64,000 nucleotides of DNA from an uncultured Clostridia bacterium. Lineage in GTDB: Bacteria > Bacillota > Clostridia > Oscillospirales > CAG-272. Both the position numbers and the translations under genes were made by a program. Positions within the stretch are counted from its first letter, which is position 1; each line of letters begins with the position of its first letter. Shown here in pieces: positions 1 through 64,000 of this stretch. Location: NCBI GenBank assembly GCA_946407735.1, contig CAMJPL010000004.1, forward strand, positions 70,782-134,781. Reading direction: 5' to 3'. Below the pieces are notes generated by a model. That model worked only from the letters and a program-made list of their open reading frames with translations. It was not told the DNA's origin and did no database searches.

Positions 1-3000
1 ATCACGAAGCTGACTCACATCACTGACGAGATGGTGAAGGACGCCGATCCCGATTCGGACGTCGTCAGGCGTTTTCTCGAATGGGCGGGCGGAAGACTGC
101 TTATCGCCCACAACGCCGGCTTCGATACCGGCTTTATCCGCGTCGTCGCCGACAGGGACGGCCTTGAATACAGCAACCCGTATCTCGACACGGTCGCCCT
201 CTCGCGATTCATCAATCCCGAGCTGCAGAATCACAAGCTCGACACGCTGGCCGACTATTTCGGTCTGGGCGATTTCAACCATCACCGCGCCTGCGACGAC
301 GCCGAGATGCTGGCGATGATCTTTTTCGCCATGTGCGACAAGCTCAAAAAGGAGGGAGTCACCGATTTTCCCTCGATGCAGCGCGCAATGGCCGACACCG
401 CCGATCCACTCAAGCTCAAGCCGTATCATATAATCCTGCTCGTAAAGAATCTCACCGGGCTTAAAAACCTCTACAAGATCATATCACGCAGCTATCTGAA
501 TTACTACCGCCGTTATCCCAGAATCCCGAAGACGCTTCTCTCCGAATACCGTGAGGGGCTGATCGTCAGCTCGGCATGTCAGGCAGGAGAGCTTTTCCAG
601 GCGATACTTGACAACCGCTCGGAAAACGACCTCGTCGAGATCTGCCGGTTCTACGACTATGTCGAGATCCAGCCGCTCACGAACAACCGCTTCCTCATAA
701 ACGAAGGCAAGGCGGGATCGGACGACGATCTCATAGCGCTGAACAGGCGCGTGATCGAGATCGCGAAAAAGGCGGGACGCCCGGTATGCGCGACCTGCGA
801 CGCTCACTTCCTAAACAAGGAGGACGAGATCTACCGCGCCATTTTACAGTCCGGGATGAAATTCGCCGACGCCGACAGGGACTGCTCGCTCTATCTGCGC
901 AACACCGATGAGATGCTCGGCGAATTCACCTATCTCACCCCGGATGAGGCGTATGAGTACGTCGTCGAGAACACCAACAAGATCGCCGACATGGTCGAGG
1001 AGATCCGCCCGATACCGAAGGGCACCTTCACGCCGAAGATGGAAGGCGCTGAAGAAGATCTTCAGCGGATGTGCTGGGAAAGAGCGAAGGAGCTTTACGG
1101 CGACCCGCTGCCCGAGATAGTCTCTGCACGTCTTGAGAAGGAGCTCGGCCCGATCATCAAATACGGCTTCGCCGTTCTTTACATCATCGCCCAGAAGCTG
1201 GTGTCATACAGCGAGAGCCAGGGATATCTCGTCGGATCGAGAGGCTCGGTCGGCTCGTCGTTCGTCGCCTCGATGGCCGGCATATCGGAGGTCAATCCTC
1301 TGCCGCCGCACTACCGCTGCCCGAATCCGGAATGCAAGCATGTCGAGTTCATAACCGACGGCAGCTACGGCTCGGGCTTCGATATGCCCGACAAAAATTG
1401 CCCCGAATGCGGCACGCCGATGATCGGCGACGGGCATGACATCCCCTTTGAGTGCTTCCTCGGCTTCAAGGGCGACAAGGAGCCGGATATCGACCTGAAT
1501 TTCTCCGGCGACGTTCAGGGACGTGTGCACAAATACACGGAGGAGCTGTTCGGCGCCGAAAACGTCTTCCGCGCCGGTACGCTCGGCACCCTCGCCGACA
1601 AAACTGCCTACGGCTTCGTGGTGAAATACCTCGAGGGCAAGGGCATCATGGTAAACAAGGCTGAGATCGACCGCCTCGTCGGCGGCTGCGTCGGCGTAAA
1701 GCGCACAACCGGTCAGCACCCGGGCGGCATCGTCGTCATACCGAAGGAATACGAGGTCGAGGACTTCACGCCGGTCCAGCATCCGGCGGACGATCCCAAC
1801 TCAGATATCATCACGACACACTTCGCCTTCACATATCTGCACGATACGATCCTCAAGCTCGACGAGCTGGGACACGATGTGCCGACCAAATACAAGATGC
1901 TCGAGCGGTACACCAACACCTCGGTGCTCGACGTCAAGATGAACGACAAGGCGGTATACGCCCTGTTCGAGTCCCCCGCCCCGCTCGGAGTCACGGCGGA
2001 GGATATCGGCTGCCCGCTCGGCACGATCGGTCTGCCAGAGCTCGGCACGCGCTTCGTACAGCAGGTGCTGGTCGAGGCGAAGCCGAAGAACTTCGCCGAT
2101 CTTCTTCAGATTTCCGGCATCACGCACGGCACCGGCGTATGGCTCGGCAACGCGCAGGATCTGATCAAGGCTGGGACCACCGACCTCGCCGGAGCGATAG
2201 GCACACGCGACTCGATAATGCTGACGCTTATCCAGAAATACGGCGTCGAGAACGGCATGGCCTTCAAGATCATGGAGATGGTCCGCAAAAACAAGAAGGG
2301 CAAGCCCATACCCGACGAGATGGTCGCCACCATGCGTGAGCACGGCGTGCCGGAATGGTACATCGACTCCTGCTCGAAGATACGGTACATGTTCCCCAAG
2401 GCACACGCCGCCGCCTATGTCATGTCGGCGATCCGCCTCGGCTGGTACAAGGTGCATATGCCGGTAGAGTTCTACGCCGCCTTCCTGTCGGCCGCTCCCG
2501 GCGGCTTTGACGGCGAACTCGTCGGCAAGGGCAGGAACGCCGTCCGCCAGACGATGTCCGAGATCGAGAAAAAGGGCGCCGGAGCGTCGCAGAAGGAGAG
2601 CGAGCTTTACACCACGATGCAGATGGTGAACGAAGCGCTCTGCCGCGGCGTGAAATTCCTGCCGGTCGACCTGTACAAGAGCGACGAGAAGTATTTCCTG
2701 CCCGAGGACGGCGCCATACGCATGCCGTTCAACTCGCTTCCCGGGCTCGGAGACGCCGCGGCTCACTCGATATTCGAGACGGCGAAGGCGAATCCCGAGC
2801 TGTCGGTAGAAGAGCTTCGCCTAAAGGCCGGGCTGTCAAAGAGCGTGATCGAGATCCTCGACCGCAACGGCGTGTTCAGCACGATAAGCGAGACGAATCA
2901 GATCACCCTGTTCGGCAGCTCCGCCGGAATGCCGAAGGCTGCCGCCTCGCCCGCCGGGGAGGAGAAGCCGAAACCGGCGGCGGTCAGCGTTTCAGAGGCC

Positions 3001-3048
3001 GAAAACACCGCCGCCATCGGTGAAAGCGACCAAATTACTTTATTCTGA
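1..3048 (+). CDS. polC: DNA polymerase III alpha subunit, PolC type (5' truncated by window edge)
   Basis: Replicative DNA polymerase with built-in proofreading. The frame is open from base 1, so the start and the N-terminal OB/PHP part are outside; 1015 residues remain of a family usually near 1400-1450. Visible in order: the rest of the DEDDh 3'-5' exonuclease (AHNAGFD at 36-42, HHRACDDAE at 94-102), the second PHP part, the polymerase core with a zinc-binding insertion (CPNPEC at 440-445, CPEC at 467-470) and the catalytic PDIDLNF at 495-501. The C-terminus carries the beta-clamp peptide QITLF twice, at 967-971 and as the last five residues, joined by an Ala/Pro-rich linker. The his promoter follows directly downstream. 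Identification is firm; the double clamp motif is the unusual part. Confidence 0.97.
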   Translation: MTKLTHITDEMVKDADPDSDVVRRFLEWAGGRLLIAHNAGFDTGFIRVVADRDGLEYSNPYLDTVALSRFINPELQNHKLDTLADYFGLGDFNHHRACDDAEMLAMIFFAMCDKLKKEGVTDFPSMQRAMADTADPLKLKPYHIILLVKNLTGLKNLYKIISRSYLNYYRRYPRIPKTLLSEYREGLIVSSACQAGELFQAILDNRSENDLVEICRFYDYVEIQPLTNNRFLINEGKAGSDDDLIALNRRVIEIAKKAGRPVCATCDAHFLNKEDEIYRAILQSGMKFADADRDCSLYLRNTDEMLGEFTYLTPDEAYEYVVENTNKIADMVEEIRPIPKGTFTPKMEGAEEDLQRMCWERAKELYGDPLPEIVSARLEKELGPIIKYGFAVLYIIAQKLVSYSESQGYLVGSRGSVGSSFVASMAGISEVNPLPPHYRCPNPECKHVEFITDGSYGSGFDMPDKNCPECGTPMIGDGHDIPFECFLGFKGDKEPDIDLNFSGDVQGRVHKYTEELFGAENVFRAGTLGTLADKTAYGFVVKYLEGKGIMVNKAEIDRLVGGCVGVKRTTGQHPGGIVVIPKEYEVEDFTPVQHPADDPNSDIITTHFAFTYLHDTILKLDELGHDVPTKYKMLERYTNTSVLDVKMNDKAVYALFESPAPLGVTAEDIGCPLGTIGLPELGTRFVQQVLVEAKPKNFADLLQISGITHGTGVWLGNAQDLIKAGTTDLAGAIGTRDSIMLTLIQKYGVENGMAFKIMEMVRKNKKGKPIPDEMVATMREHGVPEWYIDSCSKIRYMFPKAHAAAYVMSAIRLGWYKVHMPVEFYAAFLSAAPGGFDGELVGKGRNAVRQTMSEIEKKGAGASQKESELYTTMQMVNEALCRGVKFLPVDLYKSDEKYFLPEDGAIRMPFNSLPGLGDAAAHSIFETAKANPELSVEELRLKAGLSKSVIEILDRNGVFSTISETNQITLFGSSAGMPKAAASPAGEEKPKPAAVSVSEAENTAAIGESDQITLF

Positions 3049-3075
3049 GACAACTCTGTTTGTCGGAATATCGGA

Positions 3076-3104
3076 TTGACTTTAGCGTGATAATATGGTA
3101 AAAT
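3076..3104 (+). promoter_or_regulatory. Promoter of the histidine operon
   Basis: TTGACT (3076-3081), a 17-nt spacer and TAAAAT (3099-3104) form a near-consensus sigma-A promoter. The start point would fall near 3111, giving a leader of about 50 nt with no room for a T-box. A second TATAAT at 3149-3154 lies only 6 nt before the hisZ ATG but has no matching -35. Confidence 0.85.
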
Positions 3105-3121
3105 ATTAATACACTAAAGTC
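3078..3121. promoter_or_regulatory. Inverted repeat bracketing the his promoter (candidate operator)
   Basis: GACTTTAGCGT (3078-3088) is mirrored by ACACTAAAGTC (3111-3121), 11-nt arms with one mismatch and starts 33 bp apart, about three helical turns. One arm overlaps the -35 element and the other the predicted transcription start. Each arm is itself a partial palindrome of the form ACTNNAG. The placement fits a repressor operator; a TrpR-superfamily HisR/YerC-type regulator is a guess from the pathway, not seen in the window. Confidence 0.6.
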
Positions 3122-3160
3122 ATGATATACTCTGCCATCAAACCGCTGTATAATTTCTAA

Positions 3161-4357
3161 ATGAACAAAAGAAACAAGGGCGTGCCGGAAGGCACGCGGG
3201 ATATCATCTTTGAGGAAGCACGTCTCCGCCGCGAGATCGGAAGAAGGCTTGAAAACGTGTATGAAAACGCCGGATTCGACTGCGTCAGCACACCTGCGGT
3301 CGAATATTACGACGTTTTCGATTATCCGGGACAGTCGATCGGACAGGAGCAGATGTTCAAGCTCACCGACCCGAGCGGACAGCTGATAGTCCTTCGCGCC
3401 GACAACACCACCCCCGTCGCCCGGATCGCCGCGACCAAGCTGCGCACGGCTCCGCTTCCGCTCAAGATATACTACACTCAGGACGTCTGGCGCATCGAGA
3501 AGGGCTATTCGGGACGCAGATCTGAATACACCCAGAGCGGAGCCGAGCTTATCGGCGCTCCGGGACTCAAAGGGGATCTCATCTGTCTGTCCTGCGCCAT
3601 CGACGCGCTGGCTTCGATAGGCGCCGATTTCAAGCTCGAGCTCGGATGCGTCGGGTATTACTCGGCCATCGTCGACGCGCTCGACCTTTCGGATGAGGAC
3701 AAGGCCGATGTGCTCAGATGGATCGACGCGAAGAACAGCGTCTCGCTCTCGGGCATGAGCCGCCGTATAGACGACGCCGAGGGCTTCGACAGGGTGAGAC
3801 GCCTTCCGCTTCTCTACGGCGACGGCAGGATATTCAGGGAGGCCGAATCCCTCGCCGAGGGGAACGAAAAGGCGCTCGAGTCTCTCTCATACCTGCGCCG
3901 TCTGTATGACGCCGTATGCTCCGCAGGATACGCCGAGAAGATCATTATAGATCTCGGCATGGTCCACTCGATCGATTACTACACCGGCGTGGTATTCACC
4001 GGATATATTGCCGGAGCCGGAGAGCCGGTGCTTACCGGCGGAAGATATGACAATCTGATATCCAACTTCGGCGGCGCTTCCCTTCCCGCGACCGGATTCG
4101 CCATCAACCTCGCGCTCGTATGCGACGCTCTGCGCGGATATGAATGCGGGAAAAAGCCGGCCGATATGCTGATATATTTCACTCCGGACGATTTTTCCGC
4201 CGCGAGAGAATACGCTGCGAAGGCCGCCGAAAACGGTCTGTCGGCCGAGCTGTCGTCCGCCGCCAGCTTTGACGAGGCGATAAGTGAGGCGAGATCGCGC
4301 CGTATAAGCCGTGCCGTAGATATGAGCGGCGGCAGGGCTAAAGCCGTCGATGTCTGA
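3161..4357 (+). CDS. hisZ: ATP phosphoribosyltransferase regulatory subunit
   Basis: Histidyl-tRNA synthetase-like paralogue that completes the first enzyme of histidine synthesis when HisG is the short form. At 398 residues it keeps the class II synthetase-like core (GVPEGTRD near the N-terminus, RADNTTPVAR around 86-95, TGGRYDNL in the C-terminal half) and has no full anticodon-binding domain. It is the first gene of the operon and is followed after 18 nt by a short hisG, the expected pairing. The ATG has no convincing Shine-Dalgarno sequence (upstream is AT-rich, ending TTCTAA), so initiation may be weak or unusual. HisS itself is the alternative, but length, missing C-terminal domain and context favour HisZ. 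Confidence 0.93.
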   Translation: MNKRNKGVPEGTRDIIFEEARLRREIGRRLENVYENAGFDCVSTPAVEYYDVFDYPGQSIGQEQMFKLTDPSGQLIVLRADNTTPVARIAATKLRTAPLPLKIYYTQDVWRIEKGYSGRRSEYTQSGAELIGAPGLKGDLICLSCAIDALASIGADFKLELGCVGYYSAIVDALDLSDEDKADVLRWIDAKNSVSLSGMSRRIDDAEGFDRVRRLPLLYGDGRIFREAESLAEGNEKALESLSYLRRLYDAVCSAGYAEKIIIDLGMVHSIDYYTGVVFTGYIAGAGEPVLTGGRYDNLISNFGGASLPATGFAINLALVCDALRGYECGKKPADMLIYFTPDDFSAAREYAAKAAENGLSAELSSAASFDEAISEARSRRISRAVDMSGGRAKAVDV

Positions 4358-4375
4358 AGCCGGAGGATATGAAAT

Positions 4376-5014
4376 ATGATCAGAATGGCGCTTACAAAAG
4401 GGCGCATTGAGGAAAAGGCGCTCGAAATGCTCTCCGCGTGCGGCTACGACGTGTCCGAGCTCGAGCCGGACAGACGCGGGCGGAAACTGTTCTTCCGCGT
4501 GGGAAACGCCGATATAGAGATAGTTCTGGCGAAGGCGGCTGACGTAATTACCTATGTGAGTCACGGCGTGTGCGACGCCGGGATCGTCGGCAAGGACACC
4601 ATCATGGAGTCGGACGGACGCTTCCACGAGCTTCTCGACCTTAACTTCGGCCGGTGCAGATTCGCGCTGGCAGGACCTGCCGGAAAATACGATGAGTTCA
4701 GACGCGGATACGGGCACAAGATCATAGCCTCCAAATACCCGCGGGTGACAAAAAACTATTTCGACAGCCTCGGAAGCGACGTCGAGATAGTAAAGATCGA
4801 AGGCTCGGTAGAGCTCGCGCCGCTGCTCGGGCTGTCCGACGCCATAGTCGATATCGTCGAGACCGGGAGCACGCTAAAGGCGAACGGGCTCGAGGTATGG
4901 GAGGACGTGGCGAGGATCAGCGCGAGGCTGATAGCCAACGTCGCTTCGGTGAAGCTGAAAAAGGCGGAGATAGATCCGCTCGCAGCCGCCCTTGAAACAA
5001 GGATTGAGGACTGA
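4376..5014 (+). CDS. hisG: ATP phosphoribosyltransferase, short form catalytic subunit
   Basis: Catalyses condensation of ATP with PRPP, the committed step of histidine synthesis. At 212 residues it is the HisG-S form without the C-terminal ACT-like regulatory domain, matching the hisZ just upstream. Visible motifs are the N-terminal RMALTKGRI, DAGIVGKDT in the first half and the PRPP-binding stretch IVDIVETGSTLKANG near 160-175. GGAGG at 4362-4366 lies 9 nt before the ATG. Histidine feedback would be expected to act through the HisZ-HisG complex, a known property of this form. Confidence 0.96.
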   Translation: MIRMALTKGRIEEKALEMLSACGYDVSELEPDRRGRKLFFRVGNADIEIVLAKAADVITYVSHGVCDAGIVGKDTIMESDGRFHELLDLNFGRCRFALAGPAGKYDEFRRGYGHKIIASKYPRVTKNYFDSLGSDVEIVKIEGSVELAPLLGLSDAIVDIVETGSTLKANGLEVWEDVARISARLIANVASVKLKKAEIDPLAAALETRIED

Positions 5015-5015
5015 A

Positions 5016-6308
5016 ATGCTGAAATTATACGATAAATCCACCATCCCGGACCTGATGAGAAAGCTCTCCGACAGGGCCGACAACACCCCGCCCGAGATAC
5101 TTTCTACCGTCGCCGGAGTAATAGACGACATAAGAAAAGGCGGCGACAGCGCTCTCAGGGAATACACTAAGCGGTTCGACAAGGTGGACGTCTGCGATTT
5201 CCGCCTTTCGCGTGAGGAGATAGACAAGGCCGTCTCGAAGGTGGATCCCGAGCTTATTAAGACCATGGAGAAGGCGGCCGACAACATCCGCACCTTCCAT
5301 GAAAAGCAGCTTGCGCAGAGCATGTGCGATTCCCGCCCCGGGATAATGATGGGACAGCGCGTGATACCTCTCGCGAGGGTCGGACTCTACGTCCCCGGCG
5401 GCACTGCCGCCTATCCGAGCTCGGTGCTGATGAACGCGATCCCCGCGAAGGTGGCGGGGGTGAAGGACCTCGTGATCGCGACTCCGCCGAAGGCTGACGG
5501 GATAAATCCTGTCGTCGCCGCCGCGGCGAGGATCGCCGGGGTGGACAGCATAATAACCGCAGGCGGCGCGCAGGTTGTCGCCGCCATGGCGTACGGCACC
5601 GAGAGCATCAAGAGAGTCGACAAGATCGTCGGTCCCGGCAACATCTTCGTGGCTACGGCGAAGCGTCTCTGCTACGGCGCCGTCGACATCGACATGATAG
5701 CCGGTCCGAGCGAGGTGCTGGTAATAGCCGACGACTCGGCAGATCCGGCCTTTATCGCTGCCGATCTTATGGCGCAGGCCGAGCACGATCCGCGCGCCGC
5801 CGCGATACTCATAGCGACAGACGAAACGGTGATAAAAGCCGTCGAGAGCGAGATCGAAAGGCAGATAAAGCTACTGCCGCGCGCCGACGTGATCAGGCAG
5901 TCGCTTGAAAGCTACGGCTCGGCCGTCGCCGTCGATTCGGTATCAGAGGCCGTCGCTCTCGCAAACGAGATCGCCCCGGAGCATCTTGAGCTTGCCGTGC
6001 GCGACCCGTTCGCGCGGCTCGGAGACGTCGAAAACGCCGGTTCGATCTTCCTCGGCGAGAATACGCCGGAGCCTCTGGGAGATTATTTCGCAGGACCGAA
6101 TCACGTGCTTCCGACAAACGGCACGGCAAGATTCTCATCCGGTCTCAACGTCCAGAGCTTCGTAAAGAGATCGACCTATCTCTATTACGACAGCGCCAGT
6201 CTGCTGAGCTCGGCGGACGACGTCGTCCGCTTCGCCCGCGCCGAGGGTCTCGACGCTCACGCGAATTCGATCATACAGCGCCAGATCAGAGAGAATAACA
6301 AGAAATGA
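5016..6308 (+). CDS. hisD: Histidinol dehydrogenase
   Basis: Zinc- and NAD-dependent four-electron oxidation of histidinol to histidine, the last step of the pathway. 430 residues, the usual length. Recognisable motifs are the GLYVPGGTAAYPSSVLM loop, GPGNIFVATAKR, IAGPSEVLVIAD, QAEHDPRAA and the metal/catalytic stretches EIAPEHLEL and GPNHVLPT. I choose the ATG at 5016 over a TTG at 4992, because GAGGA at 5006-5010 is correctly spaced for it and it starts 1 nt after the hisG stop. It ends in an ATGA overlap with hisC, indicating translational coupling. Confidence 0.97.
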   Translation: MLKLYDKSTIPDLMRKLSDRADNTPPEILSTVAGVIDDIRKGGDSALREYTKRFDKVDVCDFRLSREEIDKAVSKVDPELIKTMEKAADNIRTFHEKQLAQSMCDSRPGIMMGQRVIPLARVGLYVPGGTAAYPSSVLMNAIPAKVAGVKDLVIATPPKADGINPVVAAAARIAGVDSIITAGGAQVVAAMAYGTESIKRVDKIVGPGNIFVATAKRLCYGAVDIDMIAGPSEVLVIADDSADPAFIAADLMAQAEHDPRAAAILIATDETVIKAVESEIERQIKLLPRADVIRQSLESYGSAVAVDSVSEAVALANEIAPEHLELAVRDPFARLGDVENAGSIFLGENTPEPLGDYFAGPNHVLPTNGTARFSSGLNVQSFVKRSTYLYYDSASLLSSADDVVRFARAEGLDAHANSIIQRQIRENNKK

Positions 6309-7393
6309 ACGATTTTCTTTCCGATAAGATCAGAAGGCTCGAGGAATATCTTCCGAACACCGAGATTCTGCCGATAAGGCTCGACGCGAACGAAAGCCCG
6401 TATCAGATATCCGACGCCCTCAGAAAGGACTTCGAAGACCTGATATCGCCGATGGAGTTCAACCGCTATCCCGATCCGTACGCGGCGGACATAATCGGAG
6501 CGTACGCGAAAGCGTATGATCTGCCGCCGGATCACATCGTATGCGGCAACGGATCGGACGAGCTCATATCCATCATCTGCGGCTCATTCCTGTCGAAGGG
6601 CGACGCCGCTCTGACGCTGAGCCCGGATTTCTCGATGTATGAGTTCTATTCGGGTCTTGCCGAGGCAAAGCCGGAGATATACAGAAAGCCGGACGGGATA
6701 ACGATAGATTTTGACGCCGTGCTCTTTGAAGCCGGGCGCAGCAGCGCGAAGCTGATCATCTTCTCGAATCCCTGCAATCCCACGTCGGTCATCTGCCCCC
6801 GCGATGTCATACTCGATCTCGTCCGCCGCGCGGCGGACATCGGCGCTCTTGTCGTCGTCGACGAGGCTTATATGGATTTCGCCCGCTCGGACGAGTCGGT
6901 GATGAAAACAGAGATACTCGACAGCAGTCCCAATCTGATCGTGCTGAGGACGCTTTCAAAGCTCGGGCTAGCCGGTCTGAGGCTCGGCTTCGCCGTCGGG
7001 AATACCGGGCTCATAAGGGCGATAAAAAAGGTAAAGAGCCCTTACAACGTAAATCTCGTGTCGCAGGCCTTCGGCGCCGCGGCTCTGAGCCGCTTCGGCG
7101 AATTCAGGGAGAAGGCGGAGACAGTTAAACTCGAGACCGCCCGCATGTACGCCGAGCTGATCCCGTATTCTGGAGTCATAGGATTTGAGCTTCCCGAGCC
7201 GGACACCAATTTCATCTATATGAAATTCCCGTCAGACGAAGCGCCTTTATCCATCTGGGAAAAGCTGCGTGACAGGGGGATATCCGTCCGCCACTTCAAG
7301 AGTCAGTCGGCGCTGAGGATCACCGCCGGGCTGCCTGAGGAAAACGCCGCCTTCATCCGGGAGGTAACCGAGATTTTCGCCGATCTGAGGTAA
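6305..7393 (+). CDS. hisC: Histidinol-phosphate aminotransferase
   Basis: Fold-type I PLP enzyme transferring the amino group from glutamate to imidazole acetol phosphate. 362 residues. It shows LDANESPY near residue 26, CGNGSDELI, the FSNPCNPTS loop, VDEAYMDF and the PLP lysine in TLSKLGLAGLRLGF (Lys219). Start by ATGA overlap with the hisD stop. Position between hisD and hisB supports HisC rather than another class I aminotransferase. Confidence 0.96.
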   Translation: MNDFLSDKIRRLEEYLPNTEILPIRLDANESPYQISDALRKDFEDLISPMEFNRYPDPYAADIIGAYAKAYDLPPDHIVCGNGSDELISIICGSFLSKGDAALTLSPDFSMYEFYSGLAEAKPEIYRKPDGITIDFDAVLFEAGRSSAKLIIFSNPCNPTSVICPRDVILDLVRRAADIGALVVVDEAYMDFARSDESVMKTEILDSSPNLIVLRTLSKLGLAGLRLGFAVGNTGLIRAIKKVKSPYNVNLVSQAFGAAALSRFGEFREKAETVKLETARMYAELIPYSGVIGFELPEPDTNFIYMKFPSDEAPLSIWEKLRDRGISVRHFKSQSALRITAGLPEENAAFIREVTEIFADLR

Positions 7394-7398
7394 ATGAC

Positions 7399-8013
7399 AT
7401 GGCAAACAGAAACGAAGATAAAAACGCCGTCCGGGCGGCGGCTCTCGACCGGAGGACGCTCGAAACCCAGATACAGATGTCCCTCGAGCTCGACAGACGC
7501 GGCAGCGGCGGGCTTTCCGGCAGCACCGGCATCGGATTTTTCGACCATATGCTGAATTCCTTCGCCGTGCACGGCGGGTTCCTCATCACCCTGAGCATGA
7601 AGGGTGATCTTGACGTCGACGCGCATCACAGCGTCGAGGACGTCGGGATCGTGCTCGGAAAGCTGTTCGCCGAGACGCTCGGCGACCGCTCGGGGATAGC
7701 CAGATTCGGGATGTCGTATGTCCCGATGGACGAGGCTCTCGCCCGCTCGGTCATAGATATCTGCGGCCGGCCGTATCTCGTCTTCGACGCCGCATTCAAA
7801 AATCAGTCGGTCGGGGCGTTCGACAACTGCCTTACGGTCGAGTTTTTCCGCGCTCTCGCCGTGAACATGGGCGCTACCCTTCACATAAAGCTTGAGTACG
7901 CCGAAAACGATCATCATGCCATCGAGGCCATATTCAAAAGCGCGGCGAGGGCGATATCGCAGGCAGCCGAGATAACCGGCGGCGGCGCTCTGTCCGCGAA
8001 AGGGAGCCTGTGA
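7399..8013 (+). CDS. hisB: Imidazoleglycerol-phosphate dehydratase
   Basis: Manganese enzyme dehydrating imidazole glycerol phosphate. 204 residues, the monofunctional form without the histidinol phosphatase domain. The two pseudo-repeats carry the metal-binding clusters DAHHSVEDVGIVLG and ENDHHAIEAIFK, plus GFFDHML near the start. A GAGG 8 nt upstream supports the ATG. No histidinol-phosphatase gene is evident inside the operon, so that step must be served by a gene elsewhere; the phosphoesterases later in the window are not obvious candidates. Confidence 0.96.
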   Translation: MANRNEDKNAVRAAALDRRTLETQIQMSLELDRRGSGGLSGSTGIGFFDHMLNSFAVHGGFLITLSMKGDLDVDAHHSVEDVGIVLGKLFAETLGDRSGIARFGMSYVPMDEALARSVIDICGRPYLVFDAAFKNQSVGAFDNCLTVEFFRALAVNMGATLHIKLEYAENDHHAIEAIFKSAARAISQAAEITGGGALSAKGSL

Positions 8014-8639
8014 TGGGCGGGATCGGCATAATCGACTACGGAGCCGGGAACCTTCACAGCGTCAAGGGCGCTCTCGATCTTCTCGGCATAAGGAATTTCG
8101 TCTCGCGCGATAAAGCGGAGCTTGAAAAGGCGGACGGGCTGATCCTCCCAGGAGTCGGGGCATTTCCGTCGGCGATGTCGCTACTCGGCGAAGCTGGGCT
8201 TGTCGGATTCATAAAGGAGCAGTCCGAAAAGAAACCGCTTTTGGGGATATGTCTCGGCATGCAGATGCTTCTGTCGGTCGGGCATGAGTTCTGCGACTGC
8301 GAAGGGCTCGGGCTGATCCCGGGCGAGGTGAAGATGCTGTCGGCGTATGAGAAAGACAGCCGCTTCAAGATCCCTCACATGGGCTGGAACATCCTCGATT
8401 ACGACCGCGGCGATCCGCTGTTCGCCGGGATAGACGAGCCCATCTACACATATTTCGTGCATTCGTTCAAAGCCGTGCCGGACGATCCGGACGATATCTC
8501 CGCCTCGACCCGCTACGGCGAGCAGATAACTGCCGCCGTGCACAGAAAAGGCGGGTACGTCTGGGGGACGCAGTTCCATCCGGAAAAGAGCGGCGAAAAA
8601 GGGCTGATGATGCTGAAAAATTTCGCTTCGCTTTCATGA
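8013..8639 (+). CDS. hisH: Imidazole glycerol phosphate synthase, glutaminase subunit
   Basis: Class I glutamine amidotransferase that feeds ammonia to HisF. 208 residues with the N-terminal GIIDYGAGNLHS, the nucleophile elbow GICLGMQML (catalytic Cys near 80) and the C-terminal QFHPEKSG carrying the His/Glu of the triad. The ATG at 8013 overlaps the hisB TGA and has AGGGAG at 8001-8006; the GTG one codon earlier would be less well spaced. hisF follows after hisA, the normal arrangement. Confidence 0.96.
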   Translation: MGGIGIIDYGAGNLHSVKGALDLLGIRNFVSRDKAELEKADGLILPGVGAFPSAMSLLGEAGLVGFIKEQSEKKPLLGICLGMQMLLSVGHEFCDCEGLGLIPGEVKMLSAYEKDSRFKIPHMGWNILDYDRGDPLFAGIDEPIYTYFVHSFKAVPDDPDDISASTRYGEQITAAVHRKGGYVWGTQFHPEKSGEKGLMMLKNFASLS

Positions 8640-8650
8640 GGTAGGCAGAG

Positions 8651-9373
8651 ATGATCATTATTCCAGCGATAGACCTGCTCGGCGGCATGTGCGTAAGGCT
8701 CAGGAAGGGCGAATACGGCACCGCGTCGAAGGTTGCCGAGGATCCGGCCGAGACACTGCTCGGCTTCGCCGAAGCCGGAGCCGAATATATACATCTCGTC
8801 GATCTCGACGGCGCGAAAGCCGGAGCGCCTGTAAACGACGGCATAATCAGAAACCTGATAAAGCTCTCTCCCGTCCCGGTCGAGATAGGCGGCGGGATAC
8901 GCACGTACGAGTCGGCGAAAGACTATCTCGACGCCGGGGCCGGGCGGATCATTCTCGGCTCGGTCGCGCTTACATCGCCTGAACTGGTGAAGCGCCTTGC
9001 CGCCGAGTACGGCGGCCGCATCGCCGTCGGCATCGACGCCCGGAACGGGATCGTGAAGACGTCAGGCTGGCTCGAGGATTCCAACGCGCGGTTCGACATC
9101 CTCGCCTCCGAGATGGAAAAGGCCGGGGTAAGATGCGTTATCTACACCGACATCGAGCGTGACGGGATGCTTTCCGGCGTCGATCTGAAAGGCCTCGCGA
9201 AACTTAAGGAAGTGCTCTCGCCCGACACGAAAATCACGGCGTCAGGCGGCGTCTGCGGCATCGGCGACATCCGCGCTCTGAAAGAGCTGGGGATATACGG
9301 TGCCATAACCGGCAAGGCCGTCTACTCTGGAGCGCTCGACCTGCGCGAGGCCATCGCCGTGACAAAGGAATGA
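8651..9373 (+). CDS. hisA: ProFAR isomerase (phosphoribosylformimino-AICAR-phosphate isomerase)
   Basis: TIM-barrel Amadori isomerase, 240 residues. It shows the two-fold repeated barrel typical of HisA/His[15 protein letters not shown] at the start (catalytic Asp8 position), EIGGGIRT in the first half, VGIDARNG and [12 protein letters not shown] (second catalytic Asp) and [15 protein letters not shown]. It is close to hisF (4-nt gap), with which it shares ancestry. A PriA-type dual function is possible in lineages lacking trpF but cannot be judged here. Confidence 0.96.
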
Positions 9374-9377
9374 GTGT

Positions 9378-10160
9378 ATGGAAAAGATAACCCTGACAAA
9401 AAGGATCATCCCCTGTCTTGACATAAAGGACGGCCGCGTCGTGAAGGGCGTAAACTTCGTCGGTCTGAGGGACGCGGGCGACCCGGTCGAATGTGCCAAG
9501 CTGTACAACGAGCAGGGCGCGGACGAGATCGTCTTCCTCGACATAACGGCGACCCACGAAAGGCGCGACACGCTGTACGACGTCATCGAGCGTGCGGCGT
9601 CCGAGGTGTTCATCCCCCTCGCGGTCGGCGGCGGCATCAGGACGGTGGAGGATTTCAGGCGGATTCTTCTCTGCGGCGCCGACAAGGTATCGGTGAACTC
9701 ATCTGCCGTCGCCGATCCTTCCCTGATCGGCAGAGCCGCCGACAGATTCGGATCGCAGTGCGTGGTCGTCGCGATCGACGCGAAGCGGGTGCGTGATGAA
9801 AACGGCGCTGAATCCTTCCACGTCTACGTCGAGGGCGGACGCCGCGATACCGGCATAGACGCCGTGGAGTGGGCGAAGAAGGCCGAATCGCTCGGCGCCG
9901 GCGAGATACTTCTCACCAGCATGGACACGGACGGCGTGAAGAAGGGGTACGATCTGCCGCTTACGAAGGCGGTGTCTTCATCCGTCAGCATACCGGTCAT
10001 CGCCTCCGGCGGAGCCGGTTCGCTCCCCGATTTTTACGACGCCTTCACCGAAGGGGGAGCGCAGGCGGCTCTCGCGGCGTCGCTGTTCCACTACAAGGAG
10101 CTGACGATCGGCGAGGTAAAGGATTATCTGCGTGAGAGAGGGATCGAGGTGCGGAGATGA
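9378..10160 (+). CDS. hisF: Imidazole glycerol phosphate synthase, cyclase subunit
   Basis: TIM-barrel cyclase that, with HisH, makes imidazole glycerol phosphate and AICAR. 260 residues. N-terminal [20 protein letters not shown] carries the catalytic Asp11 equivalent; [40 protein letters not shown] (catalytic Asp130 equivalent) and [10 protein letters not shown] follow. A purine-rich AAAGGA precedes the ATG. Ends in an ATGA overlap with hisI. Confidence 0.97.
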
Positions 10161-10516
10161 ATGCGATAGATTTGGAGAAGGACGACATCGGACGCTTTTT
10201 TGAAAAATCCGACCTTATCCCGGCGATAATACAGGACACCGACACGAAGGATGTGCTGATGCTCGGATATATGAACCGGAAATCTCTCGAGCTGACGCTC
10301 ACGACCGGGCGCACATGGTTTTACAGCCGGTCGCGGCAGAAGCTGTGGAACAAGGGCGAAACCTCAGGCCACTTCCAGAAAGTCCGCCGCGTTTTTTATG
10401 ACTGCGACTGCGATACCCTGCTCATAGAAGCCCGGCAGATCGGCGCGGCCTGCCACACCGGAAACAGAACCTGCTTCTACCGCGAGATGGAGAGCTATAA
10501 GAAATACGAGGAGTAA
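10157..10516 (+). CDS. hisI: Phosphoribosyl-AMP cyclohydrolase
   Basis: Zinc hydrolase opening the purine ring of PR-AMP. 119 residues, the stand-alone HisI domain. Visible are [33 protein letters not shown], the metal-binding DCDCDTLL and the cysteines of [11 protein letters not shown]. The partner activity HisE, often fused to HisI, is a separate gene 112 nt downstream. A 50-nt palindrome sits between the two, which is unusual for an otherwise tightly packed operon. Confidence 0.95.
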
Positions 10517-10520
10517 ATGA

Positions 10521-10570
10521 TCAGGGGAGGGAAGGACCTTTTCTGAAGAAAAGGTCCTTCCCTCCCCTGA
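10521..10570. repeat. Perfect 23-bp palindrome with 4-nt loop between hisI and hisE
   Basis: Arms 10521-10543 and 10548-10570 are exact reverse complements around TGAA. The arm begins TCAGGGGAGGG and ends CCTTTTC. There is no T-tract, so it is not a standard terminator. The design (G-run, TTTT, small loop, AAAA, C-run) resembles intergenic REP-like palindromes common in Clostridia and the element at 29604-29675. Confidence 0.85.
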
Positions 10571-10628
10571 AACCCCACCTATCTCCAAAAGACTTTCTAT
10601 ACAGAAAAATCATTGAGGTTTATTAACT

Positions 10629-10964
10629 ATGGAAACGGAAAACGACATCCTGAAGGAATTATACGAAACCGTCCAGTCGAGACGCTCCGAGCCTCAGGAA
10701 GGCTCCTATACCTGCTATCTTTTCGATCAGGGGATCGACAAGATCTGCAAAAAGGTCGGTGAAGAGGCTGCCGAAACGATCATCGCTGCGAAAAACGGAT
10801 CCGAGGATGAGATCACAAATGAGATCAGCGATCTTTTATATCACCTCGTCGTGCTCATGAGCGAGACGCATGTCTCATATGACGCCGTCGCGGCCGAGCT
10901 CGCCCGCCGGTCGAAGAAGATCGGAAACCTGAAAAAGATGAAGAATGTAGACCGGAACACATGA
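10629..10964 (+). CDS. hisE: Phosphoribosyl-ATP pyrophosphohydrolase
   Basis: Hydrolyses PR-ATP to PR-AMP, the second pathway step. 111 residues, an all-alpha MazG-like domain. Motifs are the N-terminal ILKELYETVQSRR and the metal-binding helix KKVGEEAAETIIAAKNG followed by EISDLLYHLVVLM. A GAGG about 11 nt upstream is the likely ribosome binding site. It is last in the operon and separated from hisI by the palindrome, so its expression may differ from the upstream genes. Confidence 0.95.
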   Translation: METENDILKELYETVQSRRSEPQEGSYTCYLFDQGIDKICKKVGEEAAETIIAAKNGSEDEITNEISDLLYHLVVLMSETHVSYDAVAAELARRSKKIGNLKKMKNVDRNT

Positions 10965-11001
10965 AACAGGCACCGAATATTTTAAATATTTGTGTAATCT
11001 A

Positions 11002-11030
11002 TTGCAATCGCCGTGATTTTGTGATATAAT
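11002..11030 (+). promoter_or_regulatory. Promoter of secG
   Basis: TTGCAA (11002-11007), 17 nt, TATAAT (11025-11030). Start point near 11037; GGAGG precedes the secG ATG by 11 nt. Confidence 0.8.
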
Positions 11031-11107
11031 ATCTAAAATAGATAAGCAGCGCCCATCTGCGGATAGTTCCCGCCGGCGCTCAATATATACCGGAGGTATT
11101 TTTCATC

Positions 11108-11506
11108 ATGCAGACCGTTCTGGGCGTTATTCTTCTTATAGCCGCCGTTTTCCTCATCGTGGTCATCATGCTTCAGGAAGGAAAGCAGCAGGGCGTGACT
11201 TCCGCCATTTCCGGCGGTTCTTCCGATACCTTCCTCGGCAAGACCAAGGGCGGCGGAAAGGATCAGCTGCTCGGCAAGCTCACGATGTGGGTAGCCATCG
11301 TCTTCGCCGTGATCGTTTTCGTTATCTACATCATCCAGCCCGACACAGCGCACGTCGACACGAACGCTTATTTCAACGAGCTGAACGATGCCGGCGCCAG
11401 CTCCGCTTCCGCTGAGACCGACGCCGCCGAGGCCGCCGTAGACGCCGCCATCGACGAGGCTGAGGCCGCTGTCGACGAAGCCGGAGACGTTGACGCCGAA
11501 GGCTGA
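11108..11506 (+). CDS. secG: Preprotein translocase subunit SecG with acidic C-terminal tail
   Basis: Small membrane subunit of the SecYEG channel. 132 residues: TM helix 1 at about 4-22, the conserved loop QGVTSAISGGSSDTFLGK, and TM helix 2 at about 56-78. The family is usually 70-85 residues; here about 50 extra residues follow helix 2, ending in an Asp/Glu/Ala-rich stretch (repeats like DEAEAAVDEA). The tail has no counterpart I recognise and would face the side where both termini of SecG lie. It is monocistronic, between its own promoter and a strong terminator. Confidence 0.9.
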   Translation: MQTVLGVILLIAAVFLIVVIMLQEGKQQGVTSAISGGSSDTFLGKTKGGGKDQLLGKLTMWVAIVFAVIVFVIYIIQPDTAHVDTNAYFNELNDAGASSASAETDAAEAAVDAAIDEAEAAVDEAGDVDAEG

Positions 11507-11531
11507 GACAATCAGTTAAAACCGTGAATAA

Positions 11532-11566
11532 AAACCGTCTTTGAAACTCAAAGACGGTTTTTTTAT
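11532..11566 (+). terminator. Intrinsic terminator of secG
   Basis: AAACCGTCTTTG (11532-11543) and CAAAGACGGTTT (11549-11560) form a perfect 12-bp stem with a 5-nt loop, followed by a T-tract to 11564. Confidence 0.93.
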
Positions 11567-11567
11567 C

Positions 11568-11603
11568 TTAATGAATGACATTCATTTAATGAATGACATT
11601 CAT
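11568..11603. repeat. Two tandem perfect copies of an 18-bp palindromic unit (candidate tandem operator)
   Basis: TTAATGAATGACATTCAT occurs twice back to back (11568-11585, 11586-11603). Each unit centres on the perfect palindrome AATGAATG-A-CATTCATT. The pair sits after the secG terminator and about 75 bp upstream of the promoter of the nucleoside importer. The half-site TGAATGA resembles operators of some TetR-family regulators; that link is inference. Confidence 0.75.
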
Positions 11604-11676
11604 TATGCTGTTTCGGTAGCTATATTTATACAATATGCATAAAAAGTAAAAAAAGGAAAAAATATTCTAAATCGAG

Positions 11677-11705
11677 TTGACAAAACAGGTTTTTTCGGTT
11701 AAAAT
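11677..11705 (+). promoter_or_regulatory. Promoter of the nucleoside importer operon
   Basis: Perfect TTGACA (11677-11682), 17 nt, TAAAAT (11700-11705). Start near 11712 places the riboswitch aptamer at the head of a leader of about 230 nt. Confidence 0.9.
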
Positions 11706-11738
11706 ATAAGTGTTAATTTAATAAGCCTTTCCTGGCGC

Positions 11739-11810
11739 AAACCCGTATAGGTCCGGATAAAAGGCCCGGATGTTTCTACCGTGACGCCGACAAGTCACGA
11801 CTATTGGTTT
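11739..11810 (+). ncRNA. Guanine-type purine riboswitch aptamer
   Basis: Three-way junction of the purine class: P1 arms AAACC (11739-11743) and GGTTT (11806-11810), J1/2 TATAG, P2 11751-11756 with 11766-11771, J2/3 GTTTCTACC (11772-11780) matching the family core, P3 GTGAC/GTCAC (11781-11785, 11794-11798) and J3/1 ACTAT. The ligand-specifying position in J3/1 (11801) is C, which specifies guanine or hypoxanthine rather than adenine. Loop L2 supplies GG and L3 supplies CC for the kissing contact; both loops look a little longer than in the xpt aptamer. It lies upstream of a BMP-family nucleoside transporter, a known target class. Confidence 0.88.
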
Positions 11811-11936
11811 TCTTTTTATTATCCCGTATCCCGTTATAGGCACGGCCGCGTCCGCTTGCGGCCAGTTTACCCTGCGGCGTGTTATGGGGCTGTTTTATTT
11901 TCGGAATTCTATTTTAAACACAAATCTTTTGGAGGC
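11811..11936 (+). promoter_or_regulatory. Riboswitch expression platform and BMP ribosome binding site
   Basis: Holds a GGCCGC/GCGGCC hairpin (11844-11849, 11858-11863), a second G-rich arm ending near 11889 and a T-rich stretch TGTTTTATTTT (11891-11901) that could be a ligand-controlled terminator. GGAGG at 11931-11935 is the ribosome binding site. I could not derive a unique switching structure by eye. Confidence 0.5.
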
Positions 11937-11940
11937 AATC

Positions 11941-13152
11941 ATGAAAAAACTCATCTGCGCGCTGCTCGCCGTCGTCATGCTCGCGGCTCTCTGCGCCTGC
12001 GGGGGCTCCGGCTCCGGCGAAACCATCAAGGTCGGCCTTATCTGCATAGGCGATGAGAACGACCAGGGCTACACCTACAACTTTGTCCGCGCCACCGAGA
12101 CGGCTTCCGCCGAGCTCAAGAAGCAGGGCATCAACGTCGAATGGATAATCAAGTACAACCTCATCGAGGGTGACCCGGTCGCCGTCGCGAACGAGGAGCT
12201 CGCCGAGGAAGGCTGCGCCGTTATCTTCAACAACTCCTACGGTCAGGAACCCGCCATGCTCAGAGTGGCGCCGAACTATCCGAACGTACAGTTCGTCGGC
12301 TGCACCAACGAGGGCAGCTGGAAGGACGATCTTGACAACACCCACAACGCTTTCGCTCACATCTATGAGGGCCGCTATGTCGCCGGCGTCGCCGCCGGAA
12401 TGAAGCTCCAGCAGATGATAGACGAAGGCACCATCACCGCCGACGGCGCCATCATCGGCTATGTCGGAGCCTACTCCTTCGCCGAGGTCGTCTCCGGCTA
12501 CACCGCTTACTATCTGGGCGCCAAGTCCGTCTGCCCGTCCGTCACCATGAAGGTCCAGTTCGTCGGCTCTTGGTCCGACGCCACCCTTGAGGCCAACGCC
12601 GCTCAGGCGCTCATCGATCAGGGCTGCGTCATGATCTCCCAGCACTCCGACAACACCACCCCCGCCACCACCGCCGAGAAGGCCGGCGTCTTCCATACCG
12701 GCTACAACGCCGACATGATCTCCGCCGCTCCGAAGGCCTCGATCATCTCGACCAGGATCGACTGGACCAACTACTTCGTCTATGCCATCTCTTCCGTCGC
12801 CGCCGGCAAGAACTTTGACGCCGACTACAGCCACGGCATGAAGGACGGCGACGTCGTCATGACCGATCTCAACAAAGACATCGCCGCTCCCGGCACTCAG
12901 GAGAAGCTCGACGAGGTCATTAAGGCCATCTCCGACGGCTCTCTTAACGTCTTTGACACCTCCAAGTTCACCGTCGGCGGTCAGAGCGTCACCACCGCCC
13001 TTGCCATCGACACCGACGGCGACTTCGTCCCCGATCAGGGCGAAGCCGTTTGGGACGGCGTCTTCCATGAGTCCGAGTATCCGGGCCTCATGTCGGCTCC
13101 GTACTTCAACCTCGCCATCGACGGCATCACCAGACTGAACGAGGCTTATTAA
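11941..13152 (+). CDS. BMP-family nucleoside-binding lipoprotein of an ABC importer
   Basis: Extracytoplasmic solute-binding lipoprotein. The 403-residue product starts with a lysine-led signal peptide and lipobox LCAC, making Cys20 the lipidation site. The mature part has the BMP/PnrA look: KVGLICIGDENDQGYTYNF near its start, AVIFNNSYGQEPAM, GVAAGM and HSDNTTPATTAEK. BMP proteins bind purine nucleosides, in agreement with the guanine riboswitch upstream. The ATG at 11941 has GGAGG 5 nt upstream; in-frame codons further upstream would add residues before the signal peptide and are rejected. It is separated from the ATPase by structured spacer RNA, suggesting higher expression than the rest of the transporter. 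Confidence 0.93.
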   Translation: MKKLICALLAVVMLAALCACGGSGSGETIKVGLICIGDENDQGYTYNFVRATETASAELKKQGINVEWIIKYNLIEGDPVAVANEELAEEGCAVIFNNSYGQEPAMLRVAPNYPNVQFVGCTNEGSWKDDLDNTHNAFAHIYEGRYVAGVAAGMKLQQMIDEGTITADGAIIGYVGAYSFAEVVSGYTAYYLGAKSVCPSVTMKVQFVGSWSDATLEANAAQALIDQGCVMISQHSDNTTPATTAEKAGVFHTGYNADMISAAPKASIISTRIDWTNYFVYAISSVAAGKNFDADYSHGMKDGDVVMTDLNKDIAAPGTQEKLDEVIKAISDGSLNVFDTSKFTVGGQSVTTALAIDTDGDFVPDQGEAVWDGVFHESEYPGLMSAPYFNLAIDGITRLNEAY

Positions 13153-13167
13153 TAATAATCGGCAATC

Positions 13168-13212
13168 TTCCGTGGGATCCGGGACAGCCGGGTCCCACGG
13201 GAATAATTATTT
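13168..13212 (+). terminator. Partial terminator/mRNA-end hairpin after the BMP gene
   Basis: Stem 13168-13182 with 13188-13202 (about 15 bp including G-U pairs, core CGTGGGA...TCCCACG) followed by AATTATTTT. Probably ends or protects most BMP transcripts. Confidence 0.75.
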
Positions 13213-13228
13213 TATCGGTATTTTGATG

Positions 13229-13316
13229 AGAGCCGCGCTTTTGCGGCGCGCTCTTGTTTTTATTTATATTCCGGCATATTCCCGCGCCGCAGCGCGGGCG
13301 TATGCGGGAATATAAA
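13229..13316 (+). other. Two further hairpins in the BMP-ATPase spacer
   Basis: AGAGC/GCTCT closes a GC-rich hairpin (13229-13254) followed by TTGTTTTTA. Then 13263-13316 is a nearly continuous palindrome: 12-bp outer stem (one mismatch), CATA/TATG, a 2-nt mismatch and CCCGCGC/GCGCGGG around CGCA. It ends 20 nt before the ATPase ATG. Likely sets transporter stoichiometry. Confidence 0.6.
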
Positions 13317-13336
13317 CGACCTTTGAGCTGAAAGAT

Positions 13337-14878
13337 ATGGAAAATAAAGAAGCCGCCGTCAGCCTGAGAAATATCAGCAAATCCTTCGGCAGCATCGCGG
13401 CGAACAAGAATGTTTCGCTCGACATAAACCGGGGCGAGATACTCTCCCTTCTGGGCGAGAACGGTTCCGGAAAAACGACGCTGATGAATATGCTGGCCGG
13501 TATCTACTATCCCGACTCCGGCCAGATCTTTGTCGACGGCAGAGAGGTCAGGATAGCCTCTCCGCGCGACGCTTACGACTGCGGGATCGGCATGATACAT
13601 CAGCATTTCAAGCTTGTGGATGTACTGACGGCGGCAGAAAACGTCGTGCTCGGGCTGGAAGGCCCGTTAATGCTCGACATGCCTAAGGCTTCCGCGAAAA
13701 TCAGGGAGATCTGCGACAGATACGATTTCAGCGTACACCCGGACAAAAAGGTGTATGACATGTCGGTCTCCGAGAAGCAGACGCTTGAGATAATCAAGGT
13801 GCTTTACCGCGGCGCCGACATCCTGATCCTTGACGAGCCGACAGCCGTCCTTACCCCTCAGGAGACAAACAGGCTTTTCAACGTCCTGCGGCAGATGAAG
13901 GCTGACGGCAAATCCATCGTCATAATCACTCACAAGCTGCATGAGGTTATGGCCATCGCCGACCGCGTCGCCGTCCTCCGAAAGGGGGAGTACATCGGCG
14001 AGATGATGGTGAGCGAGACCAATCCTCAGGAAATGACGAACATGATGGTCGGCCACACGGTAAGCCTCAATATCGAGCGCCCGGAGCCGGTCGATCCTCA
14101 GCCGCGCCTCACAGTATCGGGGCTCACGGTCGTCAGCGACGAAGGCGTCCTCAAGCTGGACAACGTCTCGTTCACGGCTATGGGCGGAGAGATCCTCGGC
14201 ATCGCCGGGATATCGGGATCGGGTCAGAAGGAGCTCCTCGAGTCTATCGCCGGATTGTGTCCGATAAAGGAAGGCTCTATCATCTTCACCCCGAAGGACA
14301 AGCCGGCCCGTGAGCTCGTAGGGCTGACTCCTACAAAGATCAAGGACGCCGGCATCGCAATGGCCTTCGTCCCGGAGGACCGCCTCGGGATGGGTCTCGT
14401 CGGCGGCATGGGCATGACCGGCAACATGATGCTTCGCTCATGGAGGCTCGGGAAGGGCGTTTTCGTCGAGAGGAAGAAGCCTGACGAGCTGGCGAGGAAG
14501 CTCAAGGACGAGCTCGGCGTCGTAACCCCCGATGTCGATTATCCGGTCCGCCGCCTGTCCGGAGGCAACGTGCAGAAGGTCCTTGTCGGCCGCGAGATAG
14601 CGACCGTGCCGTCGGTGCTGATGACGGCTTACGCCGTGAGAGGTCTCGACATCAACACGTCGTACACGATATACAACCTCATGACAGAGCAGAAGCAGAA
14701 AGGGACGGCGGTGATCTTCGTCGGAGAGGATCTTGACGTCCTGCTCGAGCTCTGCGACCGCATACTCGTCCTCTGCGACGGAAAGGTCACCGGGATCGTG
14801 AAAGCCGGAGAGGCCACAAAGGAAGAAGTCGGGCTTATGATGACTCATATTGACAGCGGAAAGGAAGCGGCCGAATGA
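13337..14878 (+). CDS. Nucleoside ABC importer ATP-binding protein (two fused ATPase domains)
   Basis: Tandem ABC ATPase of the carbohydrate/nucleoside uptake type, 513 residues. Domain 1 has Walker A GENGSGKTTL (about 45-54), the IGMIHQHFKLV Q-loop region, signature MSVSEKQ and Walker B ILILDEPTAVLTP. Domain 2 has a degenerate Walker A (GISGSGQKELL), signature RRLSGGNVQK and a changed Walker B region reading LMTAYAVRGLD in place of the usual PTRGLD form. One intact and one relaxed ATP site is known in this family. It overlaps the first permease by ATGA. Confidence 0.94.
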   Translation: MENKEAAVSLRNISKSFGSIAANKNVSLDINRGEILSLLGENGSGKTTLMNMLAGIYYPDSGQIFVDGREVRIASPRDAYDCGIGMIHQHFKLVDVLTAAENVVLGLEGPLMLDMPKASAKIREICDRYDFSVHPDKKVYDMSVSEKQTLEIIKVLYRGADILILDEPTAVLTPQETNRLFNVLRQMKADGKSIVIITHKLHEVMAIADRVAVLRKGEYIGEMMVSETNPQEMTNMMVGHTVSLNIERPEPVDPQPRLTVSGLTVVSDEGVLKLDNVSFTAMGGEILGIAGISGSGQKELLESIAGLCPIKEGSIIFTPKDKPARELVGLTPTKIKDAGIAMAFVPEDRLGMGLVGGMGMTGNMMLRSWRLGKGVFVERKKPDELARKLKDELGVVTPDVDYPVRRLSGGNVQKVLVGREIATVPSVLMTAYAVRGLDINTSYTIYNLMTEQKQKGTAVIFVGEDLDVLLELCDRILVLCDGKVTGIVKAGEATKEEVGLMMTHIDSGKEAAE

Positions 14879-15990
14879 CAGCGTCTCAGACTAAAGCATC
14901 GAACAGACGGAAGCGCGAGCCGCTCTTCCATCTCGCGAAACGGACGGATATAAACCCGAAGCGCGCCTGGATGGTGCGCGGGATATCGTTCCTCGCCGCC
15001 ATCGTTATCGGCGGGCTGATATTCCTCATAATCGGCAACAATCCGTTTTCCGCCTACGGATATATCGTCAGCGGAGCTCTCGGCAAAAAGGTCGCCATCA
15101 GACAGACCGTCAAATTCGCGATACCTCTGCTAGGAACGGCTCTCGCCATTGCTCCCTGCTTCAAGATGCGCTTCTGGAACATCGGAGCCGAGGGGCAGAT
15201 AACGGCCGGAGCGATAGGAGCGACATTCTTCGCGCTGAATTACGCCAACACGATGCCAAAGCCGCTGCTTCTGCTCGTCATGGCGGTCGGCGGCGCTCTC
15301 TGCGGCGGCATATGGGCGCTCATCCCGGCGGTCTTCAAGGCCAAATGGGGCACCAACGAGACGCTTTTCACGCTGATGATGAACTACATCGTCATCGGCC
15401 TCGTCAAGTATCTGCAGGGCGGCCCGTGGGAAGGAAAGCCGGGCAGCCAGATCATCCCCGATTTCAGTCAGAACGCCGTCCTGCCGAAGGTCTTCGGAGT
15501 TCACTGCGGCTGGATAATCGTGCTCCTTCTCGTGATTTTCATATACGTCTACATGAATTACACCAAGCACGGATATGAGATCGCGGTCATCGGAGACAGC
15601 GTGAACACGGCGCGGTACGCCGGTATGGACGTCGCGCTGATCACTATGCGGACGATGTTCATGTCCGGCGCCATATGCGGCCTTGTCGGCTTCATGGTAT
15701 GCTCCGGCGCGAACATGACGCTCTATCACAGCGTTGCCGACGGAGTCGGCTTCACGGCGATCACGGTCGCGTGGCTGGCTCAGCTCAACCCGTTCGCCAT
15801 GATGGCCATTTCCCTGCTTCTTGCCATCCTCGACAAAGGCGCGGGAGACCTCCAGACTTACATGAAGGTGCCGACTTCCATCGCCGACATCATCACCGGC
15901 ATATTCCTGTTCTGCATGCTCGCGAGCGAATTCTTCATCAATTACCGTATCATAATCAACCATGAGAGCAGCGGGGAGGCGTCGAAATGA
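14875..15990 (+). CDS. Nucleoside ABC importer permease 1
   Basis: Membrane subunit of the BPD_transp_2 (YufP-like) family, 371 residues with roughly eight to ten hydrophobic helices. The first is at about 34-52 after a basic cytoplasmic N-terminus. Family marks include FRMRFWNIGAEGQI-like text (here CFKMRFWNIGAEGQITAG), WGTNETLFTLMMNYI and the EIAVIGDSVNTARYAG cytoplasmic loop that contacts the ATPase. Start by ATGA overlap with the ATPase; stop overlaps permease 2 in the same way, so the three subunits are translationally coupled. Confidence 0.93.
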   Translation: MTASQTKASNRRKREPLFHLAKRTDINPKRAWMVRGISFLAAIVIGGLIFLIIGNNPFSAYGYIVSGALGKKVAIRQTVKFAIPLLGTALAIAPCFKMRFWNIGAEGQITAGAIGATFFALNYANTMPKPLLLLVMAVGGALCGGIWALIPAVFKAKWGTNETLFTLMMNYIVIGLVKYLQGGPWEGKPGSQIIPDFSQNAVLPKVFGVHCGWIIVLLLVIFIYVYMNYTKHGYEIAVIGDSVNTARYAGMDVALITMRTMFMSGAICGLVGFMVCSGANMTLYHSVADGVGFTAITVAWLAQLNPFAMMAISLLLAILDKGAGDLQTYMKVPTSIADIITGIFLFCMLASEFFINYRIIINHESSGEASK

Positions 15991-16976
15991 GTATCTTAAA
16001 TTCCATTTTGGCGCTTGTGATCGCCGCCATACTGAACGGCACTCCCCTTCTCTTCGGCACTATGGGTGAGATACTCACCGAGAAATCCGGCAACATGAAC
16101 CTCGGCGTCGAGGGTATGATGTACATGGGCGGCGCGGTCGGGCTCGCCGGAGCCTTCTACTACGGCAAGGCCGCCGGGGAAAGCGCCTTCGGACCTGCCG
16201 CCGTCATCATCGCGATACTCTGCGCGTTCATTGCCGGAGCCTTCGGGGCGCTGATATTCAGCTTCATAACCATTTCCCTGCGCGCGAACCAGAACGTCAC
16301 AGGCCTCGCGCTGGCGATATTCGGCACGGGAGCCGGTCAGTTCATCGGTGAATTCATGAGAACGAAGGAAGGCGGCTTCGTCGCTGTCTCGAACGAGATG
16401 AAGGCGGCGTTCCAGGGCTCGCCGTTCCCGAAATTCCTGCAGGATATACCGTACGTCGGACAGCTGCTCTTCCAGCAGAATATATTCGTGTATCTCGGCA
16501 TAATCCTCGCTCTCGCGATGGCCTTCTTCATCAGCCGCACACGCTTCGGGCTGAATCTCCGCTCCGTCGGCGAATCGCCCGCGACGGCTGACGCGGCCGG
16601 AATCAACATCACGAGATACAAGTATCTCGCGACGATCATCGGCGGTGGAATATCGGCTATCGGCGGCATGGTATATATCATGACTATCGCCGGATGCGTC
16701 TGGAACCATGAGGGACTTTCCGGCGAAGGATGGCTGGCGGTCGCGCTCGTCATCTTCTGCCTGTGGAAGCCGCAGAACGCCCTGTGGGGCTCCGCCCTGT
16801 TCGGCGCTCTTATGATACTGTATCTGCGTCTCCCGCTCGCAATACCGAACGAAATATACAAGATCCTGCCCTACTTCGTGACGGTGATAGTGCTCGTCGT
16901 TACAAGCCTGAGAAAGAAGCGCGAGAATCAGCCTCCGGCAAGCCTCGGACTCGCTTATTTCAGAGAGGACAGATAA
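15987..16976 (+). CDS. Nucleoside ABC importer permease 2
   Basis: Second membrane subunit, YufQ-like, 329 residues. Characteristic text: TPLLFGTMGEILTEKSGNMN and LGVEGMMYMGG at the N-terminus, ANQNVTGLALAIFGTG in the middle, and NLRSVGESPATADAAGI as the ATPase-contact loop. About nine helices. With the lipoprotein, ATPase and permease 1 it completes an importer presumably for purine nucleosides. A perfect terminator follows at 17049. Confidence 0.93.
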   Translation: MSILNSILALVIAAILNGTPLLFGTMGEILTEKSGNMNLGVEGMMYMGGAVGLAGAFYYGKAAGESAFGPAAVIIAILCAFIAGAFGALIFSFITISLRANQNVTGLALAIFGTGAGQFIGEFMRTKEGGFVAVSNEMKAAFQGSPFPKFLQDIPYVGQLLFQQNIFVYLGIILALAMAFFISRTRFGLNLRSVGESPATADAAGINITRYKYLATIIGGGISAIGGMVYIMTIAGCVWNHEGLSGEGWLAVALVIFCLWKPQNALWGSALFGALMILYLRLPLAIPNEIYKILPYFVTVIVLVVTSLRKKRENQPPASLGLAYFREDR

Positions 16977-17048
16977 AAGGCTCATCACAGTTTTTCGGTA
17001 TCTGATAGTCAAACATCGGCGCAGGAGCCTCTAATAACAGCCTACAGC

Positions 17049-17095
17049 AAGGTCTGAATGGGTGGATAATGAGATCCCATTCAGACCTTATTATT
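17049..17095 (+). terminator. Terminator of the nucleoside importer operon
   Basis: Perfect 14-bp stem AAGGTCTGAATGGG (17049-17062) and CCCATTCAGACCTT (17076-17089) with a 13-nt loop, followed by ATTATTTAT. Confidence 0.85.
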
Positions 17096-17285
17096 TATCA
17101 TGTTTTTGGCGATAATGAAGCTCTCTTTTCCTCCCGTGAGCCTTTTGACTCTCATTGTTTCCTTCTTCCCGTATGTCCCGCACAGCGCATGACGGCATGA
17201 TGCTCCGATATACGAGAATATCGATACACACCGGATGTCGATCTCATCCCTCACGCAGTGAAGCGTGCGGCGGCTGATCCTCAGA
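17096..17285. other. Non-coding gap with a possible peptide relic on the minus strand
   Basis: No gene with a credible start is seen. On the minus strand one frame stays open for over 60 codons and ends with a TGA at 17081-17083 inside the terminator hairpin; its only ATG (17153-17155) is preceded by AAGGA and would give 24 residues (MRVKRLTGGKESF and on). The frame runs back through the terminator of the next gene, so expression is doubtful. Confidence 0.25.
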
Positions 17286-17328
17286 ATAAAAAGCGAACAT
17301 CTCCGGCAGGTGAGGCGCCGGAGATGTT
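17286..17328 (-). terminator. Terminator of the first surface-protein gene
   Basis: Perfect 12-bp stem (17296-17307 with 17317-17328, AACATCTCCGGC arm); read on the minus strand it is followed by a T-tract (17289-17293). Confidence 0.88.
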
Positions 17329-17398
17329 TTAAAGTTCGTTTTTAAATCCGACTATCCGTTAAGCCTTCAGATCTGGCTTTTCGGAAAGCTGTGTCAGA

Positions 17399-18403
17399 TC
17401 AGTGCTTCTTGGAGACTACGACAGCAGTTCCGAGAGCGGCGACAGCGGCGAGGATCGCGACAGCGGCGACATCACCGGTCTGAGCGGCGGTAGCGGCAGC
17501 GGCCGGAGCGGCAACGGCTACAGGAGCAGCGGTCTCAGCGACAGGAGCGGCAGCCGGAGCGGGAGCAGCCTCAGCGGCAGGAGCCGGAGCGGCCTCAGCA
17601 GCCGGAGCGGGAGCTTCGGTCTCGGGAGCGGGAGCCTCAGTCTCGGGAGCGGCGGGCTCTACGATAACGCCGAGGGTTACGATAGCGCCGTCGGTGTAGG
17701 AGCCGGCCCAGCAGCCTCCTCCGTACTCAACGATTAACTTCTCGCCTTCAGCGTACTGCTCGGTGGTATGAGCGTTGGCAGCGAAGTTCAGGATGAACTT
17801 GGAGCCGGTGTCATAGGTGAGGGTGTTGGAACGATCAACGAAGGTCCACGGAATACCGAACTCATAGGTAGAGATCTTGGTGGACTCATCGTAGGTAGCG
17901 AAATGCTGCCACGGGAGATCAGCGTTGGTGTAAACATCCTCGTTGTTCATAGCGCACTTGATCGGAGCGGCGCCGGAGATCTTCCACATCTGGGTGCCTT
18001 CCTCAGAGAGGCCGGCGCCGATCTCGAAGCGCTGAGTGTCGTCATCATAGTCGCCGTCGGTAGCGATTACGGAAACGTAACCGGCATTGCCGATACCCAT
18101 GTTGTGAGCGTCATCCTCAGAGTCGGGACCCCAAGCAGGGTTAACAACCTCAAGGAAAACGTACAGGTTGGTCTTATCCCAGGAAGCGTAGGCCTTACCC
18201 TGAACGACGTGATCGGGATCGTTGTCGTCGGTGTAGGTGTCGGTGGTCCAGAAGTCGCTGAGGAACTGATAGGTCTCATCGAGCTTGCCATCGATAACCA
18301 TAGGAGTATAAGTTCCGTCAAGAGTGATCTGGTCCTGGGCGAAAGCCGGGACTGCCATAGCCAGCAGCATAACCGCTACTACGGCAAAAGCTAACTTTTT
18401 CAT
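17399..18403 (-). CDS. Surface protein with CBM9/DOMON-like domain and Ala/Pro-rich anchor
   Basis: Predicted exported surface protein, 334 residues, function unknown. A signal peptide (MKKLAFAVV..., cleavage after AFA near 22) precedes a beta-sandwich of the CBM9/DOMON-like type: VIDGKLDETY, AYASWDKTNLYVFLEV, RFEIGAGLSEEG and YEFGIPWTFVDR. Then comes a low-complexity linker of repeated EAPAPETEAPAP and AAEAAPAP units, the motif AAQTGD, a hydrophobic helix and a terminal SKKH. The end resembles a sortase signal without the usual leading L/N-P. AGGAGG precedes the ATG and the promoter is very strong, suggesting abundance. A close paralogue lies directly upstream (18724-19716). Confidence 0.75.
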   Translation of the reverse strand: MKKLAFAVVAVMLLAMAVPAFAQDQITLDGTYTPMVIDGKLDETYQFLSDFWTTDTYTDDNDPDHVVQGKAYASWDKTNLYVFLEVVNPAWGPDSEDDAHNMGIGNAGYVSVIATDGDYDDDTQRFEIGAGLSEEGTQMWKISGAAPIKCAMNNEDVYTNADLPWQHFATYDESTKISTYEFGIPWTFVDRSNTLTYDTGSKFILNFAANAHTTEQYAEGEKLIVEYGGGCWAGSYTDGAIVTLGVIVEPAAPETEAPAPETEAPAPAAEAAPAPAAEAAPAPAAAPVAETAAPVAVAAPAAAATAAQTGDVAAVAILAAVAALGTAVVVSKKH

Positions 18404-18435
18404 AATAACTAATCCTCCTTTGGATTGTTGCTATT

Positions 18436-18464
18436 ATGATACCACAATCTGCTTTAAAAGTCAA
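18436..18464 (-). promoter_or_regulatory. Promoter of the first surface-protein gene
   Basis: Minus strand TTGACT (18464-18459), 17 nt, TATCAT (18441-18436), with an extended TGG immediately before the -10. The same GTGGTATCAT or TGGTATCAT form occurs at 19747 and 34442. Confidence 0.85.
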
Positions 18465-18647
18465 GAGGTTTGAACAAGTTTTTTAAAACATTCCTTTCTT
18501 ATTATTCACAATTAGAGTTTTTCTGTCAAAAAAGCACAAAAACGAGTACGATATCCTTATATATATTCAATTTTATGAAAATATTGTTATGCTATTCTGT
18601 TTTTTCGGTTCACAACCGTTATCTGCTCGGATGATCCCGGAACGGAT
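18465..18647. other. AT-rich gap between surface-protein genes
   Basis: No gene seen. AT-rich DNA upstream of the 18464 promoter, possibly UP-element-like, up to the terminator of the second surface gene. Confidence 0.4.
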
Positions 18648-18681
18648 AAAAAACCGCCTCCGGCAGAAGTACCGGAGGCGG
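18648..18681 (-). terminator. Terminator of the second surface-protein gene
   Basis: Perfect 10-bp stem CCGCCTCCGG (18654-18663) and CCGGAGGCGG (18672-18681); minus-strand transcript then reads TTTTTT (18653-18648). Confidence 0.93.
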
Positions 18682-18723
18682 AAATCTTCGATCTGAGACC
18701 AAATTATCAGATCATCTCAGGAC

Positions 18724-19716
18724 TCAGTGCTTTCTTGAAACCACAACGGCGGTTCCGAGAGCGGCGACAGCGGCGAGAACCGCGATGGCGGCGACGTCAC
18801 CGGTCTGAGCGGCGGGAGCGGCAGCGGCCGGAGCGGCAGCGGCTACGGGAGCGGCTGTCTCAGCGACAGGAGCGGCGGCCGGAGCGGGAGCAGCCTCAGC
18901 GGCGGGAGCCGGAGCGGCCTCAGCGGCCGGAGCGGCAGTCTCGGGAGCGGCGGTCTCGGGCTCATCCTCTACAACGATCTGATACTCACCGAGGGTGACA
19001 ACACCGCCGTCGGTGTAAGAGCCGGCCCAGCATCCGCCGCCGTACTCAACGATGTGGCTGTTGCCTTCGGCGTACTCTTCGGTGGTGTGGACGTTGGCGG
19101 CATAGTTGAAGATGAACTTGGTGCCGACGTCATAGTTGATGGTGCCGGTACGGTCCATGAAGTTCCACGGAATACCGAACTCATACCACGCGCACTTGTT
19201 GGCGGTGTCGTTTACGCAGTAATGCTCGAACGGAGCGACCTCAAAGACGTTCTGATCGGCGGAGGAGTCCTTCAGATCGGCAGGTCCGGAGACCTTCCAC
19301 ATCTGAGTGCCTTCCTCAGCGATACCGCAGCCGATCTCGAAGCGCTGGGTGTCGTCGTCATAATCGCCGTCGGTGGCGAGGCAGGAGACGTAGCCGGCGT
19401 TGCCGAGACCGATATCAATGGCGCGGTCCTCGGTTACGGGGCCCCAGTTCTCATAATAGGCCTCGATCATCACATAGAGACCCCATTTGTCCCATGTGGC
19501 GTAAGCGGCGCCCTTTATGGTCTTGTCAGGGTCATAGGCGTCGGAGAAGTTATCGACTTCATAGAAGTTATGAAGCTTTACATAGCAGTCATCGAGAACG
19601 CCGTCGATGACGGGAGCGGTGCTCGTGCCGGGAAGCGTGAAAGCGTCGTCGGCAAAGGACGGGATCGCCATAGCCAGAAGCATGGCGGCGACCAGCGCGA
19701 ATGCTAATTTTCTCAT
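18724..19716 (-). CDS. Surface protein, paralogue of the 17399-18403 product
   Basis: 330 residues with the same order as its neighbour: signal peptide (MRKLAFALV, cleavage near SFA), CBM9/DOMON-like domain (VIDGVLDDCY, AYATWDKWGLYVMIEAYY, RFEIGCGIAEEG, YEFGIPWNFMDR), Ala/Pro-rich linker, AAQTGD, hydrophobic helix, SRKH end. I start at the ATG at 19716, which has AGGAGGA 8-14 nt upstream; an earlier in-frame start would add eight residues before the signal peptide. The N-terminal, GGGCWAGSYTDG and C-terminal parts are nearly identical to the neighbour while the ligand-facing middle differs. This points to tandem duplication followed by divergence in binding. Confidence 0.75.
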   Translation of the reverse strand: MRKLAFALVAAMLLAMAIPSFADDAFTLPGTSTAPVIDGVLDDCYVKLHNFYEVDNFSDAYDPDKTIKGAAYATWDKWGLYVMIEAYYENWGPVTEDRAIDIGLGNAGYVSCLATDGDYDDDTQRFEIGCGIAEEGTQMWKVSGPADLKDSSADQNVFEVAPFEHYCVNDTANKCAWYEFGIPWNFMDRTGTINYDVGTKFIFNYAANVHTTEEYAEGNSHIVEYGGGCWAGSYTDGGVVTLGEYQIVVEDEPETAAPETAAPAAEAAPAPAAEAAPAPAAAPVAETAAPVAAAAPAAAAPAAQTGDVAAIAVLAAVAALGTAVVVSRKH

Positions 19717-19746
19717 AATATAATCCTCCTTTTGGATCATACGTTA

Positions 19747-19775
19747 ATGATACCATAAACAGGGAGATATGTCAA
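19747..19775 (-). promoter_or_regulatory. Promoter of the second surface-protein gene
   Basis: Minus strand perfect TTGACA (19775-19770), 17 nt, TATCAT (19752-19747) with preceding TGG. Confidence 0.87.
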
Positions 19776-19869
19776 GTAAATCAATTTATTTTTACATAAT
19801 ATATCGTCATTTATTTATTTTTCGCTTATTTCGTGACGTATTTTGCCATTATGAGGCGGACCGGCTTTG

Positions 19870-21156
19870 TCAGATCCCGATATAGGCTCCGTTTTCGGTA
19901 AGGAGCTTCTGAATCCTGCCGACGTCGGCGAGCTGAACGCTGCTGCCGCCGTCGAGAGCGACTGACGCGCCGACTCCGGCGGCCTCGCCGGTGGTCGCGC
20001 AGATCGGTATGATGCGTATCGAAGCCTGAGCCTCATGGTCACAGGAAATGCACCTGCCGCCGACGAGCAGGTTCCCGCAGTCCTCCGCCTTCGGTATGAG
20101 CGAGCGGAAGGGGATGGTGTACCATGTCCCCTCCGGGAAATAATAGTGGCTCGTGCCGCTCCCCTCGGGATTGTGGATGTCGATATCGTAATTTCCGGCC
20201 GCGATCGCGTCATCGAATTTGGTGCAGGCGACAAGATCCTCTCCCGTGAGACGGTAGGCGCCGTCGATCATGCGGCTTTCCCTTACGCCGATGGAAGGCG
20301 CGGTATAGATCAGGCTCGCCTTCTCCATGCCGGGGATGGCCGCCTCCTTAAAGAAATGAAGCAGCTCCTTCACCTGCAGACGGGCTTCCCGCTCGGCGCG
20401 GGTAACGTCGAAGGGATTCGTCGGATCGAGCTTTACTATCCTCGTAGTGTTGAAATGCAGGACGCCGTCGATGGGGTAGTCGAATACGAGTATATTCTCC
20501 CTCGGGTTCTTGATCCTGCCGTCGGCCTGCCACTCGGCGTAAAGACGGCTCCAGATCGGGCGGCTCTCAAAGAAGGCCTTCTTATCGACATTCCCCACCC
20601 TGAAGCAGAGCGTCATCGGCTGGCAGAGACTGTCGGAATCGCGCCCGAGACGCGCCGGGATCCCGGCCATGACGGCGAGATCGGCGTCACCCGTGCAGTC
20701 GACGAACATCCTGCCCTCAAAGTCAAGGACTCCCGCCTTCGTCGCGACGGACACGCCCTTTATGAGCGTTCCTTCCTTTTTCACACCGCACAGAACGGAG
20801 TGGAAGAGCGTCGTGACTCCGGCTTCAAGCGTCTTTCTGTCGAGCAGGAGCTTTACGGCCTCGTCGAGAAATCCGCTGTCGCCCCTTATATCGCCGCTCT
20901 CGCCGAGATCCTTCACCAGCTCGGAAAGGAAGCCGCGGCTAAGATAATGGCGCGACTTATTCCCCTCATTGTCGGTAACGGTCGTCGAATACGGCATCAG
21001 CGGGAAAATCAGGCAGTTTGAAGCCGCCCCTCCGAGGAAGCCCGACGATTCGAGCAGAAGCGTCTTCTTGCCGAGCCTTGCCGCCGAGACCGCCGCGGCG
21101 CATCCGGCGAACCCTCCGCCGAGCACTATCACGTCATATGTCTTATCGTATTCCAT
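19870..21156 (-). CDS. FAD-dependent oxidoreductase (FAD_oxidored family)
   Basis: Predicted flavoprotein of 428 residues. The N-terminus is a dinucleotide-binding fold: DVIVLGGGFAGCAAAVSAARLG (GxGxxG variant), then LLLESSGFLGGAASN. The motif MFVDCTGDADLAVMAGIPA near 160-180 and the closing GNLLVGGRCISCDHEAQ / ICATTGEAAGVGAS are typical of the FAD-dependent oxidoreductases common in carbohydrate-degrading anaerobes (PF12831-like). Substrate unknown. The ATG at 21156 is supported by GGAGGG 8 nt upstream. Monocistronic, with its own promoter; no clear terminator downstream. Confidence 0.85.
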   Translation of the reverse strand: MEYDKTYDVIVLGGGFAGCAAAVSAARLGKKTLLLESSGFLGGAASNCLIFPLMPYSTTVTDNEGNKSRHYLSRGFLSELVKDLGESGDIRGDSGFLDEAVKLLLDRKTLEAGVTTLFHSVLCGVKKEGTLIKGVSVATKAGVLDFEGRMFVDCTGDADLAVMAGIPARLGRDSDSLCQPMTLCFRVGNVDKKAFFESRPIWSRLYAEWQADGRIKNPRENILVFDYPIDGVLHFNTTRIVKLDPTNPFDVTRAEREARLQVKELLHFFKEAAIPGMEKASLIYTAPSIGVRESRMIDGAYRLTGEDLVACTKFDDAIAAGNYDIDIHNPEGSGTSHYYFPEGTWYTIPFRSLIPKAEDCGNLLVGGRCISCDHEAQASIRIIPICATTGEAAGVGASVALDGGSSVQLADVGRIQKLLTENGAYIGI

Positions 21157-21194
21157 ATTTGCCCTCCTCCGTGCAGCGCACATCTTCTTCCTTT

Positions 21195-21223
21195 ATTATA
21201 TCACATCCGCCGGGAAAAGGCAA
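21195..21223 (-). promoter_or_regulatory. Promoter of the FAD oxidoreductase gene
   Basis: Minus strand TTGCCT (21223-21218), 17 nt, TATAAT (21200-21195). It begins only 5 bp from the T-tract of the clpX terminator. Confidence 0.82.
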
Positions 21224-21227
21224 GAAG

Positions 21228-21265
21228 AAAAACGCCTCCGCCCGCCTGAATTTCGGCGGACGGAG
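21228..21265 (-). terminator. Terminator of the tig-clpP-clpX operon
   Basis: Minus strand stem of 11 bp (21265-21255 with 21246-21236, one G-U pair) followed by GCGTTTTT. Confidence 0.88.
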
Positions 21266-21276
21266 ACGATGACGAT

Positions 21277-22569
21277 TTACGCGACATACTCCGGCGGAGC
21301 TTTCTTGTCCACGCTTTCCGGCGTGATTATGACCTTTTTGACATCGGGACGGGACGGGACGTCGTACATGACGTTCAGCATCAGCTCTTCGATTATCGAG
21401 CGGAGACCTCTGGCGCCCATATTGCGCTCGATGGCGATATCGGCTATCCGCTCGAGGGCGGCGTCGGTGAACTCAAGCTCGGTGTTGTCGTAGCCGAGAA
21501 GCTTCGTGTACTGCTTTACAAGAGCGTTCTTCGGCTCGCGCAGGATGCGCACCAGCGCTTCCCTGTCGAGAGGATCGAGCGCCACCATGACCGGCAGACG
21601 TCCGACGAGCTCGGGGATAAGGCCGTATTTTATGATATCATGCGGGGTGGCGTTGTGAAGCGTCGCAGCCTTTAGCTTCTCGGCCTTGTTCTTTATGTCG
21701 CCGTTGAAGCCGATGACCGACTGTCCGAGCCTTTCCTCGATGAGCTTGTCGAGCTGATCGAAGGCGCCTCCGCAGATGAACAGTATATTCGACGTGTCTA
21801 TCTGGATGAAATCCTGATTCGGGTGCTTGCGCCCGCCGTTCGGCGGGACGTTGGAAACGGTGCCCTCAAGGATCTTCAGCAGGGCCTGCTGCACGCCCTC
21901 GCCGGACACGTCCCTCGTGATGCTGCGGTTCTCGCTCCTGCGGCTGATCTTGTCTATCTCGTCGATATATATGATGCCCTTTTCAGCCTTGGCGACGTCG
22001 AAATCGGCCGCCTGAATGAGACGGAGCAGGATATTCTCGACATCCTCACCGACATATCCGGCCTCGGTGAGCGTCGTGGCGTCGGATATCGCGAACGGGA
22101 CCTTCAGCGTCTTGGCGAGCGTCTGCGCGAGATACGTCTTGCCGACGCCGGTGGGACCGAGAAGGAGGACGTTGCTCTTCTGTATGTCGACGCCGTCGTC
22201 CTTCTTCTTTCTGTCGGAGTCCTTTGATAGGATGCGCTTATAATGATTGTACACCGCGACGGCGAGAGCCTTCTTGGCGTCGTCCTGACCTATAACGTAT
22301 TCGTCAAGCGAAGCCTTGATGGACGCCGGCCGGGGGAGCGTCTCGAGGGAGAGCATCTCCTCCCCGCCGCTCATTTTGACCTGAGAGTCTTCGGAGTCCT
22401 CCTCCGGGCCGAAATGCTGAGCCACGATCTCGTTGCAGGCGTCGATGCAGCTGTCGCAGATGCAGGCGCCGGTCGGGAACGGTATGAGGAACATGACCTG
22501 AGTCTCGTCCCTGCCGCACATCGTGCATCTTTTAAGCTGCGAATTTCTGTTCTTCCCGCTGATAGGCAT
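21277..22569 (-). CDS. clpX: ATP-dependent Clp protease ATP-binding subunit ClpX
   Basis: AAA+ unfoldase of the ClpXP protease, 430 residues. N-terminal zinc domain with Cys15, Cys18, Cys38 and Cys41; AAA+ core with Walker [13 protein letters not shown], the pore loop GYVGEDV, Walker [11 protein letters not shown], sensor ELVGRLPVM and the C-terminal small domain [14 protein letters not shown]. It follows clpP by 67 nt and is the last gene of the operon. Confidence 0.97.
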
Positions 22570-22636
22570 ATGTCTTACCCTTAATCCTTGTTTTACCGCG
22601 AAGGAAAACGCTCCTCCGGTTTTCGGCCGAGTTTTT

Positions 22637-23221
22637 TCAGCCGCGCTTCGCTATCACCTTGTCGACGAGCCCGTAAGCGCAGGCCTCGTCGGCGGTCATG
22701 AAATGATCACGCTCGGTGTCGCGCTGGATCTCTTCGAGCGGCTTGCCGGTATTCTCTGCGAGGATCCTGTTGAGGCGGTCCTTGGTCTTCTGGATCAGCT
22801 GAGCCTGGATCTGGATGTCGGTGGCCTGACCCTGCGCGCCGCCGGACGGCTGGTGGATCATGATCTCGGAATTCGGGAGAGCGAAGCGCTTGCCCTTGGC
22901 TCCGGCCGACAGAAGGAAGGCTCCCATCGAAGCCGCCATGCCGACGCAGATGGTCGATACGTCGCACTTTATAAAGTTCATGGTGTCGTATATCGCCATT
23001 CCGGAGGTCACCGAACCGCCGGGGCTGTTGATATAGAGGCTGATGTCCTTATCCGGGTCCTGAGCCTCAAGGAAGAGAAGCTGGGCTACTACAAGGGAGG
23101 CAGTGACGTCGTTCACCTCGTCGGCGAGGAAGACGATCCTGTCGTTGAGAAGGCGCGAATATATATCATAGGCGCGTTCACCGCGGTTTGTGGTCTCTAT
23201 TACAGTCGGTACGAGCGGCAT
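22637..23221 (-). CDS. clpP: ATP-dependent Clp protease proteolytic subunit
   Basis: Serine protease forming the ClpP barrel, 194 residues. Catalytic triad visible as Ser98 (GMAASMGA), His123 (MIHQPSGG) and Asp172 (RDTERDHFM). The N-terminal [25 protein letters not shown] is the processed axial-loop segment. AAAGGA lies 6 nt before the ATG. Operon partner of tig and clpX, a common arrangement in Bacillota. Confidence 0.97.
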
Positions 23222-23263
23222 TTTTATCCTTTCCTGACATGAAAGTCATTCGTTTAACACAAA

Positions 23264-23301
23264 GTGAATGAAGCGGCGGATACGCTCAGAGCTTCATTCA
23301 C
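23264..23301. other. Hairpin between clpP and tig
   Basis: GTGAATGAAGC (23264-23274) and GCTTCATTCAC (23291-23301) form an 11-bp stem with a 16-nt loop; no T-tract on either side. Perhaps a processing or stability element. Confidence 0.5.
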
Positions 23302-23363
23302 CTGTCAGATATCTGTTTTATGACATGGCCGGTTTTATATCCGGCATTAAATCCGATAATGTA

Positions 23364-24734
23364 TTATTCGGCGTCGGAAGCTTCCGGAGCGGCTTCGTCG
23401 GCAGCGGCTGTCTCCTCGGCGGTCTCGGCGGGAGCGGGAGCCTCGGGCTTCTTCTCGACGTCGGTGATCTTCGCCTTAGCCTTTACGGCTTCAAGAGCCT
23501 TTCTCACCCTGATATCGCCGGAGAGCGTGTCGGCGGGGATCTCCTTCGCGCGCTCGATCTCGACGTTATACTGCTTCGCGATGTTCTCGTATTCCTTCTC
23601 GAGATCCTCGTCGCTGACCTCGATGTTCTCCTTCTTCGCGACAGCCTCGAGAGCGAGTCTGGATTTCACGGCGTGCTCGGCCTGCGGACGGAACTGCTTA
23701 CGCATGCCGTCGAGGTCCATGCCGGTGTACTTGAGGTAGGTGGAGAGATCCATGCCCTGCATTCTCAGACGGTTGTCGAAATCGCGGAGCTGGTTCTCGA
23801 CCTCGGAAACATACATGGCCTCCGGTACGTCGACGGTCATGAGATCGATGAGCTTGTCGATGATCTTGTTCTCGACGCGGTTGTCGGCGCGGCTCTTGTC
23901 GTTGTCTTCAAGCTTCTTCTTAAGATCGGCCTTGTACTCGTCGAGGGTGTCAAACTCGGAGACGTCCTTCGCGAACTCGTCGTCAAGTTCAGGAAGCTCG
24001 GTGACCTTGATGGCGTTGAGCTTGGTCTTGAAGACGGCCGGCTTGCCCTTGAGCTCCTCGGCGTGATAGTTCTCCGGGAAGGTGACGTTGACGTCGAACT
24101 CGTCGCCGGCGACGTGGCCGACTATCTGATCCTCGAATCCGGGGATGAAGGAATTCGATCCGAGCTTAAGGTCATAGGCCTTGCCCTCGCCGCCGTCGAA
24201 CTTCTTGTCGCCGATATAGCCGGTATAGTCGATATTCGCGGTATCGTCAATCGCGGCGGCTCTGTCGGTGACTTCGACTGTGCGGGAGTTGCGCTGCTGA
24301 ACGCGCTCGAGCTCCTTCTGCACATCCTCGTCGGTGACGGGAGTGAGCTCGCGCTCCTCCTCGATGCCGTCATAATTGCCGATCTCGGCCTCCGGACGGG
24401 TGTAGACCTTTGCCTTGACAGTCACTCCCTCGTCGCCTATATCGTCGACGTCGAACTCGGGACGGCTGACGACGTCGAGACCGCTCTCCTTAAGGGCGGC
24501 TTCGTACTCGTCGGGAAGTATGGCGTTGAGAGCGTCCTCGTAGAACACGCCCTTGCCGTACATCTTCTCCACGATGGCCTTCGGGGCCTTTCCCTTACGG
24601 AAGCCAGGGATGTTCATGCGCTTTACGTTCTTTTTGTAAGCGTCGGTGACAGCCTCATCGAATTTGGCTCTGTCTATCGTGAATACGAGCTCGCTGAGAT
24701 TCTTGTCGATCGTTTCGTTGCTCTTGAGAACCAT
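23364..24734 (-). CDS. tig: Trigger factor
   Basis: Ribosome-associated chaperone and peptidyl-prolyl isomerase, 456 residues. The ribosome-docking signature GFRKGKAPKAIVEKMYG is at about 44-60. The FKBP-type domain follows (DTANIDYTGYIGDKKFDGG ... FIPGFEDQIVGHVAGDEFD), then a long helical C-terminal arm domain. The last 30 residues are an Ala/Glu/Pro-rich acidic tail (EAPAPAETAEETAA) beyond the usual end. GGAGGG precedes the ATG. First gene of tig-clpP-clpX. Confidence 0.96.
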   Translation of the reverse strand: MVLKSNETIDKNLSELVFTIDRAKFDEAVTDAYKKNVKRMNIPGFRKGKAPKAIVEKMYGKGVFYEDALNAILPDEYEAALKESGLDVVSRPEFDVDDIGDEGVTVKAKVYTRPEAEIGNYDGIEEERELTPVTDEDVQKELERVQQRNSRTVEVTDRAAAIDDTANIDYTGYIGDKKFDGGEGKAYDLKLGSNSFIPGFEDQIVGHVAGDEFDVNVTFPENYHAEELKGKPAVFKTKLNAIKVTELPELDDEFAKDVSEFDTLDEYKADLKKKLEDNDKSRADNRVENKIIDKLIDLMTVDVPEAMYVSEVENQLRDFDNRLRMQGMDLSTYLKYTGMDLDGMRKQFRPQAEHAVKSRLALEAVAKKENIEVSDEDLEKEYENIAKQYNVEIERAKEIPADTLSGDIRVRKALEAVKAKAKITDVEKKPEAPAPAETAEETAAADEAAPEASDAE

Positions 24735-24822
24735 TATATAAACCCTCCGGTTTGAAATCGGTTATTTTCATTGATTGATTCAGGCGCGGAGCAGTTTCTC
24801 CGCGAAAAACGTGTACCTTACT

Positions 24823-24851
24823 ATTATATTATAAAACGCCCGAAATGTCAA
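24823..24851 (-). promoter_or_regulatory. Promoter of tig-clpP-clpX
   Basis: Consensus TTGACA (24851-24846), 17 nt, TATAAT (24828-24823) on the minus strand. A hairpin CGCGGAG/CTCCGCG (24785-24804) lies in the leader. No CIRCE or CtsR-like direct repeat is evident. Confidence 0.9.
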
Positions 24852-24869
24852 TATTCACATGTGAAAATT
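24850..24869. promoter_or_regulatory. 20-bp palindrome abutting the tig promoter (candidate operator)
   Basis: AATATTCACATGTGAAAATT is a palindrome apart from one base pair; its core TTCACATGTGAA is perfect. It touches the -35 element. Its half-site ATGTGAAWATT recurs twice in the gap 33356-33430. Confidence 0.6.
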
Positions 24870-24913
24870 ATAAAAATGTTAACCTTGACGGCATCTTATC
24901 AGAGAAGCTGAGC

Positions 24914-25630
24914 TCAGTTCACGAGCTGCGGCGTGAAGTCGAGGTAGTCTCCCGAGATCAGGACGTACTCGATCCCCTCGTCCTCCGTCACCTGCGGGAT
25001 GTCATACACCCCGTGGATATGCCCGTAAAAGCAGAGTGTGACGCCGTGACGGTGCATCACGTCTATCAGCTCGGTGCATCTGTAATTTATGAAATACGGC
25101 GGGAAATGCATGAAAACTACGTTTTCCCGCTTTATATCCGATGATTCGTTCAGCCTGTCCGCCGCGGAAAGGCTCAGCTCGAGCCGCACCGCCTCGCGGG
25201 CGATTATCTTGGCGTAATCGACGCCCTTCGGATTGTTGTTCCTGTCGACGTACCATCCTCGGCAGCCGCAGATGTTCATATCCTCGACGGCGTACGCGTT
25301 GTTGTAGAGGAAGCCGACCGTCGTCACGCCGATATCGGCGAGCCACCTTTCCATCTTGGAAACTCCGGTCCACCAGTAGTCGTGGTTACCCTTGCCGATC
25401 AGCTTCCTTCCGGGGAGAGAGTCGATGAGCCGCATGTCCTCCGCCGCCTCGTCGAGGCTGATCCCCCAGCTGATGTCGCCGGGCATCACGACGGTGTCGC
25501 CGTCCTTTACGACGCTTCTCCAGCCGTCGATGATCTTCTGAGTGTAATTGTCCCAGCGGCTGCCGAAAACGTCCATCGGCTTGTTCACGGTCTGGGAAAG
25601 ATGGGTATCCGCCAGTGTATATATCGCCAT
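24914..25630 (-). CDS. Cytoplasmic metallophosphoesterase
   Basis: Calcineurin-like phosphoesterase of 238 residues without membrane segment. Metal-binding motifs are intact but spread as in this family: LADTHLS (D-x-H) near residue 7, VVMPGDISWG, KLIGKGNHDYWW, VVFMHFPP and CFYGHIHG. Its substrate is unknown. It is the second gene after an FGGY kinase; the kinase TAA and this ATG share one base (TAATG), so the two are co-translated. Confidence 0.85.
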   Translation of the reverse strand: MAIYTLADTHLSQTVNKPMDVFGSRWDNYTQKIIDGWRSVVKDGDTVVMPGDISWGISLDEAAEDMRLIDSLPGRKLIGKGNHDYWWTGVSKMERWLADIGVTTVGFLYNNAYAVEDMNICGCRGWYVDRNNNPKGVDYAKIIAREAVRLELSLSAADRLNESSDIKRENVVFMHFPPYFINYRCTELIDVMHRHGVTLCFYGHIHGVYDIPQVTEDEGIEYVLISGDYLDFTPQLVN

Positions 25631-27117
25631 TATCGTTCAAACAGTCTTATCATGCCGTTTCTCGCCGCGGCATATCTTGAATACTTCTCGTCGTAGAAAT
25701 CCCGGGCCGCGGGATCCGGGAGATATTCCTTTCCCGGGCGGACGCATCTCTCGACTGCCTGCCCGAGGCTGCCTGCGAGTCCTGTCGCCCGCTCGCCGAA
25801 CATGACGGCGCCGAGCGTTCCGGCGTCCGACGAGGCCGCACTTCTTACCGGGACGCCTAATATATCGCTCTTTATCTGAAGCCAGAGGGGCGATCTCGCC
25901 CCGCCTCCCGTGGCGGTGAGAGCGGTAATCCCGATACCGAGCGATCTCATCCGCTCGATGTTGACCCTCATCTCGAAGGCCGCGCCCTCAAGCGCCGCGC
26001 GGTATATGTCGGCGGCGGTCGTTCCGAAGGTGATCCCGGATATCGTCCCCTTCGCCGTCGGGACGCGGTCGGGCGTGACTCCGGCGCCGAGGAAATGAGG
26101 TATCACCAGCACGTCGGAGACTCCGCGCTTTTCCGCCTCGGCGTCGAGCATGGCGTAGGCCGAGCCGTCGCCGCGGTACGGCGTCAGCTCGTCCCTCATC
26201 CATTTGAGCAGACGCCCTCCGGTGAGATTATAGGCGTAATTCACGTAATTTCCGCTGTCGGAGTACGGCACGCAGACATATCCGCTGTCGTAGTAAGCCG
26301 CGTCGTCCGACGTCCCAGCGAAAACGGGGGTAAGACATTCGACCGATCCCGATGCCGTGACCGCCTGACCGGGCGATACGACTCCGCAGCCGAGCGCGGC
26401 GGAAACCTGATCGTGCGATGCGGCGCAGACGACGGTATCAGCCGAAATCCCAAGCCTTTCCGCCGCCGACGGAAGGAGCTTTCCGACTATGCTTCCGTCG
26501 CGAACCGGGCGTGAGAGGCGCGATGGGTCGATGCCCGCCTTTTTCAGCAGATACCCGTCCCATTCCATCTTCTTCACGTCGAACGCCATCGTCCTTGCGG
26601 CGAGCGACCACGGTATCGCGCACTCGCCGGTGAGACAGAAGCATATATAATCGGTGATGAGAAGGAATTTATCCGCTTCGGCGGCCGCCGAGCCGCTTTC
26701 CGTCAGGCTCATGAGCATCGGAAGCGAGTATGTCGCGTCGGGTCTCAGGCATTCTCGGGATGAAAAATACCCGGCTCCGGGATCGGAGATGAGCCGTGAG
26801 GCGGCTTTTTCTCCATCGCTTCCCGTGTACATTATGACTGGCGCCAGCGCTCTGCCGTTCTTGTCCGTCGGGACGAAAGACTCGCCGAACGACGTCACCG
26901 AAATAAGCCCGGCGCTCTCTCCGGACAATGCCTTCGATTCGGCCGACGCCTGCGCGACGGCTTCCTCCGCGGAAAGGTGGAGCATTTCGGCGTCGATATC
27001 CGAGGCGCCGGCCGGTATCGGGTATTCCCGCGCAGCGGAGCATATGAGCCTGCCGTCCTCGTCATAGGCGGCGCATTTGCAGGCTGTCGAGCCCACATCA
27101 AGACCAAGCAGCAGCAT
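25630..27117 (-). CDS. FGGY-family carbohydrate kinase (xylulokinase-like)
   Basis: Two-domain sugar or polyol kinase of 495 residues. The N-terminal ATPase-fold phosphate loop reads LLLGLDVGSTACKCAAYD, the substrate-side motif is CAASHDQVSAALGCG, and the C-terminal FGGY signature region is LTATGGGARSPLWLQIKSDILGVPV. It resembles xylulokinases and related uncharacterised kinases; the true substrate cannot be told from sequence. GGAG sits 8 nt before the ATG. Pairing with a metallophosphoesterase in one transcript is unusual. Its promoter overlaps the opposed promoter of the 27235 gene. Confidence 0.86.
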   Translation of the reverse strand: MLLLGLDVGSTACKCAAYDEDGRLICSAAREYPIPAGASDIDAEMLHLSAEEAVAQASAESKALSGESAGLISVTSFGESFVPTDKNGRALAPVIMYTGSDGEKAASRLISDPGAGYFSSRECLRPDATYSLPMLMSLTESGSAAAEADKFLLITDYICFCLTGECAIPWSLAARTMAFDVKKMEWDGYLLKKAGIDPSRLSRPVRDGSIVGKLLPSAAERLGISADTVVCAASHDQVSAALGCGVVSPGQAVTASGSVECLTPVFAGTSDDAAYYDSGYVCVPYSDSGNYVNYAYNLTGGRLLKWMRDELTPYRGDGSAYAMLDAEAEKRGVSDVLVIPHFLGAGVTPDRVPTAKGTISGITFGTTAADIYRAALEGAAFEMRVNIERMRSLGIGITALTATGGGARSPLWLQIKSDILGVPVRSAASSDAGTLGAVMFGERATGLAGSLGQAVERCVRPGKEYLPDPAARDFYDEKYSRYAAARNGMIRLFER

Positions 27118-27155
27118 AATTTATCTCCGGTCTACAAAAATTTTACAGCCGTGAG

Positions 27156-27184
27156 TTTACATATCGTCCGCTTTCCATTATAAT
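27156..27184 (+). promoter_or_regulatory. Promoter of the membrane-anchored phosphoesterase gene
   Basis: TTTACA (27156-27161), 17 nt, TATAAT (27179-27184). Confidence 0.7.
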
Positions 27185-27205
27185 ATATTTATCAAGATAA
27201 ATCAA
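27177..27205 (-). promoter_or_regulatory. Promoter of the FGGY kinase operon
   Basis: Minus strand TTGATT (27205-27200), 17 nt, TATAAT (27182-27177). Its -10 overlaps the -10 of the opposing promoter by four bases. Confidence 0.7.
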
Positions 27206-27234
27206 GCAGAAGCTGTGAAAAACGCCTGAATTTT

Positions 27235-28098
27235 ATGACCCCTGCATTATATGTGCTTTCGGCGCTCGCGGCGGCGGCCGTTCTGTGCGGAGCCTTCTTC
27301 TCCGGTCTCGTCGTCCGAAATTACCGCGTGTCGTCATCGAAAATCAAAGACAATTCCTACATCCGCATAGTCCATCTTTCGGATCTCCACTCTACCCGGC
27401 ACGGAAAGGATCAAAAGAAGCTGCTCGAGAAGATAGGCATCTGCATGCCGGATATGATCGTCATGACGGGAGACATCGTGGACGATCTGAGGGACAGAGG
27501 ACCGGCAGAAGAGCTTCTAAGCGGTCTGTCCGGCATGAACGTGCCCGTGTTCTATGCCTTCGGCAATCACGAGCTGAACATCCCGGATCTTTCGTCAGTA
27601 ACCGATATGCTCCGCTCATACGGCGTCGTCATCCTCGACGGCTCCACCGTGAAGACAAAGATAAACGGCGTCCCGGTCACGGTATGCGGCGTGTCCGATC
27701 CGCTGAAATACGGCTGTCCCGGATATGAGGAAAGGAATGCCCTGATGCGTGAGAGCTTCGCCGGGATCGGCGATGACGGGAGCCTGACGATACTTCTCTC
27801 CCACCGCCCGGAGAGGCCTGAAGATTACGCCGCTCTCGGCTTCGACCTTGTTTTCTGCGGTCACGCTCACGGCGGTCAGGTAAGGATACCGAAGATCCTT
27901 AACGGGCTTTACTCGCCGGGACAGGGACTGTTCCCCCGCTACGCCGGAGGCGTGTATGAGATCGACGGCAAAGATAAAACGACGGTCGAGATCGTCTCGC
28001 GCGGGCTGTCGGTGTTTTTCAACATGCCGCGGATATTCAACCCGCCGGAGATCGTATGCGCCGTCATATCGCCCGGATCATCAGAAGGCGAGCCGTAA
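27235..28098 (+). CDS. Membrane-anchored metallophosphoesterase, YkuE-like
   Basis: 287 residues: one N-terminal membrane helix (about 4-24), then a complete calcineurin-like domain on the outside or membrane face. Metal ligands lie in IVHLSDLHSTRHGKDQ, MIVMTGDIVDD, AFGNHEL, LLSHRPE and FCGHAHGGQVRIP; the GHAHGGQ motif is typical of the YkuE/LpxG-like group. No clear Shine-Dalgarno precedes the ATG. It ends in a bidirectional terminator shared with the convergent decarboxylase operon. Confidence 0.88.
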   Translation: MTPALYVLSALAAAAVLCGAFFSGLVVRNYRVSSSKIKDNSYIRIVHLSDLHSTRHGKDQKKLLEKIGICMPDMIVMTGDIVDDLRDRGPAEELLSGLSGMNVPVFYAFGNHELNIPDLSSVTDMLRSYGVVILDGSTVKTKINGVPVTVCGVSDPLKYGCPGYEERNALMRESFAGIGDDGSLTILLSHRPERPEDYAALGFDLVFCGHAHGGQVRIPKILNGLYSPGQGLFPRYAGGVYEIDGKDKTTVEIVSRGLSVFFNMPRIFNPPEIVCAVISPGSSEGEP

Positions 28099-28103
28099 AA
28101 CCG

Positions 28104-28139
28104 AAAAAACAGGGACCTTTCCGGTGTCCCTGTTTTTTT
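28104..28139. terminator. Bidirectional terminator
   Basis: AAAAAACAGGGAC (28104-28116) and GTCCCTGTTTTTT (28126-28138) form a 13-bp stem with T-tracts on both strands, serving the convergent genes ending at 28098 and 28156. Confidence 0.95.
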
Positions 28140-28155
28140 ATTGTCTAATACCGTA

Positions 28156-29553
28156 TCAGACGGGGTGTACCTTGAGCTCCCTGTCCATGGCTCCGCCGTC
28201 GAGGTTCTGCTTCTGGGCGGCGCGGTAGTCGAAGTACTTCATCGCGACCTGCTCGAACAGAGCGTAGCTCAGAATGTCCTCATCCTGCGTAATGACGTCC
28301 TTGAGCTGTTCGCAAAGCTTCGGGAGCTCCGGCTTGAGGAGATCGGCCGGACGGCAGGTGATCGGCTCGGCCAAGCCGATGATCTTCTTCCTGAATTCCG
28401 GGTCGACATCGACGGGAGTCTTGCCGTACTCGCCGCGGATGAGGCCCTTGAACTCCTTCGACACCATCTTGTATCTCTGACCGGCGAGCACGTTCATGAC
28501 CGCCTGAGTTCCGACGATCTGGGATGTCGGGGTGACGAGCGGCGGGTAACCGGCATCCTTGCGCACGCGCGGGACTTCCTCAAGGCACTCGTTGAGCTTG
28601 TCGGATTTTCCCTGAGCCTTAAGCTGCGAAAGGAGGTTGGAGTACATCCCGCCGGGGATCTGATACATCAGGGCGTTGATGTTGACGGCGAGGACCTTCG
28701 GGTCGAGCTGTCCGCTCTTTATGTATTTCTCGCGGAGAGTCGTGAAATAGCGGGAGACCTCGTCGAGCTTCTTCAGATCGAGACCGGTGTCGTATTCCGT
28801 TCCCTGCAGCGTCGAGACGAGGGATTCGGTCGGGAGCTGGGATGTTCCCATCGCGAGCGGCGAGATCGCCGTGTCGACGATATCGCATCCGGCCTCGACG
28901 GCCTTCAGTGCCGTCATCGAGGCGAGACCGGTGGTGTAATGGGTGTGGAGCTCGACCGGCAGAGAGCACTCGGACTTTATCGCCTTTACGAGCTCGTATG
29001 CGTCGTAAGGCTTAAGCAGACCGGCCATATCCTTTATGCAGATCGAGTTGGCGCCCATGTTCTCGAGAGTCTTCGCGAATTTCGCGAAATACTCGTTGTT
29101 GTGCACCGGGGACGTCGTGTAGGAGAGAGCCGCCTGGACATGTCCGCCCTCCTTTACCGTCGCCTTGACGGCGGTCTCGAGATTGCGGGGATCGTTCAGA
29201 GCATCGAAGATGCGGATTATGTCGATGCCGTTCGCAAGAGACTTCTGGACGAAGTACTCGACGACGTCGTCGGGATAATGACGGTAGCCGAGGATGTTCT
29301 GACCGCGGAACAGCATCTGCAGCTTCGTGTGCTTTACCGCTTTGCGGATGGTGCGCAGACGCTCCCACGGATCCTCATTCAGATACCTCAGGCATGAGTC
29401 GAAGGTGGCACCGCCCCACGCCTCGAGAGCGTTGTAGCCGACCGCGTCGAGCATCTCGAGCGCGGGAAGCATCTCCGCCGTCGTCATGCGCGTGGCGATG
29501 AGCGACTGATGGGCGTCACGCAGCACGGTTTCTGTGATCTTTACTTTAGACAT
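28156..29553 (-). CDS. oadA: Oxaloacetate decarboxylase alpha / pyruvate carboxylase subunit B carboxyltransferase
   Basis: Biotin-dependent carboxyltransferase of 465 residues, HMGL-like TIM barrel. Motifs: ETVLRDAHQSLIATRMTT (metal/active-site start), FRGQNILGYRHY, SICIKDMAGLLKPY with the carbamylated-lysine region, and LHTHYTTGLASMT. The C-terminal PYC_OADA helical domain is present but no biotinyl domain, so it must use the separate carrier at 30885. I use the ATG at 29553 (MSKVKITETVL), the family start; an in-frame ATG further upstream lies inside a palindromic element and would add 42 unrelated residues. No strong Shine-Dalgarno. Last gene of the operon. Confidence 0.93.
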   Translation of the reverse strand: MSKVKITETVLRDAHQSLIATRMTTAEMLPALEMLDAVGYNALEAWGGATFDSCLRYLNEDPWERLRTIRKAVKHTKLQMLFRGQNILGYRHYPDDVVEYFVQKSLANGIDIIRIFDALNDPRNLETAVKATVKEGGHVQAALSYTTSPVHNNEYFAKFAKTLENMGANSICIKDMAGLLKPYDAYELVKAIKSECSLPVELHTHYTTGLASMTALKAVEAGCDIVDTAISPLAMGTSQLPTESLVSTLQGTEYDTGLDLKKLDEVSRYFTTLREKYIKSGQLDPKVLAVNINALMYQIPGGMYSNLLSQLKAQGKSDKLNECLEEVPRVRKDAGYPPLVTPTSQIVGTQAVMNVLAGQRYKMVSKEFKGLIRGEYGKTPVDVDPEFRKKIIGLAEPITCRPADLLKPELPKLCEQLKDVITQDEDILSYALFEQVAMKYFDYRAAQKQNLDGGAMDRELKVHPV

Positions 29554-29603
29554 TATGTATTTACCGTTGAATATCTTGATTGTTTTATGTACAAAAGATT
29601 TGA

Positions 29604-29675
29604 GGGGGTCTGGAGGTACTTTTTCAAAAGTACCCCCAGCGGGGTCCAAGGGGCGGAGCCCCCTGCATCCCCCAT
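29604..29675. repeat. Two-hairpin intergenic palindromic element between oadB and oadA
   Basis: First stem CTGGAGGTACTTTT/AAAAGTACCCCCAG (one mismatch, 2-nt loop), then a second GC hairpin AGGGGC-GGA-GCCCCT-like at about 29649-29664. The layout matches REP-like elements widespread between genes of gut Clostridia and resembles 10521-10570. Confidence 0.75.
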
Positions 29676-29680
29676 TCATA

Positions 29681-30865
29681 TCACTTGAACGTCGCGAGGA
29701 AGACGCCGGCGGCTACGGCGGAGCCGATAACTCCGGCGACATTCGGGCCCATGGCGTGCATCAGCAGGAAGTTGGAGGGATTATCTTTCTGTCCGACCAC
29801 CTGCGAGACGCGGGCGGCCATCGGGACGGCGGAAACGCCGGCCGAGCCGATAAGGGGATTGATCTTGCCCTTGGTGATGAGGCACATGATCTTGCCGAAG
29901 ACAAGTCCGCCGCAGGTGGCGAAGATAAAGGCCGCAAGTCCGAGGAAAACGATCGAGAGGGTCTGGACCGTGAGGAAGTTCTCTGCGTTGGCGGTCGCGC
30001 CGACAGATACGCCGAGCATGATCGTCACGATGTTGCAGAGCTCGTTCTGCGCCGTCTTTGAGAGACGTTCGGTCACGCCGCAGACGGTGAAGAGGTTTCC
30101 GAGCATCAGAAGACCGATGAGCGGCGCGGCGTCCGGAAGGATCAGGCATACCACGATGGTGACCACCACCGGGAAGACGATCTTCTCCAGCTTCGATACC
30201 GGGCGAAGGGTCTCCATGACGATCGAGCGCTCCTTCTTTGTGGTGAGCAGCTTCATGAACGGCGGCTGTATGATCGGGATCAGCGCCATATATGAATACG
30301 CCGCTATCGCAATCGCGCCAAGAAGCTGGGGAGCGAGGGTCTTTGTGACAAGGATCGCGGTCGGGCCGTCGGCTCCGCCGATGATGGCGATGGCCGCGGC
30401 GGCTGCGGGAGCGAAGCCTATCAGGAGAGCGCCGATGAAGGCGGCGAAAACGCCGAACTGCGCGGCGGCTCCGAGCAGGAGGGACTTCGGGTTGGCGATG
30501 AGCGGGGTGAAGTCGGTCATCGCGCCGACTCCCATGAATATCAGTGACGGGTATATACCGAGCTTGACGCCGAGATACAGCATGTCAAGCAGGCCGCCCT
30601 CCTTGAATACGCGGATGATGTCGAACTGCTCGTCCGGCACGAGGAACAGCTCGGAGTGATACAGATTCGCACCGGGCAGGTTCGCCAGCAGCATGCCGAA
30701 GGCGATAGGGATAAGGAGCAGAGGCTCGAAGTCCTTTTTGATCGCCAGATAGAACAGCAGGCAGACAAGCGCATACATTATGAAGTATTTCAGGAAGACG
30801 ACTGGCTCGTCAAGACCGTATTTGACGCCCGTCGAGTTCCAGAAATTTATGATGAAATCAATCAT
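29681..30865 (-). CDS. oadB: Sodium ion-translocating decarboxylase beta subunit
   Basis: Membrane subunit that couples decarboxylation of carboxybiotin to sodium export. 394 residues with about ten hydrophobic helices. Conserved text: [47 protein letters not shown] (the family signature with the functional Asp) and [18 protein letters not shown] near the C-terminus, ending in [18 protein letters not shown]. Follows the biotin carrier after 19 nt. Confidence 0.95.
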
Positions 30866-30884
30866 GAGTCAGTGCCTTCAAGCC

Positions 30885-31265
30885 TCAGTTCAGAGTGCAG
30901 ATAAGATCGCCCGACTGGACCGACTGGCCCTTCGTTACGTTTATCGAAGCGACGGTGCCGTCCTGCGGCGCCATGACTTCGTTTTCCATCTTCATGGCCT
31001 CGAACAGGCAGATCACGTCGCCCTTCTTGACGGCGTCGCCGACGTTGAAATTCACCTTCACGATTGTCCCCGGCATCGGGCACTTGACGGCGACAGATCC
31101 GGCGCTTCCCTGCGCCTTCGGCGCCGGCTTCGGAGCGGCGGGCTTCGTCGGAGCGGAGGCAGGAGCGGGGGCGGGAGCGGCGGGAGCCTGAGCGGCGTCG
31201 CCGGTGACTTCCTCGACGACCACCTCGTATGTAGTGCCGTTAACGGTTATATTCAGCTTTTTCAT
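30885..31265 (-). CDS. Biotin carboxyl carrier subunit (oadC/gcdC-like)
   Basis: 126-residue carrier protein. A short N-terminal domain (MKKLNITVNGTTYEVVVEEV) is joined by an Ala/Pro linker of about 35 residues to a biotinyl domain with EAMKMENEV; Lys92 is the biotinylation site. It shuttles the carboxyl group between the carboxyltransferase(s) and OadB. It is the only biotin carrier of the operon and lies next to the small subunit gene, 3 nt apart. Confidence 0.95.
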   Translation of the reverse strand: MKKLNITVNGTTYEVVVEEVTGDAAQAPAAPAPAPASAPTKPAAPKPAPKAQGSAGSVAVKCPMPGTIVKVNFNVGDAVKKGDVICLFEAMKMENEVMAPQDGTVASINVTKGQSVQSGDLICTLN

Positions 31266-31268
31266 GGC

Positions 31269-31682
31269 TTAATTCCTCTGTCTGTTTCTTATCTTCTCTT
31301 TTCCGGTCTTGCTGAAGGAAACCACGCGGAACCTCGTCTGCGGCTCCTGCTCCTCCTGTGATAGATAGGCGTACGCCGCGGCGGTGATGACCGCGATCAG
31401 CTCGCCGTCATCCTGAGCTTCCGGCTCGGGCTCCGGCTCAGCGGCGGGGAGCGCTTTCGTATCGGCCGCCGGGAGAGCGTCCCCGGACGGCTTCTTTTCT
31501 CTCGCGAAAATCAGCTTGAACAGCGAGAGTATTCCCCAGAGTATCGCAAGCACTGCAAAGCAGGTGCCCATACCGAGCACGGTGACGCGCAGACCGAGAG
31601 CCATCCTTTCGCCGATAGGCATATCGGTCATCGAGTCGGCGATCGCGTTCTGGAGAATGAAGAATGAGGGATTTATACGCAT
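31269..31682 (-). CDS. Decarboxylase small membrane subunit, OadG-like
   Basis: 137 residues with one membrane helix (about 31-52, VLGMGTCFAVLAILWGILSLF), then a charged linker rich in Glu/Pro/Ala and a basic end. OadG subunits anchor the carboxyltransferase to the beta subunit. GGGAG 6 nt upstream supports the ATG at 31682; it starts 12 nt after the upstream stop. Longer than minimal OadG (about 80-90 residues). Confidence 0.82.
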   Translation of the reverse strand: MRINPSFFILQNAIADSMTDMPIGERMALGLRVTVLGMGTCFAVLAILWGILSLFKLIFAREKKPSGDALPAADTKALPAAEPEPEPEAQDDGELIAVITAAAYAYLSQEEQEPQTRFRVVSFSKTGKEKIRNRQRN

Positions 31683-31694
31683 ATCGTCTCCCTC

Positions 31695-33233
31695 TCAGTC
31701 GCAAAGCGTCTCGAGGGCCGAGATGATCCTCTGACGGAGCTCCTCCGGGACAACGATCTCGTCGATCTCGCCGTATCTCGCGGCGCAGAGCGGCGACGAA
31801 ACGTTCTCGGCGTAAAGCCGCTTCAGCTCGTCCTTCGGCTTGTCGCCTTTGAGCAGCTCGGCCGCCGCGTCGGGAGACAGCGGGGCTATCGAAGCGCCCT
31901 CGAGCGCGATGCAGATATCGGCTCCGAGAGCCTTAGAGCCCATCAGCACATATCCGCCGCCGTACGACGGTCCGATGACCGCCGTCACCTTCGGCGAAGA
32001 TGATGTCGCGTAGGCGTATCCGAGACGGGCGAGCGCAGACGCGAAGCCGCTCTTCTCGCTGTCGTCGGAGAGATCGAAGCCGGGGACGTCGGTCAGCGTC
32101 AGCAGCGGCAGACCGAACGAATCGCAGAAGTCTATGAGCTCGGCGGCCTTGTCGGCGCCGGACGGGGTTATCCTTCCCCCGAGGCTCGGCTGGTTCGCCG
32201 CGACGCCGACGGTGCGGCCGTTCAGCACGGCGAGGCCCGTCACTATCTCTGGCGAGAAGCCGGATCTGAGCTCTATGAAGCAGCCTTTGTCGGCTATGGT
32301 CTTTATGACGTCCTTTACGTCGAGCGACGCGGGATCCATGTCCGCGATCTCCGGCGTGAGGCGGTTGATGTCGTCGTCCGTCACGTCCACGGCGTCGTCG
32401 CCGGCGCTTGACGGAAGCAGGGATATAAGCTTCCGGGCGGCCTCGGCGGCCCCAGCCCTGTCAGGGCAGATCATATCCGCCGCGCCGCGCTCATACGCGG
32501 CTTTCGCTGTGCCGGACTCGGCGTCGCCGAATCTCGGCTTCAGCAGGAAGGGCGGGACGACATAAACGCTGCCCTTCTCGGTGATGACGGTAAAATCGAA
32601 TATTCCGGCAGCCGCCGCGGCGGTGGAGGCGCAAACACCGTCGATGACGGCTATGAGAGGTATCCGGCCCTTGCAGTCGGAGACCGCGCGGATTATCTGT
32701 CCGTACCCCGAAAGAGCGGCGACACCCTCGGTGACGACCGCGCCGTTCGAGGCGAAGACGCCGATCACCGGAGCGCCGCGTCCGAGCGCCTTGTACATGA
32801 GATCGCAGATCTTCTTCGCGTGCGCCGAGGTGAGGGCTCCCTTCATGCGGGAGGCGTCTTGGACAAAGGCGTAGGTGAGCTTGCCGTTTACCGAGCCGTA
32901 TCCGGTGATGACCGGCTCGAAATCGGATTCTCCGCCGCCGAACAGTCTGTCAGTCTCGGTCAGCTCACGGCGGACAAATCCGCCGAGCTCAGCGAAGGTG
33001 CCTTCGTCGAAAAGACAGCCGATGATCTCCCTGGCGTCCGACGACTCGCTTTCAAGCAGCCCGCGGAGCCGCGCTGAATTATTGTCGTTATTCACAGCAG
33101 ATTCCATTCTCCGGCTGAAATATTCTGGTCCCGTATCCTCGCGCACCGAAGCATAACCGCAGTGCGTCATGGCGCTGGGCGTTTCCTTTCGTCCTCCTGC
33201 CGCCGGCCGGCGCGGAAGGAGGATGATGATCAT
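31695..33233 (-). CDS. Acyl-CoA carboxyltransferase subunit (MmdA/PccB-like), start uncertain
   Basis: Crotonase-fold carboxyltransferase. The two halves are visible: N-half with VQDASRMKGALTSAHAKKI and VIDGVCASTAAAAAG, C-half with TGLAVLNGRTVGVAANQPS, FGLPLLTLTDVPGF and VIGPSYGGGYVLMGSKALGAD, typical of MmdA and the glutaconyl-CoA decarboxylase alpha subunit. Several usual glycine-rich substrate loops are changed, so the acyl-CoA substrate is unclear. The longest frame starts at 33233 with GGAG well spaced, but its first 42 residues match nothing in the family; the family-like start is MESAVNN at 33107. First gene of the operon. Confidence 0.8.
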   Translation of the reverse strand: MIIILLPRRPAAGGRKETPSAMTHCGYASVREDTGPEYFSRRMESAVNNDNNSARLRGLLESESSDAREIIGCLFDEGTFAELGGFVRRELTETDRLFGGGESDFEPVITGYGSVNGKLTYAFVQDASRMKGALTSAHAKKICDLMYKALGRGAPVIGVFASNGAVVTEGVAALSGYGQIIRAVSDCKGRIPLIAVIDGVCASTAAAAAGIFDFTVITEKGSVYVVPPFLLKPRFGDAESGTAKAAYERGAADMICPDRAGAAEAARKLISLLPSSAGDDAVDVTDDDINRLTPEIADMDPASLDVKDVIKTIADKGCFIELRSGFSPEIVTGLAVLNGRTVGVAANQPSLGGRITPSGADKAAELIDFCDSFGLPLLTLTDVPGFDLSDDSEKSGFASALARLGYAYATSSSPKVTAVIGPSYGGGYVLMGSKALGADICIALEGASIAPLSPDAAAELLKGDKPKDELKRLYAENVSSPLCAARYGEIDEIVVPEELRQRIISALETLCD

Positions 33234-33307
33234 TATATCTCCGGTATATACCGTTCATTTCATGGGAAGATATTTGTTTTAAACCATATCTCCCCATTTT
33301 ACACTAA

Positions 33308-33316
33308 ATTATATCA
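33308..33316 (-). promoter_or_regulatory. Probable promoter of the decarboxylase operon
   Basis: Minus strand extended -10 TGATATAAT (33316-33308); the -35 region (TTTATG) is poor. Start near 33301. Confidence 0.55.
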
Positions 33317-33355
33317 CCCGTCCGGCGTTTCATAAAGCCGGTTATTTTTAACTAT

Positions 33356-33430
33356 ATGTGAATATTCATGGTTTTGAACATTTTGAACAAATTATTGTCA
33401 ATATTAACCGTCTGATGTGAAAATTCACAT
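33356..33430. promoter_or_regulatory. Two palindromic sites in the divergent gap
   Basis: ATGTGAATATTCAT (33356-33369) and ATGTGAAAATTCACAT (33415-33430) lie between the decarboxylase operon and the amidohydrolase gene. The 11-mers ATGTGAATATT and ATGTGAAAATT also make up the palindrome at the tig promoter. The rest of the roughly 300-nt gap is AT-rich with no gene. Confidence 0.55.
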
Positions 33431-33537
33431 ACGAAGGCTTTGAAATATTACATCAGCTTAATACTATCATGCGATTATTGGTGTATAATTATACATACGG
33501 CAGCCTTTCACCCGCGCAGCGAGGACAAAAAAAGAAT

Positions 33538-34350
33538 ATGCTCATAGATTTCCACACACACGCATTCCCCGACGCGATAGCCGACAGGGCCATCCAGCGC
33601 CTCGAGGGGATATCAAAGCACACCGCCCTCACAAGAGGGACCGTCGGCGAGCTGAGAGAGCAGATGAAGCGCTCGGGAGTCGACATATCTGTCATCTGCA
33701 GCATCGCCACGAACGCGAAGCAGACGACGAACGTGAACAATTTCGCGATAGAGACGAACTCGAGATACGCCGACCTTTACCCTCTCGGCTCGGTATTCCC
33801 CGACGGCAGCGACGAATTCATAGAGTCGGAGCTGAGAAGGATACACAAAGCCGGTCTCAAGGGGATCAAGATCCATCCCGACTACATCGGCAGATACATA
33901 AACGAGCCGTGCTACGACGTCATATGGCGGGTATGCTCCGAGCTCGGGCTGTTCGTGATCTCTCACTCCGGCGTCGACTTCTACTCGCCCGATGACGTGC
34001 ACTGCACGCCGCAAATGGTGCTCGACGTGACGAAGAGGTATCCCGATCTTAAATTCATAGCCGCCCATGCCGGCGGTCTCGACATGTACGACGACGTCGA
34101 GAGATATATCGTCGGAAAGCCTATATGGATAGATCTGTCGCTGTTCACGATCGGAAAGATAACCCCTGAGCAGGCGAGGCGGATAATCATAAATCACGAT
34201 CCGTCGCGCATGGTCTTCGGCTCGGACAATCCGTGGAACGATCCGGCGGACGAAAAAAGGTATATCGAACAGCTTTCGCTCCCGGACGAGCTTCTTGAGC
34301 GGATATGGTGGAAAAACGCCGCCGATCTGCTTGGGGAAAAGAAGATTTGA
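33538..34350 (+). CDS. Amidohydrolase family protein (PF04909-like)
   Basis: Metal-dependent TIM-barrel hydrolase or decarboxylase, 270 residues. IDFHTHAFPD at 3-12 gives the two metal histidines; GLKGIKIHPDYIG, VISHSGVD, FIAAHAGG and MVFGSDNPWND follow, the last providing the catalytic Asp. Such proteins include ACMSD-like decarboxylases and lactonases; substrate unknown. The ATG at 33538 is chosen because the conserved fold begins at once; upstream in-frame codons run through the promoter area. It precedes a uronate locus but has its own terminator. Confidence 0.85.
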   Translation: MLIDFHTHAFPDAIADRAIQRLEGISKHTALTRGTVGELREQMKRSGVDISVICSIATNAKQTTNVNNFAIETNSRYADLYPLGSVFPDGSDEFIESELRRIHKAGLKGIKIHPDYIGRYINEPCYDVIWRVCSELGLFVISHSGVDFYSPDDVHCTPQMVLDVTKRYPDLKFIAAHAGGLDMYDDVERYIVGKPIWIDLSLFTIGKITPEQARRIIINHDPSRMVFGSDNPWNDPADEKRYIEQLSLPDELLERIWWKNAADLLGEKKI

Positions 34351-34356
34351 TCCACG

Positions 34357-34390
34357 CCGCCGCGGCTTCTGCCGCGGCGGGATTTGTTTG
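34357..34390 (+). terminator. Terminator of the amidohydrolase gene
   Basis: CCGCCGCGGC (34357-34366) and GCCGCGGCGG (34371-34380), 10 bp with a TTCT loop, then GATTTGTTTG. Confidence 0.82.
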
Positions 34391-34418
34391 TAAATTTTCC
34401 GAACTTTCCCAAAATCAC

Positions 34419-34447
34419 TTGCCATGAGGCCGAATTTGTGGTATCAT
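34419..34447 (+). promoter_or_regulatory. Promoter of the uronate isomerase operon
   Basis: TTGCCA (34419-34424), 17 nt, TATCAT (34442-34447) with extended GTGG. Two ATCGGT copies (34451-34456, 34470-34475) follow the start point and may be regulator contacts. Confidence 0.75.
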
Positions 34448-34480
34448 ATAATCGGTAAAATAAATTATGATCGGTTTCAT

Positions 34481-35308
34481 ATGCGACACAAGATATACTG
34501 CTCGACCGGCTGTCTGCTGTCGAGGGCGAACAACAGGGACTGGCGCCTGCTTGAGGGCTGGCATGAGAAAATCCGCTGCGACGGGTTTGAATTCCTGTTC
34601 CTCGACACCTTCGAGGGGCATTACGCCGAGATAGCCGACAATTTCAAAAGGATCGGGATAAAGATCCCGGCCGTCCACCTCGACAAGGACATCGGCACCC
34701 TTCTCTCCGACGGGGAGGAGGAGCGGGCTCTCGACATGCTGAAAAGGGAGTGCGAGCTTTCTTCGGAGCTCGGAGCCTCGCTCGCCGTCCTGCACCTGTG
34801 GGGCGGGATAACGTCCGACTCGAGGTTTTACGACAGGAACATAAAAGCCTGCCGCAGGATCGCCGATATCACCGGGGGATTCGGGATCACGACGGCGATA
34901 GAGAACGTGCCCTGCTCCGCCGAGGACCCGCTCAGCCACTGGAAGACGGTCAACGAGGCCGAGCCCCGGCTGAAATTCATATTCGACACCCGGTTCGCCG
35001 CGCTGCACGGACAGCTGTACGATTCCGCCGCCTCCGGACTTGCCGGCATGGGCGACGTCGTGCACATGCACATCTCCGACTTTACCGGGCCGAGGATGAG
35101 CTTCCGGGCGCTGAGGCCGATACTCCATCCCGGTGAGGGGATAATAGATTTTCCGAGGTTCTTTTCCCTTCTCGGCGGGCGGTACGGCGGCTCGGTGACG
35201 CTGGAGTCGCCGGTGATAGATGCGGAAGGCGGCGTCGATCTCGGAAAGCTGAACAACACCCTCGAATACATCAGAAACAATATCGACAAACGCGACACAG
35301 AGGTATGA
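34481..35308 (+). CDS. Sugar phosphate isomerase/epimerase-like TIM-barrel protein
   Basis: 275 residues of the xylose isomerase-like (AP_endonuc_2) fold. Typical strand ends: GFEFLFLDTFEGHY early, LAVLHLWGG, TTAIENVPCS (metal Glu), LKFIFDTRFAALHG (metal Asp), VVHMHISDFTG and a closing VTLESPV (metal Glu). Start at 34481; no strong Shine-Dalgarno. Followed by uxaC after 4 nt, so a role in hexuronate or related sugar-acid isomerisation is plausible but unproved. Confidence 0.75.
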   Translation: MRHKIYCSTGCLLSRANNRDWRLLEGWHEKIRCDGFEFLFLDTFEGHYAEIADNFKRIGIKIPAVHLDKDIGTLLSDGEEERALDMLKRECELSSELGASLAVLHLWGGITSDSRFYDRNIKACRRIADITGGFGITTAIENVPCSAEDPLSHWKTVNEAEPRLKFIFDTRFAALHGQLYDSAASGLAGMGDVVHMHISDFTGPRMSFRALRPILHPGEGIIDFPRFFSLLGGRYGGSVTLESPVIDAEGGVDLGKLNNTLEYIRNNIDKRDTEV

Positions 35309-35312
35309 AGCG

Positions 35313-36740
35313 ATGAAAAGCGAACCCAAAAAGTTCATGGGCAGGAATTTCCTGCTCGACAGCGACATAGCGAAGCTGCTCTATCATGAGTACGCCGAGA
35401 AGCTCCCGATAATCGACTATCACTGCCATGTCCCGCCGAAGGAGATCGCCGAGGACCGCCGCTGCTCGAACATCACCGAGCTGTGGCTCGGCGGAGACCA
35501 CTACAAATGGCGCGCCATGCGCTCATGCGGGATCGACGAGAAGTTCATCACCGGAGACGCCTCGGATTTCGAGAAATTCAAGGCCTACGCCTCCTGCATG
35601 CCGAAGCTGATCGGCAACCCGCTCTATCACTGGTCGCACCTTGAGCTGAAGAGATATTTCGGCTATGAAGGGATACTCTCCGAGGACACGGCGGAGGAGA
35701 TATGGAAGCTGACGTCGGAAAAGCTCGCCGGCGACGGCATGAGCGTAAAGCAGCTGATTGCCGCGTCGAACGTCGAGCTGCTGTGCACCACCGACGATCC
35801 CATAGACTCGCTTGAGTACCACATGGCTATAAAGGAGGACAAGGACTTTTCCGTCACCGTCCTTCCGGCTTGGCGTCCCGACAAGGGCCTCAACTGCGAC
35901 AGGGCAGGCTACCGCGATTATATAGCGAAGCTCGACGAGGCGTCCGGCGTTCCGATCACCGACCTCGAATCGCTCAAAGCCGCGTACATGAAGCGGATGG
36001 ACTTCTTCGCCGAGAACGGCTGCCGCGTCGCCGATCACGGCATAGACGAGGCCATACCGGCAAAGCCGGTCAGTGAGGCCGATATCGACGCCGTATTCCG
36101 CCGCGCGCTCGACTCTAACGGTACCGCCGTATCACCGGAAGAGGCCGACGCTTTCCGCTTTGAGATGCTGAAATTCTTCGCCGCCGAGTATTACCGGCGC
36201 GGATGGGTGATGCAGATCCACTTTGCCGTACTCAGGAACGTCAATCCCGTGATGTTCAGGGCTCTCGGCCCCGATTCCGGCTTCGACGTCATCGGCGGCA
36301 GGGTGAGCGTGACTGAGCTTGCCCGCCTGCTCGGCGAGATGGTAAAGAACTCCCCGCTGCCGAGGACCGTGGTCTATTCAGTGAACCCGTCCGACAACGC
36401 GGCGGTCGCCGCCCTCATCGGCGCCTTCCAGCAGTCAGACGGCTCCGGCATGGCTCGGATAATGCAGGGCAGCGCATGGTGGTTCAACGACAACATCGAC
36501 GGCATGGTATCGCAGATGAGGAATCTCGCCAACATGTCGGCGTTCGGCAATTTCCTCGGCATGCTGACCGACAGCCGCAGCTTCATAAGCTATCCCCGCC
36601 ACGAGTACTTCCGCCGCATACTCTGCAATCTCATCGGTGAATGGGTTGAGAGCGGGCTCTATCCGCTGGACATCGACTCGCTCGCACAGCTCGTGACCGA
36701 CATCTGCTACAACAACACGAAGGCCTTCTTCGGCTTCTGA
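35313..36740 (+). CDS. uxaC: Uronate isomerase
   Basis: Interconverts glucuronate with fructuronate and galacturonate with tagaturonate. 475 residues, normal length. Diagnostic text: FLLDSDIAKLLYHEYAEKLPIIDYHCHVPP (metal HxH), SNITELWLGGDHYKWRAMR, LCTTDDPIDSL, MQIHFAVLRN and the C-terminal GNFLGMLTDSRSFISYPRHEYFRRILC. GAGGT 8 nt upstream supports the ATG. The usual partners (uxuA, uxuB, kdgK) are not in the window. Confidence 0.96.
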   Translation: MKSEPKKFMGRNFLLDSDIAKLLYHEYAEKLPIIDYHCHVPPKEIAEDRRCSNITELWLGGDHYKWRAMRSCGIDEKFITGDASDFEKFKAYASCMPKLIGNPLYHWSHLELKRYFGYEGILSEDTAEEIWKLTSEKLAGDGMSVKQLIAASNVELLCTTDDPIDSLEYHMAIKEDKDFSVTVLPAWRPDKGLNCDRAGYRDYIAKLDEASGVPITDLESLKAAYMKRMDFFAENGCRVADHGIDEAIPAKPVSEADIDAVFRRALDSNGTAVSPEEADAFRFEMLKFFAAEYYRRGWVMQIHFAVLRNVNPVMFRALGPDSGFDVIGGRVSVTELARLLGEMVKNSPLPRTVVYSVNPSDNAAVAALIGAFQQSDGSGMARIMQGSAWWFNDNIDGMVSQMRNLANMSAFGNFLGMLTDSRSFISYPRHEYFRRILCNLIGEWVESGLYPLDIDSLAQLVTDICYNNTKAFFGF

Positions 36741-36753
36741 AAGGCTGAAAACC

Positions 36754-37647
36754 ATGTCATATAAAGATATCGACGCCGTAAGGGAGGCTCTCTACGGCGG
36801 CAGCGCGAAAAAGTTCATCCTCGACACCGACACGTACAACGAGATAGACGATCAGTTCGCCCTCGCCTGGTCGCTTCTGACGGACAGAGCCGAGCTCCTT
36901 TCGGTCAACGCCGCGCCCTTCTTCAACAACCGCTCGTCCGGTCCCGAGGACGGCATGATCAAAAGCTACGACGAGATACTCAATATAATGAAGCTCGTCG
37001 GCTGCAGCGTCCCGGCGTACAGGGGAAGCGTGAGCTATCTCCCGAATAAGGAGACAGCCGTCGAGTCCGACGCCGCCGACAATATAATAAATACCGCCCG
37101 CGGCTTCGCCCATGACGATCCGCTTTATGTCCTCGCGATCGGAGCCATCACGAACGTCGCTTCGGCGCTCATAAAAGCACCGGAGATAAAGGACAGCATC
37201 GTCGTCGTATGGCTCGGCGGCAACGGCCATCACTGCCACGACACGCGCGAGTTCAACCTCATCCAGGACGTCCCGGCGGCAAAGGTGATATTCGACTCCG
37301 GAGTGCGCCTCGTCCAGCTTCCCTGCGCCGGAGTGGTCGACCATCTCGCGACGACGATGCCGGAGCTGAAGTATTACCTTAAGGGAAAGAACGCCTTCTG
37401 CGACTATCTCGTCGATATCGTCGACGGGTACGGCGGGGGTATGTTCTGGTCGAAGGTCATCTGGGACATCTCGACCGTCGCGGCGCTCGTCTGCCCGAAA
37501 TCGCTCGACCTCGTGATAAAGCCGACTCCGTTCGTGACAACCGACGGCACGTACAGCTTCAGCGACGCGCGTCATCCGATGATATACTGCCGCGCACTCA
37601 ACAGGGACATGATATTCTCCGAGATGTATTCCGACTTTACAAAATGA
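36754..37647 (+). CDS. Inosine-uridine preferring nucleoside hydrolase family protein
   Basis: Calcium-dependent N-ribohydrolase fold, 297 residues. The defining DTDTYNEIDDQFAL near 23-36 supplies the DxD...DD calcium site; LAIGAITNVASAL, VVWLGGNGHH and EFNLIQDVPAAKVIF (a variant of the NxxxDPxAA motif) complete the pocket. Substrate could be a nucleoside or another N- or C-linked sugar conjugate, given that it is the last gene of a uronate isomerase operon. Confidence 0.86.
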   Translation: MSYKDIDAVREALYGGSAKKFILDTDTYNEIDDQFALAWSLLTDRAELLSVNAAPFFNNRSSGPEDGMIKSYDEILNIMKLVGCSVPAYRGSVSYLPNKETAVESDAADNIINTARGFAHDDPLYVLAIGAITNVASALIKAPEIKDSIVVVWLGGNGHHCHDTREFNLIQDVPAAKVIFDSGVRLVQLPCAGVVDHLATTMPELKYYLKGKNAFCDYLVDIVDGYGGGMFWSKVIWDISTVAALVCPKSLDLVIKPTPFVTTDGTYSFSDARHPMIYCRALNRDMIFSEMYSDFTK

Positions 37648-37660
37648 CATAACCAAAGCA

Positions 37661-37703
37661 GCGGGAGAGATACGCCATCAGCCGCGCCGGGCGCCTCTCC
37701 CGC
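37661..37703 (+). other. Hairpin after the uronate isomerase operon
   Basis: GCGGGAGAG (37661-37669) pairs with CTCTCCCGC (37695-37703) over a structured 25-nt loop; no T-tract, so a processing or weak terminator signal. Confidence 0.5.
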
Positions 37704-37740
37704 CCTCGTATAAGGCGGAAAACTTTGTCTATTCTGCCAG

Positions 37741-39313
<1,573 letters not shown>

Positions 39314-39335
39314 TCCTTCCAAAATACGGAATATA

Positions 39336-39375
39336 CGCGGGAAAGCTTCGAAAGAGGCTTTCCCGCGGTCTTTTT
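39336..39375 (+). terminator. Terminator of guaB
   Basis: Perfect 11-bp stem CGCGGGAAAGC (39336-39346) and GCTTTCCCGCG (39357-39367) followed by GTCTTTTT. Confidence 0.93.
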
Positions 39376-39383
39376 ATTTCATT

Positions 39384-40943
39384 TTACCTCCACTCCCGCG
39401 TCACGTCGTGCAGGCCGTCAAGACCGAGCTCATAAATCGTTTCTCCGACTTCGGAGATGAATTTTCTGTCGTGCGACACGGCTATCACGGCGCCGTTGAA
39501 CTCACAAAGGACTCTTCTCACCTGAGGCCCTGACAGCGGGCTGAGATTGCGGGTGGGCTCATCGAGCAGAAGGACGTTGTAATCGCCGAGCAGCATCCTT
39601 ATCAGATACAGCTTCGCCTTCTGCCCTCCCGACAGCTCGCACGCCCTGCGCGTCATCTCATCCCGGGTGAACTTCATCGCGCCGAGGAATGTCCTTGCCA
39701 TCGTCACGTCGCCTTTCTCGCCGGACGGAGCGAGAAGCTCAACAGGCGTGAGGGAAAGATCCATTTCATCCTCGTAATTCTGCGGCATGTACGCCGCCCT
39801 GATGTCCCTGCGCCCGAGAAGCTCCGATGCGAGAAGCCTCATGAGCGTGGTCTTCCCGCAGCCGTTTTTCCCGGTTATCATAACGCGGGCCGGCCCAGTG
39901 ACGCTGAGCGATATATTCCTTGACAGCACCGTCATGCCGTCGGCGGAAAGAAGCTCCGGCAGACGATACTCAACGACCTTTTTTCCCTGAGGCATCTCTG
40001 TCTTTCCGACGAAGCTCGGCAGTATCGCTTCCTCGGATTCCGGGAAATCGGTCAGCTCTTCCCTCTCCTTTTCAAGCCGCCTGCCCATCGCTTTGACGGT
40101 GTGCATCTTCTTTTTCAGCAGCCTTCCGGTGCTGGGATTCTGCCGGGAGACGGTGTCCTGAGCGTAATCGACGGCGTCGTATATTCTGCGCCAGCGCTCG
40201 GTCTTCTTTTCGAATGCCTCCCTTTCCTCTCCAGCGACACGCGCCTGAGCCGCCATGCTTCTCTCCCTGCGGCTGACGTATTCGTCATACCCGATGCGCA
40301 TCACAGTCGAGCGGGGACGGCTCTTGTCTCTCAGCTGCTCGATATGGATCACCATATCCGCCGTCGACGATATCAGCGTCTCGTCGTGCGAGATATAGAG
40401 TATCGGCTTATCCGCCGACAGCATGAACCGCTCGAGCGTCTCAAGGGTCTCTATGTCGATGTCGTTCGACGGCTCGTCCAGAAGATAGACGTCAGGATCT
40501 GTGCAGATAAGAAGGAACAGCAGCAGCTTTACCCTCTCCCCGCCGGAAAGACTGCCGATATCCCGTGAGCTTTCGGTGAGAGAGATATCGAATCCGAGTT
40601 CATCCGCCGTCCTCATCTCACGGGGGATATCGCGCTCATATATCCCGAAGCGTTCGATATACCGCCTTGTGAATCCGTTTATCGGCTCCTCCTTTTCCTC
40701 CGGCGTCAGCTCCTGCGGCAGATAGCCGGTCACGACGCCCTTTTTCGATATCGTCCCCTCATATTCGGCATATCCTTCGACAAGCGCCGGGTCGTGGATC
40801 AGCTTCAGCAGCGTCGACTTGCCGTTGCCCTCCTCGCCGATTATGACGGCCTTGTCGCCCGGGTTAAGGGTAAAGCTGAGACCTTCTATAACGTTCCTCA
40901 TGTCCTTCGATATGACGACCGAGAGATTTCTTACTTCAAGCAT
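39384..40943 (-). CDS. ABC-F family ATPase (probable antibiotic-resistance or translation factor)
   Basis: Cytosolic protein with two ABC domains and no membrane part, 519 residues. Domain 1: Walker A GEEGNGKSTL, signature IGSLSGGERVKL, Walker B VYLLDEPSNDID. An interdomain linker of about 80 residues, rich in Arg/Lys (STGRLLKKKMHTVKAMGRRLEKERE), would reach the ribosomal P-site/peptidyl-transferase region. Domain 2: GKNGCGKTTL, ELSGGQKAKL, LLLDEPTRNLSPLSGPQVRR. The size, the short C-terminus and the attenuator-like leader favour a ribosome-protecting ABC-F over a housekeeping EttA/Uup type. Start at 40943 (MLEVRNLSVV). Confidence 0.88.
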   Translation of the reverse strand: MLEVRNLSVVISKDMRNVIEGLSFTLNPGDKAVIIGEEGNGKSTLLKLIHDPALVEGYAEYEGTISKKGVVTGYLPQELTPEEKEEPINGFTRRYIERFGIYERDIPREMRTADELGFDISLTESSRDIGSLSGGERVKLLLFLLICTDPDVYLLDEPSNDIDIETLETLERFMLSADKPILYISHDETLISSTADMVIHIEQLRDKSRPRSTVMRIGYDEYVSRRERSMAAQARVAGEEREAFEKKTERWRRIYDAVDYAQDTVSRQNPSTGRLLKKKMHTVKAMGRRLEKEREELTDFPESEEAILPSFVGKTEMPQGKKVVEYRLPELLSADGMTVLSRNISLSVTGPARVMITGKNGCGKTTLMRLLASELLGRRDIRAAYMPQNYEDEMDLSLTPVELLAPSGEKGDVTMARTFLGAMKFTRDEMTRRACELSGGQKAKLYLIRMLLGDYNVLLLDEPTRNLSPLSGPQVRRVLCEFNGAVIAVSHDRKFISEVGETIYELGLDGLHDVTREWR

Positions 40944-40964
40944 TATACATCCCGCCTTCAAATC

Positions 40965-41003
40965 AAAAATGTCCGGTATGACGGCTGAGCGTCTTACCGG
41001 ACA
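40965..41003 (-). terminator. Intrinsic terminator immediately upstream of the ABC-F gene (attenuator)
   Basis: Minus strand TGTCCGGTA (41003-40995) and TACCGGACA (40978-40970), a perfect 9-bp stem, followed by TTTTT (40969-40965). It lies inside the leader, 21 nt before the ATG, so it would block the gene unless read through. Confidence 0.88.
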
Positions 41004-41130
41004 TAACGAAATATATCAACAGATCAAAGCGGGATGGACCCTTGTATGACGGCAGATATACCTTCGCATGACCGCGTGAAGACAAACCGCCGCCAAAATA
41101 AGCGTACGCAATTCGATTCTTCACACAAAG

Positions 41131-41145
41131 TCAGCGATTGTACAT
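41131..41145 (-). CDS. Leader peptide MYNR (candidate uORF)
   Basis: ATG TAC AAT CGC TGA on the minus strand, preceded by AAAAGGG 7 nt upstream and about 26 nt from the predicted transcript start. Short uORFs of this kind precede several antibiotic-responsive ABC-F genes in Bacillota, where stalling on them prevents termination. An alternative ATG at 41163 would give a 14-codon frame (MMKRVKRC...) across the same site. Confidence 0.55.
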   Translation of the reverse strand: MYNR

Positions 41146-41177
41146 CTTTTCACCCTTTTCATCATCAATCTGCCTAT

Positions 41178-41206
41178 ATTATATCATACGGGCAGCGGCG
41201 TGTCAA
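41178..41206 (-). promoter_or_regulatory. Promoter of the ABC-F transcription unit
   Basis: Minus strand consensus TTGACA (41206-41201), 17 nt, TATAAT (41183-41178). A fully consensus promoter upstream of a terminator-blocked leader. Confidence 0.92.
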
Positions 41207-41257
41207 GTCTTTTTTTCATGACGCGAAGGAAAAGAACGGCATTTCGGCGGCATGATG

Positions 41258-44221
41258 TCAGACGGCTATCGTCACCGCCATGACTCCGGCGACGATGTCC
41301 GGCGAGACGGCTTCAAGCGTTATCTCGTCGAGCGTCTTTGCGCCGTCGAGCGGCCAGCGGATCACCAGCGCTCTCAGGCTGTCGCTCAGGTTCAGCACAT
41401 CCGGCGTGAAATCCGAAAGAAGATCCTCGTCGTAGCGGTTGAATACGTCGCGGCGCTCCTCATATCCGTGCGTCGGCGCTCTGTCGGGATAGGGCGTGAG
41501 CTGGATATAATTCTTCGGATTCACGAGCGGCAGTATCTCCGACATGCCGTCGGCGTACCGGAAGGTCAGCCTCGCGTTCTCTATGCCGCACAGATTCGGG
41601 TTAGTCGAGCCGGCGACGGCGACGAAAGCCATCCTGCCGCGGCGGTCCACTTTTATGCCGGTCTTTGACGGATAGTTGTCCCAGAGACTGGCAAAGACAA
41701 CATTTCTTTTGCCTTCCATGATCTCTATCGGCGCTCCGCAGCCGGATATATGCTCCCCGAACCTGTCTATTTTCAGCTCGTGAGGCTTTATGCCCCAGAA
41801 CGGGAAGGTCCACAGGGCGTAACCGTCGTAGCCTATCTCGGCGTGACAGCCCTTTTCGGGTCTCGGCGTCATGTATCTCTGGCGGAATATCTCCCGCACG
41901 TCGGCGTTCATAGAAGACGATATATCGATCTTCTCGAATACCGCGTCCGGCGGCAGAGGCGTTCTCTGCTTTTCGACGAGCTCCGCTTCCTCCGGATTCG
42001 GACCGAGATCGAGCAGGATCTTCCTGTACCAGCCTCCGGGAGTCATCCTGAACATCATATGATGGCCGTACGGTGTCGACGCCGAATCCTGCGGGTCGAT
42101 GATCCCGCTCATATCGTCCGGCAGAGCGTGAAGGATCTCCGGCGCGTCAAAATCGCGGAAGCCCTCGGTTTCGAGCCTGAGTTCGGCGGAATCGGTGTAT
42201 CCCATGTCGGCCTCGACGATCATGCCGCCGACGGACGGAATCAGCCTGTAAGTCTTCGCTCCCTCGGCCTTTATCAGTCTGTCGGCGTAAAGCCTCATCC
42301 TGATCGTGACCTCGGCCGGACGTGTGAGCCTGACGCTCAGGCCGTTCCTTGCATACGAAAGCTCGAAATCGCCGGTCTTCACCGACGCCTTGTCCCACGA
42401 CGCCGGGACGGACGGCTCGAACACGACCTTCCCGTGAGGATAATCGGGACGGTAGCCGAATACCCCCTCAACGACGGCTCTCGCCGTCTGCATCGCGGCC
42501 TCGATCGTCGGATTTGTGAGATCCCCGGGTATCGTCCCGTCGAGAGCACGTCTTGCGAGCCCCGACACCACCCTGACCGATTCGTCGGGCTGTCCGGCTC
42601 TGAAGCCGGCGATCGCGAGCTGCATGTTCTCGCCGGGCGAGCATTCCCTCACCGACCAGATCCCCGGCGTCCAGTTCGATATCCAGTAAAGCCCGTTCTC
42701 ATCGCGCTTCAGCGCCCATCTCGGGTAATCTATCGTCTGGACGGCGTCAAGACCTTCGATCACGCCGCATTCTATCGGCATGAAAGCCGAGTATATCCAT
42801 GCGTCGGGATGAAGTCTTTTGTACCCGTATCTCTCGGCGAAAGCGCCGGGATATCCCCTTTCCTTTATCCAGAGCCTGTCAAAGAAGGCCTTTTTTATCT
42901 TTTCGGCCTTTCTTATGCATTCCTCACGCTCGTCTCCCTCCGTCAGTTCGGCCAGAGCCCTGTACGCCGCGTAGACATAACAGGTCTCCTCGACCGCGCC
43001 GCCGGGAGTATAGACGCTGTCGGTCGGCCATGTGTTGATCACGCTCTCGTACAGCCCGGTGCCGTCGGCGTCAAAGCACTCGTCCTCGCGCCTGAGATGC
43101 AGCCGCAGAGCGTCGCGGAGTATGGCTCCGAGTTCCTCGTCGCCCGAATACCTCCACGCCGCGATCATCTGATGGAAGAACTGCGTCTGCATGTTGTAGA
43201 ACGCCTGATCCTCGGCGATATATCCCTGCCCGTAAAAGCGGGAATCGGAATCCGGCAGAGTCCCGGACTCCGTCCGGCCGAAGCCGCGCTTTATGTCGTC
43301 CTTTATCTGGGCGGCGTAATAGGCTTTAAGAGTTTCCTTCGATCTGTCGTGCTTTCCGATGATGTAATGCCCGTGCGCCATCCAGCCGACAAACGGCTGG
43401 TTCCAGCTCATATTGCCGTGCATCGACTTCGGCGGATGCCATGCGCCGTCTATCTCGGCGGCCGCTGCCTGACACGCGGAGTTGATGCATTCGTCCGGCG
43501 TGTCGACGAGAAGGGTTTCGGATATCCTTCTTCCCCGCGCCGTCCCGGCTTCGAACAGAGCGGCAGGATCGACAGCCTCCGGTGTGCGCATGGCGCAGAG
43601 ATACCTTCTGAAGCTGCCTTTGATAACTCCGTCCGATTCCTCACAGTCGCCGTCGGGCATGACATATACCCTTCCGCTGCCGCCGGGCACTTTCACGATC
43701 TCAGGATTTTCGATATAGCATATCCCGTTCTCTCTGCCCGAGACGTTGTTTTCCGTCCATGCCTGATCGAACTCTGTCGTCAGAAGCGAGATGTCCGCCG
43801 CGGCAACGCTGAGATTCCAGACCTGAGAGGCGCTGCGCACACCGTCCGGCTTCTTCGCGGCGAAACCGGCATAGCTGAACTCTATCTCCGTCTCCGGCTC
43901 AGCCTTCACGACGAAGCCGATCCCGTCTCCCGGCGTCGTCACGGTAAGGGTAAACGCTCTGCAGCCGATCTCTATATCCCATTTCACGACGTTCGGAGTA
44001 TATGTCATCCGAACTCCCTCGATCTCGTCGAGCGGTCTGCCGCAGGCGAACATCCTCAGCGTTCCGAGCAGGCAGCGGCAGCTGCCGAGACGGATGTGCG
44101 GCCTGTCCCCGGCCATTATAAAGGCGCTTGTGTTCCCCTCGTAGATATAGCGGTTCGAATAGTATCTCTCACCGCCGCCGCTGTATACGATGCCGCCGTC
44201 CTTCGGCTCATATCTTGTCAT
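41258..44221 (-). CDS. DUF4450-like six-hairpin glycosidase (predicted)
   Basis: Large cytoplasmic carbohydrate-active protein of 987 residues without signal peptide. N-terminal beta-sandwich begins YYSNRYIYEGNTSAFIMAGDRPHIRLG, close to how DUF4450 proteins start. The centre is rich in paired helices with acidic residues (NMSWNQPFVGWMAHGHYIIG, GQGYIAEDQAFYNMQTQFFHQM, YSAFMPIECGVIEGL, NWTPGIWSVRECSPGENMQLA), an alpha/alpha six-barrel pattern as in rhamnosidase or GH95-like clans. A beta-rich C-terminal half follows. Exact family and linkage are uncertain. Second gene after a phosphohexomutase, 37 nt apart. Confidence 0.65.
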   Translation of the reverse strand: MTRYEPKDGGIVYSGGGERYYSNRYIYEGNTSAFIMAGDRPHIRLGSCRCLLGTLRMFACGRPLDEIEGVRMTYTPNVVKWDIEIGCRAFTLTVTTPGDGIGFVVKAEPETEIEFSYAGFAAKKPDGVRSASQVWNLSVAAADISLLTTEFDQAWTENNVSGRENGICYIENPEIVKVPGGSGRVYVMPDGDCEESDGVIKGSFRRYLCAMRTPEAVDPAALFEAGTARGRRISETLLVDTPDECINSACQAAAAEIDGAWHPPKSMHGNMSWNQPFVGWMAHGHYIIGKHDRSKETLKAYYAAQIKDDIKRGFGRTESGTLPDSDSRFYGQGYIAEDQAFYNMQTQFFHQMIAAWRYSGDEELGAILRDALRLHLRREDECFDADGTGLYESVINTWPTDSVYTPGGAVEETCYVYAAYRALAELTEGDEREECIRKAEKIKKAFFDRLWIKERGYPGAFAERYGYKRLHPDAWIYSAFMPIECGVIEGLDAVQTIDYPRWALKRDENGLYWISNWTPGIWSVRECSPGENMQLAIAGFRAGQPDESVRVVSGLARRALDGTIPGDLTNPTIEAAMQTARAVVEGVFGYRPDYPHGKVVFEPSVPASWDKASVKTGDFELSYARNGLSVRLTRPAEVTIRMRLYADRLIKAEGAKTYRLIPSVGGMIVEADMGYTDSAELRLETEGFRDFDAPEILHALPDDMSGIIDPQDSASTPYGHHMMFRMTPGGWYRKILLDLGPNPEEAELVEKQRTPLPPDAVFEKIDISSSMNADVREIFRQRYMTPRPEKGCHAEIGYDGYALWTFPFWGIKPHELKIDRFGEHISGCGAPIEIMEGKRNVVFASLWDNYPSKTGIKVDRRGRMAFVAVAGSTNPNLCGIENARLTFRYADGMSEILPLVNPKNYIQLTPYPDRAPTHGYEERRDVFNRYDEDLLSDFTPDVLNLSDSLRALVIRWPLDGAKTLDEITLEAVSPDIVAGVMAVTIAV

Positions 44222-44258
44222 AATCGCTTCCGATCCCCGCCTTTTGAGCGGACCTGTG

Positions 44259-45926
44259 TCATCTGCCTGTTATCCGGCTGATTTCGCCTGAGATGATCTT
44301 CTCCGTCTTACGCGCCTCATCCTCATCCTTCGCCGTGACGCTGATATACGCCTTCAGCTTCGGCTCGGTGCCGGACGGACGTATCACGACGCTGCCGGAG
44401 TCGGTATAGAATTTGAGCACGTCCGATTTCGGCAGACCGTTTATGCCGACGCTGTAATCCTCGGTCCTTGTCACCCTTCTTCCGGCGAAGGCTTCGACGC
44501 CGCGGCGGAAGGTCTTCATTATCTCCGCCATCCTGTCCATACCCGCCGAGCCGTCGAACTCATAGCTGTGGAGGGTATTGAGGCAGTAACCGTACTCGCC
44601 GTAAAGCTGATCCAGCTTCTCGATGAGGCTTATCCCCCTCGTCTTGTAGAAGGCGAACATCTCGCAGATCATGAACGCCGCGTTCACGGCGTCCTTATCC
44701 CGGACATAGCTCCCGGTGAGATAGCCGTAGGACTCCTCAAAACCGCATATATAGTCCCGCTTGTCCTCAAGACGACCAATGACCTCGCCGATGAATTTGA
44801 ATCCGGTCAGCACGTTCACCGTCCTGACGCCGTATCTGTCGGCTATCTTCTCGGCCAGATCCATGGTCACGATAGTCTTGACAAATATCGGGTCCTTCGG
44901 CATCATGCCGTGCTTTATCCTCTGCGAGCAGATGAAATCGAGCAGGAGCAGCCCGACCTCGTTGCCGGTGAGCAGGCGGTATCCTTCGCCGCCGCGGACA
45001 GCGATGCCGCATCTGTCGCAGTCGGGATCGGTCGCGATGAGAAGATCGGCTCCCGTCTTCTCACAGTATCTGAGGCCGAGCTCCATGGCTTCCCTGATCT
45101 CGGGGTTCGGGAACGGGCAGGTCGGGAATCTGCCGTCGGGGTCCTTCTGCTCCTCGACAACGGTAATATGAGTGAATCCGGCTTCGTTCAGCGCCCTCGT
45201 CACAGGCTTAAGCCCGGTGCCGTTGAGCGGAGTGTAGACTATGTCGAGCTCGCGGTCGGCAAAGTCGCCGAACAGGACGCTCTGCGCCTTGACTTCGTTT
45301 ATAAACGACGTCAGCACCTCGTCCGGGACGTAACCGATAGTCCCCGCCTCTGACGCGGCGTCGAAATCCGCCCTTCTGACATCGGCGAAGATATCCAGCT
45401 TCTCTATCTCCGAGAGTATCGACTTCGCGGCTTCCGTCGTTATCTGGCATCCGTCAGGACCGTAGACCTTATATCCGTTGTATTTCATCGGGTTGTGGCT
45501 TGCCGTGATCATCACTCCGGCTGACGCCGACAGCGCTCTCACGCCGTATGACACCGTCGGCACCGGCAGCGGCTCGCGCCACAGCCTGACGTTGATGCCG
45601 TTCGCCGCGAAAACCGATGCGGCGACACGGGAGAAGACGTCCGACTTTATCCGGGTATCGTACCCTATCACGACAAGAGGTCTTGTGCCGGCATTTTTAT
45701 TCAGGTAGTCGGCAAGGCCCTGACTCGCCTTGGCTACGACATATATGTTCATGCGGTTAGTCCCGGCGCCGATGACTCCTCTCAGGCCGCCTGTGCCGAA
45801 CTCAAGATCCCGGTAAAACGCGTCCTCGGCTGCTGCGGGATCCATATCCCGCAGCTCCTCCGACAGCTCCGGCTCGCTTACGTTCGCGAGCCAGCGCTCG
45901 TATTCCTGCTTATAATCTGAAATCAT
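44259..45926 (-). CDS. Phosphoglucomutase / phosphomannomutase
   Basis: Alpha-D-phosphohexomutase of 555 residues. Phosphoserine loop TASHNPMKYNGYKVYG (active Ser near 144), metal loop ATDPDCDRCG, sugar-binding GFEESYGYL and the phosphate-binding VIRPSGTEPKLKAYI. The family form with an N-terminal LRDMDPAAAEDAFYRDLEFGTGGLRG is PgcA/PgmB-type found in Bacillota. It sits between a GH130 phosphorylase and a glycosidase, so mannose- or glucose-1-phosphate from phosphorolysis is a natural substrate. Confidence 0.93.
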   Translation of the reverse strand: MISDYKQEYERWLANVSEPELSEELRDMDPAAAEDAFYRDLEFGTGGLRGVIGAGTNRMNIYVVAKASQGLADYLNKNAGTRPLVVIGYDTRIKSDVFSRVAASVFAANGINVRLWREPLPVPTVSYGVRALSASAGVMITASHNPMKYNGYKVYGPDGCQITTEAAKSILSEIEKLDIFADVRRADFDAASEAGTIGYVPDEVLTSFINEVKAQSVLFGDFADRELDIVYTPLNGTGLKPVTRALNEAGFTHITVVEEQKDPDGRFPTCPFPNPEIREAMELGLRYCEKTGADLLIATDPDCDRCGIAVRGGEGYRLLTGNEVGLLLLDFICSQRIKHGMMPKDPIFVKTIVTMDLAEKIADRYGVRTVNVLTGFKFIGEVIGRLEDKRDYICGFEESYGYLTGSYVRDKDAVNAAFMICEMFAFYKTRGISLIEKLDQLYGEYGYCLNTLHSYEFDGSAGMDRMAEIMKTFRRGVEAFAGRRVTRTEDYSVGINGLPKSDVLKFYTDSGSVVIRPSGTEPKLKAYISVTAKDEDEARKTEKIISGEISRITGR

Positions 45927-45961
45927 TGTACCTTATTTCGCGAAATCGTCTTAAAATACGT

Positions 45962-46003
45962 AAAAACAGGGGACAGGAACCTTTCTTCGCGGTTCCAGTC
46001 CCC
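45962..46003 (-). terminator. Terminator between the GH130 and phosphohexomutase genes
   Basis: Minus strand stem GGGGAC-GGAACC type (45998-46003 and 45991-45996 with 45969-45974 and 45976-45981, one internal mismatch) followed by TGTTTTT (45966-45962). Confidence 0.87.
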
Positions 46004-46017
46004 CGCTGCCGAATGTT

Positions 46018-47013
46018 TTATTTGATCATATCATGCTCTTTGGTGTAGGCGACAAGCTCGTCGACGGTGGTGAAGGCAAGACCAGTCACCGTGTCGGCGC
46101 AGCCGTAGTATATCGCGATGCGGCCGGTATCGGCGTCGGCGAGAGCAGCGCACGGGAACGTCACGTTCGGGACGTCTCCGACGCACTCATACAGCTCCCA
46201 CGGAGCGAGGATATAATCCGACGTGCGGTGCAGGACCTTCCACGGCTCGTCCTTGTCGAGGATGGCGGCGCCCATGCGGTAGACGAAGCCGTTGCAGGTG
46301 GTGATGACGCCGTGATAGATCAGCAGCCATCCCTCGTCGGTCTCTATCGGAGCCGGACCGGGGCCGACCTTCGTCGACTGCCAAGCCGAATTGTTGCCCT
46401 TGTTGGTGCCGAATACGAAGCGGTGGCGTCCCCAGAACTCAAGATCCTTCGACTGGCTGAGATATATGTCGCCGAAAGGCGTGTGGCCGGTGTCGGACGG
46501 GCGGGAGAGCATCATATACATGCCGCCGATCTTCCTCGGGAAGAGGACGCCGTTGCGGTTGTACGGAAGGAAGGCGTTCTCGAGCTGATGGAAGGTCTTG
46601 AAGTCATCGGTCCATGCCACGCCAATGGTCGGACCGTGGTAGCCGTTGCACCATGTGACGTAGTATTTGCCCTCAAGCGGGATGATGCGGGCGTCATAGC
46701 GGTATTCGTACGGCGCTATCTCGGGATCGGCGCCGACCAGATTGAGCGATTCGTCCTCGATAGTCCAGTTAAGTCCGTCGTCGGAATGTCCGGCGAAAAG
46801 ATCCATCGAGATCGAGCGGCTGTCGCAGCGGAAAACCCCGGCGAAGCCGTCTTTATACGGTACCACCGCCGAATTGAACACGCTGTTTGAGCGCTTGTTG
46901 CCGTGACGGCCGATGATCGGGTTCTTCGAATAGCGCCAGACCGGTTCGGTGCAGCCCTGCGGCTTGTCCTCCCACGGCAGATTCGGGATCGGAGCTCCGA
47001 TTATTTTTGCCAT
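46018..47013 (-). CDS. GH130 beta-mannooligosaccharide phosphorylase
   Basis: Phosphorolyses beta-1,4-mannosides, releasing mannose 1-phosphate. 331 residues, a five-bladed propeller of the GH130 family. Seen: EPVWRYSKNPIIGRHG, SVFNSAVVPYKDGFAGVFRCD, EYRYDARIIPLEGKYYVTWCNG (catalytic Asp region), NGVLFPRKIGGMYMMLSRPSD, KVGPGPAPIETDEGWLLIYHGV and FPCAALADADTGRIAIYYGCADT. Closest in feel to the GH130_2 oligosaccharide phosphorylases. GGAGG precedes the ATG. Cytoplasmic, so an importer elsewhere must deliver the oligosaccharide. Confidence 0.92.
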   Translation of the reverse strand: MAKIIGAPIPNLPWEDKPQGCTEPVWRYSKNPIIGRHGNKRSNSVFNSAVVPYKDGFAGVFRCDSRSISMDLFAGHSDDGLNWTIEDESLNLVGADPEIAPYEYRYDARIIPLEGKYYVTWCNGYHGPTIGVAWTDDFKTFHQLENAFLPYNRNGVLFPRKIGGMYMMLSRPSDTGHTPFGDIYLSQSKDLEFWGRHRFVFGTNKGNNSAWQSTKVGPGPAPIETDEGWLLIYHGVITTCNGFVYRMGAAILDKDEPWKVLHRTSDYILAPWELYECVGDVPNVTFPCAALADADTGRIAIYYGCADTVTGLAFTTVDELVAYTKEHDMIK

Positions 47014-47074
47014 TTCAGTTTCCTCCGGGATTTCTGTTGTTTTTTATTATATGCTTATATCGTTTTTTTCATGA

Positions 47075-47812
47075 TCATTCGTCGATCATGCTGTGCAGGC
47101 CGGACGACGAGGTCTCGAGCCCCTTCAGAGCCAGATGGCTCACGTCTCCGAGACCGATCAGACGCATATGGCACTGATCGGGATACCATGGGTAGACCTC
47201 CGTGTAGAAGGTCGTAACCGAGCTCGTCGGCAGGAACATCGTCTGCCAGACGAACGGCAGCGCCGCGCCGGTTATCCGCGAGATGAGGGCGTTGCCGAGC
47301 CCGAGATGGCAGAACAGCGCGACGACGGCCTTTCTGTCGGCGTCGGGCGAGATATCGTATATCTGACCGTTCCTTACATAGCCCCATTTCCTCGTCAGCT
47401 CGTCCCATCCCCTGTCTATCCTTTCAACGACCTTCTGCACGGTGCCGTCGGCGTACAGCGGATGCGAGCTCCACTTGTCGGGATCGTAGAATTCCTTCTG
47501 CTTTGTCCAGTACTGCGGGAGCATATTCCAGGGGCATCCCCTTTTCGGTGCGTTTATGCCGTTCTCGGCGTAGGGAGGATCGATGGCGGCCGGAAACTCC
47601 ATCAGCCAGTCGAGCGTCTCTATCTCAAGGCCGTGGGCCTTCGCGGTCGGCTCGGCTGTGCGCTGGGCGCGTCCGAGAGGCGAGGCGTATATATGATCTA
47701 TCCGGCACTTCCCGAGCCACTCTCCGAGAGCCTCGGCCTCCTTGAAGCCCCTCTCGGTGAGCGAGTCGTGCTCGTAATCGGGATCGCCGTGCCTGATTAT
47801 GAGGAATCTCAT
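47075..47812 (-). CDS. Histidine phosphatase family protein
   Basis: 245 residues of the phosphoglycerate-mutase-like superfamily. LIIRHGDPDYE supplies the catalytic RHG at residues 7-9, YASPLGRAQRTAEPTA the second Arg, and VVALFCHLGLGNAL the second His. Substrate unknown. The start lies 2 nt after the ahcY stop, so it is translationally linked to it. Confidence 0.88.
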   Translation of the reverse strand: MRFLIIRHGDPDYEHDSLTERGFKEAEALGEWLGKCRIDHIYASPLGRAQRTAEPTAKAHGLEIETLDWLMEFPAAIDPPYAENGINAPKRGCPWNMLPQYWTKQKEFYDPDKWSSHPLYADGTVQKVVERIDRGWDELTRKWGYVRNGQIYDISPDADRKAVVALFCHLGLGNALISRITGAALPFVWQTMFLPTSSVTTFYTEVYPWYPDQCHMRLIGLGDVSHLALKGLETSSSGLHSMIDE

Positions 47813-47814
47813 TT

Positions 47815-49056
47815 TCAGTCCACCTTCTCAAGATATTCCCGCTGCTCGTCGGTCAGGCTGTCGACGGCGTATCCGAGCGACGATACCTTGAACTCGGCCA
47901 CCGCGAGATCTATCTCGCGCGGGACGGGATAAACCTTGTTCTCGAGCTTTCCTTTGTTTTTGAGCAGCCATTCGAGCGAGCGCGCCTGAAGCGCGAACGA
48001 CATGTCCATTATCTCGGCGGGATGTCCGTTTCCGGCGGCGAGATTGACGAGCCGCCCGTCGGCGAGAAGGTTGATCGTCCTGCCGTCGCGCATATGATAT
48101 CCGCGGATGTTCGCCCTGCGCTCCCATATCCTGTCGGCTCGGGATTCGAGATCCGACTTGTTTATCTCGACGTCGAAATGACCGGAATTGGCGAGCACGG
48201 CTCCGTCCTTCATCACGTCGAAATGACGACCGACGATGACGTCCCTGCATCCTGTGAGGGTCACGAATATATCGCCGACAGCGGCCGCCTCGTCCATTTT
48301 CATGACGCGGAAGCCGTCCATGGCTGCCTCGATAGCCTTTACTGGGTCGATCTCGGTGACGATAACGAGCGCTCCCATGCCCTTCATACGCATGGCGAGG
48401 CCTCTGCCGCACCATCCGTAGCCGGCGACGACGACGGTCTTACCGGCGATGATCAGGTTCGTGGTGTTCATTATGCCGTCTATCGTCGACTGTCCGGTGC
48501 CGTAACGGTTGTCGAACAGGTGCTTGCAGTCGGCGTCGTTGACGTCGACCATCGGGAAATCGAGAAGCCCGGCTCTCTGGCGCGCGAACAGGCGGTGGAC
48601 GCCAGTCGTCGTCTCCTCGGCGCCGCCTATGATGTTCCCGGCGTATGTACGGCATTCGCCGTGGAGAAGATGGACGAGATCGCCGCCGTCGTCGATGATG
48701 ACGTCCGGCGAGCAGGAAAGCGTCTCCTTCAGATCGCGGGTGTATTCCTCGTCGCTGACGCCGCGTCTGGCATTCACCTCGAGGCCTTCGGCGGCGAGCG
48801 CCGCCGCCACGTCGTCCTGAGTCGAGAGCGGATTGCAGCCGGTGATGTGCACCTCGGCCCCGCCGTCTCTAAGCGTCTCGGCGAGATAGGCGGTCTTCGC
48901 CTCAAGGTGAATCGACATCGCGACTTTGACGCCGGAAAACGGCTTCGACGCCGAAAATTCCCTGTTTATCATGCCGAGCACCGGCATGTATGACCTCACC
49001 CAGTCGATCTTGTTTCTCCCGGACGGAGCGAGGTTTATATCGAGTATGCTGCTCAT
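47815..49056 (-). CDS. ahcY: S-adenosylhomocysteine hydrolase
   Basis: NAD-dependent hydrolysis of S-adenosylhomocysteine to adenosine and homocysteine. 413 residues, lacking the roughly 40-residue insertion of the eukaryotic/proteobacterial type, like the archaeal and thermophile form. Motifs: AMSIHLEAKTAYLAETL, GCNPLSTQDDVAAAL, DDGGDLV, EETTTGVHRL, NDADCKHLFDNRYGTGQSTIDGI, VVVAGYGWCGRGLAMRM and NSGHFDVEI. AGGAA precedes the ATG. No SAH riboswitch could be drawn in the leader. Its placement among carbohydrate genes is unexplained. Confidence 0.94.
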   Translation of the reverse strand: MSSILDINLAPSGRNKIDWVRSYMPVLGMINREFSASKPFSGVKVAMSIHLEAKTAYLAETLRDGGAEVHITGCNPLSTQDDVAAALAAEGLEVNARRGVSDEEYTRDLKETLSCSPDVIIDDGGDLVHLLHGECRTYAGNIIGGAEETTTGVHRLFARQRAGLLDFPMVDVNDADCKHLFDNRYGTGQSTIDGIMNTTNLIIAGKTVVVAGYGWCGRGLAMRMKGMGALVIVTEIDPVKAIEAAMDGFRVMKMDEAAAVGDIFVTLTGCRDVIVGRHFDVMKDGAVLANSGHFDVEINKSDLESRADRIWERRANIRGYHMRDGRTINLLADGRLVNLAAGNGHPAEIMDMSFALQARSLEWLLKNKGKLENKVYPVPREIDLAVAEFKVSSLGYAVDSLTDEQREYLEKVD

Positions 49057-49120
49057 ATCTGTATTCCTGACAATGCGTGTCTTTCCGCCGCGGTACGGCG
49101 GGGCGCGGATCTTTTTCGGA

Positions 49121-49756
49121 TCAGCCTATCACAAGCTCGCCGAAATACTCGGGACGGTGGAAATCCGCCTCGGGCGTGCCGATCGGATTCCATGATCCGT
49201 AGTGCGGGATCTCGCACTCGTCGCCGCACTTATAGAAGTTCCCGTAGAAATGTGTGCCGGCATCGAGCGAAGCGATATCGCCGAAGATCTTTTTCAGCTG
49301 CTCTATGGTATATTCGACGTCGACGCGCCATCTGTCCTCCATTACCGTGGCCTTTACCTGCGGCGGGGTGATGAGTTCGTCTATCCTCGTGCGGTCGTAT
49401 CTGTCGGGGCCGACGGCGATGAGCGCGGCTCCGTTCGAGTTCATCTCGGTGTTCATATATCTGCCGCCCTTCTCGAAGCCGATAAAGGCCTCAAGGCAGC
49501 TGTCCTTGTAGACGTCGTCGAAGAAATCGTGATAAACGGCCTTCGGGTTTTTCTCGTGGCAGCAGATGCGGATATGCAGGATCTCTCCTTTTCCGTCTTT
49601 TCCGAGGACGTAGGCCTTAGCCTTTGCCTTCGGGGTGTAATCCTTCGACCAGTTCCAGCAGCTGATATCCGCCGCCGGAAGATCGTGGCATTTTATCTCC
49701 CCCGCCGCGTCCCTGTCGATGAAGGGGATATGATAGACATTAACGATGTTTTCCAT
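49121..49756 (-). CDS. CBM9-like (DOMON-like) family protein
   Basis: 211-residue protein without signal peptide. The pattern IRICCHEKNPKAVYHDFFDDVYKDSCLEAFIGF, NTEMNSNGAALIAVGPDR and WRVDVEYTIEQLKKIFG is that of the carbohydrate-binding family 9-like proteins found in many gut anaerobes. Closing FYGNFYKCGDECEIPHYGSWNPIGTPEADFH contains the usual aromatic-rich end. Binding target unknown; cytoplasmic location is odd for a carbohydrate-binding fold. Confidence 0.8.
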   Translation of the reverse strand: MENIVNVYHIPFIDRDAAGEIKCHDLPAADISCWNWSKDYTPKAKAKAYVLGKDGKGEILHIRICCHEKNPKAVYHDFFDDVYKDSCLEAFIGFEKGGRYMNTEMNSNGAALIAVGPDRYDRTRIDELITPPQVKATVMEDRWRVDVEYTIEQLKKIFGDIASLDAGTHFYGNFYKCGDECEIPHYGSWNPIGTPEADFHRPEYFGELVIG

Positions 49757-49792
49757 ATTCCTTGCCTCTCAAAAAAGGTTGTTGTTCATGAT

Positions 49793-50584
49793 TCAGCTTA
49801 TATCCGACGCGACCGCCGAATATATGATCTCCCCGTTCTCGGCAGCCGTCTGCGCCATCAGTATCAGGCCGTGATCGAGGGAGACGAGCATGGTTTCGGT
49901 CATCCTCGGCGATACCGTCTTATATGTGACATGGAAGGCATTCAGGCTCTGCGTCCTGACGAGGGTGATCTCAAGGTCGTATATATCGTCGGCTCCGATG
50001 AAGCTGTCGAGAGAAGGTATGCCGATCTCGCTCTCCATTGTAAATCCTTCGGCTCCGGTGAAGGTGCGTCTTGTCACCCTGCCGCCGGAGTGGTCCTCCT
50101 CGATGACCGAAAGATTGTCAGCCGAGCTTTTCACCCGCCTGACGAGGCGCTTCTCGCGGTAGGTCTCGACCTCAAAGCCGTCGGCCGTGCGTCTGACGCA
50201 GTGCTCCTCGGTGGACTTCGACAGAGGCGACGAGACGGTCACCTCGAAGGTGAGCTCATACTCCTTGACATAAGGCGCCTCCTCCAGCATCGAGAGGTAA
50301 TCCTCCGGCCGGATATCGTATGTCACGGCGGCGTCCTCAGGCCAGCTCCCGACCCTGAGAAAGTCGAAAAGCTGGTCCTCCGTCTTTTCAGGCGGCGCCT
50401 GTCCCGTCTCAGCGTCCGTCGAAAACGGCAGGCGGACGACTCCGAGACGGACCATCCCGTAGAAAAACGCTCCGAGAATGAGTATCGCCGCCAGCACGGC
50501 GAGCAGTACCGAAAGGCGGTACGAAGTCTCGTTCATCCCGCCCGGCAGCCTGCGGCCGCCGTCACCGTCACTGCCGCTGTTCAT
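49793..50584 (-). CDS. Single-pass membrane protein of unknown function
   Basis: 263 residues: a short polar N-terminus, one membrane helix (about 22-46, YRLSVLLAVLAAILILGAFFYGM) and an extracytoplasmic domain of about 200 residues rich in Thr/Val/Glu, compatible with a beta-sheet or LolA-like fold (YKTVSPRMTETMLVSLDHGLILM). No family recognised. It overlaps the end of the TagO/WecA gene by 17 nt, so a cell-envelope role is plausible. Confidence 0.75.
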   Translation of the reverse strand: MNSGSDGDGGRRLPGGMNETSYRLSVLLAVLAAILILGAFFYGMVRLGVVRLPFSTDAETGQAPPEKTEDQLFDFLRVGSWPEDAAVTYDIRPEDYLSMLEEAPYVKEYELTFEVTVSSPLSKSTEEHCVRRTADGFEVETYREKRLVRRVKSSADNLSVIEEDHSGGRVTRRTFTGAEGFTMESEIGIPSLDSFIGADDIYDLEITLVRTQSLNAFHVTYKTVSPRMTETMLVSLDHGLILMAQTAAENGEIIYSAVASDIS

Positions 50585-51746
50585 CGTCTTCCTTAGGGGT
50601 CTCGCCCTCGGTGTAGTCCATGTCAGCCGACAGCTCTATATCGGAGGAGGTGTCGGTGAACTGCGCGTCGTGAACGGAGCTTCCGTCATGGTTTTCGTTA
50701 TGCAGGTGGAAGCCTCCCTGAATCCTCGTGACCGGATTCTTTATGATCTTGAGCTCGATGATGAAGATCACCAGAGCCGCGGCGAGCATGACACCGGCCT
50801 GTATCAGCTTCTCGGAGGTGAACATGACGGCGGCGAGGCTCAGTATGCCGGTTATGGCGTAGAGTATGCCGACCGCCTGCTTCTGGTTGAAGCCGAGATT
50901 GATGAGTCTGTGATGGATATGATCCTTGTCGCCCTTGAACGGGTTCTTGTGGTTGAGCACCCGGCGGAAGAAGGAGGATATCGTCTCAAACAGCGGATAG
51001 CCGAACACGGCGATCGGGATGATGAACGATATGACGGCGTGCCATTTGAAGACGCCCTCGATGCTCAGCACCGCCATCGTATAGCCGAGGAACAGCGCTC
51101 CGGTATCGCCCATGAAGGTCTTCGCCGGATAGAAGTTGAACGGCAAAAATCCCATGCAGGACGCGGCAAGGATGGCGATTATCAGCGCCGACTGCGGCAC
51201 CGGCGACATCATCAGCATGATCATGAGAAGCGACAGCGAGGCGATCATCGAAACGCCGCATGAAAGCCCGTCGAGCCCGTCGATCAGGTTTATGGCGTTC
51301 GTCATGCCGACGATCCAGCCGATGGATATCACCCAGCTGAGCCAGGCCGGGAAGATGATGTACGTCTCACCGAAGCTGAGGAACTGGATCCTGAACCCGA
51401 CGCCGACCGTCACCGCCGCGACACATACCTGCACCGCCAGCTTGAGCAGCGCCGGAAGATCCTTCACATCGTCGACTACTCCCATGACGGCGATTATAAG
51501 CCCGCCGATGAGGATCGTGACAACGGTCCGGTTTATGCCGCAGAAAAGCAGGACGGTCAGGGCGAAGGCGAAATAAATCGACACTCCGCCGATCCTCGGT
51601 ATCGGATGGTTGTGCATCCTCCGGTTGTCCTTCGGCACGTCTATGGCTCCGATCTTATGCGCGAAGACCATGGAGGCCGGGGTGGCGGTGAAGGCTATCA
51701 GCGCGGCGAAAAGCATCGCCGTTAGGGCGTGTATAACGTCCGGCAT
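50568..51746 (-). CDS. Undecaprenyl-phosphate N-acetylglucosaminyl 1-phosphate transferase (TagO/WecA-like)
   Basis: Polyprenyl-phosphate glycosyl-1-phosphate transferase starting wall teichoic acid or polysaccharide synthesis. 392 residues, about eleven helices. Catalytic motifs: RRMHNHPIPRIGGVSIY, MGVVDDVKDLPALLKL (DD pair), MTNAINLIDGLDGL (NAxN..DGLDGL), TFMGDTGALFLG and the HIHHRLINLGF loop near 290. The C-terminal 60 residues form an extra hydrophilic acidic tail (TDTSSDIELSADMDYTEGETP). Directly follows trpS. Confidence 0.92.
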   Translation of the reverse strand: MPDVIHALTAMLFAALIAFTATPASMVFAHKIGAIDVPKDNRRMHNHPIPRIGGVSIYFAFALTVLLFCGINRTVVTILIGGLIIAVMGVVDDVKDLPALLKLAVQVCVAAVTVGVGFRIQFLSFGETYIIFPAWLSWVISIGWIVGMTNAINLIDGLDGLSCGVSMIASLSLLMIMLMMSPVPQSALIIAILAASCMGFLPFNFYPAKTFMGDTGALFLGYTMAVLSIEGVFKWHAVISFIIPIAVFGYPLFETISSFFRRVLNHKNPFKGDKDHIHHRLINLGFNQKQAVGILYAITGILSLAAVMFTSEKLIQAGVMLAAALVIFIIELKIIKNPVTRIQGGFHLHNENHDGSSVHDAQFTDTSSDIELSADMDYTEGETPKEDDEQRQ

Positions 51747-51747
51747 C

Positions 51748-52788
51748 TTACTTTACCTGAACGAAGCCGAGCTTTCTCTGCACCTTCGAGAGAGTCCTGA
51801 CGGCGACATTGGAAGCCTTTGCCGCTCCGTCCTTCATTACCCCCTCAAGGTAGGCCTTGTCCTTCATGAGGCGATCGAACTCCTCTCTTACCGGTCTGAG
51901 CCCGTCGGCCACCGTCTCTCCGACAGCGTTCTTGAAATCGCCGTAGCCCTTACCCTCGAACTCGGCCTCGATCTCGTCATATGTCCTGCCGGTGAAGGCA
52001 GAGTATATCGTCATAAGATTGTTTATCCCGTCCTTGCCCTCGCCGTACCTCACTTCGGTATCGGAATCGGTAACGGCGCGGCGGAACTTGCGGATGATGG
52101 TATCGGGATCGTCAAGGATCGCGACGTATCCGTTGGGGTTGGTATCAGACTTCGACATCTTCTTCGTCGGATCGGCGAGAGAGTTGATCTTCATGCCGAC
52201 CTTCGGGAAATATCCGTCCGGCACGACGAAGGTGTCGCCGTAAACGCCGTTGAACCTCTCGGCGATGACGCGCGCGAGCTCGAGGTGCTGCTTCTGATCG
52301 AGCCCGACGGGGACGAGATCCGCCTGATAAAGAAGGATATCGGCGGCCATAAGCACCGGATAGGTGAAAAGTCCGGCGTTTATATTGTCGGCGTTCTTCG
52401 CCGACTTGTCCTTGAACTGGGTCATGCGAGAGAGCTCGCCGAACATCGTGTAGCAGCCGAGGATCCAGCTGAGCTCGGCGTGCTGATGCACATGGCTCTG
52501 TACAAAGAGGACATTGTCCTCCGGCGAGAGCCCGCAGGCTATGTATATCGCCAGCGTCTCATACGTTCTGCGCCTGAGATCGGCCGGCACCTGACGCACG
52601 GTGATCGCGTGCTCGTCAACGACGCAGTAGATGCAGTCATACTCCGAGCTGAGGGTCTTCCAGTTGCGGATGGCGCCGATGTAGTTGCCTATCGTCAGAA
52701 GGCCGCTCGGCTGAACTCCCGAGAAGATGCGCTTCTTTGCCGCCGGCTTTGAGACGGTCTGTTCCGTTGTTTTGATTTCTTCGCTCAT
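51748..52788 (-). CDS. trpS: Tryptophanyl-tRNA synthetase
   Basis: Class I aminoacyl-tRNA synthetase, 346 residues. SGVQPSGLLTIGNYIGAIRNW holds the HIGH-equivalent TIGN; ADILLYQADLVPVGLDQKQHLELAR and KKMSKSDTNPNG (KMSKS) complete the active site. An extra N-terminal stretch of about 20 residues (MSEEIKTTEQTVSKPAAKK) precedes the fold. It overlaps the upstream aminotransferase by ATGA and therefore has no leader of its own and no T-box. Confidence 0.96.
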   Translation of the reverse strand: MSEEIKTTEQTVSKPAAKKRIFSGVQPSGLLTIGNYIGAIRNWKTLSSEYDCIYCVVDEHAITVRQVPADLRRRTYETLAIYIACGLSPEDNVLFVQSHVHQHAELSWILGCYTMFGELSRMTQFKDKSAKNADNINAGLFTYPVLMAADILLYQADLVPVGLDQKQHLELARVIAERFNGVYGDTFVVPDGYFPKVGMKINSLADPTKKMSKSDTNPNGYVAILDDPDTIIRKFRRAVTDSDTEVRYGEGKDGINNLMTIYSAFTGRTYDEIEAEFEGKGYGDFKNAVGETVADGLRPVREEFDRLMKDKAYLEGVMKDGAAKASNVAVRTLSKVQRKLGFVQVK

Positions 52789-53978
52789 TTTCCCGAAAGC
52801 TCCTTTATCGACTCACCGATGATCTCGACGCCCCTTATGATCTGCTCCTCGCTCGGCGTGGAATATGTTATGCGGAAACTGTCGCTCGGAGCGCTGACGT
52901 CGCAGTTGAACGCAGTTCCCGGAACGACCGCCAGCTTGCGGCTCATCGCCTCCCTGACGAAATCGTCAAGGGCGATGCCCTGCGGCAGAGTGCACCAGAC
53001 GAACAGGCCTCCCTCGGGGCGGGTGAACTTTATTCCGGTGTCCTTGATCTTCTCAAGCTCCGACAGCATTATGCCGCTCTTTCTGCGGTAAAGGGCGCGT
53101 ATATCGGCGATATGGGCGTCGAAATCGCACTCGCGCAGATAGTGATCGACGAGGATCTGGAAGAAGGCGTTGGAATGAACGTCCTCGACCTGCTTCGCGA
53201 CGACCATCTTCGAAACGACGGGCGCGGGAGCGCAGACGAATCCGAGGCGCATGCCGGCGCTGAGCACCTTCGAGAAGGAGCCGCAGTAGATCACGATCCC
53301 GTCCTCGTCCATGCTCTTGATGGTCGGGATCTCCTTGCCCGCGAAGCGGAGCTCGCCGTACGGATTGTCCTCAAGGATCAGCACGCCGTATTTCTTCGCG
53401 AGGCGGTAGATCTCTCTGCGGCGCTCAAGCCCCATCGTTATGCCGGCGGGGTTATGGAAGGTCGGTATCGTGTATATAAGCTTGGCGTTGGGATTCGCCT
53501 TCAGGGCCTCCTCGAGCTTTACGGTGTCCATGCCGCCGTCGTCCATCGGCACGCCGACGAGTCTCGCGCCGCATGAGCGGTAGGCGTTGAGAGCGCCGAT
53601 GAAGGAGGGGTTCTCGGAGATCACGACGTCGCCCTCGTCGCACATGGTCTTGCAGGCGAGCTCAAGCCCCTGCTGACCGCCGGAGACGATGATGGTGCTG
53701 TCGAAGTCGCGGCCGATGCCGAACTTCGTCTTAAGACGGCTGACGACGTCCTCGCGCAGAGCCGGATAACCCTCGGTTATGCTGTACTGGAGCGCCTTTA
53801 CGGCCTCGTCGGTGAAGACTTTCGCGGATATCCTCGCCATATCCTCCTTCGGGAAGGATTCCGGCGCCGGATTCCCGGCGGCGAAGGCGATTATCGACGG
53901 ATCGACGAGCGATTTGAATATCTCACGTATCGCCGACGGCTTCATGTCGGCGAGCTTTGACGAAATATTATATTCCAT
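52785..53978 (-). CDS. PLP-dependent aminotransferase (class I/II, 2-aminoadipate or aromatic type)
   Basis: 397 residues, fold type I. IIAFAAGNPAPESFP at the start, VSGGQQGLELACKTM, IYTIPTFHNPAGITM, ILEDNPYGELRF, the PLP lysine in CGSFSKVLSAGMRLGFV, and the C-terminal FRITYSTPSEEQI arginine region. It belongs to the group containing LysN-like 2-aminoadipate, kynurenine and multi-substrate aromatic aminotransferases. First gene of an operon with trpS, which makes a link to aromatic amino acids attractive but unproved. Confidence 0.88.
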   Translation of the reverse strand: MEYNISSKLADMKPSAIREIFKSLVDPSIIAFAAGNPAPESFPKEDMARISAKVFTDEAVKALQYSITEGYPALREDVVSRLKTKFGIGRDFDSTIIVSGGQQGLELACKTMCDEGDVVISENPSFIGALNAYRSCGARLVGVPMDDGGMDTVKLEEALKANPNAKLIYTIPTFHNPAGITMGLERRREIYRLAKKYGVLILEDNPYGELRFAGKEIPTIKSMDEDGIVIYCGSFSKVLSAGMRLGFVCAPAPVVSKMVVAKQVEDVHSNAFFQILVDHYLRECDFDAHIADIRALYRRKSGIMLSELEKIKDTGIKFTRPEGGLFVWCTLPQGIALDDFVREAMSRKLAVVPGTAFNCDVSAPSDSFRITYSTPSEEQIIRGVEIIGESIKELSGK

Positions 53979-54032
53979 TTATCTTTGCCTTTCAATCAAT
54001 CTGTATAAGCGGCATATGACCTGACAGATATA

Positions 54033-54061
54033 ATTATACAACTTTGCCCGCCTCTTTTCAA
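54033..54061 (-). promoter_or_regulatory. Promoter of the aminotransferase-trpS operon
   Basis: Minus strand TTGAAA (54061-54056), 17 nt, TATAAT (54038-54033). The spacer is made of one arm of the upstream MATE terminator hairpin. Confidence 0.8.
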
Positions 54062-54070
54062 GGCGGGCAA
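54044..54070 (-). terminator. Hairpin terminator after the MATE gene
   Basis: TTGCCCGCCT (54044-54053) and AGGCGGGCAA (54061-54070) form a perfect 10-bp stem; the minus-strand transcript then reads AGTTGTATAATT, a weak T-run. Confidence 0.7.
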
Positions 54071-54108
54071 GGTATTATTTACAAATAATATGCAATGGAA
54101 GGAACGCG

Positions 54109-55461
54109 TCAAGCGGCGTTCGGCGACTTCGCCGCGGCGCCGAGCTTTCTTATCTTCACGATATAAAGCGGGATCAGAAGAAGATCGGCCATCACCCACG
54201 CGACGGGCGACGCGAAGCAGGCTCCGGCGAAGCCCGCCGCCGGAACGAGGGCGAGCGCCACGACCGAGCGTCCGACGAGCTCGAGAAGACCGGCTCCCAT
54301 GGCCTCCATGCTGTGGCCTATGCCCTGCAGGGAGTTCCTGAACAGGAATATAAGCCCGAGGGAGATATAGAACGATCCGTTTATGATAAGGAACTGGTGC
54401 ACCCGCTCGATGATCCTCCCGGCGTCGTCTGAGACGAACAGATATGTGAGATAATGCCCGACGCACGCCATGATCACGCCGACGGCGGCGCAGTAAATGA
54501 CCTCCATGAAAAAGCAGCTTCTGACACCTGCTTTTATTCTGTCCACCCGTCCGGCTCCCTTGTTCTGCCCGCAGTATGTCGCCATGGTGATGCCGAGGGT
54601 CTCCATAGGCATCGTTACGAGCAGCTGGATCTTGAAGCTCGTCGTCATAGCCGCGACGGCGTCGGAGCCGAGCGAATTGACGGCGCTCTGCAGTATGACC
54701 GAGCCGACTGCCGTGATGGAGAACTGAAAACCCATCGGCATGCCGTATCTGAGCAGGCGGAGGATCGCCCTGCCGTCCGGCTTCCACTCGTCGCCGTGCG
54801 GGATGAGGATCTTTACCTTCCTGAAAATGAACATAAGGCAGCAGAGGGCGGATATCGTCTGAGCGAGGACGGTGGCGTACGCCGCGCCCTTCACGCCGAG
54901 TCCGAGCCCTATGACGAAGGCTATATCGCCGACTATGTTGAGCGCGGTCGAGAAGATCAGGAAATAGAGCGGCGTCCGACTGTCGCCGACGGCCCTCAGG
55001 TTGGCGGCGAAGAAGTTGTAGTACAGCGTCGCGTATGCACCGGCGAATATCACGCTTATATAGCTGTACGCCTGATCGCTGATGTTTTCCGGCGTCCCCA
55101 TTATCCTAAGCAGATCGCCGGTGAAGATCATCGTGAGCACCGTGACCGCTCCGCCGAGCACGACCGTGATATAGACCGAGTTGGCGATATATTTTCTCAT
55201 CTCCCCGTAATCCTCGGCGCCGAAATACTGCGATACCGGGATCGCGAGACCGGAGCAGACGCCGAGCACGAATCCGATGACGAGAAAGCTGAGCGAGCCG
55301 GTTGAGCCGACCGCGGCGAGCGCGTCGAGACCGACACCCTGCCCCACGACAGCCGTGTCGATCATATTGTATAGTTCCTGACAAATATTTCCGAGCAGCA
55401 GCGGCAGACAGAACATGAGGATGTTCTTCGTCACGCTGCCGGACGTCATATCCTTGACCAT
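54109..55461 (-). CDS. MATE family efflux transporter
   Basis: Multidrug/flavin-type exporter of 450 residues with twelve hydrophobic helices in two repeats. Family text: TSGSVTKNILMFCLPLLLGNICQELYNMIDTAVVGQ at the N-terminus, MGTPENISDQAYSYISVIF in repeat 1 and the parallel VHQFLIINGSFYISLGLIFLFRNSLQGIGHS in repeat 2. Substrate unknown. Own promoter upstream; ends before the shared terminator/promoter region. Confidence 0.93.
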   Translation of the reverse strand: MVKDMTSGSVTKNILMFCLPLLLGNICQELYNMIDTAVVGQGVGLDALAAVGSTGSLSFLVIGFVLGVCSGLAIPVSQYFGAEDYGEMRKYIANSVYITVVLGGAVTVLTMIFTGDLLRIMGTPENISDQAYSYISVIFAGAYATLYYNFFAANLRAVGDSRTPLYFLIFSTALNIVGDIAFVIGLGLGVKGAAYATVLAQTISALCCLMFIFRKVKILIPHGDEWKPDGRAILRLLRYGMPMGFQFSITAVGSVILQSAVNSLGSDAVAAMTTSFKIQLLVTMPMETLGITMATYCGQNKGAGRVDRIKAGVRSCFFMEVIYCAAVGVIMACVGHYLTYLFVSDDAGRIIERVHQFLIINGSFYISLGLIFLFRNSLQGIGHSMEAMGAGLLELVGRSVVALALVPAAGFAGACFASPVAWVMADLLLIPLYIVKIRKLGAAAKSPNAA

Positions 55462-55506
55462 TATCTGTGTCCGTTCATCTCTTGTGTCGGATTATCCCGA
55501 TTATAT

Positions 55507-55535
55507 ATTTTACATCCGATCCGGCACGAGGTCAA
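55507..55535 (-). promoter_or_regulatory. Promoter of the MATE gene
   Basis: Minus strand TTGACC (55535-55530), 17 nt, TAAAAT (55512-55507). Confidence 0.83.
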
Positions 55536-55550
55536 TACCCAAATTCAGAG

Positions 55551-55579
55551 AAATTCCCGCCCCATAAGGGCGGGAATTT
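55551..55579. terminator. Hairpin after the DUF1080 gene
   Basis: AAATTCCCGCCC (55551-55562) and GGGCGGGAATTT (55568-55579), a perfect 12-bp stem with a 5-nt loop; T-runs on each side are short. Confidence 0.78.
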
Positions 55580-55598
55580 GGTTGTATTTGATGTATTA

Positions 55599-56186
55599 TC
55601 AGTATTTTATGACCCACACGTTTCGGAACGAAACGAGATTGCCGTGATCCTGAAGGATGACCGGTCCCTCGGCCGCCGGCTCGGAGAAGAGACCGCCGGG
55701 CGTGCAGCGAGGAAGGACGAGGTTGTTGTGCACTACTATGCCGTTGTGGACGACGGTTATGACGGCGTTTTCGGTGAGCTTTCCTTCGGCGTCAAAGCGG
55801 GGAGCTCTGACGGCGATATCGTATGTCTGCCACTCGAGCGGAGGCAGCGAGGCGTTCGTGAGAGGCGCGAACAGGCTGTAGATCCCCGAGCAGTCGGAGT
55901 CGCACGGATCGGCCTTGCCGTATGTGTCGAGCACCTGCACCTCGTAGCAGCCGTGGACATAGACGCCGCTGTTCGCGCGGTCCTGACCATGGCAGTCGGG
56001 CATGTACGGCAGACGGAACTCGACATGGAGATGAGCGTCGCCGAACTTCACCTTCGACACGATATTGCCCGTCCCGGGTCTGACTGTGGCAGTGCCGAAC
56101 TCGACGTCCCATTTAGGATCACTGCCGTCCCTGTGAGTAAAGCCGCTGAGATCTTTCCCGTCAAAAAGGATTATCTTCTCCGCCAT
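55599..56186 (-). CDS. 3-keto-disaccharide hydrolase / DUF1080 domain protein
   Basis: 195-residue concanavalin-like jelly roll without signal peptide, so probably cytoplasmic. Family marks: IILFDGKDLSGFTHRDGS, HLHVEFRLP, NSGVYVHGCYEVQVLDTYG, YDIAVRAPRFD and FRNVWVIKY at the end. DUF1080 proteins include 3-keto-glycoside hydrolases and lyases acting after an oxidoreductase step; the FAD oxidoreductase at 19870 is not adjacent. GGAGG 6 nt upstream supports the ATG. Confidence 0.87.
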   Translation of the reverse strand: MAEKIILFDGKDLSGFTHRDGSDPKWDVEFGTATVRPGTGNIVSKVKFGDAHLHVEFRLPYMPDCHGQDRANSGVYVHGCYEVQVLDTYGKADPCDSDCSGIYSLFAPLTNASLPPLEWQTYDIAVRAPRFDAEGKLTENAVITVVHNGIVVHNNLVLPRCTPGGLFSEPAAEGPVILQDHGNLVSFRNVWVIKY

Positions 56187-56215
56187 GATATTTTCCTCCG
56201 TCTCTTATCTTTATT

Positions 56216-56235
56216 CATCATGCCCCGGCATGATG
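56216..56235. promoter_or_regulatory. Palindrome in the DUF1080 leader (candidate operator)
   Basis: CATCATGCC-CC-GGCATGATG, 9-bp perfect arms, located about 25-45 nt downstream of the predicted transcript start. Confidence 0.5.
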
Positions 56236-56267
56236 GCCGTACGCTCCGTCCCGCCGCGGCGTATCTT

Positions 56268-56296
56268 ATTGTAGCATGTTTTTTCCGGCAAGTCAA
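56268..56296 (-). promoter_or_regulatory. Promoter of the DUF1080 gene
   Basis: Minus strand TTGACT (56296-56291), 17 nt, TACAAT (56273-56268). Confidence 0.83.
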
Positions 56297-56423
56297 GAGG
56301 AAAGCCGAAGAAAAGACCCGCTGATCGCGAAATCGACCATCCCATGAGCGGAAAGGCACGGCAGACATAAATAATTCATGATTCTGCAATATATTGCGTC
56401 TACCTGTTTCGGCGAAAATAGGG

Positions 56424-56429
56424 TATAAT
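56424..56429 (+). promoter_or_regulatory. Probable -10 of the peptidase-glycosidase pair
   Basis: GGGTATAAT with -10 TATAAT (56424-56429); the -35 position (TACCTG, 56401-56406) is weak. Confidence 0.55.
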
Positions 56430-56477
56430 CAGAAACAAACGGATCGAAAGCGGAATCTGCATGGCCGGGATATACAT

Positions 56478-56981
56478 ATGAGCGTCACCTTTGAAGAACT
56501 GCTTGAGCGCGATGGGCATTTTATCTACAAAACAAGGGGCAGAAGCATGGAGCCGATGCTCCGTCAGGACAGGGACCTTGTGGTGATAAGCTCTCCGTCA
56601 TCACGTCTGAAGAGATTCGACGTGGCTCTTTACAGGCACGGGGAGGCGTATGTCCTGCACCGTGTGATAAAGGCGAAGGACGGCTGCTATATCATCCGCG
56701 GCGACAACACCTATACAGACGAGACGGTGCCTGAAAGCGCGGTCATAGGAGTGCTTTCCTCCTTTCAGAGAAAAGGGAGACAGATAAGCACCGAAAGCCG
56801 ATGCTACCGTCTGTACGTCCGGCTATGGCTCGCGATCTATCCTATCCGTCGGGCGGTTATCGCCGTACTGAGGAGAGCCGCTGGTACTGCAAAAAGGCTC
56901 CGTGCCGCTCGGGCGGCGAAAAAACGGCTGGATAAAAACGAGCCGGCCGGCGGGAAAAAGACAGAGAAAAAACAGCAATGA
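56478..56981 (+). CDS. S24/S26 family peptidase with SipW-like Ser-His dyad
   Basis: 167 residues. TRGRSMEPMLRQDRDLVVI gives the nucleophile Ser23. In place of the catalytic lysine of classical bacterial signal peptidases the second box is YVLHRVIKAKDG with His61, followed by IIRGDN (Asp76), as in SipW/ER-type peptidases. The N-terminus lacks a clear membrane helix; a moderately hydrophobic stretch (LYVRLWLAIYPIRRAVIAVL, about 115-135) lies near the very basic C-terminus. Proteins like this often sit in peptide-modification loci. The next gene starts 15 nt downstream and is probably co-transcribed. Confidence 0.8.
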   Translation: MSVTFEELLERDGHFIYKTRGRSMEPMLRQDRDLVVISSPSSRLKRFDVALYRHGEAYVLHRVIKAKDGCYIIRGDNTYTDETVPESAVIGVLSSFQRKGRQISTESRCYRLYVRLWLAIYPIRRAVIAVLRRAAGTAKRLRAARAAKKRLDKNEPAGGKKTEKKQQ

Positions 56982-56996
56982 AAAAGGAGATCGGAT

Positions 56997-59738
56997 ATGG
57001 ACAAAACATCTTCTTTCATCCTCGAAAACGAATATCTGCGGTACGCCTTTGACGCTCGTGGCGTCGTCCTTGAATTCACCGACAAGGCGTCCGGCGCGAA
57101 CTTCGCCGAGCCGGGCTTTCCGGCCTTCGCTCTCATAGAGCCGCTTCCCGGACGCGATCCGGCGGGATATCTCGCTCAGGACAAAGCGGACGGCGTCATC
57201 ACGCCCGATCTCGTCAGTCAGGACGGAAGCAGCATACATATATCCTTCCCTTCGGTCTCATTCACAGTTAAGGCCGAGACTAGACCGGATCATATCCGTC
57301 TGACGCTGACAGGCGTCGAGCCTGAAGGGGCCGATTTCGGATGCTTTCTTTTCGGCGGGGCGAAGATCATAAACGGCGGGGATTCCGAAGACTTCTGCGG
57401 CTGCGCGATAGCCCGCAGCGTCAGGATCCGTCCGCTCGAGGTGCCGGGGCGGTGCCGCTTTATCGGAGCGCTCGCCTGCTCGGCACTGTCGCCCGTCGGC
57501 GGATGCGCGGCTCTGATCGGGACGCCATGGGAAAAGATGCGTGACGCGGCGAAATCCGCCCTTTCCGACGCCGATCCCCGTGACGCGCTCATCAGCCCTT
57601 ACGGCGGACCGTGGGGCGACGAGGCTCCCGGCAGCCACGACGACTACATGATCGAGTGCGCTCCGGTCGATTTCTCAAACGGCGAGTGGATAGAAGCGAT
57701 GCGCGAGAAGAACATATCCGCGCTCGACTTCCATCAGGGCATCGACTACCGCCACGGCGATTATGTTTTCGATAAGACAAAATTCCCTGACGGAGCGGCG
57801 GATTTCCGCCGTCTGGTGAGCGGAAGGCTGCATGAGAACGGGATGAAGGCCGGGCTTCACACCTACTGCGGCATGGTCGACATGTCGAGCCGCTATGTGA
57901 TGCCGAAGCCGCACCCCGACCTCTACGCTGTCGGCGAATACACGCTTTCCCGCGACATCGGCGAAGACGACGAGACCATACCGCTGATTGAAAGCGCAGA
58001 AGACATCCCGCTCGTTCAGACGCCGTTCGCCTCGGTTCACGCGAGGACGCTCATGATAGGGGACGAGCTGATCGATTTTTCGGGAAGATCTGGAAATGAC
58101 GTCACCGGATGCGTAAGAGGCGCGCTCGGCACCGCCGCCGCCTCTCACAAAAAGGGCGAGAAGATAAAGCATCTGCGCAACATGTACAACATGTTCCAGT
58201 CGACTCCGGGAAGCAAGCTTTTCTACGAGCTCGCCGACAACATGGCGCAGGCGTACAACGACGGCGGCTTTGACACCATGTATTTCGACGGTCTGGAATG
58301 CGTCGGAGCCTGCTGCTCCGGCGAAAAGGCCGGGCTCGGATGGTACTATGAGGCCGTCTTCGTTCAGAGGGTCCTGAATTCCATCAAAAAGCCGGCGCTC
58401 GTCGAGTATTCGCTGCTTCACAGCTCCGTCTGGAACGCCAGATCGCGCGCCGGGGCGTGGGACGCGGCGACGAGCGGCTTCAAGACCTTCATATCGCGCC
58501 ACATCTCGCAGAACCAGAGCGGCGGCATGCGCCGTATGCTGCCCTGCACTCTCGGCTGGTGGGAGATATATCCTCCCGTCCGCGAAGGCGCGAAGCGCCG
58601 CCCGAACTGGAACTACAAGGCGGAATACGACGATGACATCGACTATCTCGGCGTAAAGTCGATAGCGACCGGATCGGGCCTTTCATACCTTTCGGTCGGC
58701 GAGAGCATGAGATCCGGGAAGGTATCAGGGGAAAAGCTGTCATATCTCGAGGGAGGTCCGGGTAAATATCCGCGGTATCACCGGCTGTTTTCCCGTCTCG
58801 CCGGATATTCGAGGATAAGGCAGACGCATGATTTCTCGCCCGAGCTGAAGGAAAAGCTCGCCGATCCAAAAGCCGAATTCGTGCTTTCGGCAAGCGGCGG
58901 GAGGATAGGCTTCACGCGGCAGAAGAGACTGTTCGCCCGCCCGTATTCGCTGAGTGACGGAGAAAACACCGTTTACGCCGACAATCCGTTCGGCGCTCAG
59001 GCGCCGAAGATCCGGCTCATCGCCCAGTGCGCCGCCGATATATCGAAGCCGGGCAGAAGGATCGCGGCGTTCGATATCGACAGACCGCTTAAGGATCAGG
59101 AAAGCGTGATCGGATTCCCCGACGGTCTCGATCTCTCCGGCAGCGAGGCGCTGGGGCTCTGGGTTGTCGGCGACGGCAGCGGAGAGTATATCAATATCCG
59201 CCTCGAGGGTCTGCCGCCTCACGCTCCCGGCTACGGCGATCACGTGATAAAGCTCGATTTCACCGGCAGGCGCTTCGTCATGCTGTGCGAGTGCGACAAC
59301 GGCGATTTCACCGACGCCGTCTACCGTCCCGAAAGCGGGTATGCGGAGAATCTCTACCGTCAGTACCGCGAAGGGATAGACTATTCCGGTATAGGCACTC
59401 TGAGAGTCATGACGTCAGGCGATCCGGCGAAGGTGTTCATCGGTGATATATCGGCATACCCCGTCGACGACTCGCCCGTCTCCGGCGTCTCTGTCGAAGC
59501 CGGAGGCCGGAAGGTGGCGTTCGGATGCGAGATCGCCCCCGGAAGCGTGCTCGAATACGATCCGATAGACGGAAAAGCCGAGATATCCGATATATACGGC
59601 AATTTATCCCCCGTCGATGTATCTGGCGATCCGCCGGAGCTTGCGCGCGGCATAAGCGCCGTCACCGTAAAAGGAAACGGCGGCGGAAGCTACCGGCTGA
59701 AGATCCACATGATGGTCTTCGGCGAGACACTTTACTGA
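56997..59738 (+). CDS. Large TIM-barrel glycoside hydrolase-like protein, family not recognised
   Basis: 913 residues, no signal peptide. Residues about 1-190 look like a galactose-mutarotase-type beta-sandwich (FILENEYLRYAFDARGVVLEFTDKASG). The central part reads as a TIM barrel: SALDFHQGIDYRHGDY, GMKAGLHTYCGMVDM, NDGGFDTMYFDGLECVG (candidate catalytic Asp) and PALVEYSLLHSSVWNARS. Inserted near 320-395 is a small domain (LMIGDELIDFSGRSGNDVTGCVRGALGTAAASHKKG) of a kind seen in phage and surface proteins. A long beta-rich tail with further sandwich domains ends the protein. AAGGAG precedes the ATG. I cannot name a GH family. Confidence 0.6.
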   Translation: MDKTSSFILENEYLRYAFDARGVVLEFTDKASGANFAEPGFPAFALIEPLPGRDPAGYLAQDKADGVITPDLVSQDGSSIHISFPSVSFTVKAETRPDHIRLTLTGVEPEGADFGCFLFGGAKIINGGDSEDFCGCAIARSVRIRPLEVPGRCRFIGALACSALSPVGGCAALIGTPWEKMRDAAKSALSDADPRDALISPYGGPWGDEAPGSHDDYMIECAPVDFSNGEWIEAMREKNISALDFHQGIDYRHGDYVFDKTKFPDGAADFRRLVSGRLHENGMKAGLHTYCGMVDMSSRYVMPKPHPDLYAVGEYTLSRDIGEDDETIPLIESAEDIPLVQTPFASVHARTLMIGDELIDFSGRSGNDVTGCVRGALGTAAASHKKGEKIKHLRNMYNMFQSTPGSKLFYELADNMAQAYNDGGFDTMYFDGLECVGACCSGEKAGLGWYYEAVFVQRVLNSIKKPALVEYSLLHSSVWNARSRAGAWDAATSGFKTFISRHISQNQSGGMRRMLPCTLGWWEIYPPVREGAKRRPNWNYKAEYDDDIDYLGVKSIATGSGLSYLSVGESMRSGKVSGEKLSYLEGGPGKYPRYHRLFSRLAGYSRIRQTHDFSPELKEKLADPKAEFVLSASGGRIGFTRQKRLFARPYSLSDGENTVYADNPFGAQAPKIRLIAQCAADISKPGRRIAAFDIDRPLKDQESVIGFPDGLDLSGSEALGLWVVGDGSGEYINIRLEGLPPHAPGYGDHVIKLDFTGRRFVMLCECDNGDFTDAVYRPESGYAENLYRQYREGIDYSGIGTLRVMTSGDPAKVFIGDISAYPVDDSPVSGVSVEAGGRKVAFGCEIAPGSVLEYDPIDGKAEISDIYGNLSPVDVSGDPPELARGISAVTVKGNGGGSYRLKIHMMVFGETLY

Positions 59739-59739
59739 G

Positions 59740-59772
59740 AAACGGCTCCCGGCCTGATGCCGGGAGCCGTTT
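59740..59772. terminator. Terminator between convergent genes
   Basis: AAACGGCTCCCGGC (59740-59753) and GCCGGGAGCCGTTT (59759-59772), a perfect 14-bp stem with a 5-nt loop, usable from both sides. Confidence 0.9.
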
Positions 59773-59829
59773 AATGTATATATCATCAATCATGCGGTGG
59801 GAAATCATGACACGCTCATCAATGGACTC

Positions 59830-60693
59830 TTATGCTGTGATCCTCGACACGTGAAGGCAGGGCTTCCCGTCATTCCGCGAGAATTCGATCAGATGCGCCG
59901 TACCCGTCTCGGCGAATGACGGAGCGACTCCGAGAGTCATGCCGCCCCAATGTCCGAAGAAATCGTTTTTCTCGTCATTGCCGCAGAATATCCCGAGGAC
60001 GTTCCCGAGATCGGCCGCCGTCATGGACAGGCCGCCGTTCACTGTCTGACAGCGCACCTCCTCGCACTGGACGCCGTCGAAGCCGACCTGGGACGCGTTC
60101 AGCGGCAGCTGGGCATGCTCCGGCGTCGGGATGTGGAAGAACAGCAGCTCCGGAATTTCTGTATCACAGGTGCGGCGAAGCCACATAGTCTGATTGAACC
60201 TCACGCCGTCCATATAATAATGGCTGTACAGCGGGTACGGAAGGCGCGACCGCGAAGGCGAGCCGTATTCTCTCTCATACGCAGTAGTCTCGGCGTGCGA
60301 GTCAAACAGCCGGACGCAAAGGACCGTTTTCCCGTCTTTTTTGACGCTTATCACGCAGTTCCCGACGCCGTCGATGTCATCCTCTCCCGCCTCCGTGAGA
60401 CAGCCGAGAGAGCGGTATACGGCGAGCTGATCGGCTCGCGTAAGTCCGTTTTTGTCGTCCCTGTCGCCGAAGGTCACGGCGAACTTCGCTCCTGTCGCTC
60501 CGGCGGCCCTCGCGATGAGCGACGCGGCAGAAGCGAATTCATCGGGATCGGATATACCGCACACGATATCGCCGTTCAGGATGACGAGATCGGGCGGCGA
60601 GGCCCGGACGGCCTTTTCAAGTCCCGGCGCGGCTCTTTCGGCCGATCCGCCGAGCGAATGGACCATGATCACGCAGAAGATATCCCGCTTCAT
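59830..60693 (-). CDS. Degenerate metallophosphoesterase paralogue (predicted pseudo-enzyme)
   Basis: 287 residues, same length class and layout as the three genes upstream. The metal-ligand motifs are mostly gone: CVIMVHSLGG replaces the D-x-H box, FAVTFGDRDD replaces FGNHDD, and GIFCGNDEKNDF replaces FCGHDHWN. Only LVILNGDIVCG and FFHIPTPE persist. The frame is intact and the fold-supporting residues are kept, so it looks like a selected non-catalytic copy rather than decay. ATG at 60693 chosen; a TTG at 60708 overlapping the upstream TGA (TTGA) is an alternative. Confidence 0.78.
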   Translation of the reverse strand: MKRDIFCVIMVHSLGGSAERAAPGLEKAVRASPPDLVILNGDIVCGISDPDEFASAASLIARAAGATGAKFAVTFGDRDDKNGLTRADQLAVYRSLGCLTEAGEDDIDGVGNCVISVKKDGKTVLCVRLFDSHAETTAYEREYGSPSRSRLPYPLYSHYYMDGVRFNQTMWLRRTCDTEIPELLFFHIPTPEHAQLPLNASQVGFDGVQCEEVRCQTVNGGLSMTAADLGNVLGIFCGNDEKNDFFGHWGGMTLGVAPSFAETGTAHLIEFSRNDGKPCLHVSRITA

Positions 60694-60704
60694 TTCGATA
60701 ACGC

Positions 60705-61751
60705 TCAAAAGTCATCCACCTCCGTATTCACCCAGTCGGCCTGAGGGATATCCTTAAGGTAGACGTGCTCGGAAATAATCCGTCCGGGATCGGACTCGCG
60801 AATCGTTATCATCCTGCCGCCGCGCATCCTGTCGGTGCCGTACACGTCATAGCCGAGACCGGCATCCTCCGAAAGCTCGATGCCCATATAGAACCCGGAA
60901 AAGGCGTTTATATGGTCGTGACCGCAGATTATCGCCTTTATGTCTCCCCTCTCGTACGCCGCGGCGAAAAGCCCGCTGTTTATGCCGGATATCCCTGCGG
61001 ATTCCTCAAGCTCGCCCTTCATATGCGTGAGCCACTGATTGTGCGGTATCAGCCTGACCTCCGGGATCGGTATATGCATGCATATCGCCCCGGGTATCTT
61101 ATGTCCGAACCGCTTCTCGAGCTCACGCGAGCAGTCCCAGTACCACGCCGCCTGAGCCGGATAGACGCCTCCGTCCTTCTCAAAGCCGGTCGTCATGTTC
61201 CTGAGCCCTATATCATCCTCTATGCCGCGCTCCAGCCCCCACATACTGGAGCCGGTGTGCGAGTCCATCATGTATATGACGAATATCGGCGCGTCGCTTT
61301 CGGCGTCGGCGTCATGGGCGTAAACCGGCAGGATGAAGGTGCCGTAGCCGGGGAGCTCCGACGGTCCCCGGCGAGACAGGCAGTGAGGGTATTTCATGAA
61401 ATGCTCCGTCGGTATGCCGTCCTCCCTGTCGTGGTTGCCGGGGACATGAGCCCACGGGATGCCCCGCTCCTCGAGCGGAGCCGAGAACTGGGCTATATAC
61501 CTGTCAAGCAGCTCATACGAGCCGAGGCCTTCGTCTTCATGCGTCAGATCGCCGAGGATCAGCATAAGATCTGCCGATGTATGATCGAGCAGCGCCGCGA
61601 TCGACTTCGGCAGGCGCTCATCGGCGAGCCTCCCGGGCTGCGCGTGAAAATCAGAGACGCAGATGAAGCGGAAGCTGCCGTCGCTTTTCGCCCTCAGCGT
61701 CATCTTTGTCTTCATCGACTCATCGAGAAGAGACGAATAGTCCTTTATCAT
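60705..61751 (-). CDS. Metallophosphoesterase, Dcr2/PAP-like, array copy 3
   Basis: 348 residues with a complete dinuclear metal site: FRFICVSDFHAQPG, LMLILGDLTHE, IPWAHVPGNHDRED, ICMHIPIPE and AIICGHDHINAF. The phrase GIPWAHVPGNHD and the later QAAWYWDCSRELEKR are typical of the Dcr2-type purple-acid-phosphatase relatives. No signal peptide or membrane segment. Begins by ATGA overlap with the gene before it. Confidence 0.88.
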   Translation of the reverse strand: MIKDYSSLLDESMKTKMTLRAKSDGSFRFICVSDFHAQPGRLADERLPKSIAALLDHTSADLMLILGDLTHEDEGLGSYELLDRYIAQFSAPLEERGIPWAHVPGNHDREDGIPTEHFMKYPHCLSRRGPSELPGYGTFILPVYAHDADAESDAPIFVIYMMDSHTGSSMWGLERGIEDDIGLRNMTTGFEKDGGVYPAQAAWYWDCSRELEKRFGHKIPGAICMHIPIPEVRLIPHNQWLTHMKGELEESAGISGINSGLFAAAYERGDIKAIICGHDHINAFSGFYMGIELSEDAGLGYDVYGTDRMRGGRMITIRESDPGRIISEHVYLKDIPQADWVNTEVDDF

Positions 61752-62776
61752 TCGCGTATCCTTATGTAATACCTGTCCCCGCCCTCAAAGAAGGATGGAT
61801 CCCTTACGGCGGCGGAGCCCATGATATCGAGCAGGCGGACGGAGCGGTGGAACATCCTCCCGTCCTCGTATATGTCTATTACACGGCCTCCTCGCAGATC
61901 GTCGTGCGCCGACATATTATACCCCATCGGCGAGCCGACTCCGAGCGAGATGCCGCAGTACTCGGCCTGAAAGACGTTGTAATGATCGTGCCCGAAGAAC
62001 ATCCCCTTCACGTCGCCGCGCTGGAGCGCCGCCATGAACACGCCGGAATTGAGCTCACCTGAGCCGACGGACTCCCGCTTGTGCCCGATGAAGCCTGTCT
62101 CCTCCGGATTTCTCGCTGCGAGCTGACATTCGATTATCGGCACATGCATGAACATGAGCGCCGGAACCTTATACCCAAGCTCACGTTCGCGGCGCTTCGA
62201 CGTATTGAAATACCAGTCGACCTGGTCGAACATCGGCGACGCCTGATTGCAGCCGGCTCCGAAATGATCGGGCAGGATGAAGCGGGTATCGTCCGAAAGT
62301 CCGAAGTATTTTACGTAATCCCTTATCTCGCCGTGAGAGTCGAGAGCGTAGAGATCGTACATCGGGCGGTCTCCGGCGTGCTCCAGCACCTCGAGCCGGT
62401 AGTTGCCGACTCCGGACAGATCGGACGGTCCCGCCTGCGACAGGCAGAGCTCGAAGCTCTCGTAGACCTCTTCCTGCTCCTCCTTTGACATCGGCTGCTC
62501 GTCGTCGTGATTGCCGAAGACATGCGCCCACGGGATCCCTCGGCTCATCACCGGCTCGAGGCAGGCGGAAAGAAAGGCTCTCAGCTCATCTTTCGTCGTC
62601 CCGCACAGCTGATCCCCGCCGAGCATCACGAGATCGGGCTTCTCGTATTTCATCAGAGCCTCGATGCCGGCCGTCAGCTTCGGGTTGAAATCGGGCCTGC
62701 CGTGGAAATCAGAGATCATGAGAACCCGGAAGCGGCCGTTTTTGCCGAATCTGAGCGTCTTCTTCTCCTTACTCAT
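61748..62776 (-). CDS. Metallophosphoesterase, Dcr2/PAP-like, array copy 2
   Basis: 342 residues from the ATG at 62776 (a GTG three codons earlier is possible). Intact ligands: FRVLMISDFHGRPDFN, LVMLGGDQLCG, IPWAHVFGNHDDE, MFMHVPIIE and GMFFGHDHYNVF. Strongly similar to the copy upstream, including the AEYCGISLGVGSPMGYN end that parallels AEYLGIKLGYDASMSYH. Its start overlaps the previous stop by 8 nt. Confidence 0.9.
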   Translation of the reverse strand: MSKEKKTLRFGKNGRFRVLMISDFHGRPDFNPKLTAGIEALMKYEKPDLVMLGGDQLCGTTKDELRAFLSACLEPVMSRGIPWAHVFGNHDDEQPMSKEEQEEVYESFELCLSQAGPSDLSGVGNYRLEVLEHAGDRPMYDLYALDSHGEIRDYVKYFGLSDDTRFILPDHFGAGCNQASPMFDQVDWYFNTSKRRERELGYKVPALMFMHVPIIECQLAARNPEETGFIGHKRESVGSGELNSGVFMAALQRGDVKGMFFGHDHYNVFQAEYCGISLGVGSPMGYNMSAHDDLRGGRVIDIYEDGRMFHRSVRLLDIMGSAAVRDPSFFEGGDRYYIRIRE

Positions 62777-63812
62777 CGCTGTCACCCGCGTGTCCCATGA
62801 TGTCGCGGATCTTTATCGTTTCGGTCGCGATATTCCACGGATCGGACTCATTCACTTCGAATATCCGCCCGCCGCGAAGGAAATTGTTCTGACAGGCGTG
62901 ATAGCTCATAGAGGCGTCGTAGCCGAGCTTTATCCCTAAATACTCGGCCTGCCAGTCGTTCCAGTGATCGTGCCCGCAGAAAAACGCCCTGACGTCCCCG
63001 CGCTCGACGATCGCGCGGAAGAGACCGGGATTGAGCGCCGTACATGCGACGTCCTCGTCGTGATAGCCGAAGAAATGGGTATCATCCTTGTTTTGGACGA
63101 TTATCTCGTATTCCGGCAGCGGGATATGCGCGTACATCAGCGCCGGGAGCTTCCTGCCGTATCTTTTCTCTATCTCCTTCGATACGAGATAATACCACAT
63201 CACCTGCTCGATATCGACCGAGTCGTAGCTGCCGTGACCGCCGGCAAACGGATGCAGCATCTTTACAGGTTCGCTTTTCCCGTGGCGCTCGGCGAACTCA
63301 GTCATCCCGCCGTGGGAATCCATCCCCCATACACCGAATACCGGATCGGTGCCGACGCTTGGATATACAGGGAGCAGGTAATTCCCGACACCGGACAATC
63401 CCGCCGGTCCGGCCTTCGACACGCAGTGCGGAAATTCCTCATAGACCCTTTCGGCGTCCTCGTTTTTCACCCCGTAGTTGTCGTCGTGATTGCCGAAGAC
63501 ATGCGCCCACGGTATGCCGCGGCTCTCCATCGGGGCGGAGATATCAGAAAGAAGGCTCCTGAGATCGTCCGTAGTCTCTATGTGTATATATCCCGGTCCG
63601 GCGGTGTCACCTCCGAGCAGGACGAGCTGCGGATGGGAGCTTTCGACAAGCGCCTCCATAGCGGCGACCGTCTTCTTTCTGTTGTAGCCGACACCGCCGT
63701 GGATATCGGAGACCATGAGCACACGGAAGCGCCCGTTTTCGTCAAAGCGCAGCGGCAGCTTTGTCTCAAGCGTTTTTTCAAGGCTTTCGCCGAAAAGCTC
63801 GTCAAGTATCAT
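62769..63812 (-). CDS. Metallophosphoesterase, Dcr2/PAP-like, array copy 1
   Basis: 347 residues. Intact metal site: FRVLMVSDIHGGVGYN, LVLLGGDTAGPG, IPWAHVFGNHDDNYG, MYAHIPLPEYEI and AFFCGHDHWNDW. The ATG at 63812 forms an ATGA overlap with the stop of the upstream partial gene and has GGGAG about 11 nt before it; an ATG six codons earlier lies within the upstream coding region. Four such paralogues in a row share one transcript. Confidence 0.9.
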   Translation of the reverse strand: MILDELFGESLEKTLETKLPLRFDENGRFRVLMVSDIHGGVGYNRKKTVAAMEALVESSHPQLVLLGGDTAGPGYIHIETTDDLRSLLSDISAPMESRGIPWAHVFGNHDDNYGVKNEDAERVYEEFPHCVSKAGPAGLSGVGNYLLPVYPSVGTDPVFGVWGMDSHGGMTEFAERHGKSEPVKMLHPFAGGHGSYDSVDIEQVMWYYLVSKEIEKRYGRKLPALMYAHIPLPEYEIIVQNKDDTHFFGYHDEDVACTALNPGLFRAIVERGDVRAFFCGHDHWNDWQAEYLGIKLGYDASMSYHACQNNFLRGGRIFEVNESDPWNIATETIKIRDIMGHAGDSDE

Positions 63813-64000
63813 ATGCTTTTTATCTCCCATGTCATGGTGACGGTGTCTGACATTTCAATATCCGACGGCGAAATGTCCGGCACTCCGGCGGCTTCGTCGA
63901 ATACCGCGCTCTTCGCCATCGCCATGCGCGGCATACTGTTCATAAGAGGTTCAATCTCACCGTACTCGGCTTTGACGACCGCCCCGAGCGCGCCGCTCCC
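63809..64000 (-). CDS. SIMPL (DUF541) domain protein, C-terminal end, cut by window edge
   Basis: Only the last 63 residues are inside the window. The ending MPRMAMAKSAVFDEAAG followed by SPSDIEMSDTVTMTWEI matches how SIMPL/YggE-type proteins finish (a short linker, then PGEIEVSASVTVTYEI-like strand). Joined by ATGA to the phosphoesterase array. The rest of the gene, including any signal peptide, is beyond 64000. Confidence 0.65.
   Translation of the reverse strand, partial: GSGALGAVVKAEYGEIEPLMNSMPRMAMAKSAVFDEAAGVPDISPSDIEMSDTVTMTWEIKSI

Follow-up and report, generated by a model that had tools for sequence, protein, structure and literature searches.

A guanine-class riboswitch ahead of four genes for an ABC importer that probably takes up purine nucleobases

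What does the RNA at the head of a BMP-type importer operon sense, and what does the importer carry? These questions arise from a 64 kb stretch of DNA from an uncultured gut bacterium of the Clostridia, referred to here as the window, in which a preliminary description made from the letters alone placed a guanine riboswitch ahead of the operon and assigned purine nucleosides as the likely cargo. The analysis presented here favors, as the probable reading, a guanine-I riboswitch in the 5' leader that would switch off, by transcription termination, a four-gene ABC importer that most likely serves purine nucleobases. P1 is the one unusual stem in a riboswitch of a known kind, and what the analysis adds is chiefly the revised cargo.

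The aptamer comprises the following elements.

11723–11823 (core 11739–11810), + strand: purine riboswitch aptamer within its Rfam limits (RF00167 match)
11739–11746, + strand: 5' strand of P1 (AAACCCGU), partner 11803–11810, with a C11744·U11805 mismatch and a G11745·U11804 wobble (folding, aptamer comparison)
11751–11771, + strand: P2-L2 hairpin of six pairs, with an A11757·C11765 mismatch next to the loop, UAAAAGG as L2 and G37/G38 at 11763–11764
11772–11779, + strand: J2/3 GUUUCUAC, containing U51, with guanine-I identity and no insertion (Rfam alignment, aptamer comparison, PMC9295807)
11780–11799, + strand: P3-L3 hairpin of six pairs with an 8-nt loop, C60/C61 at 11787–11788
11800–11810, + strand: J3/1 (ACU), whose C74 at 11801 is predicted to form the Watson-Crick pair with guanine, together with the 3' strand of P1 (Rfam alignment, folding)

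The covariance search proposed in the preliminary description gave a clear answer. When the window was scanned against the 4227 families of Rfam 15, RF00167 (Purine) was the single family above threshold in the whole 64 kb, with a match at 11723–11823 on the + strand that covers model positions 1–102 of 102 at 50.3 bits (gathering score 37, E 1.6e-5). The same search over the 3.57-Mb genome returned this copy and no other. J1/2 reads UAUA, the junctions listed in the preliminary description are present as J2/3 GUUUCUAC and J3/1 ACUA, with the ligand-pairing C74 at 11801, and the loops carry the expected GG (11763–11764) and CC (11787–11788). The guanine-I class is defined by U22, U51, C74 and an uninterrupted J2/3 (PMC9295807); the window aptamer has all four, so guanine is the predicted ligand, and the equivalent of C74 is unchanged across all aptamers compared. 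By these bases the aptamer is an ordinary guanine-I riboswitch, with selective guanine binding predicted. A variant ligand class was considered for it and set aside on the basis of J2/3 and C74.

The stems agree with the preliminary description only in part. P2 and P3 are complementary as claimed, while P1 is interrupted by the C11744·U11805 mismatch and the neighboring G11745·U11804 wobble, leaving seven further possible pairs, wobble included. In a comparison of 18 aptamers, only the window member has the C·U mismatch; its 17 counterparts all form a standard pair at this third position of P1, and its own inner pairs are otherwise standard (17 of 18). Over all 18 aptamers, standard pairs make up 91% of the 18 inner pairs, as against 63% (maximum 69%) with partners shuffled, a control that deals partners anew and ignores the relatedness of the aptamers. 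The loops, which had been thought longer than usual and a possible cause of altered tuning, are not expanded: U20 to G46 spans 26 nt, equal to the family consensus, and C54 to A73 spans 20 nt against a consensus of 21, making the P2/L2 arm of consensus length and the P3/L3 arm one base shorter. Both arms have lost their outermost loop-side pair, which is A·C in P2 and leaves P3 with six pairs. The genuine peculiarity of this aptamer is P1, not the loops, and any unusual tuning would lie in the mismatched P1. In contrast to the window aptamer, relatives G008 and G004 have L2 arms 8 and 11 bases longer. Guanine-type aptamers near 1501–1611 of loci L011 and L012 have P2/L2 arms 8 and 11 bases above consensus.

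The leader contains three further elements.

11677–11705, + strand: sigma-70-type promoter, TTGACA-17-TAAAAT, 11 of 12 consensus matches (promoter scan)
11822–11901, + strand: candidate intrinsic terminator, a long imperfect hairpin (11822–11889) followed by CTG and TTTTATTTT (folding)
11930–11935, + strand: Shine-Dalgarno sequence TGGAGG, 5 nt 5' of the start codon (sequence)

The promoter at 11677–11705 is the best of three promoter-like sites (0.7 expected), and transcription probably starts near 11712. The preceding gene, secG, ends with a perfect 15-bp terminator at 11530–11562, and 118 bp separate the aptamer from the importer operon; promoter, aptamer and gene stand in that order. Upstream of the −35 box by about 75–110 bp, two tandem 17-bp palindromes AATGAATGACATTCATT lie 18 bp apart (window 11568–11605). 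They occur nowhere else in the genome, nor in the other loci retrieved. The pair resembles a regulator's operator, TetR-type in style, and would give the importer a second control; a search of the window's contig for a TetR_N gene found none.

The candidate terminator of the window leader is poor when taken by itself. Its hairpin folds at −29.9 kcal/mol with a weak z of −1.5 (12 of 200 shuffles equally good), a simple terminator scan missed it, and the leader as a whole is no more stable than its shuffles (z 0.13). All nine related leaders place a hairpin and then a T-rich tract between aptamer and gene; most have cleaner terminator-like hairpins than the window leader, and those of G061 and G021 are much better than chance (z −4.5 and −4.4). 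Constrained folding for an antiterminator between the 3' strand of P1 and the 5' arm of the terminator found nothing convincing. In the full-length minimum-energy fold the P2/L2 region pairs with GGGGCUGUUUUAUUUUCGG; this pairing was rejected as an antiterminator because it forms only once the U tract has been made. Pairings of an upstream GCCUUUCC with the Shine-Dalgarno sequence or with AAAGGC of L2, judged by eye, were imperfect or absent in relatives and were also set aside.

Guanine riboswitches commonly turn down genes for purine synthesis, salvage and uptake at high guanine (PMC9295807), and those of C. difficile include four OFF switches (PMC11477304). Judged by family and comparison, guanine-dependent termination is the likeliest mechanism here, and we infer it for the window leader. 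With guanine (or hypoxanthine or xanthine) in short supply, transcription would continue through the leader and the importer would be made. Abundant guanine would pair with C74 and close the three-way junction and P1, and the hairpin at 11822–11889 with its U-rich tail would then halt transcription ahead of bmp, giving an OFF switch.

The operon under this leader consists of four genes.

11941–13152, + strand: solute-binding lipoprotein of the BMP family, 403 aa with a lipobox-like LCAC, AtzT/3s99-like (PF02608 E 1.6e-24; PDB sequence matches; fold)
13337–14878, + strand: ABC ATPase with two ABC_tran stretches (Pfam)
14875–15990, + strand: ABC permease 1 (BPD_transp_2, PF02653 E 6.6e-32), overlapping the ATPase gene by 4 bp
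15987–16976, + strand: ABC permease 2 (BPD_transp_2, PF02653 E 3.2e-29), overlapping permease 1 by 4 bp

The lipoprotein scores 86.9 bits against PF02608 (gathering score 24.1) and is the only protein of that family found in the genome. The NCBIfam 'B6 transporter' names for the ATPase and permeases were dropped, their scores lying far under the cut-offs. Elsewhere the genome carries one gene each for xpt, hpt and an NCS2-type permease (for xpt and hpt, one each over the cut-off). Window 17399–18403 and 18724–19740 on the − strand encode two secreted proteins that resemble each other and carry long Ala/Pro/Glu-rich tails; the one at 17399–18403 has no Pfam or NCBIfam match.

Among solved structures, the binding protein is closest in sequence to 3s99 (E 2e-38) and AtzT (1e-31), with the nucleoside binders far behind in the profile search. 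An AlphaFold model for which the window and the loci supplied the sequences (mean pLDDT 88.3) likewise lies nearer to these two than to the nucleoside binders: Z 42.7 over 332 residues at 2.1 Å for AtzT (6pi5) and Z 41.0 over 330 residues at 2.5 Å for Brucella 3s99, compared with 34.4 for Lbp with guanosine, 32.2 for PnrA and 31.5 for BmpD. AtzT was purified with guanine, which it binds with an affinity of 0.11 µM in a pocket formed by Tyr45, Ser97, the Phe98 backbone, Glu165, Trp194, Asn218 and Asn220 (PMC6834077). Counted along the printed alignment, these positions map to Y44, S99, Y100, E182, W211, H235 and D237, which are invariant in 21 homologues, Y100 excepted. The Tyr, Ser, Glu and Trp of AtzT are thus kept, while Asn218 and Asn220 are replaced by His235 and Asp237, as in 3s99, and the base preference of AtzT is therefore not transferable. 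The sequence matches, the fold and the aligned pocket residues suggest purine nucleobases, for example guanine, in place of nucleosides as the cargo. Once imported, such bases would enter salvage through phosphoribosyltransferases.

Other genomes show how far this arrangement extends. The nearest orthologues, with 75–79% identity, belong to assemblies of Clostridia and Oscillospiraceae, and ruminant gut is the source of several. RF00167 occurs in 14 of 97 genomes searched, and 7 of the 14, the window genome included, have the aptamer upstream of orthologous bmp (the others being G021, G061, G031, G008, G004 and G076, the last with xpt in between). Three of 80 further loci (L045, L048 and L052) do so as well, bringing to nine the other loci with a similar aptamer ahead of orthologous bmp. 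Together with the RF00167 and PF02608 matches, this recurrence bears out the earlier claim of a guanine-class riboswitch ahead of a BMP-type ABC importer. In the DNA examined, the majority of orthologous bmp loci lack a purine aptamer, which makes the association a recurrent yet optional one. No paper that reports a guanine riboswitch ahead of a BMP importer was found in the open library, which does not prove absence. Upstream of bmp, xpt is the adjacent gene in 18 of the 80 loci, and ygeY, ygeW and carbamate kinase (arcC) occur in six (L054, L058, L059, L069, L079 and L105); these three genes are part of the anaerobic purine-breakdown gene set.

The remaining aptamers sit before purF-like, xpt, guanine deaminase-like, YgjV-like and uridine-kinase-like genes, purF, and the xpt of L008 and L013, having been named from sequence by eye. 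Two relatives (L006 954–1490 and L010 866–1477, −) have a purine aptamer ahead of a small YgjV-like membrane protein that is possibly purine-related. Guanine-type aptamers at L060 2940–3037 and L007 1501–1596 lie immediately 5' of guanine deaminase-like genes.

How else could the locus be explained? The same riboswitch might control an importer of purine nucleosides, as PnrA, BmpD and Lbp would lead one to expect: the BMP family (PF02608) includes characterized nucleoside receptors (PMC7093131), and a clostridial member, Lbp, was crystallized with guanosine and superimposes on the lipoprotein model at Z 34.4. This is the cargo that the preliminary description drew from the riboswitch, and it is unlikely, given that AtzT and 3s99 are clearly closer in both sequence and fold, that the base-sandwich pocket keeps its Tyr, Ser, Glu and Trp side chains, and that the xpt product of orthologous operons acts on the free base.

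Two other explanations concern the RNA rather than the cargo. The aptamer may act through translation, or it may be a relaxed or decaying switch in which a weakened P1 and a poor terminator leave slight or no control. The P1 mismatch with its adjacent G·U and a terminator-like hairpin that is mostly cleaner in the leaders of relatives point that way, but the junction bases are all intact, P1 retains its seven other possible pairs, and holding the aptamer in its native structure raises the energy by just 2.6 kcal/mol over the free fold, with the contribution of the ligand still to be added. This explanation, in either form, is improbable. That the ligand is another purine (xanthine, adenine or 2'-deoxyguanosine) is very improbable: variant classes share the architecture (PMC9295807) and the C. 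difficile CD2704 riboswitch is reported to respond to xanthine (PMC11477304), but C74, U51, U22 and the uninterrupted J2/3 misfit the adenine, xanthine-II and 2'-dG signatures as described in PMC9295807. The preferred reading remains a guanine-responsive leader controlling a purine nucleobase importer.

Riboswitch, pocket and neighboring genes together give a testable cargo for importers otherwise called nucleoside transporters by family. Should purine bases be their cargo, these importers probably give dietary and host purines a way into gut bacteria that salvage or degrade purines. A broader proposal, put forward tentatively and at slightly under even chances, is that gut Clostridia and spirochaetes share a clade of nucleobase ABC importers with BMP-fold receptors of the AtzT/3s99 branch, an optional guanine riboswitch and links to xpt and to ygeY-ygeW-arcC, to which the window genome adds a weakened P1. 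If the clade is real, receptors of this branch are easily mislabeled as nucleoside transporters; if the effect of P1 is real, shut-off in the window genome would require more guanine.

A comparison with known systems places both RNA and protein. Like guanine-I riboswitches of the B. subtilis xpt-pbuX type (RF00167), the window aptamer has a three-way junction with J1/2 UAUA, J2/3 GUUUCUAC and C74, GG in L2 and CC in L3, and it stands in the 5' leader of an operon for purine uptake. Unlike them, it has a C·U mismatch at the third P1 pair; its L2 UAAAAGG and L3 CCGACAA deviate from the consensus, and the genes under it encode a BMP-type ABC importer, in contrast to an NCS2-type permease or xpt.

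Among proteins, AtzT (6pi5) and 3s99 are the nearest solved relatives by sequence and fold and have the Tyr/Ser/Glu/Trp pocket in common with the lipoprotein, despite only about 26–31% identity. The His/Asp pair is shared with 3s99, in which adenine is modeled. Unlike either, the lipoprotein is of Gram-positive type and its operon holds its own ATPase and permeases. PnrA, BmpD and Lbp share the BMP fold, the Pfam family and the role of substrate-binding part of an ABC importer, but they are more distant, at Z 31–34 against 41–43 and about 17–19% identity.

Follow-up and report, generated by a model that had tools for sequence, protein, structure and literature searches.

The window analysed here, a 64,000-nucleotide stretch of DNA from an uncultured Clostridia bacterium, carries an ABC-F gene (39384-40943, minus strand; 519 aa, two ABC domains) behind a leader of about 228 nt. 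This arrangement raises the question of what the leader senses, and whether the protein behind it protects ribosomes from antibiotics or serves as a general translation factor. Our analysis makes it likely that the leader is a ribosome-sensing attenuator and that the gene is of the antibiotic-resistance (ARE) type; from this we infer a drug, induction by it and resistance to it.

Promoter and upstream open reading frame

The leader starts from a promoter of the sigma-70/sigma-A type on the minus strand (41206-41178; TTGACA-17-TATAAT, with an extended TG before the -10). The first-pass annotation had described this promoter as fully consensus, and it does match at 12 of 12 positions. Transcription was taken to start at 41171, an assumed 7 nt after the -10 element. 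The IMP dehydrogenase gene (guaB), which converges on the ABC-F gene, has an exact consensus promoter too (37741-37769, plus strand; TTGACA-17-TATAAT with TG before the -10), and a 14-bp hairpin between the two genes (39336-39367) has its T-run tail on the plus strand, the guaB side.

A four-codon uORF, ATG TAC AAT CGC TGA (MYNR; 41131-41145, minus strand), had been reported 26 nt into the transcript with a good ribosome binding site. It is present as described, its ATG at about +27 if the start is 41171, with the Shine-Dalgarno (SD) sequence AAGGGTG at 41151-41157. The GGGTGAAAAGATG context of this SD is common to relatives, for example L033, L067 and L081, and the leaders from the same genus encode MINR (L031) and MEIR (L032) at the corresponding uORF. 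Two other leader ORFs, MMKRVKRCTIADFV from 41166 (about 5 nt into the transcript) and MRRYICRHTRVHPALIC from 41069, were dismissed on sequence as having neither an SD nor a counterpart in L031 or L032.

Searched with Rfam covariance models at gathering and relaxed thresholds, the ABC-F leader gave no credible match. Elsewhere in the window, a purine riboswitch aptamer (RF00167; 11723-11823, plus strand) scores 50.3 bits against a cut-off of 37, and a gene for a two-ABC-domain transporter ATPase lies about 1.6 kb downstream of it (ABC match from about 13406).

Fold of the leader

The region 41171-40941 folds at -91.9 kcal/mol (z = -7.2), lower than any of 200 shuffles. In the MFE structure, the uORF forms the basal 5' strand of an anti-antiterminator hairpin, SL-1 (41053-41147), and the same hairpin is found in L031 and L032. 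Downstream lies an intrinsic terminator (40965-41003) of -20.9 kcal/mol, made up of a hairpin at 41003-40970 with a 6-nt loop and U5 at 40969-40965. Described earlier as a perfect terminator with a TTTTT tail, it is indeed strong and the U5 is there, but an A.A mismatch splits the stem into 9 + 4 bp. This mismatch is probably why the terminator is not among the matches of a generic terminator scan of the window.

Around the terminator hairpin closes an outer stem, in which an anti-SD arm (ATCCCGCTTTGAT; 41035-41023) pairs with the ABC-F ribosome-binding region (40961-40949). The ABC-F SD is thereby hidden in the repressed fold: the SD is paired with a probability of about 1, its bases are about 0-0.15 unpaired, and the region is partly freed on imposing the antiterminator. 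An arm masking this ribosome binding site had been proposed at 41036-41029, which agrees with the fold apart from the exact placement of the arm. An analogous enclosing stem occurs in L031 and L032.

Predicted switching between antiterminator and terminator

The strand at 41073-41055 has two alternative partners, pairing either with the uORF in SL-1 or with the antiterminator 3' strand (41017-40999) in a duplex of -13.8 kcal/mol. Since the latter pairing claims the five bases with which the terminator stem begins (UGUCC), antiterminator and terminator are truly exclusive. Mutually exclusive arms had been suggested from the first reading, and the helix 41067-41055 x 41017-41007 among them is real and extends to 41073-41055 x 41017-40999. 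However, the exclusivity of terminator and antiterminator is co-transcriptional and does not hold at equilibrium, where masking the uORF does not keep the terminator from forming. A repeat, GCCGTCATAC, considered as an antiterminator pairing with the terminator arm, gave 7 bp only and was replaced by the longer helix.

We folded the transcript as it lengthens, either free or with the uORF masked by a ribosome footprint. In the free transcript of the window, the antiterminator has a probability of 0.00. Placing a ribosome on the start codon raises its core to 0.92 and the part taking the first five terminator-stem bases to 0.98, values that apply as the 3' end moves from about 41000 to 40979, before the 3' arm of the terminator has been made. 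The number of bases that switch from uORF pairing (free) to the terminator-side strand (stalled) is 13.3, against 0.78 +/- 1.39 in shuffles, none of which (0/200) reaches as high. Folding of 41171-40941 with its 5' end masked, the check put forward in the first-pass annotation, thus shows the predicted change in the partial transcript, but once the full terminator is made the equilibrium returns to it. In the window, the switch must therefore be kinetic. Attenuators usually are.

In L031, a near-complete switch is seen even at equilibrium. The free transcript has the anti-antiterminator at 0.98, the antiterminator at 0.00 and the terminator at 0.99; with a ribosome at the end of the uORF, these become 0.00, 0.93-0.97 and about 0.1. 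The mutual exclusivity of uORF hairpin, antiterminator and terminator is seen by folding in the window and in L031 and L032. Across 60 leaders, the terminator 5' arm pairs more with upstream RNA under a stall (0.65) than without one (0.43), and also more than swapped arms do (0.52), the kinship among these leaders making the significance optimistic. Loss of the terminator at equilibrium under a stall occurs in just 14-21% of 63 leaders.

The folds bear on a second way in which such a leader could work, namely mainly by translation attenuation, with a hairpin that seldom terminates and an outer stem that opens to expose the ABC-F SD when a ribosome sits on the uORF. We regard this as possible, if somewhat doubtful. 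In read-through RNA, hardly any of the SD is left unpaired, the U tract is no longer than U5 and interrupted by a G, and a stall leaves the terminator in the window's equilibrium fold. There is also a precedent in Clostridioides difficile cplR, where a poly-U mutant was still regulated in an experiment. Yet the window has a strong terminator with U5 at the expected place, its antiterminator captures the foot of that terminator, and terminators recur in most relatives, all of which argues against a hairpin that seldom terminates.

The ABC-F protein and its clade

The window protein has the two ABC_tran stretches in one chain, the long charged linker and the lack of a transmembrane domain that define an ABC-F. 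Measured from the switch His of ABC1 to the Walker A motif of ABC2, its linker is 174 aa long (172-178 aa across the clade), compared to 173 in Vga, 176 in MsrA, 177 in MsrE and 173 in Lsa; several of the reference values were derived from motif positions, and that of EttA from Walker B. Housekeeping linkers (EttA, Uup, YbiT, YheS and L005, the second ABC-F of the same genome) span 141-146 aa and are about 30 aa shorter than those of the clade. A linker about 30 aa longer than that of EttA is a mark of ARE1-5 (PMC6723617). In an AlphaFold model (pLDDT 91.5), the linker forms a helical hairpin at residues 219-264 and 270-295. Its tip, SRQ-x-P-x-x-G-x-LLKKKM (residues 266-284), is one of the best-conserved parts of the clade. 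In known AREs, the counterpart of the tip reaches the peptidyl transferase centre.

Our tree took in EttA, Uup, YbiT, YheS, Vga, Msr, Lsa, OptrA, PoxtA, a TlrC-like protein and the host's housekeeping-type ABC-F; for CplR, a phylum-level genome draw gave no usable member. The window protein falls in a clostridial clade of its own, with a support of 100/100 and a long stem, outside all housekeeping groups. Placement with housekeeping ABC-Fs, which the earlier reading had named as evidence that would count against it, is therefore not what the tree gives. Where the clade joins the known AREs, the deeper branching is weak and long branches meet.

For the window protein and six clade members, the best NCBIfam model is that of ribosomal protection-like ABC-F proteins (NF000355), with scores of 261-368 bits that lie below the curated cut-off of 380; the window protein scores 262, and a Blautia protein comes closest to the cut-off at 368. 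Against the NCBIfam models of named ARE subfamilies, the window protein stays far below every cut-off, for example at 167 bits for CplR (cut-off 780).

Occurrence of the gene is patchy: it is present in 7 of the family's 196 genomes, in 28 of the order's 245 and in three of the four genomes of the genus, the fourth of which is just 72% complete. The clade thus has the disjunct occurrence among related species that serves as a criterion for AREs. Its hosts are Clostridia of the gut and of digesters (Lachnospiraceae, Oscillospiraceae, Blautia, Neglectibacter). Two ABC-F relatives, L139 and L144, have an in-frame TAA and are possibly decaying copies, as expected of an accessory gene. Two contigs of one MAG (Oscillospiraceae RGIG4531; L033 and L035) carry near-identical ABC-F copies with identical 330-nt upstream regions, which reflect either a duplication or an assembly artefact.

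These results also speak to the idea that the protein is an EttA-like translation factor for difficult sequences or stress, its attenuator sensing general translation trouble and not an antibiotic. ABC-F proteins do include housekeeping translation factors. Moreover, a Foldseek comparison gives no separation of AREs from housekeeping ABC-Fs: among solved structures, PoxtA and VmlR2 come first, with EttA close behind, and Uup and YbiT are also among the top matches. We nevertheless find this idea quite unlikely, given the separate clade, the ARE-length linker and the patchy distribution, as well as the 632-aa housekeeping-type protein (L005) already encoded in the same genome. The uORFs are, in addition, very short, and in vmlR and cplR such uORFs report drugs that act at initiation or early elongation.

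Conserved uORFs and their peptides

A scan of genome contigs gave 80 relatives with 46-61% identity, all of them from Clostridia, and a further genome search brought the set to 107 distinct leaders. Of these, 71 have an ATG uORF of 3-4 codons with an SD, compared to 8.1 +/- 3.2 in shuffled leaders and to 20 of 265 (7.5%) upstream of neighbouring genes in the same loci. About a third of the relatives have no detectable 3-4-codon uORF. L042, L043, L047, L064 and L066 are clade members in which no attenuator uORF was detected, some at least lying close behind an upstream gene; regulation there may have been lost or replaced.

The peptides follow a simple rule. The last sense codon is Lys or Arg in 54 of the 71 uORFs, against 10% by chance, and the set includes MRK (19), MINR (7), MFR, MRR, MIIK, MTIR, MEIR, MYQR and the MYNR of the window. 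Codon usage varies behind these peptides: MRK is written with CGC, CGG, CGT or AGG followed by AAA or AAG, and a terminal Arg with AGA, CGC, CGG or CGA. Where two uORFs differ by a single nucleotide, the change is synonymous in 13 cases and non-synonymous in 7, several of the latter being K/R exchanges. Because the same peptides use different codons and synonymous changes prevail, selection appears to act on the peptide, beyond any constraint from RNA pairing. Pairing itself is, judging from compensated changes in L044, also under selection. There AAATAAT has become GGATGAT and its partner ATTATTT has become ATCATCC, so that three pairs are kept and the stop is kept as TGA. Tallies of stop codons and their partners were set aside as partly circular, pairing having been required.

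It is very improbable that the uORF plays no part and that the leader's terminator instead depends on a protein or ligand, or that the leader is simply a 5' UTR expressed constitutively past a leaky terminator: although translation of the uORF is read from sequence and no Rfam family matches, the uORF is enriched over both shuffles and neighbouring genes, shows synonymous bias and a conserved K/R, and serves as the basal strand of SL-1 throughout.

A model for the leader

The leader has the anatomy of an attenuator, it shows exclusive pairings when folded with a ribosome masking the uORF, and both the uORF and the class of its peptide are conserved. The original reading, a uORF-controlled attenuator of an ABC-F gene of the ribosome-protection type, is well supported by the folding switch, the uORFs in 71 of 107 leaders, the ARE-length linker, the patchiness and the non-housekeeping placement. 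From this we infer translation of the uORF, stalling by a drug and its class, termination and antitermination in the cell, and resistance.

In the proposed mechanism, ribosomes would, with no drug present, finish the four-codon uORF and leave, and SL-1 would form over it. The terminator could then form and end the transcript about 20 nt before the ABC-F start, and in transcripts that escape, the ABC-F SD would stay locked in the outer stem. A ribosome-targeting drug would hold a ribosome on the uORF and so cover the 5' side of SL-1. The freed switch strand (41073-41055) would pair with 41017-40999, capturing the foot of the terminator stem and keeping the anti-SD arm in a loop, so that RNA polymerase continues into the gene and the SD becomes accessible. 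The ABC-F protein would then bind the ribosomal E site and clear the drug.

More speculatively, and with rather low confidence, we suggest that the Lys/Arg-before-stop uORFs of the clade sense a different event from those of vmlR and cplR, namely arrest at the last codon or at termination and not at the start codon. Such an arrest might be caused, for instance, by drugs hindering basic A-site substrates or peptide release. Folding of the same-genus leaders hints in this direction: in L032, only a ribosome at the end of the uORF abolishes the terminator (0.98 to 0.03), and in L031 the loss is far greater with the ribosome there than with the ribosome at the start codon. Over 63 leaders, the difference between start-codon and uORF-end stalls was not significant (p = 0.075). 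When put into the vmlR leader, MRK, the commonest uORF peptide of the window's clade, gave the weakest induction by lincomycin (PMC9226507).

The gene thus points to a clade of probable ribosome-protection genes in Clostridia below current annotation cut-offs, which resistance surveys may miss. The clade also offers many naturally occurring versions of a minimal drug-sensing mini-gene whose peptides follow a clear rule, M-x(1-2)-[K/R]-stop, so that how short peptides set drug specificity becomes directly testable.

Comparison with known leaders

The first-pass annotation had found the leader peptide and arm layout unfamiliar. The layout is, however, the published vmlR/cplR arrangement of anti-antiterminator, antiterminator, terminator, SD-hiding stem and 3-4-codon uORF (PMC9226507, PMC10201436). 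What appears to be new here is the clade and its peptide rule, and the design itself was already known. In the open-access literature, the clade appears to be undescribed; a search of such papers turned up neither it, nor its peptide rule, nor clostridial ABC-F uORFs beyond that of CplR. Stalling on very short uORFs controls, or is predicted to control, VmlR (MIN), VmlR2 (MK[L/Q]), CplR (MR[I/M]), LsaA (MAGN) and Streptomyces are5sc (MLV), with experiments for several of these (PMC9226507, PMC10201436, PMC12421871).

The vmlR leader of Bacillus subtilis (uORF MIN; PMC9226507) shares with the window a very short uORF with its SD in the first hairpin, the anti-antiterminator/antiterminator/terminator logic and a hidden main SD. 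The two differ in that MYNR sits in the stem of SL-1 whereas the vmlR uORF sits in a bulge, and in the position of the SD-hiding stem, which surrounds the terminator in the window but comes after it in vmlR. The window protein also belongs to a separate clade, and its leader gave no evidence of a NusG pause. The C. difficile cplR leader (uORF MRI, consensus MR[I/M]; PMC10201436) is likewise clostridial and about 200 nt long, with a tiny uORF in a 5' hairpin and a terminator region that hides the main SD. Its uORF consensus differs, and it hides the SD by means of the terminator stem itself.

FAF1 and FAF2 are unnamed Firmicutes ABCF subfamilies predicted to be AREs from their patchy occurrence (PMC6723617). 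Compared by description only, they resemble the window clade, which may be one of them. The leaders of Lmo0919/VgaL, lsaA (MAGN), are5sc (MLV) and msrD share with the window ribosome-mediated attenuation of ARE ABC-F genes; the ABC-F subfamily and the uORF peptides of the window differ from theirs, but MLV also occurs in its clade (L036 and L048). The msrD leader has a longer, macrolide-specific stalling peptide. On every feature that sequence can test, the window leader is of the same kind as the VmlR and CplR leaders, with a uORF rule of its own.
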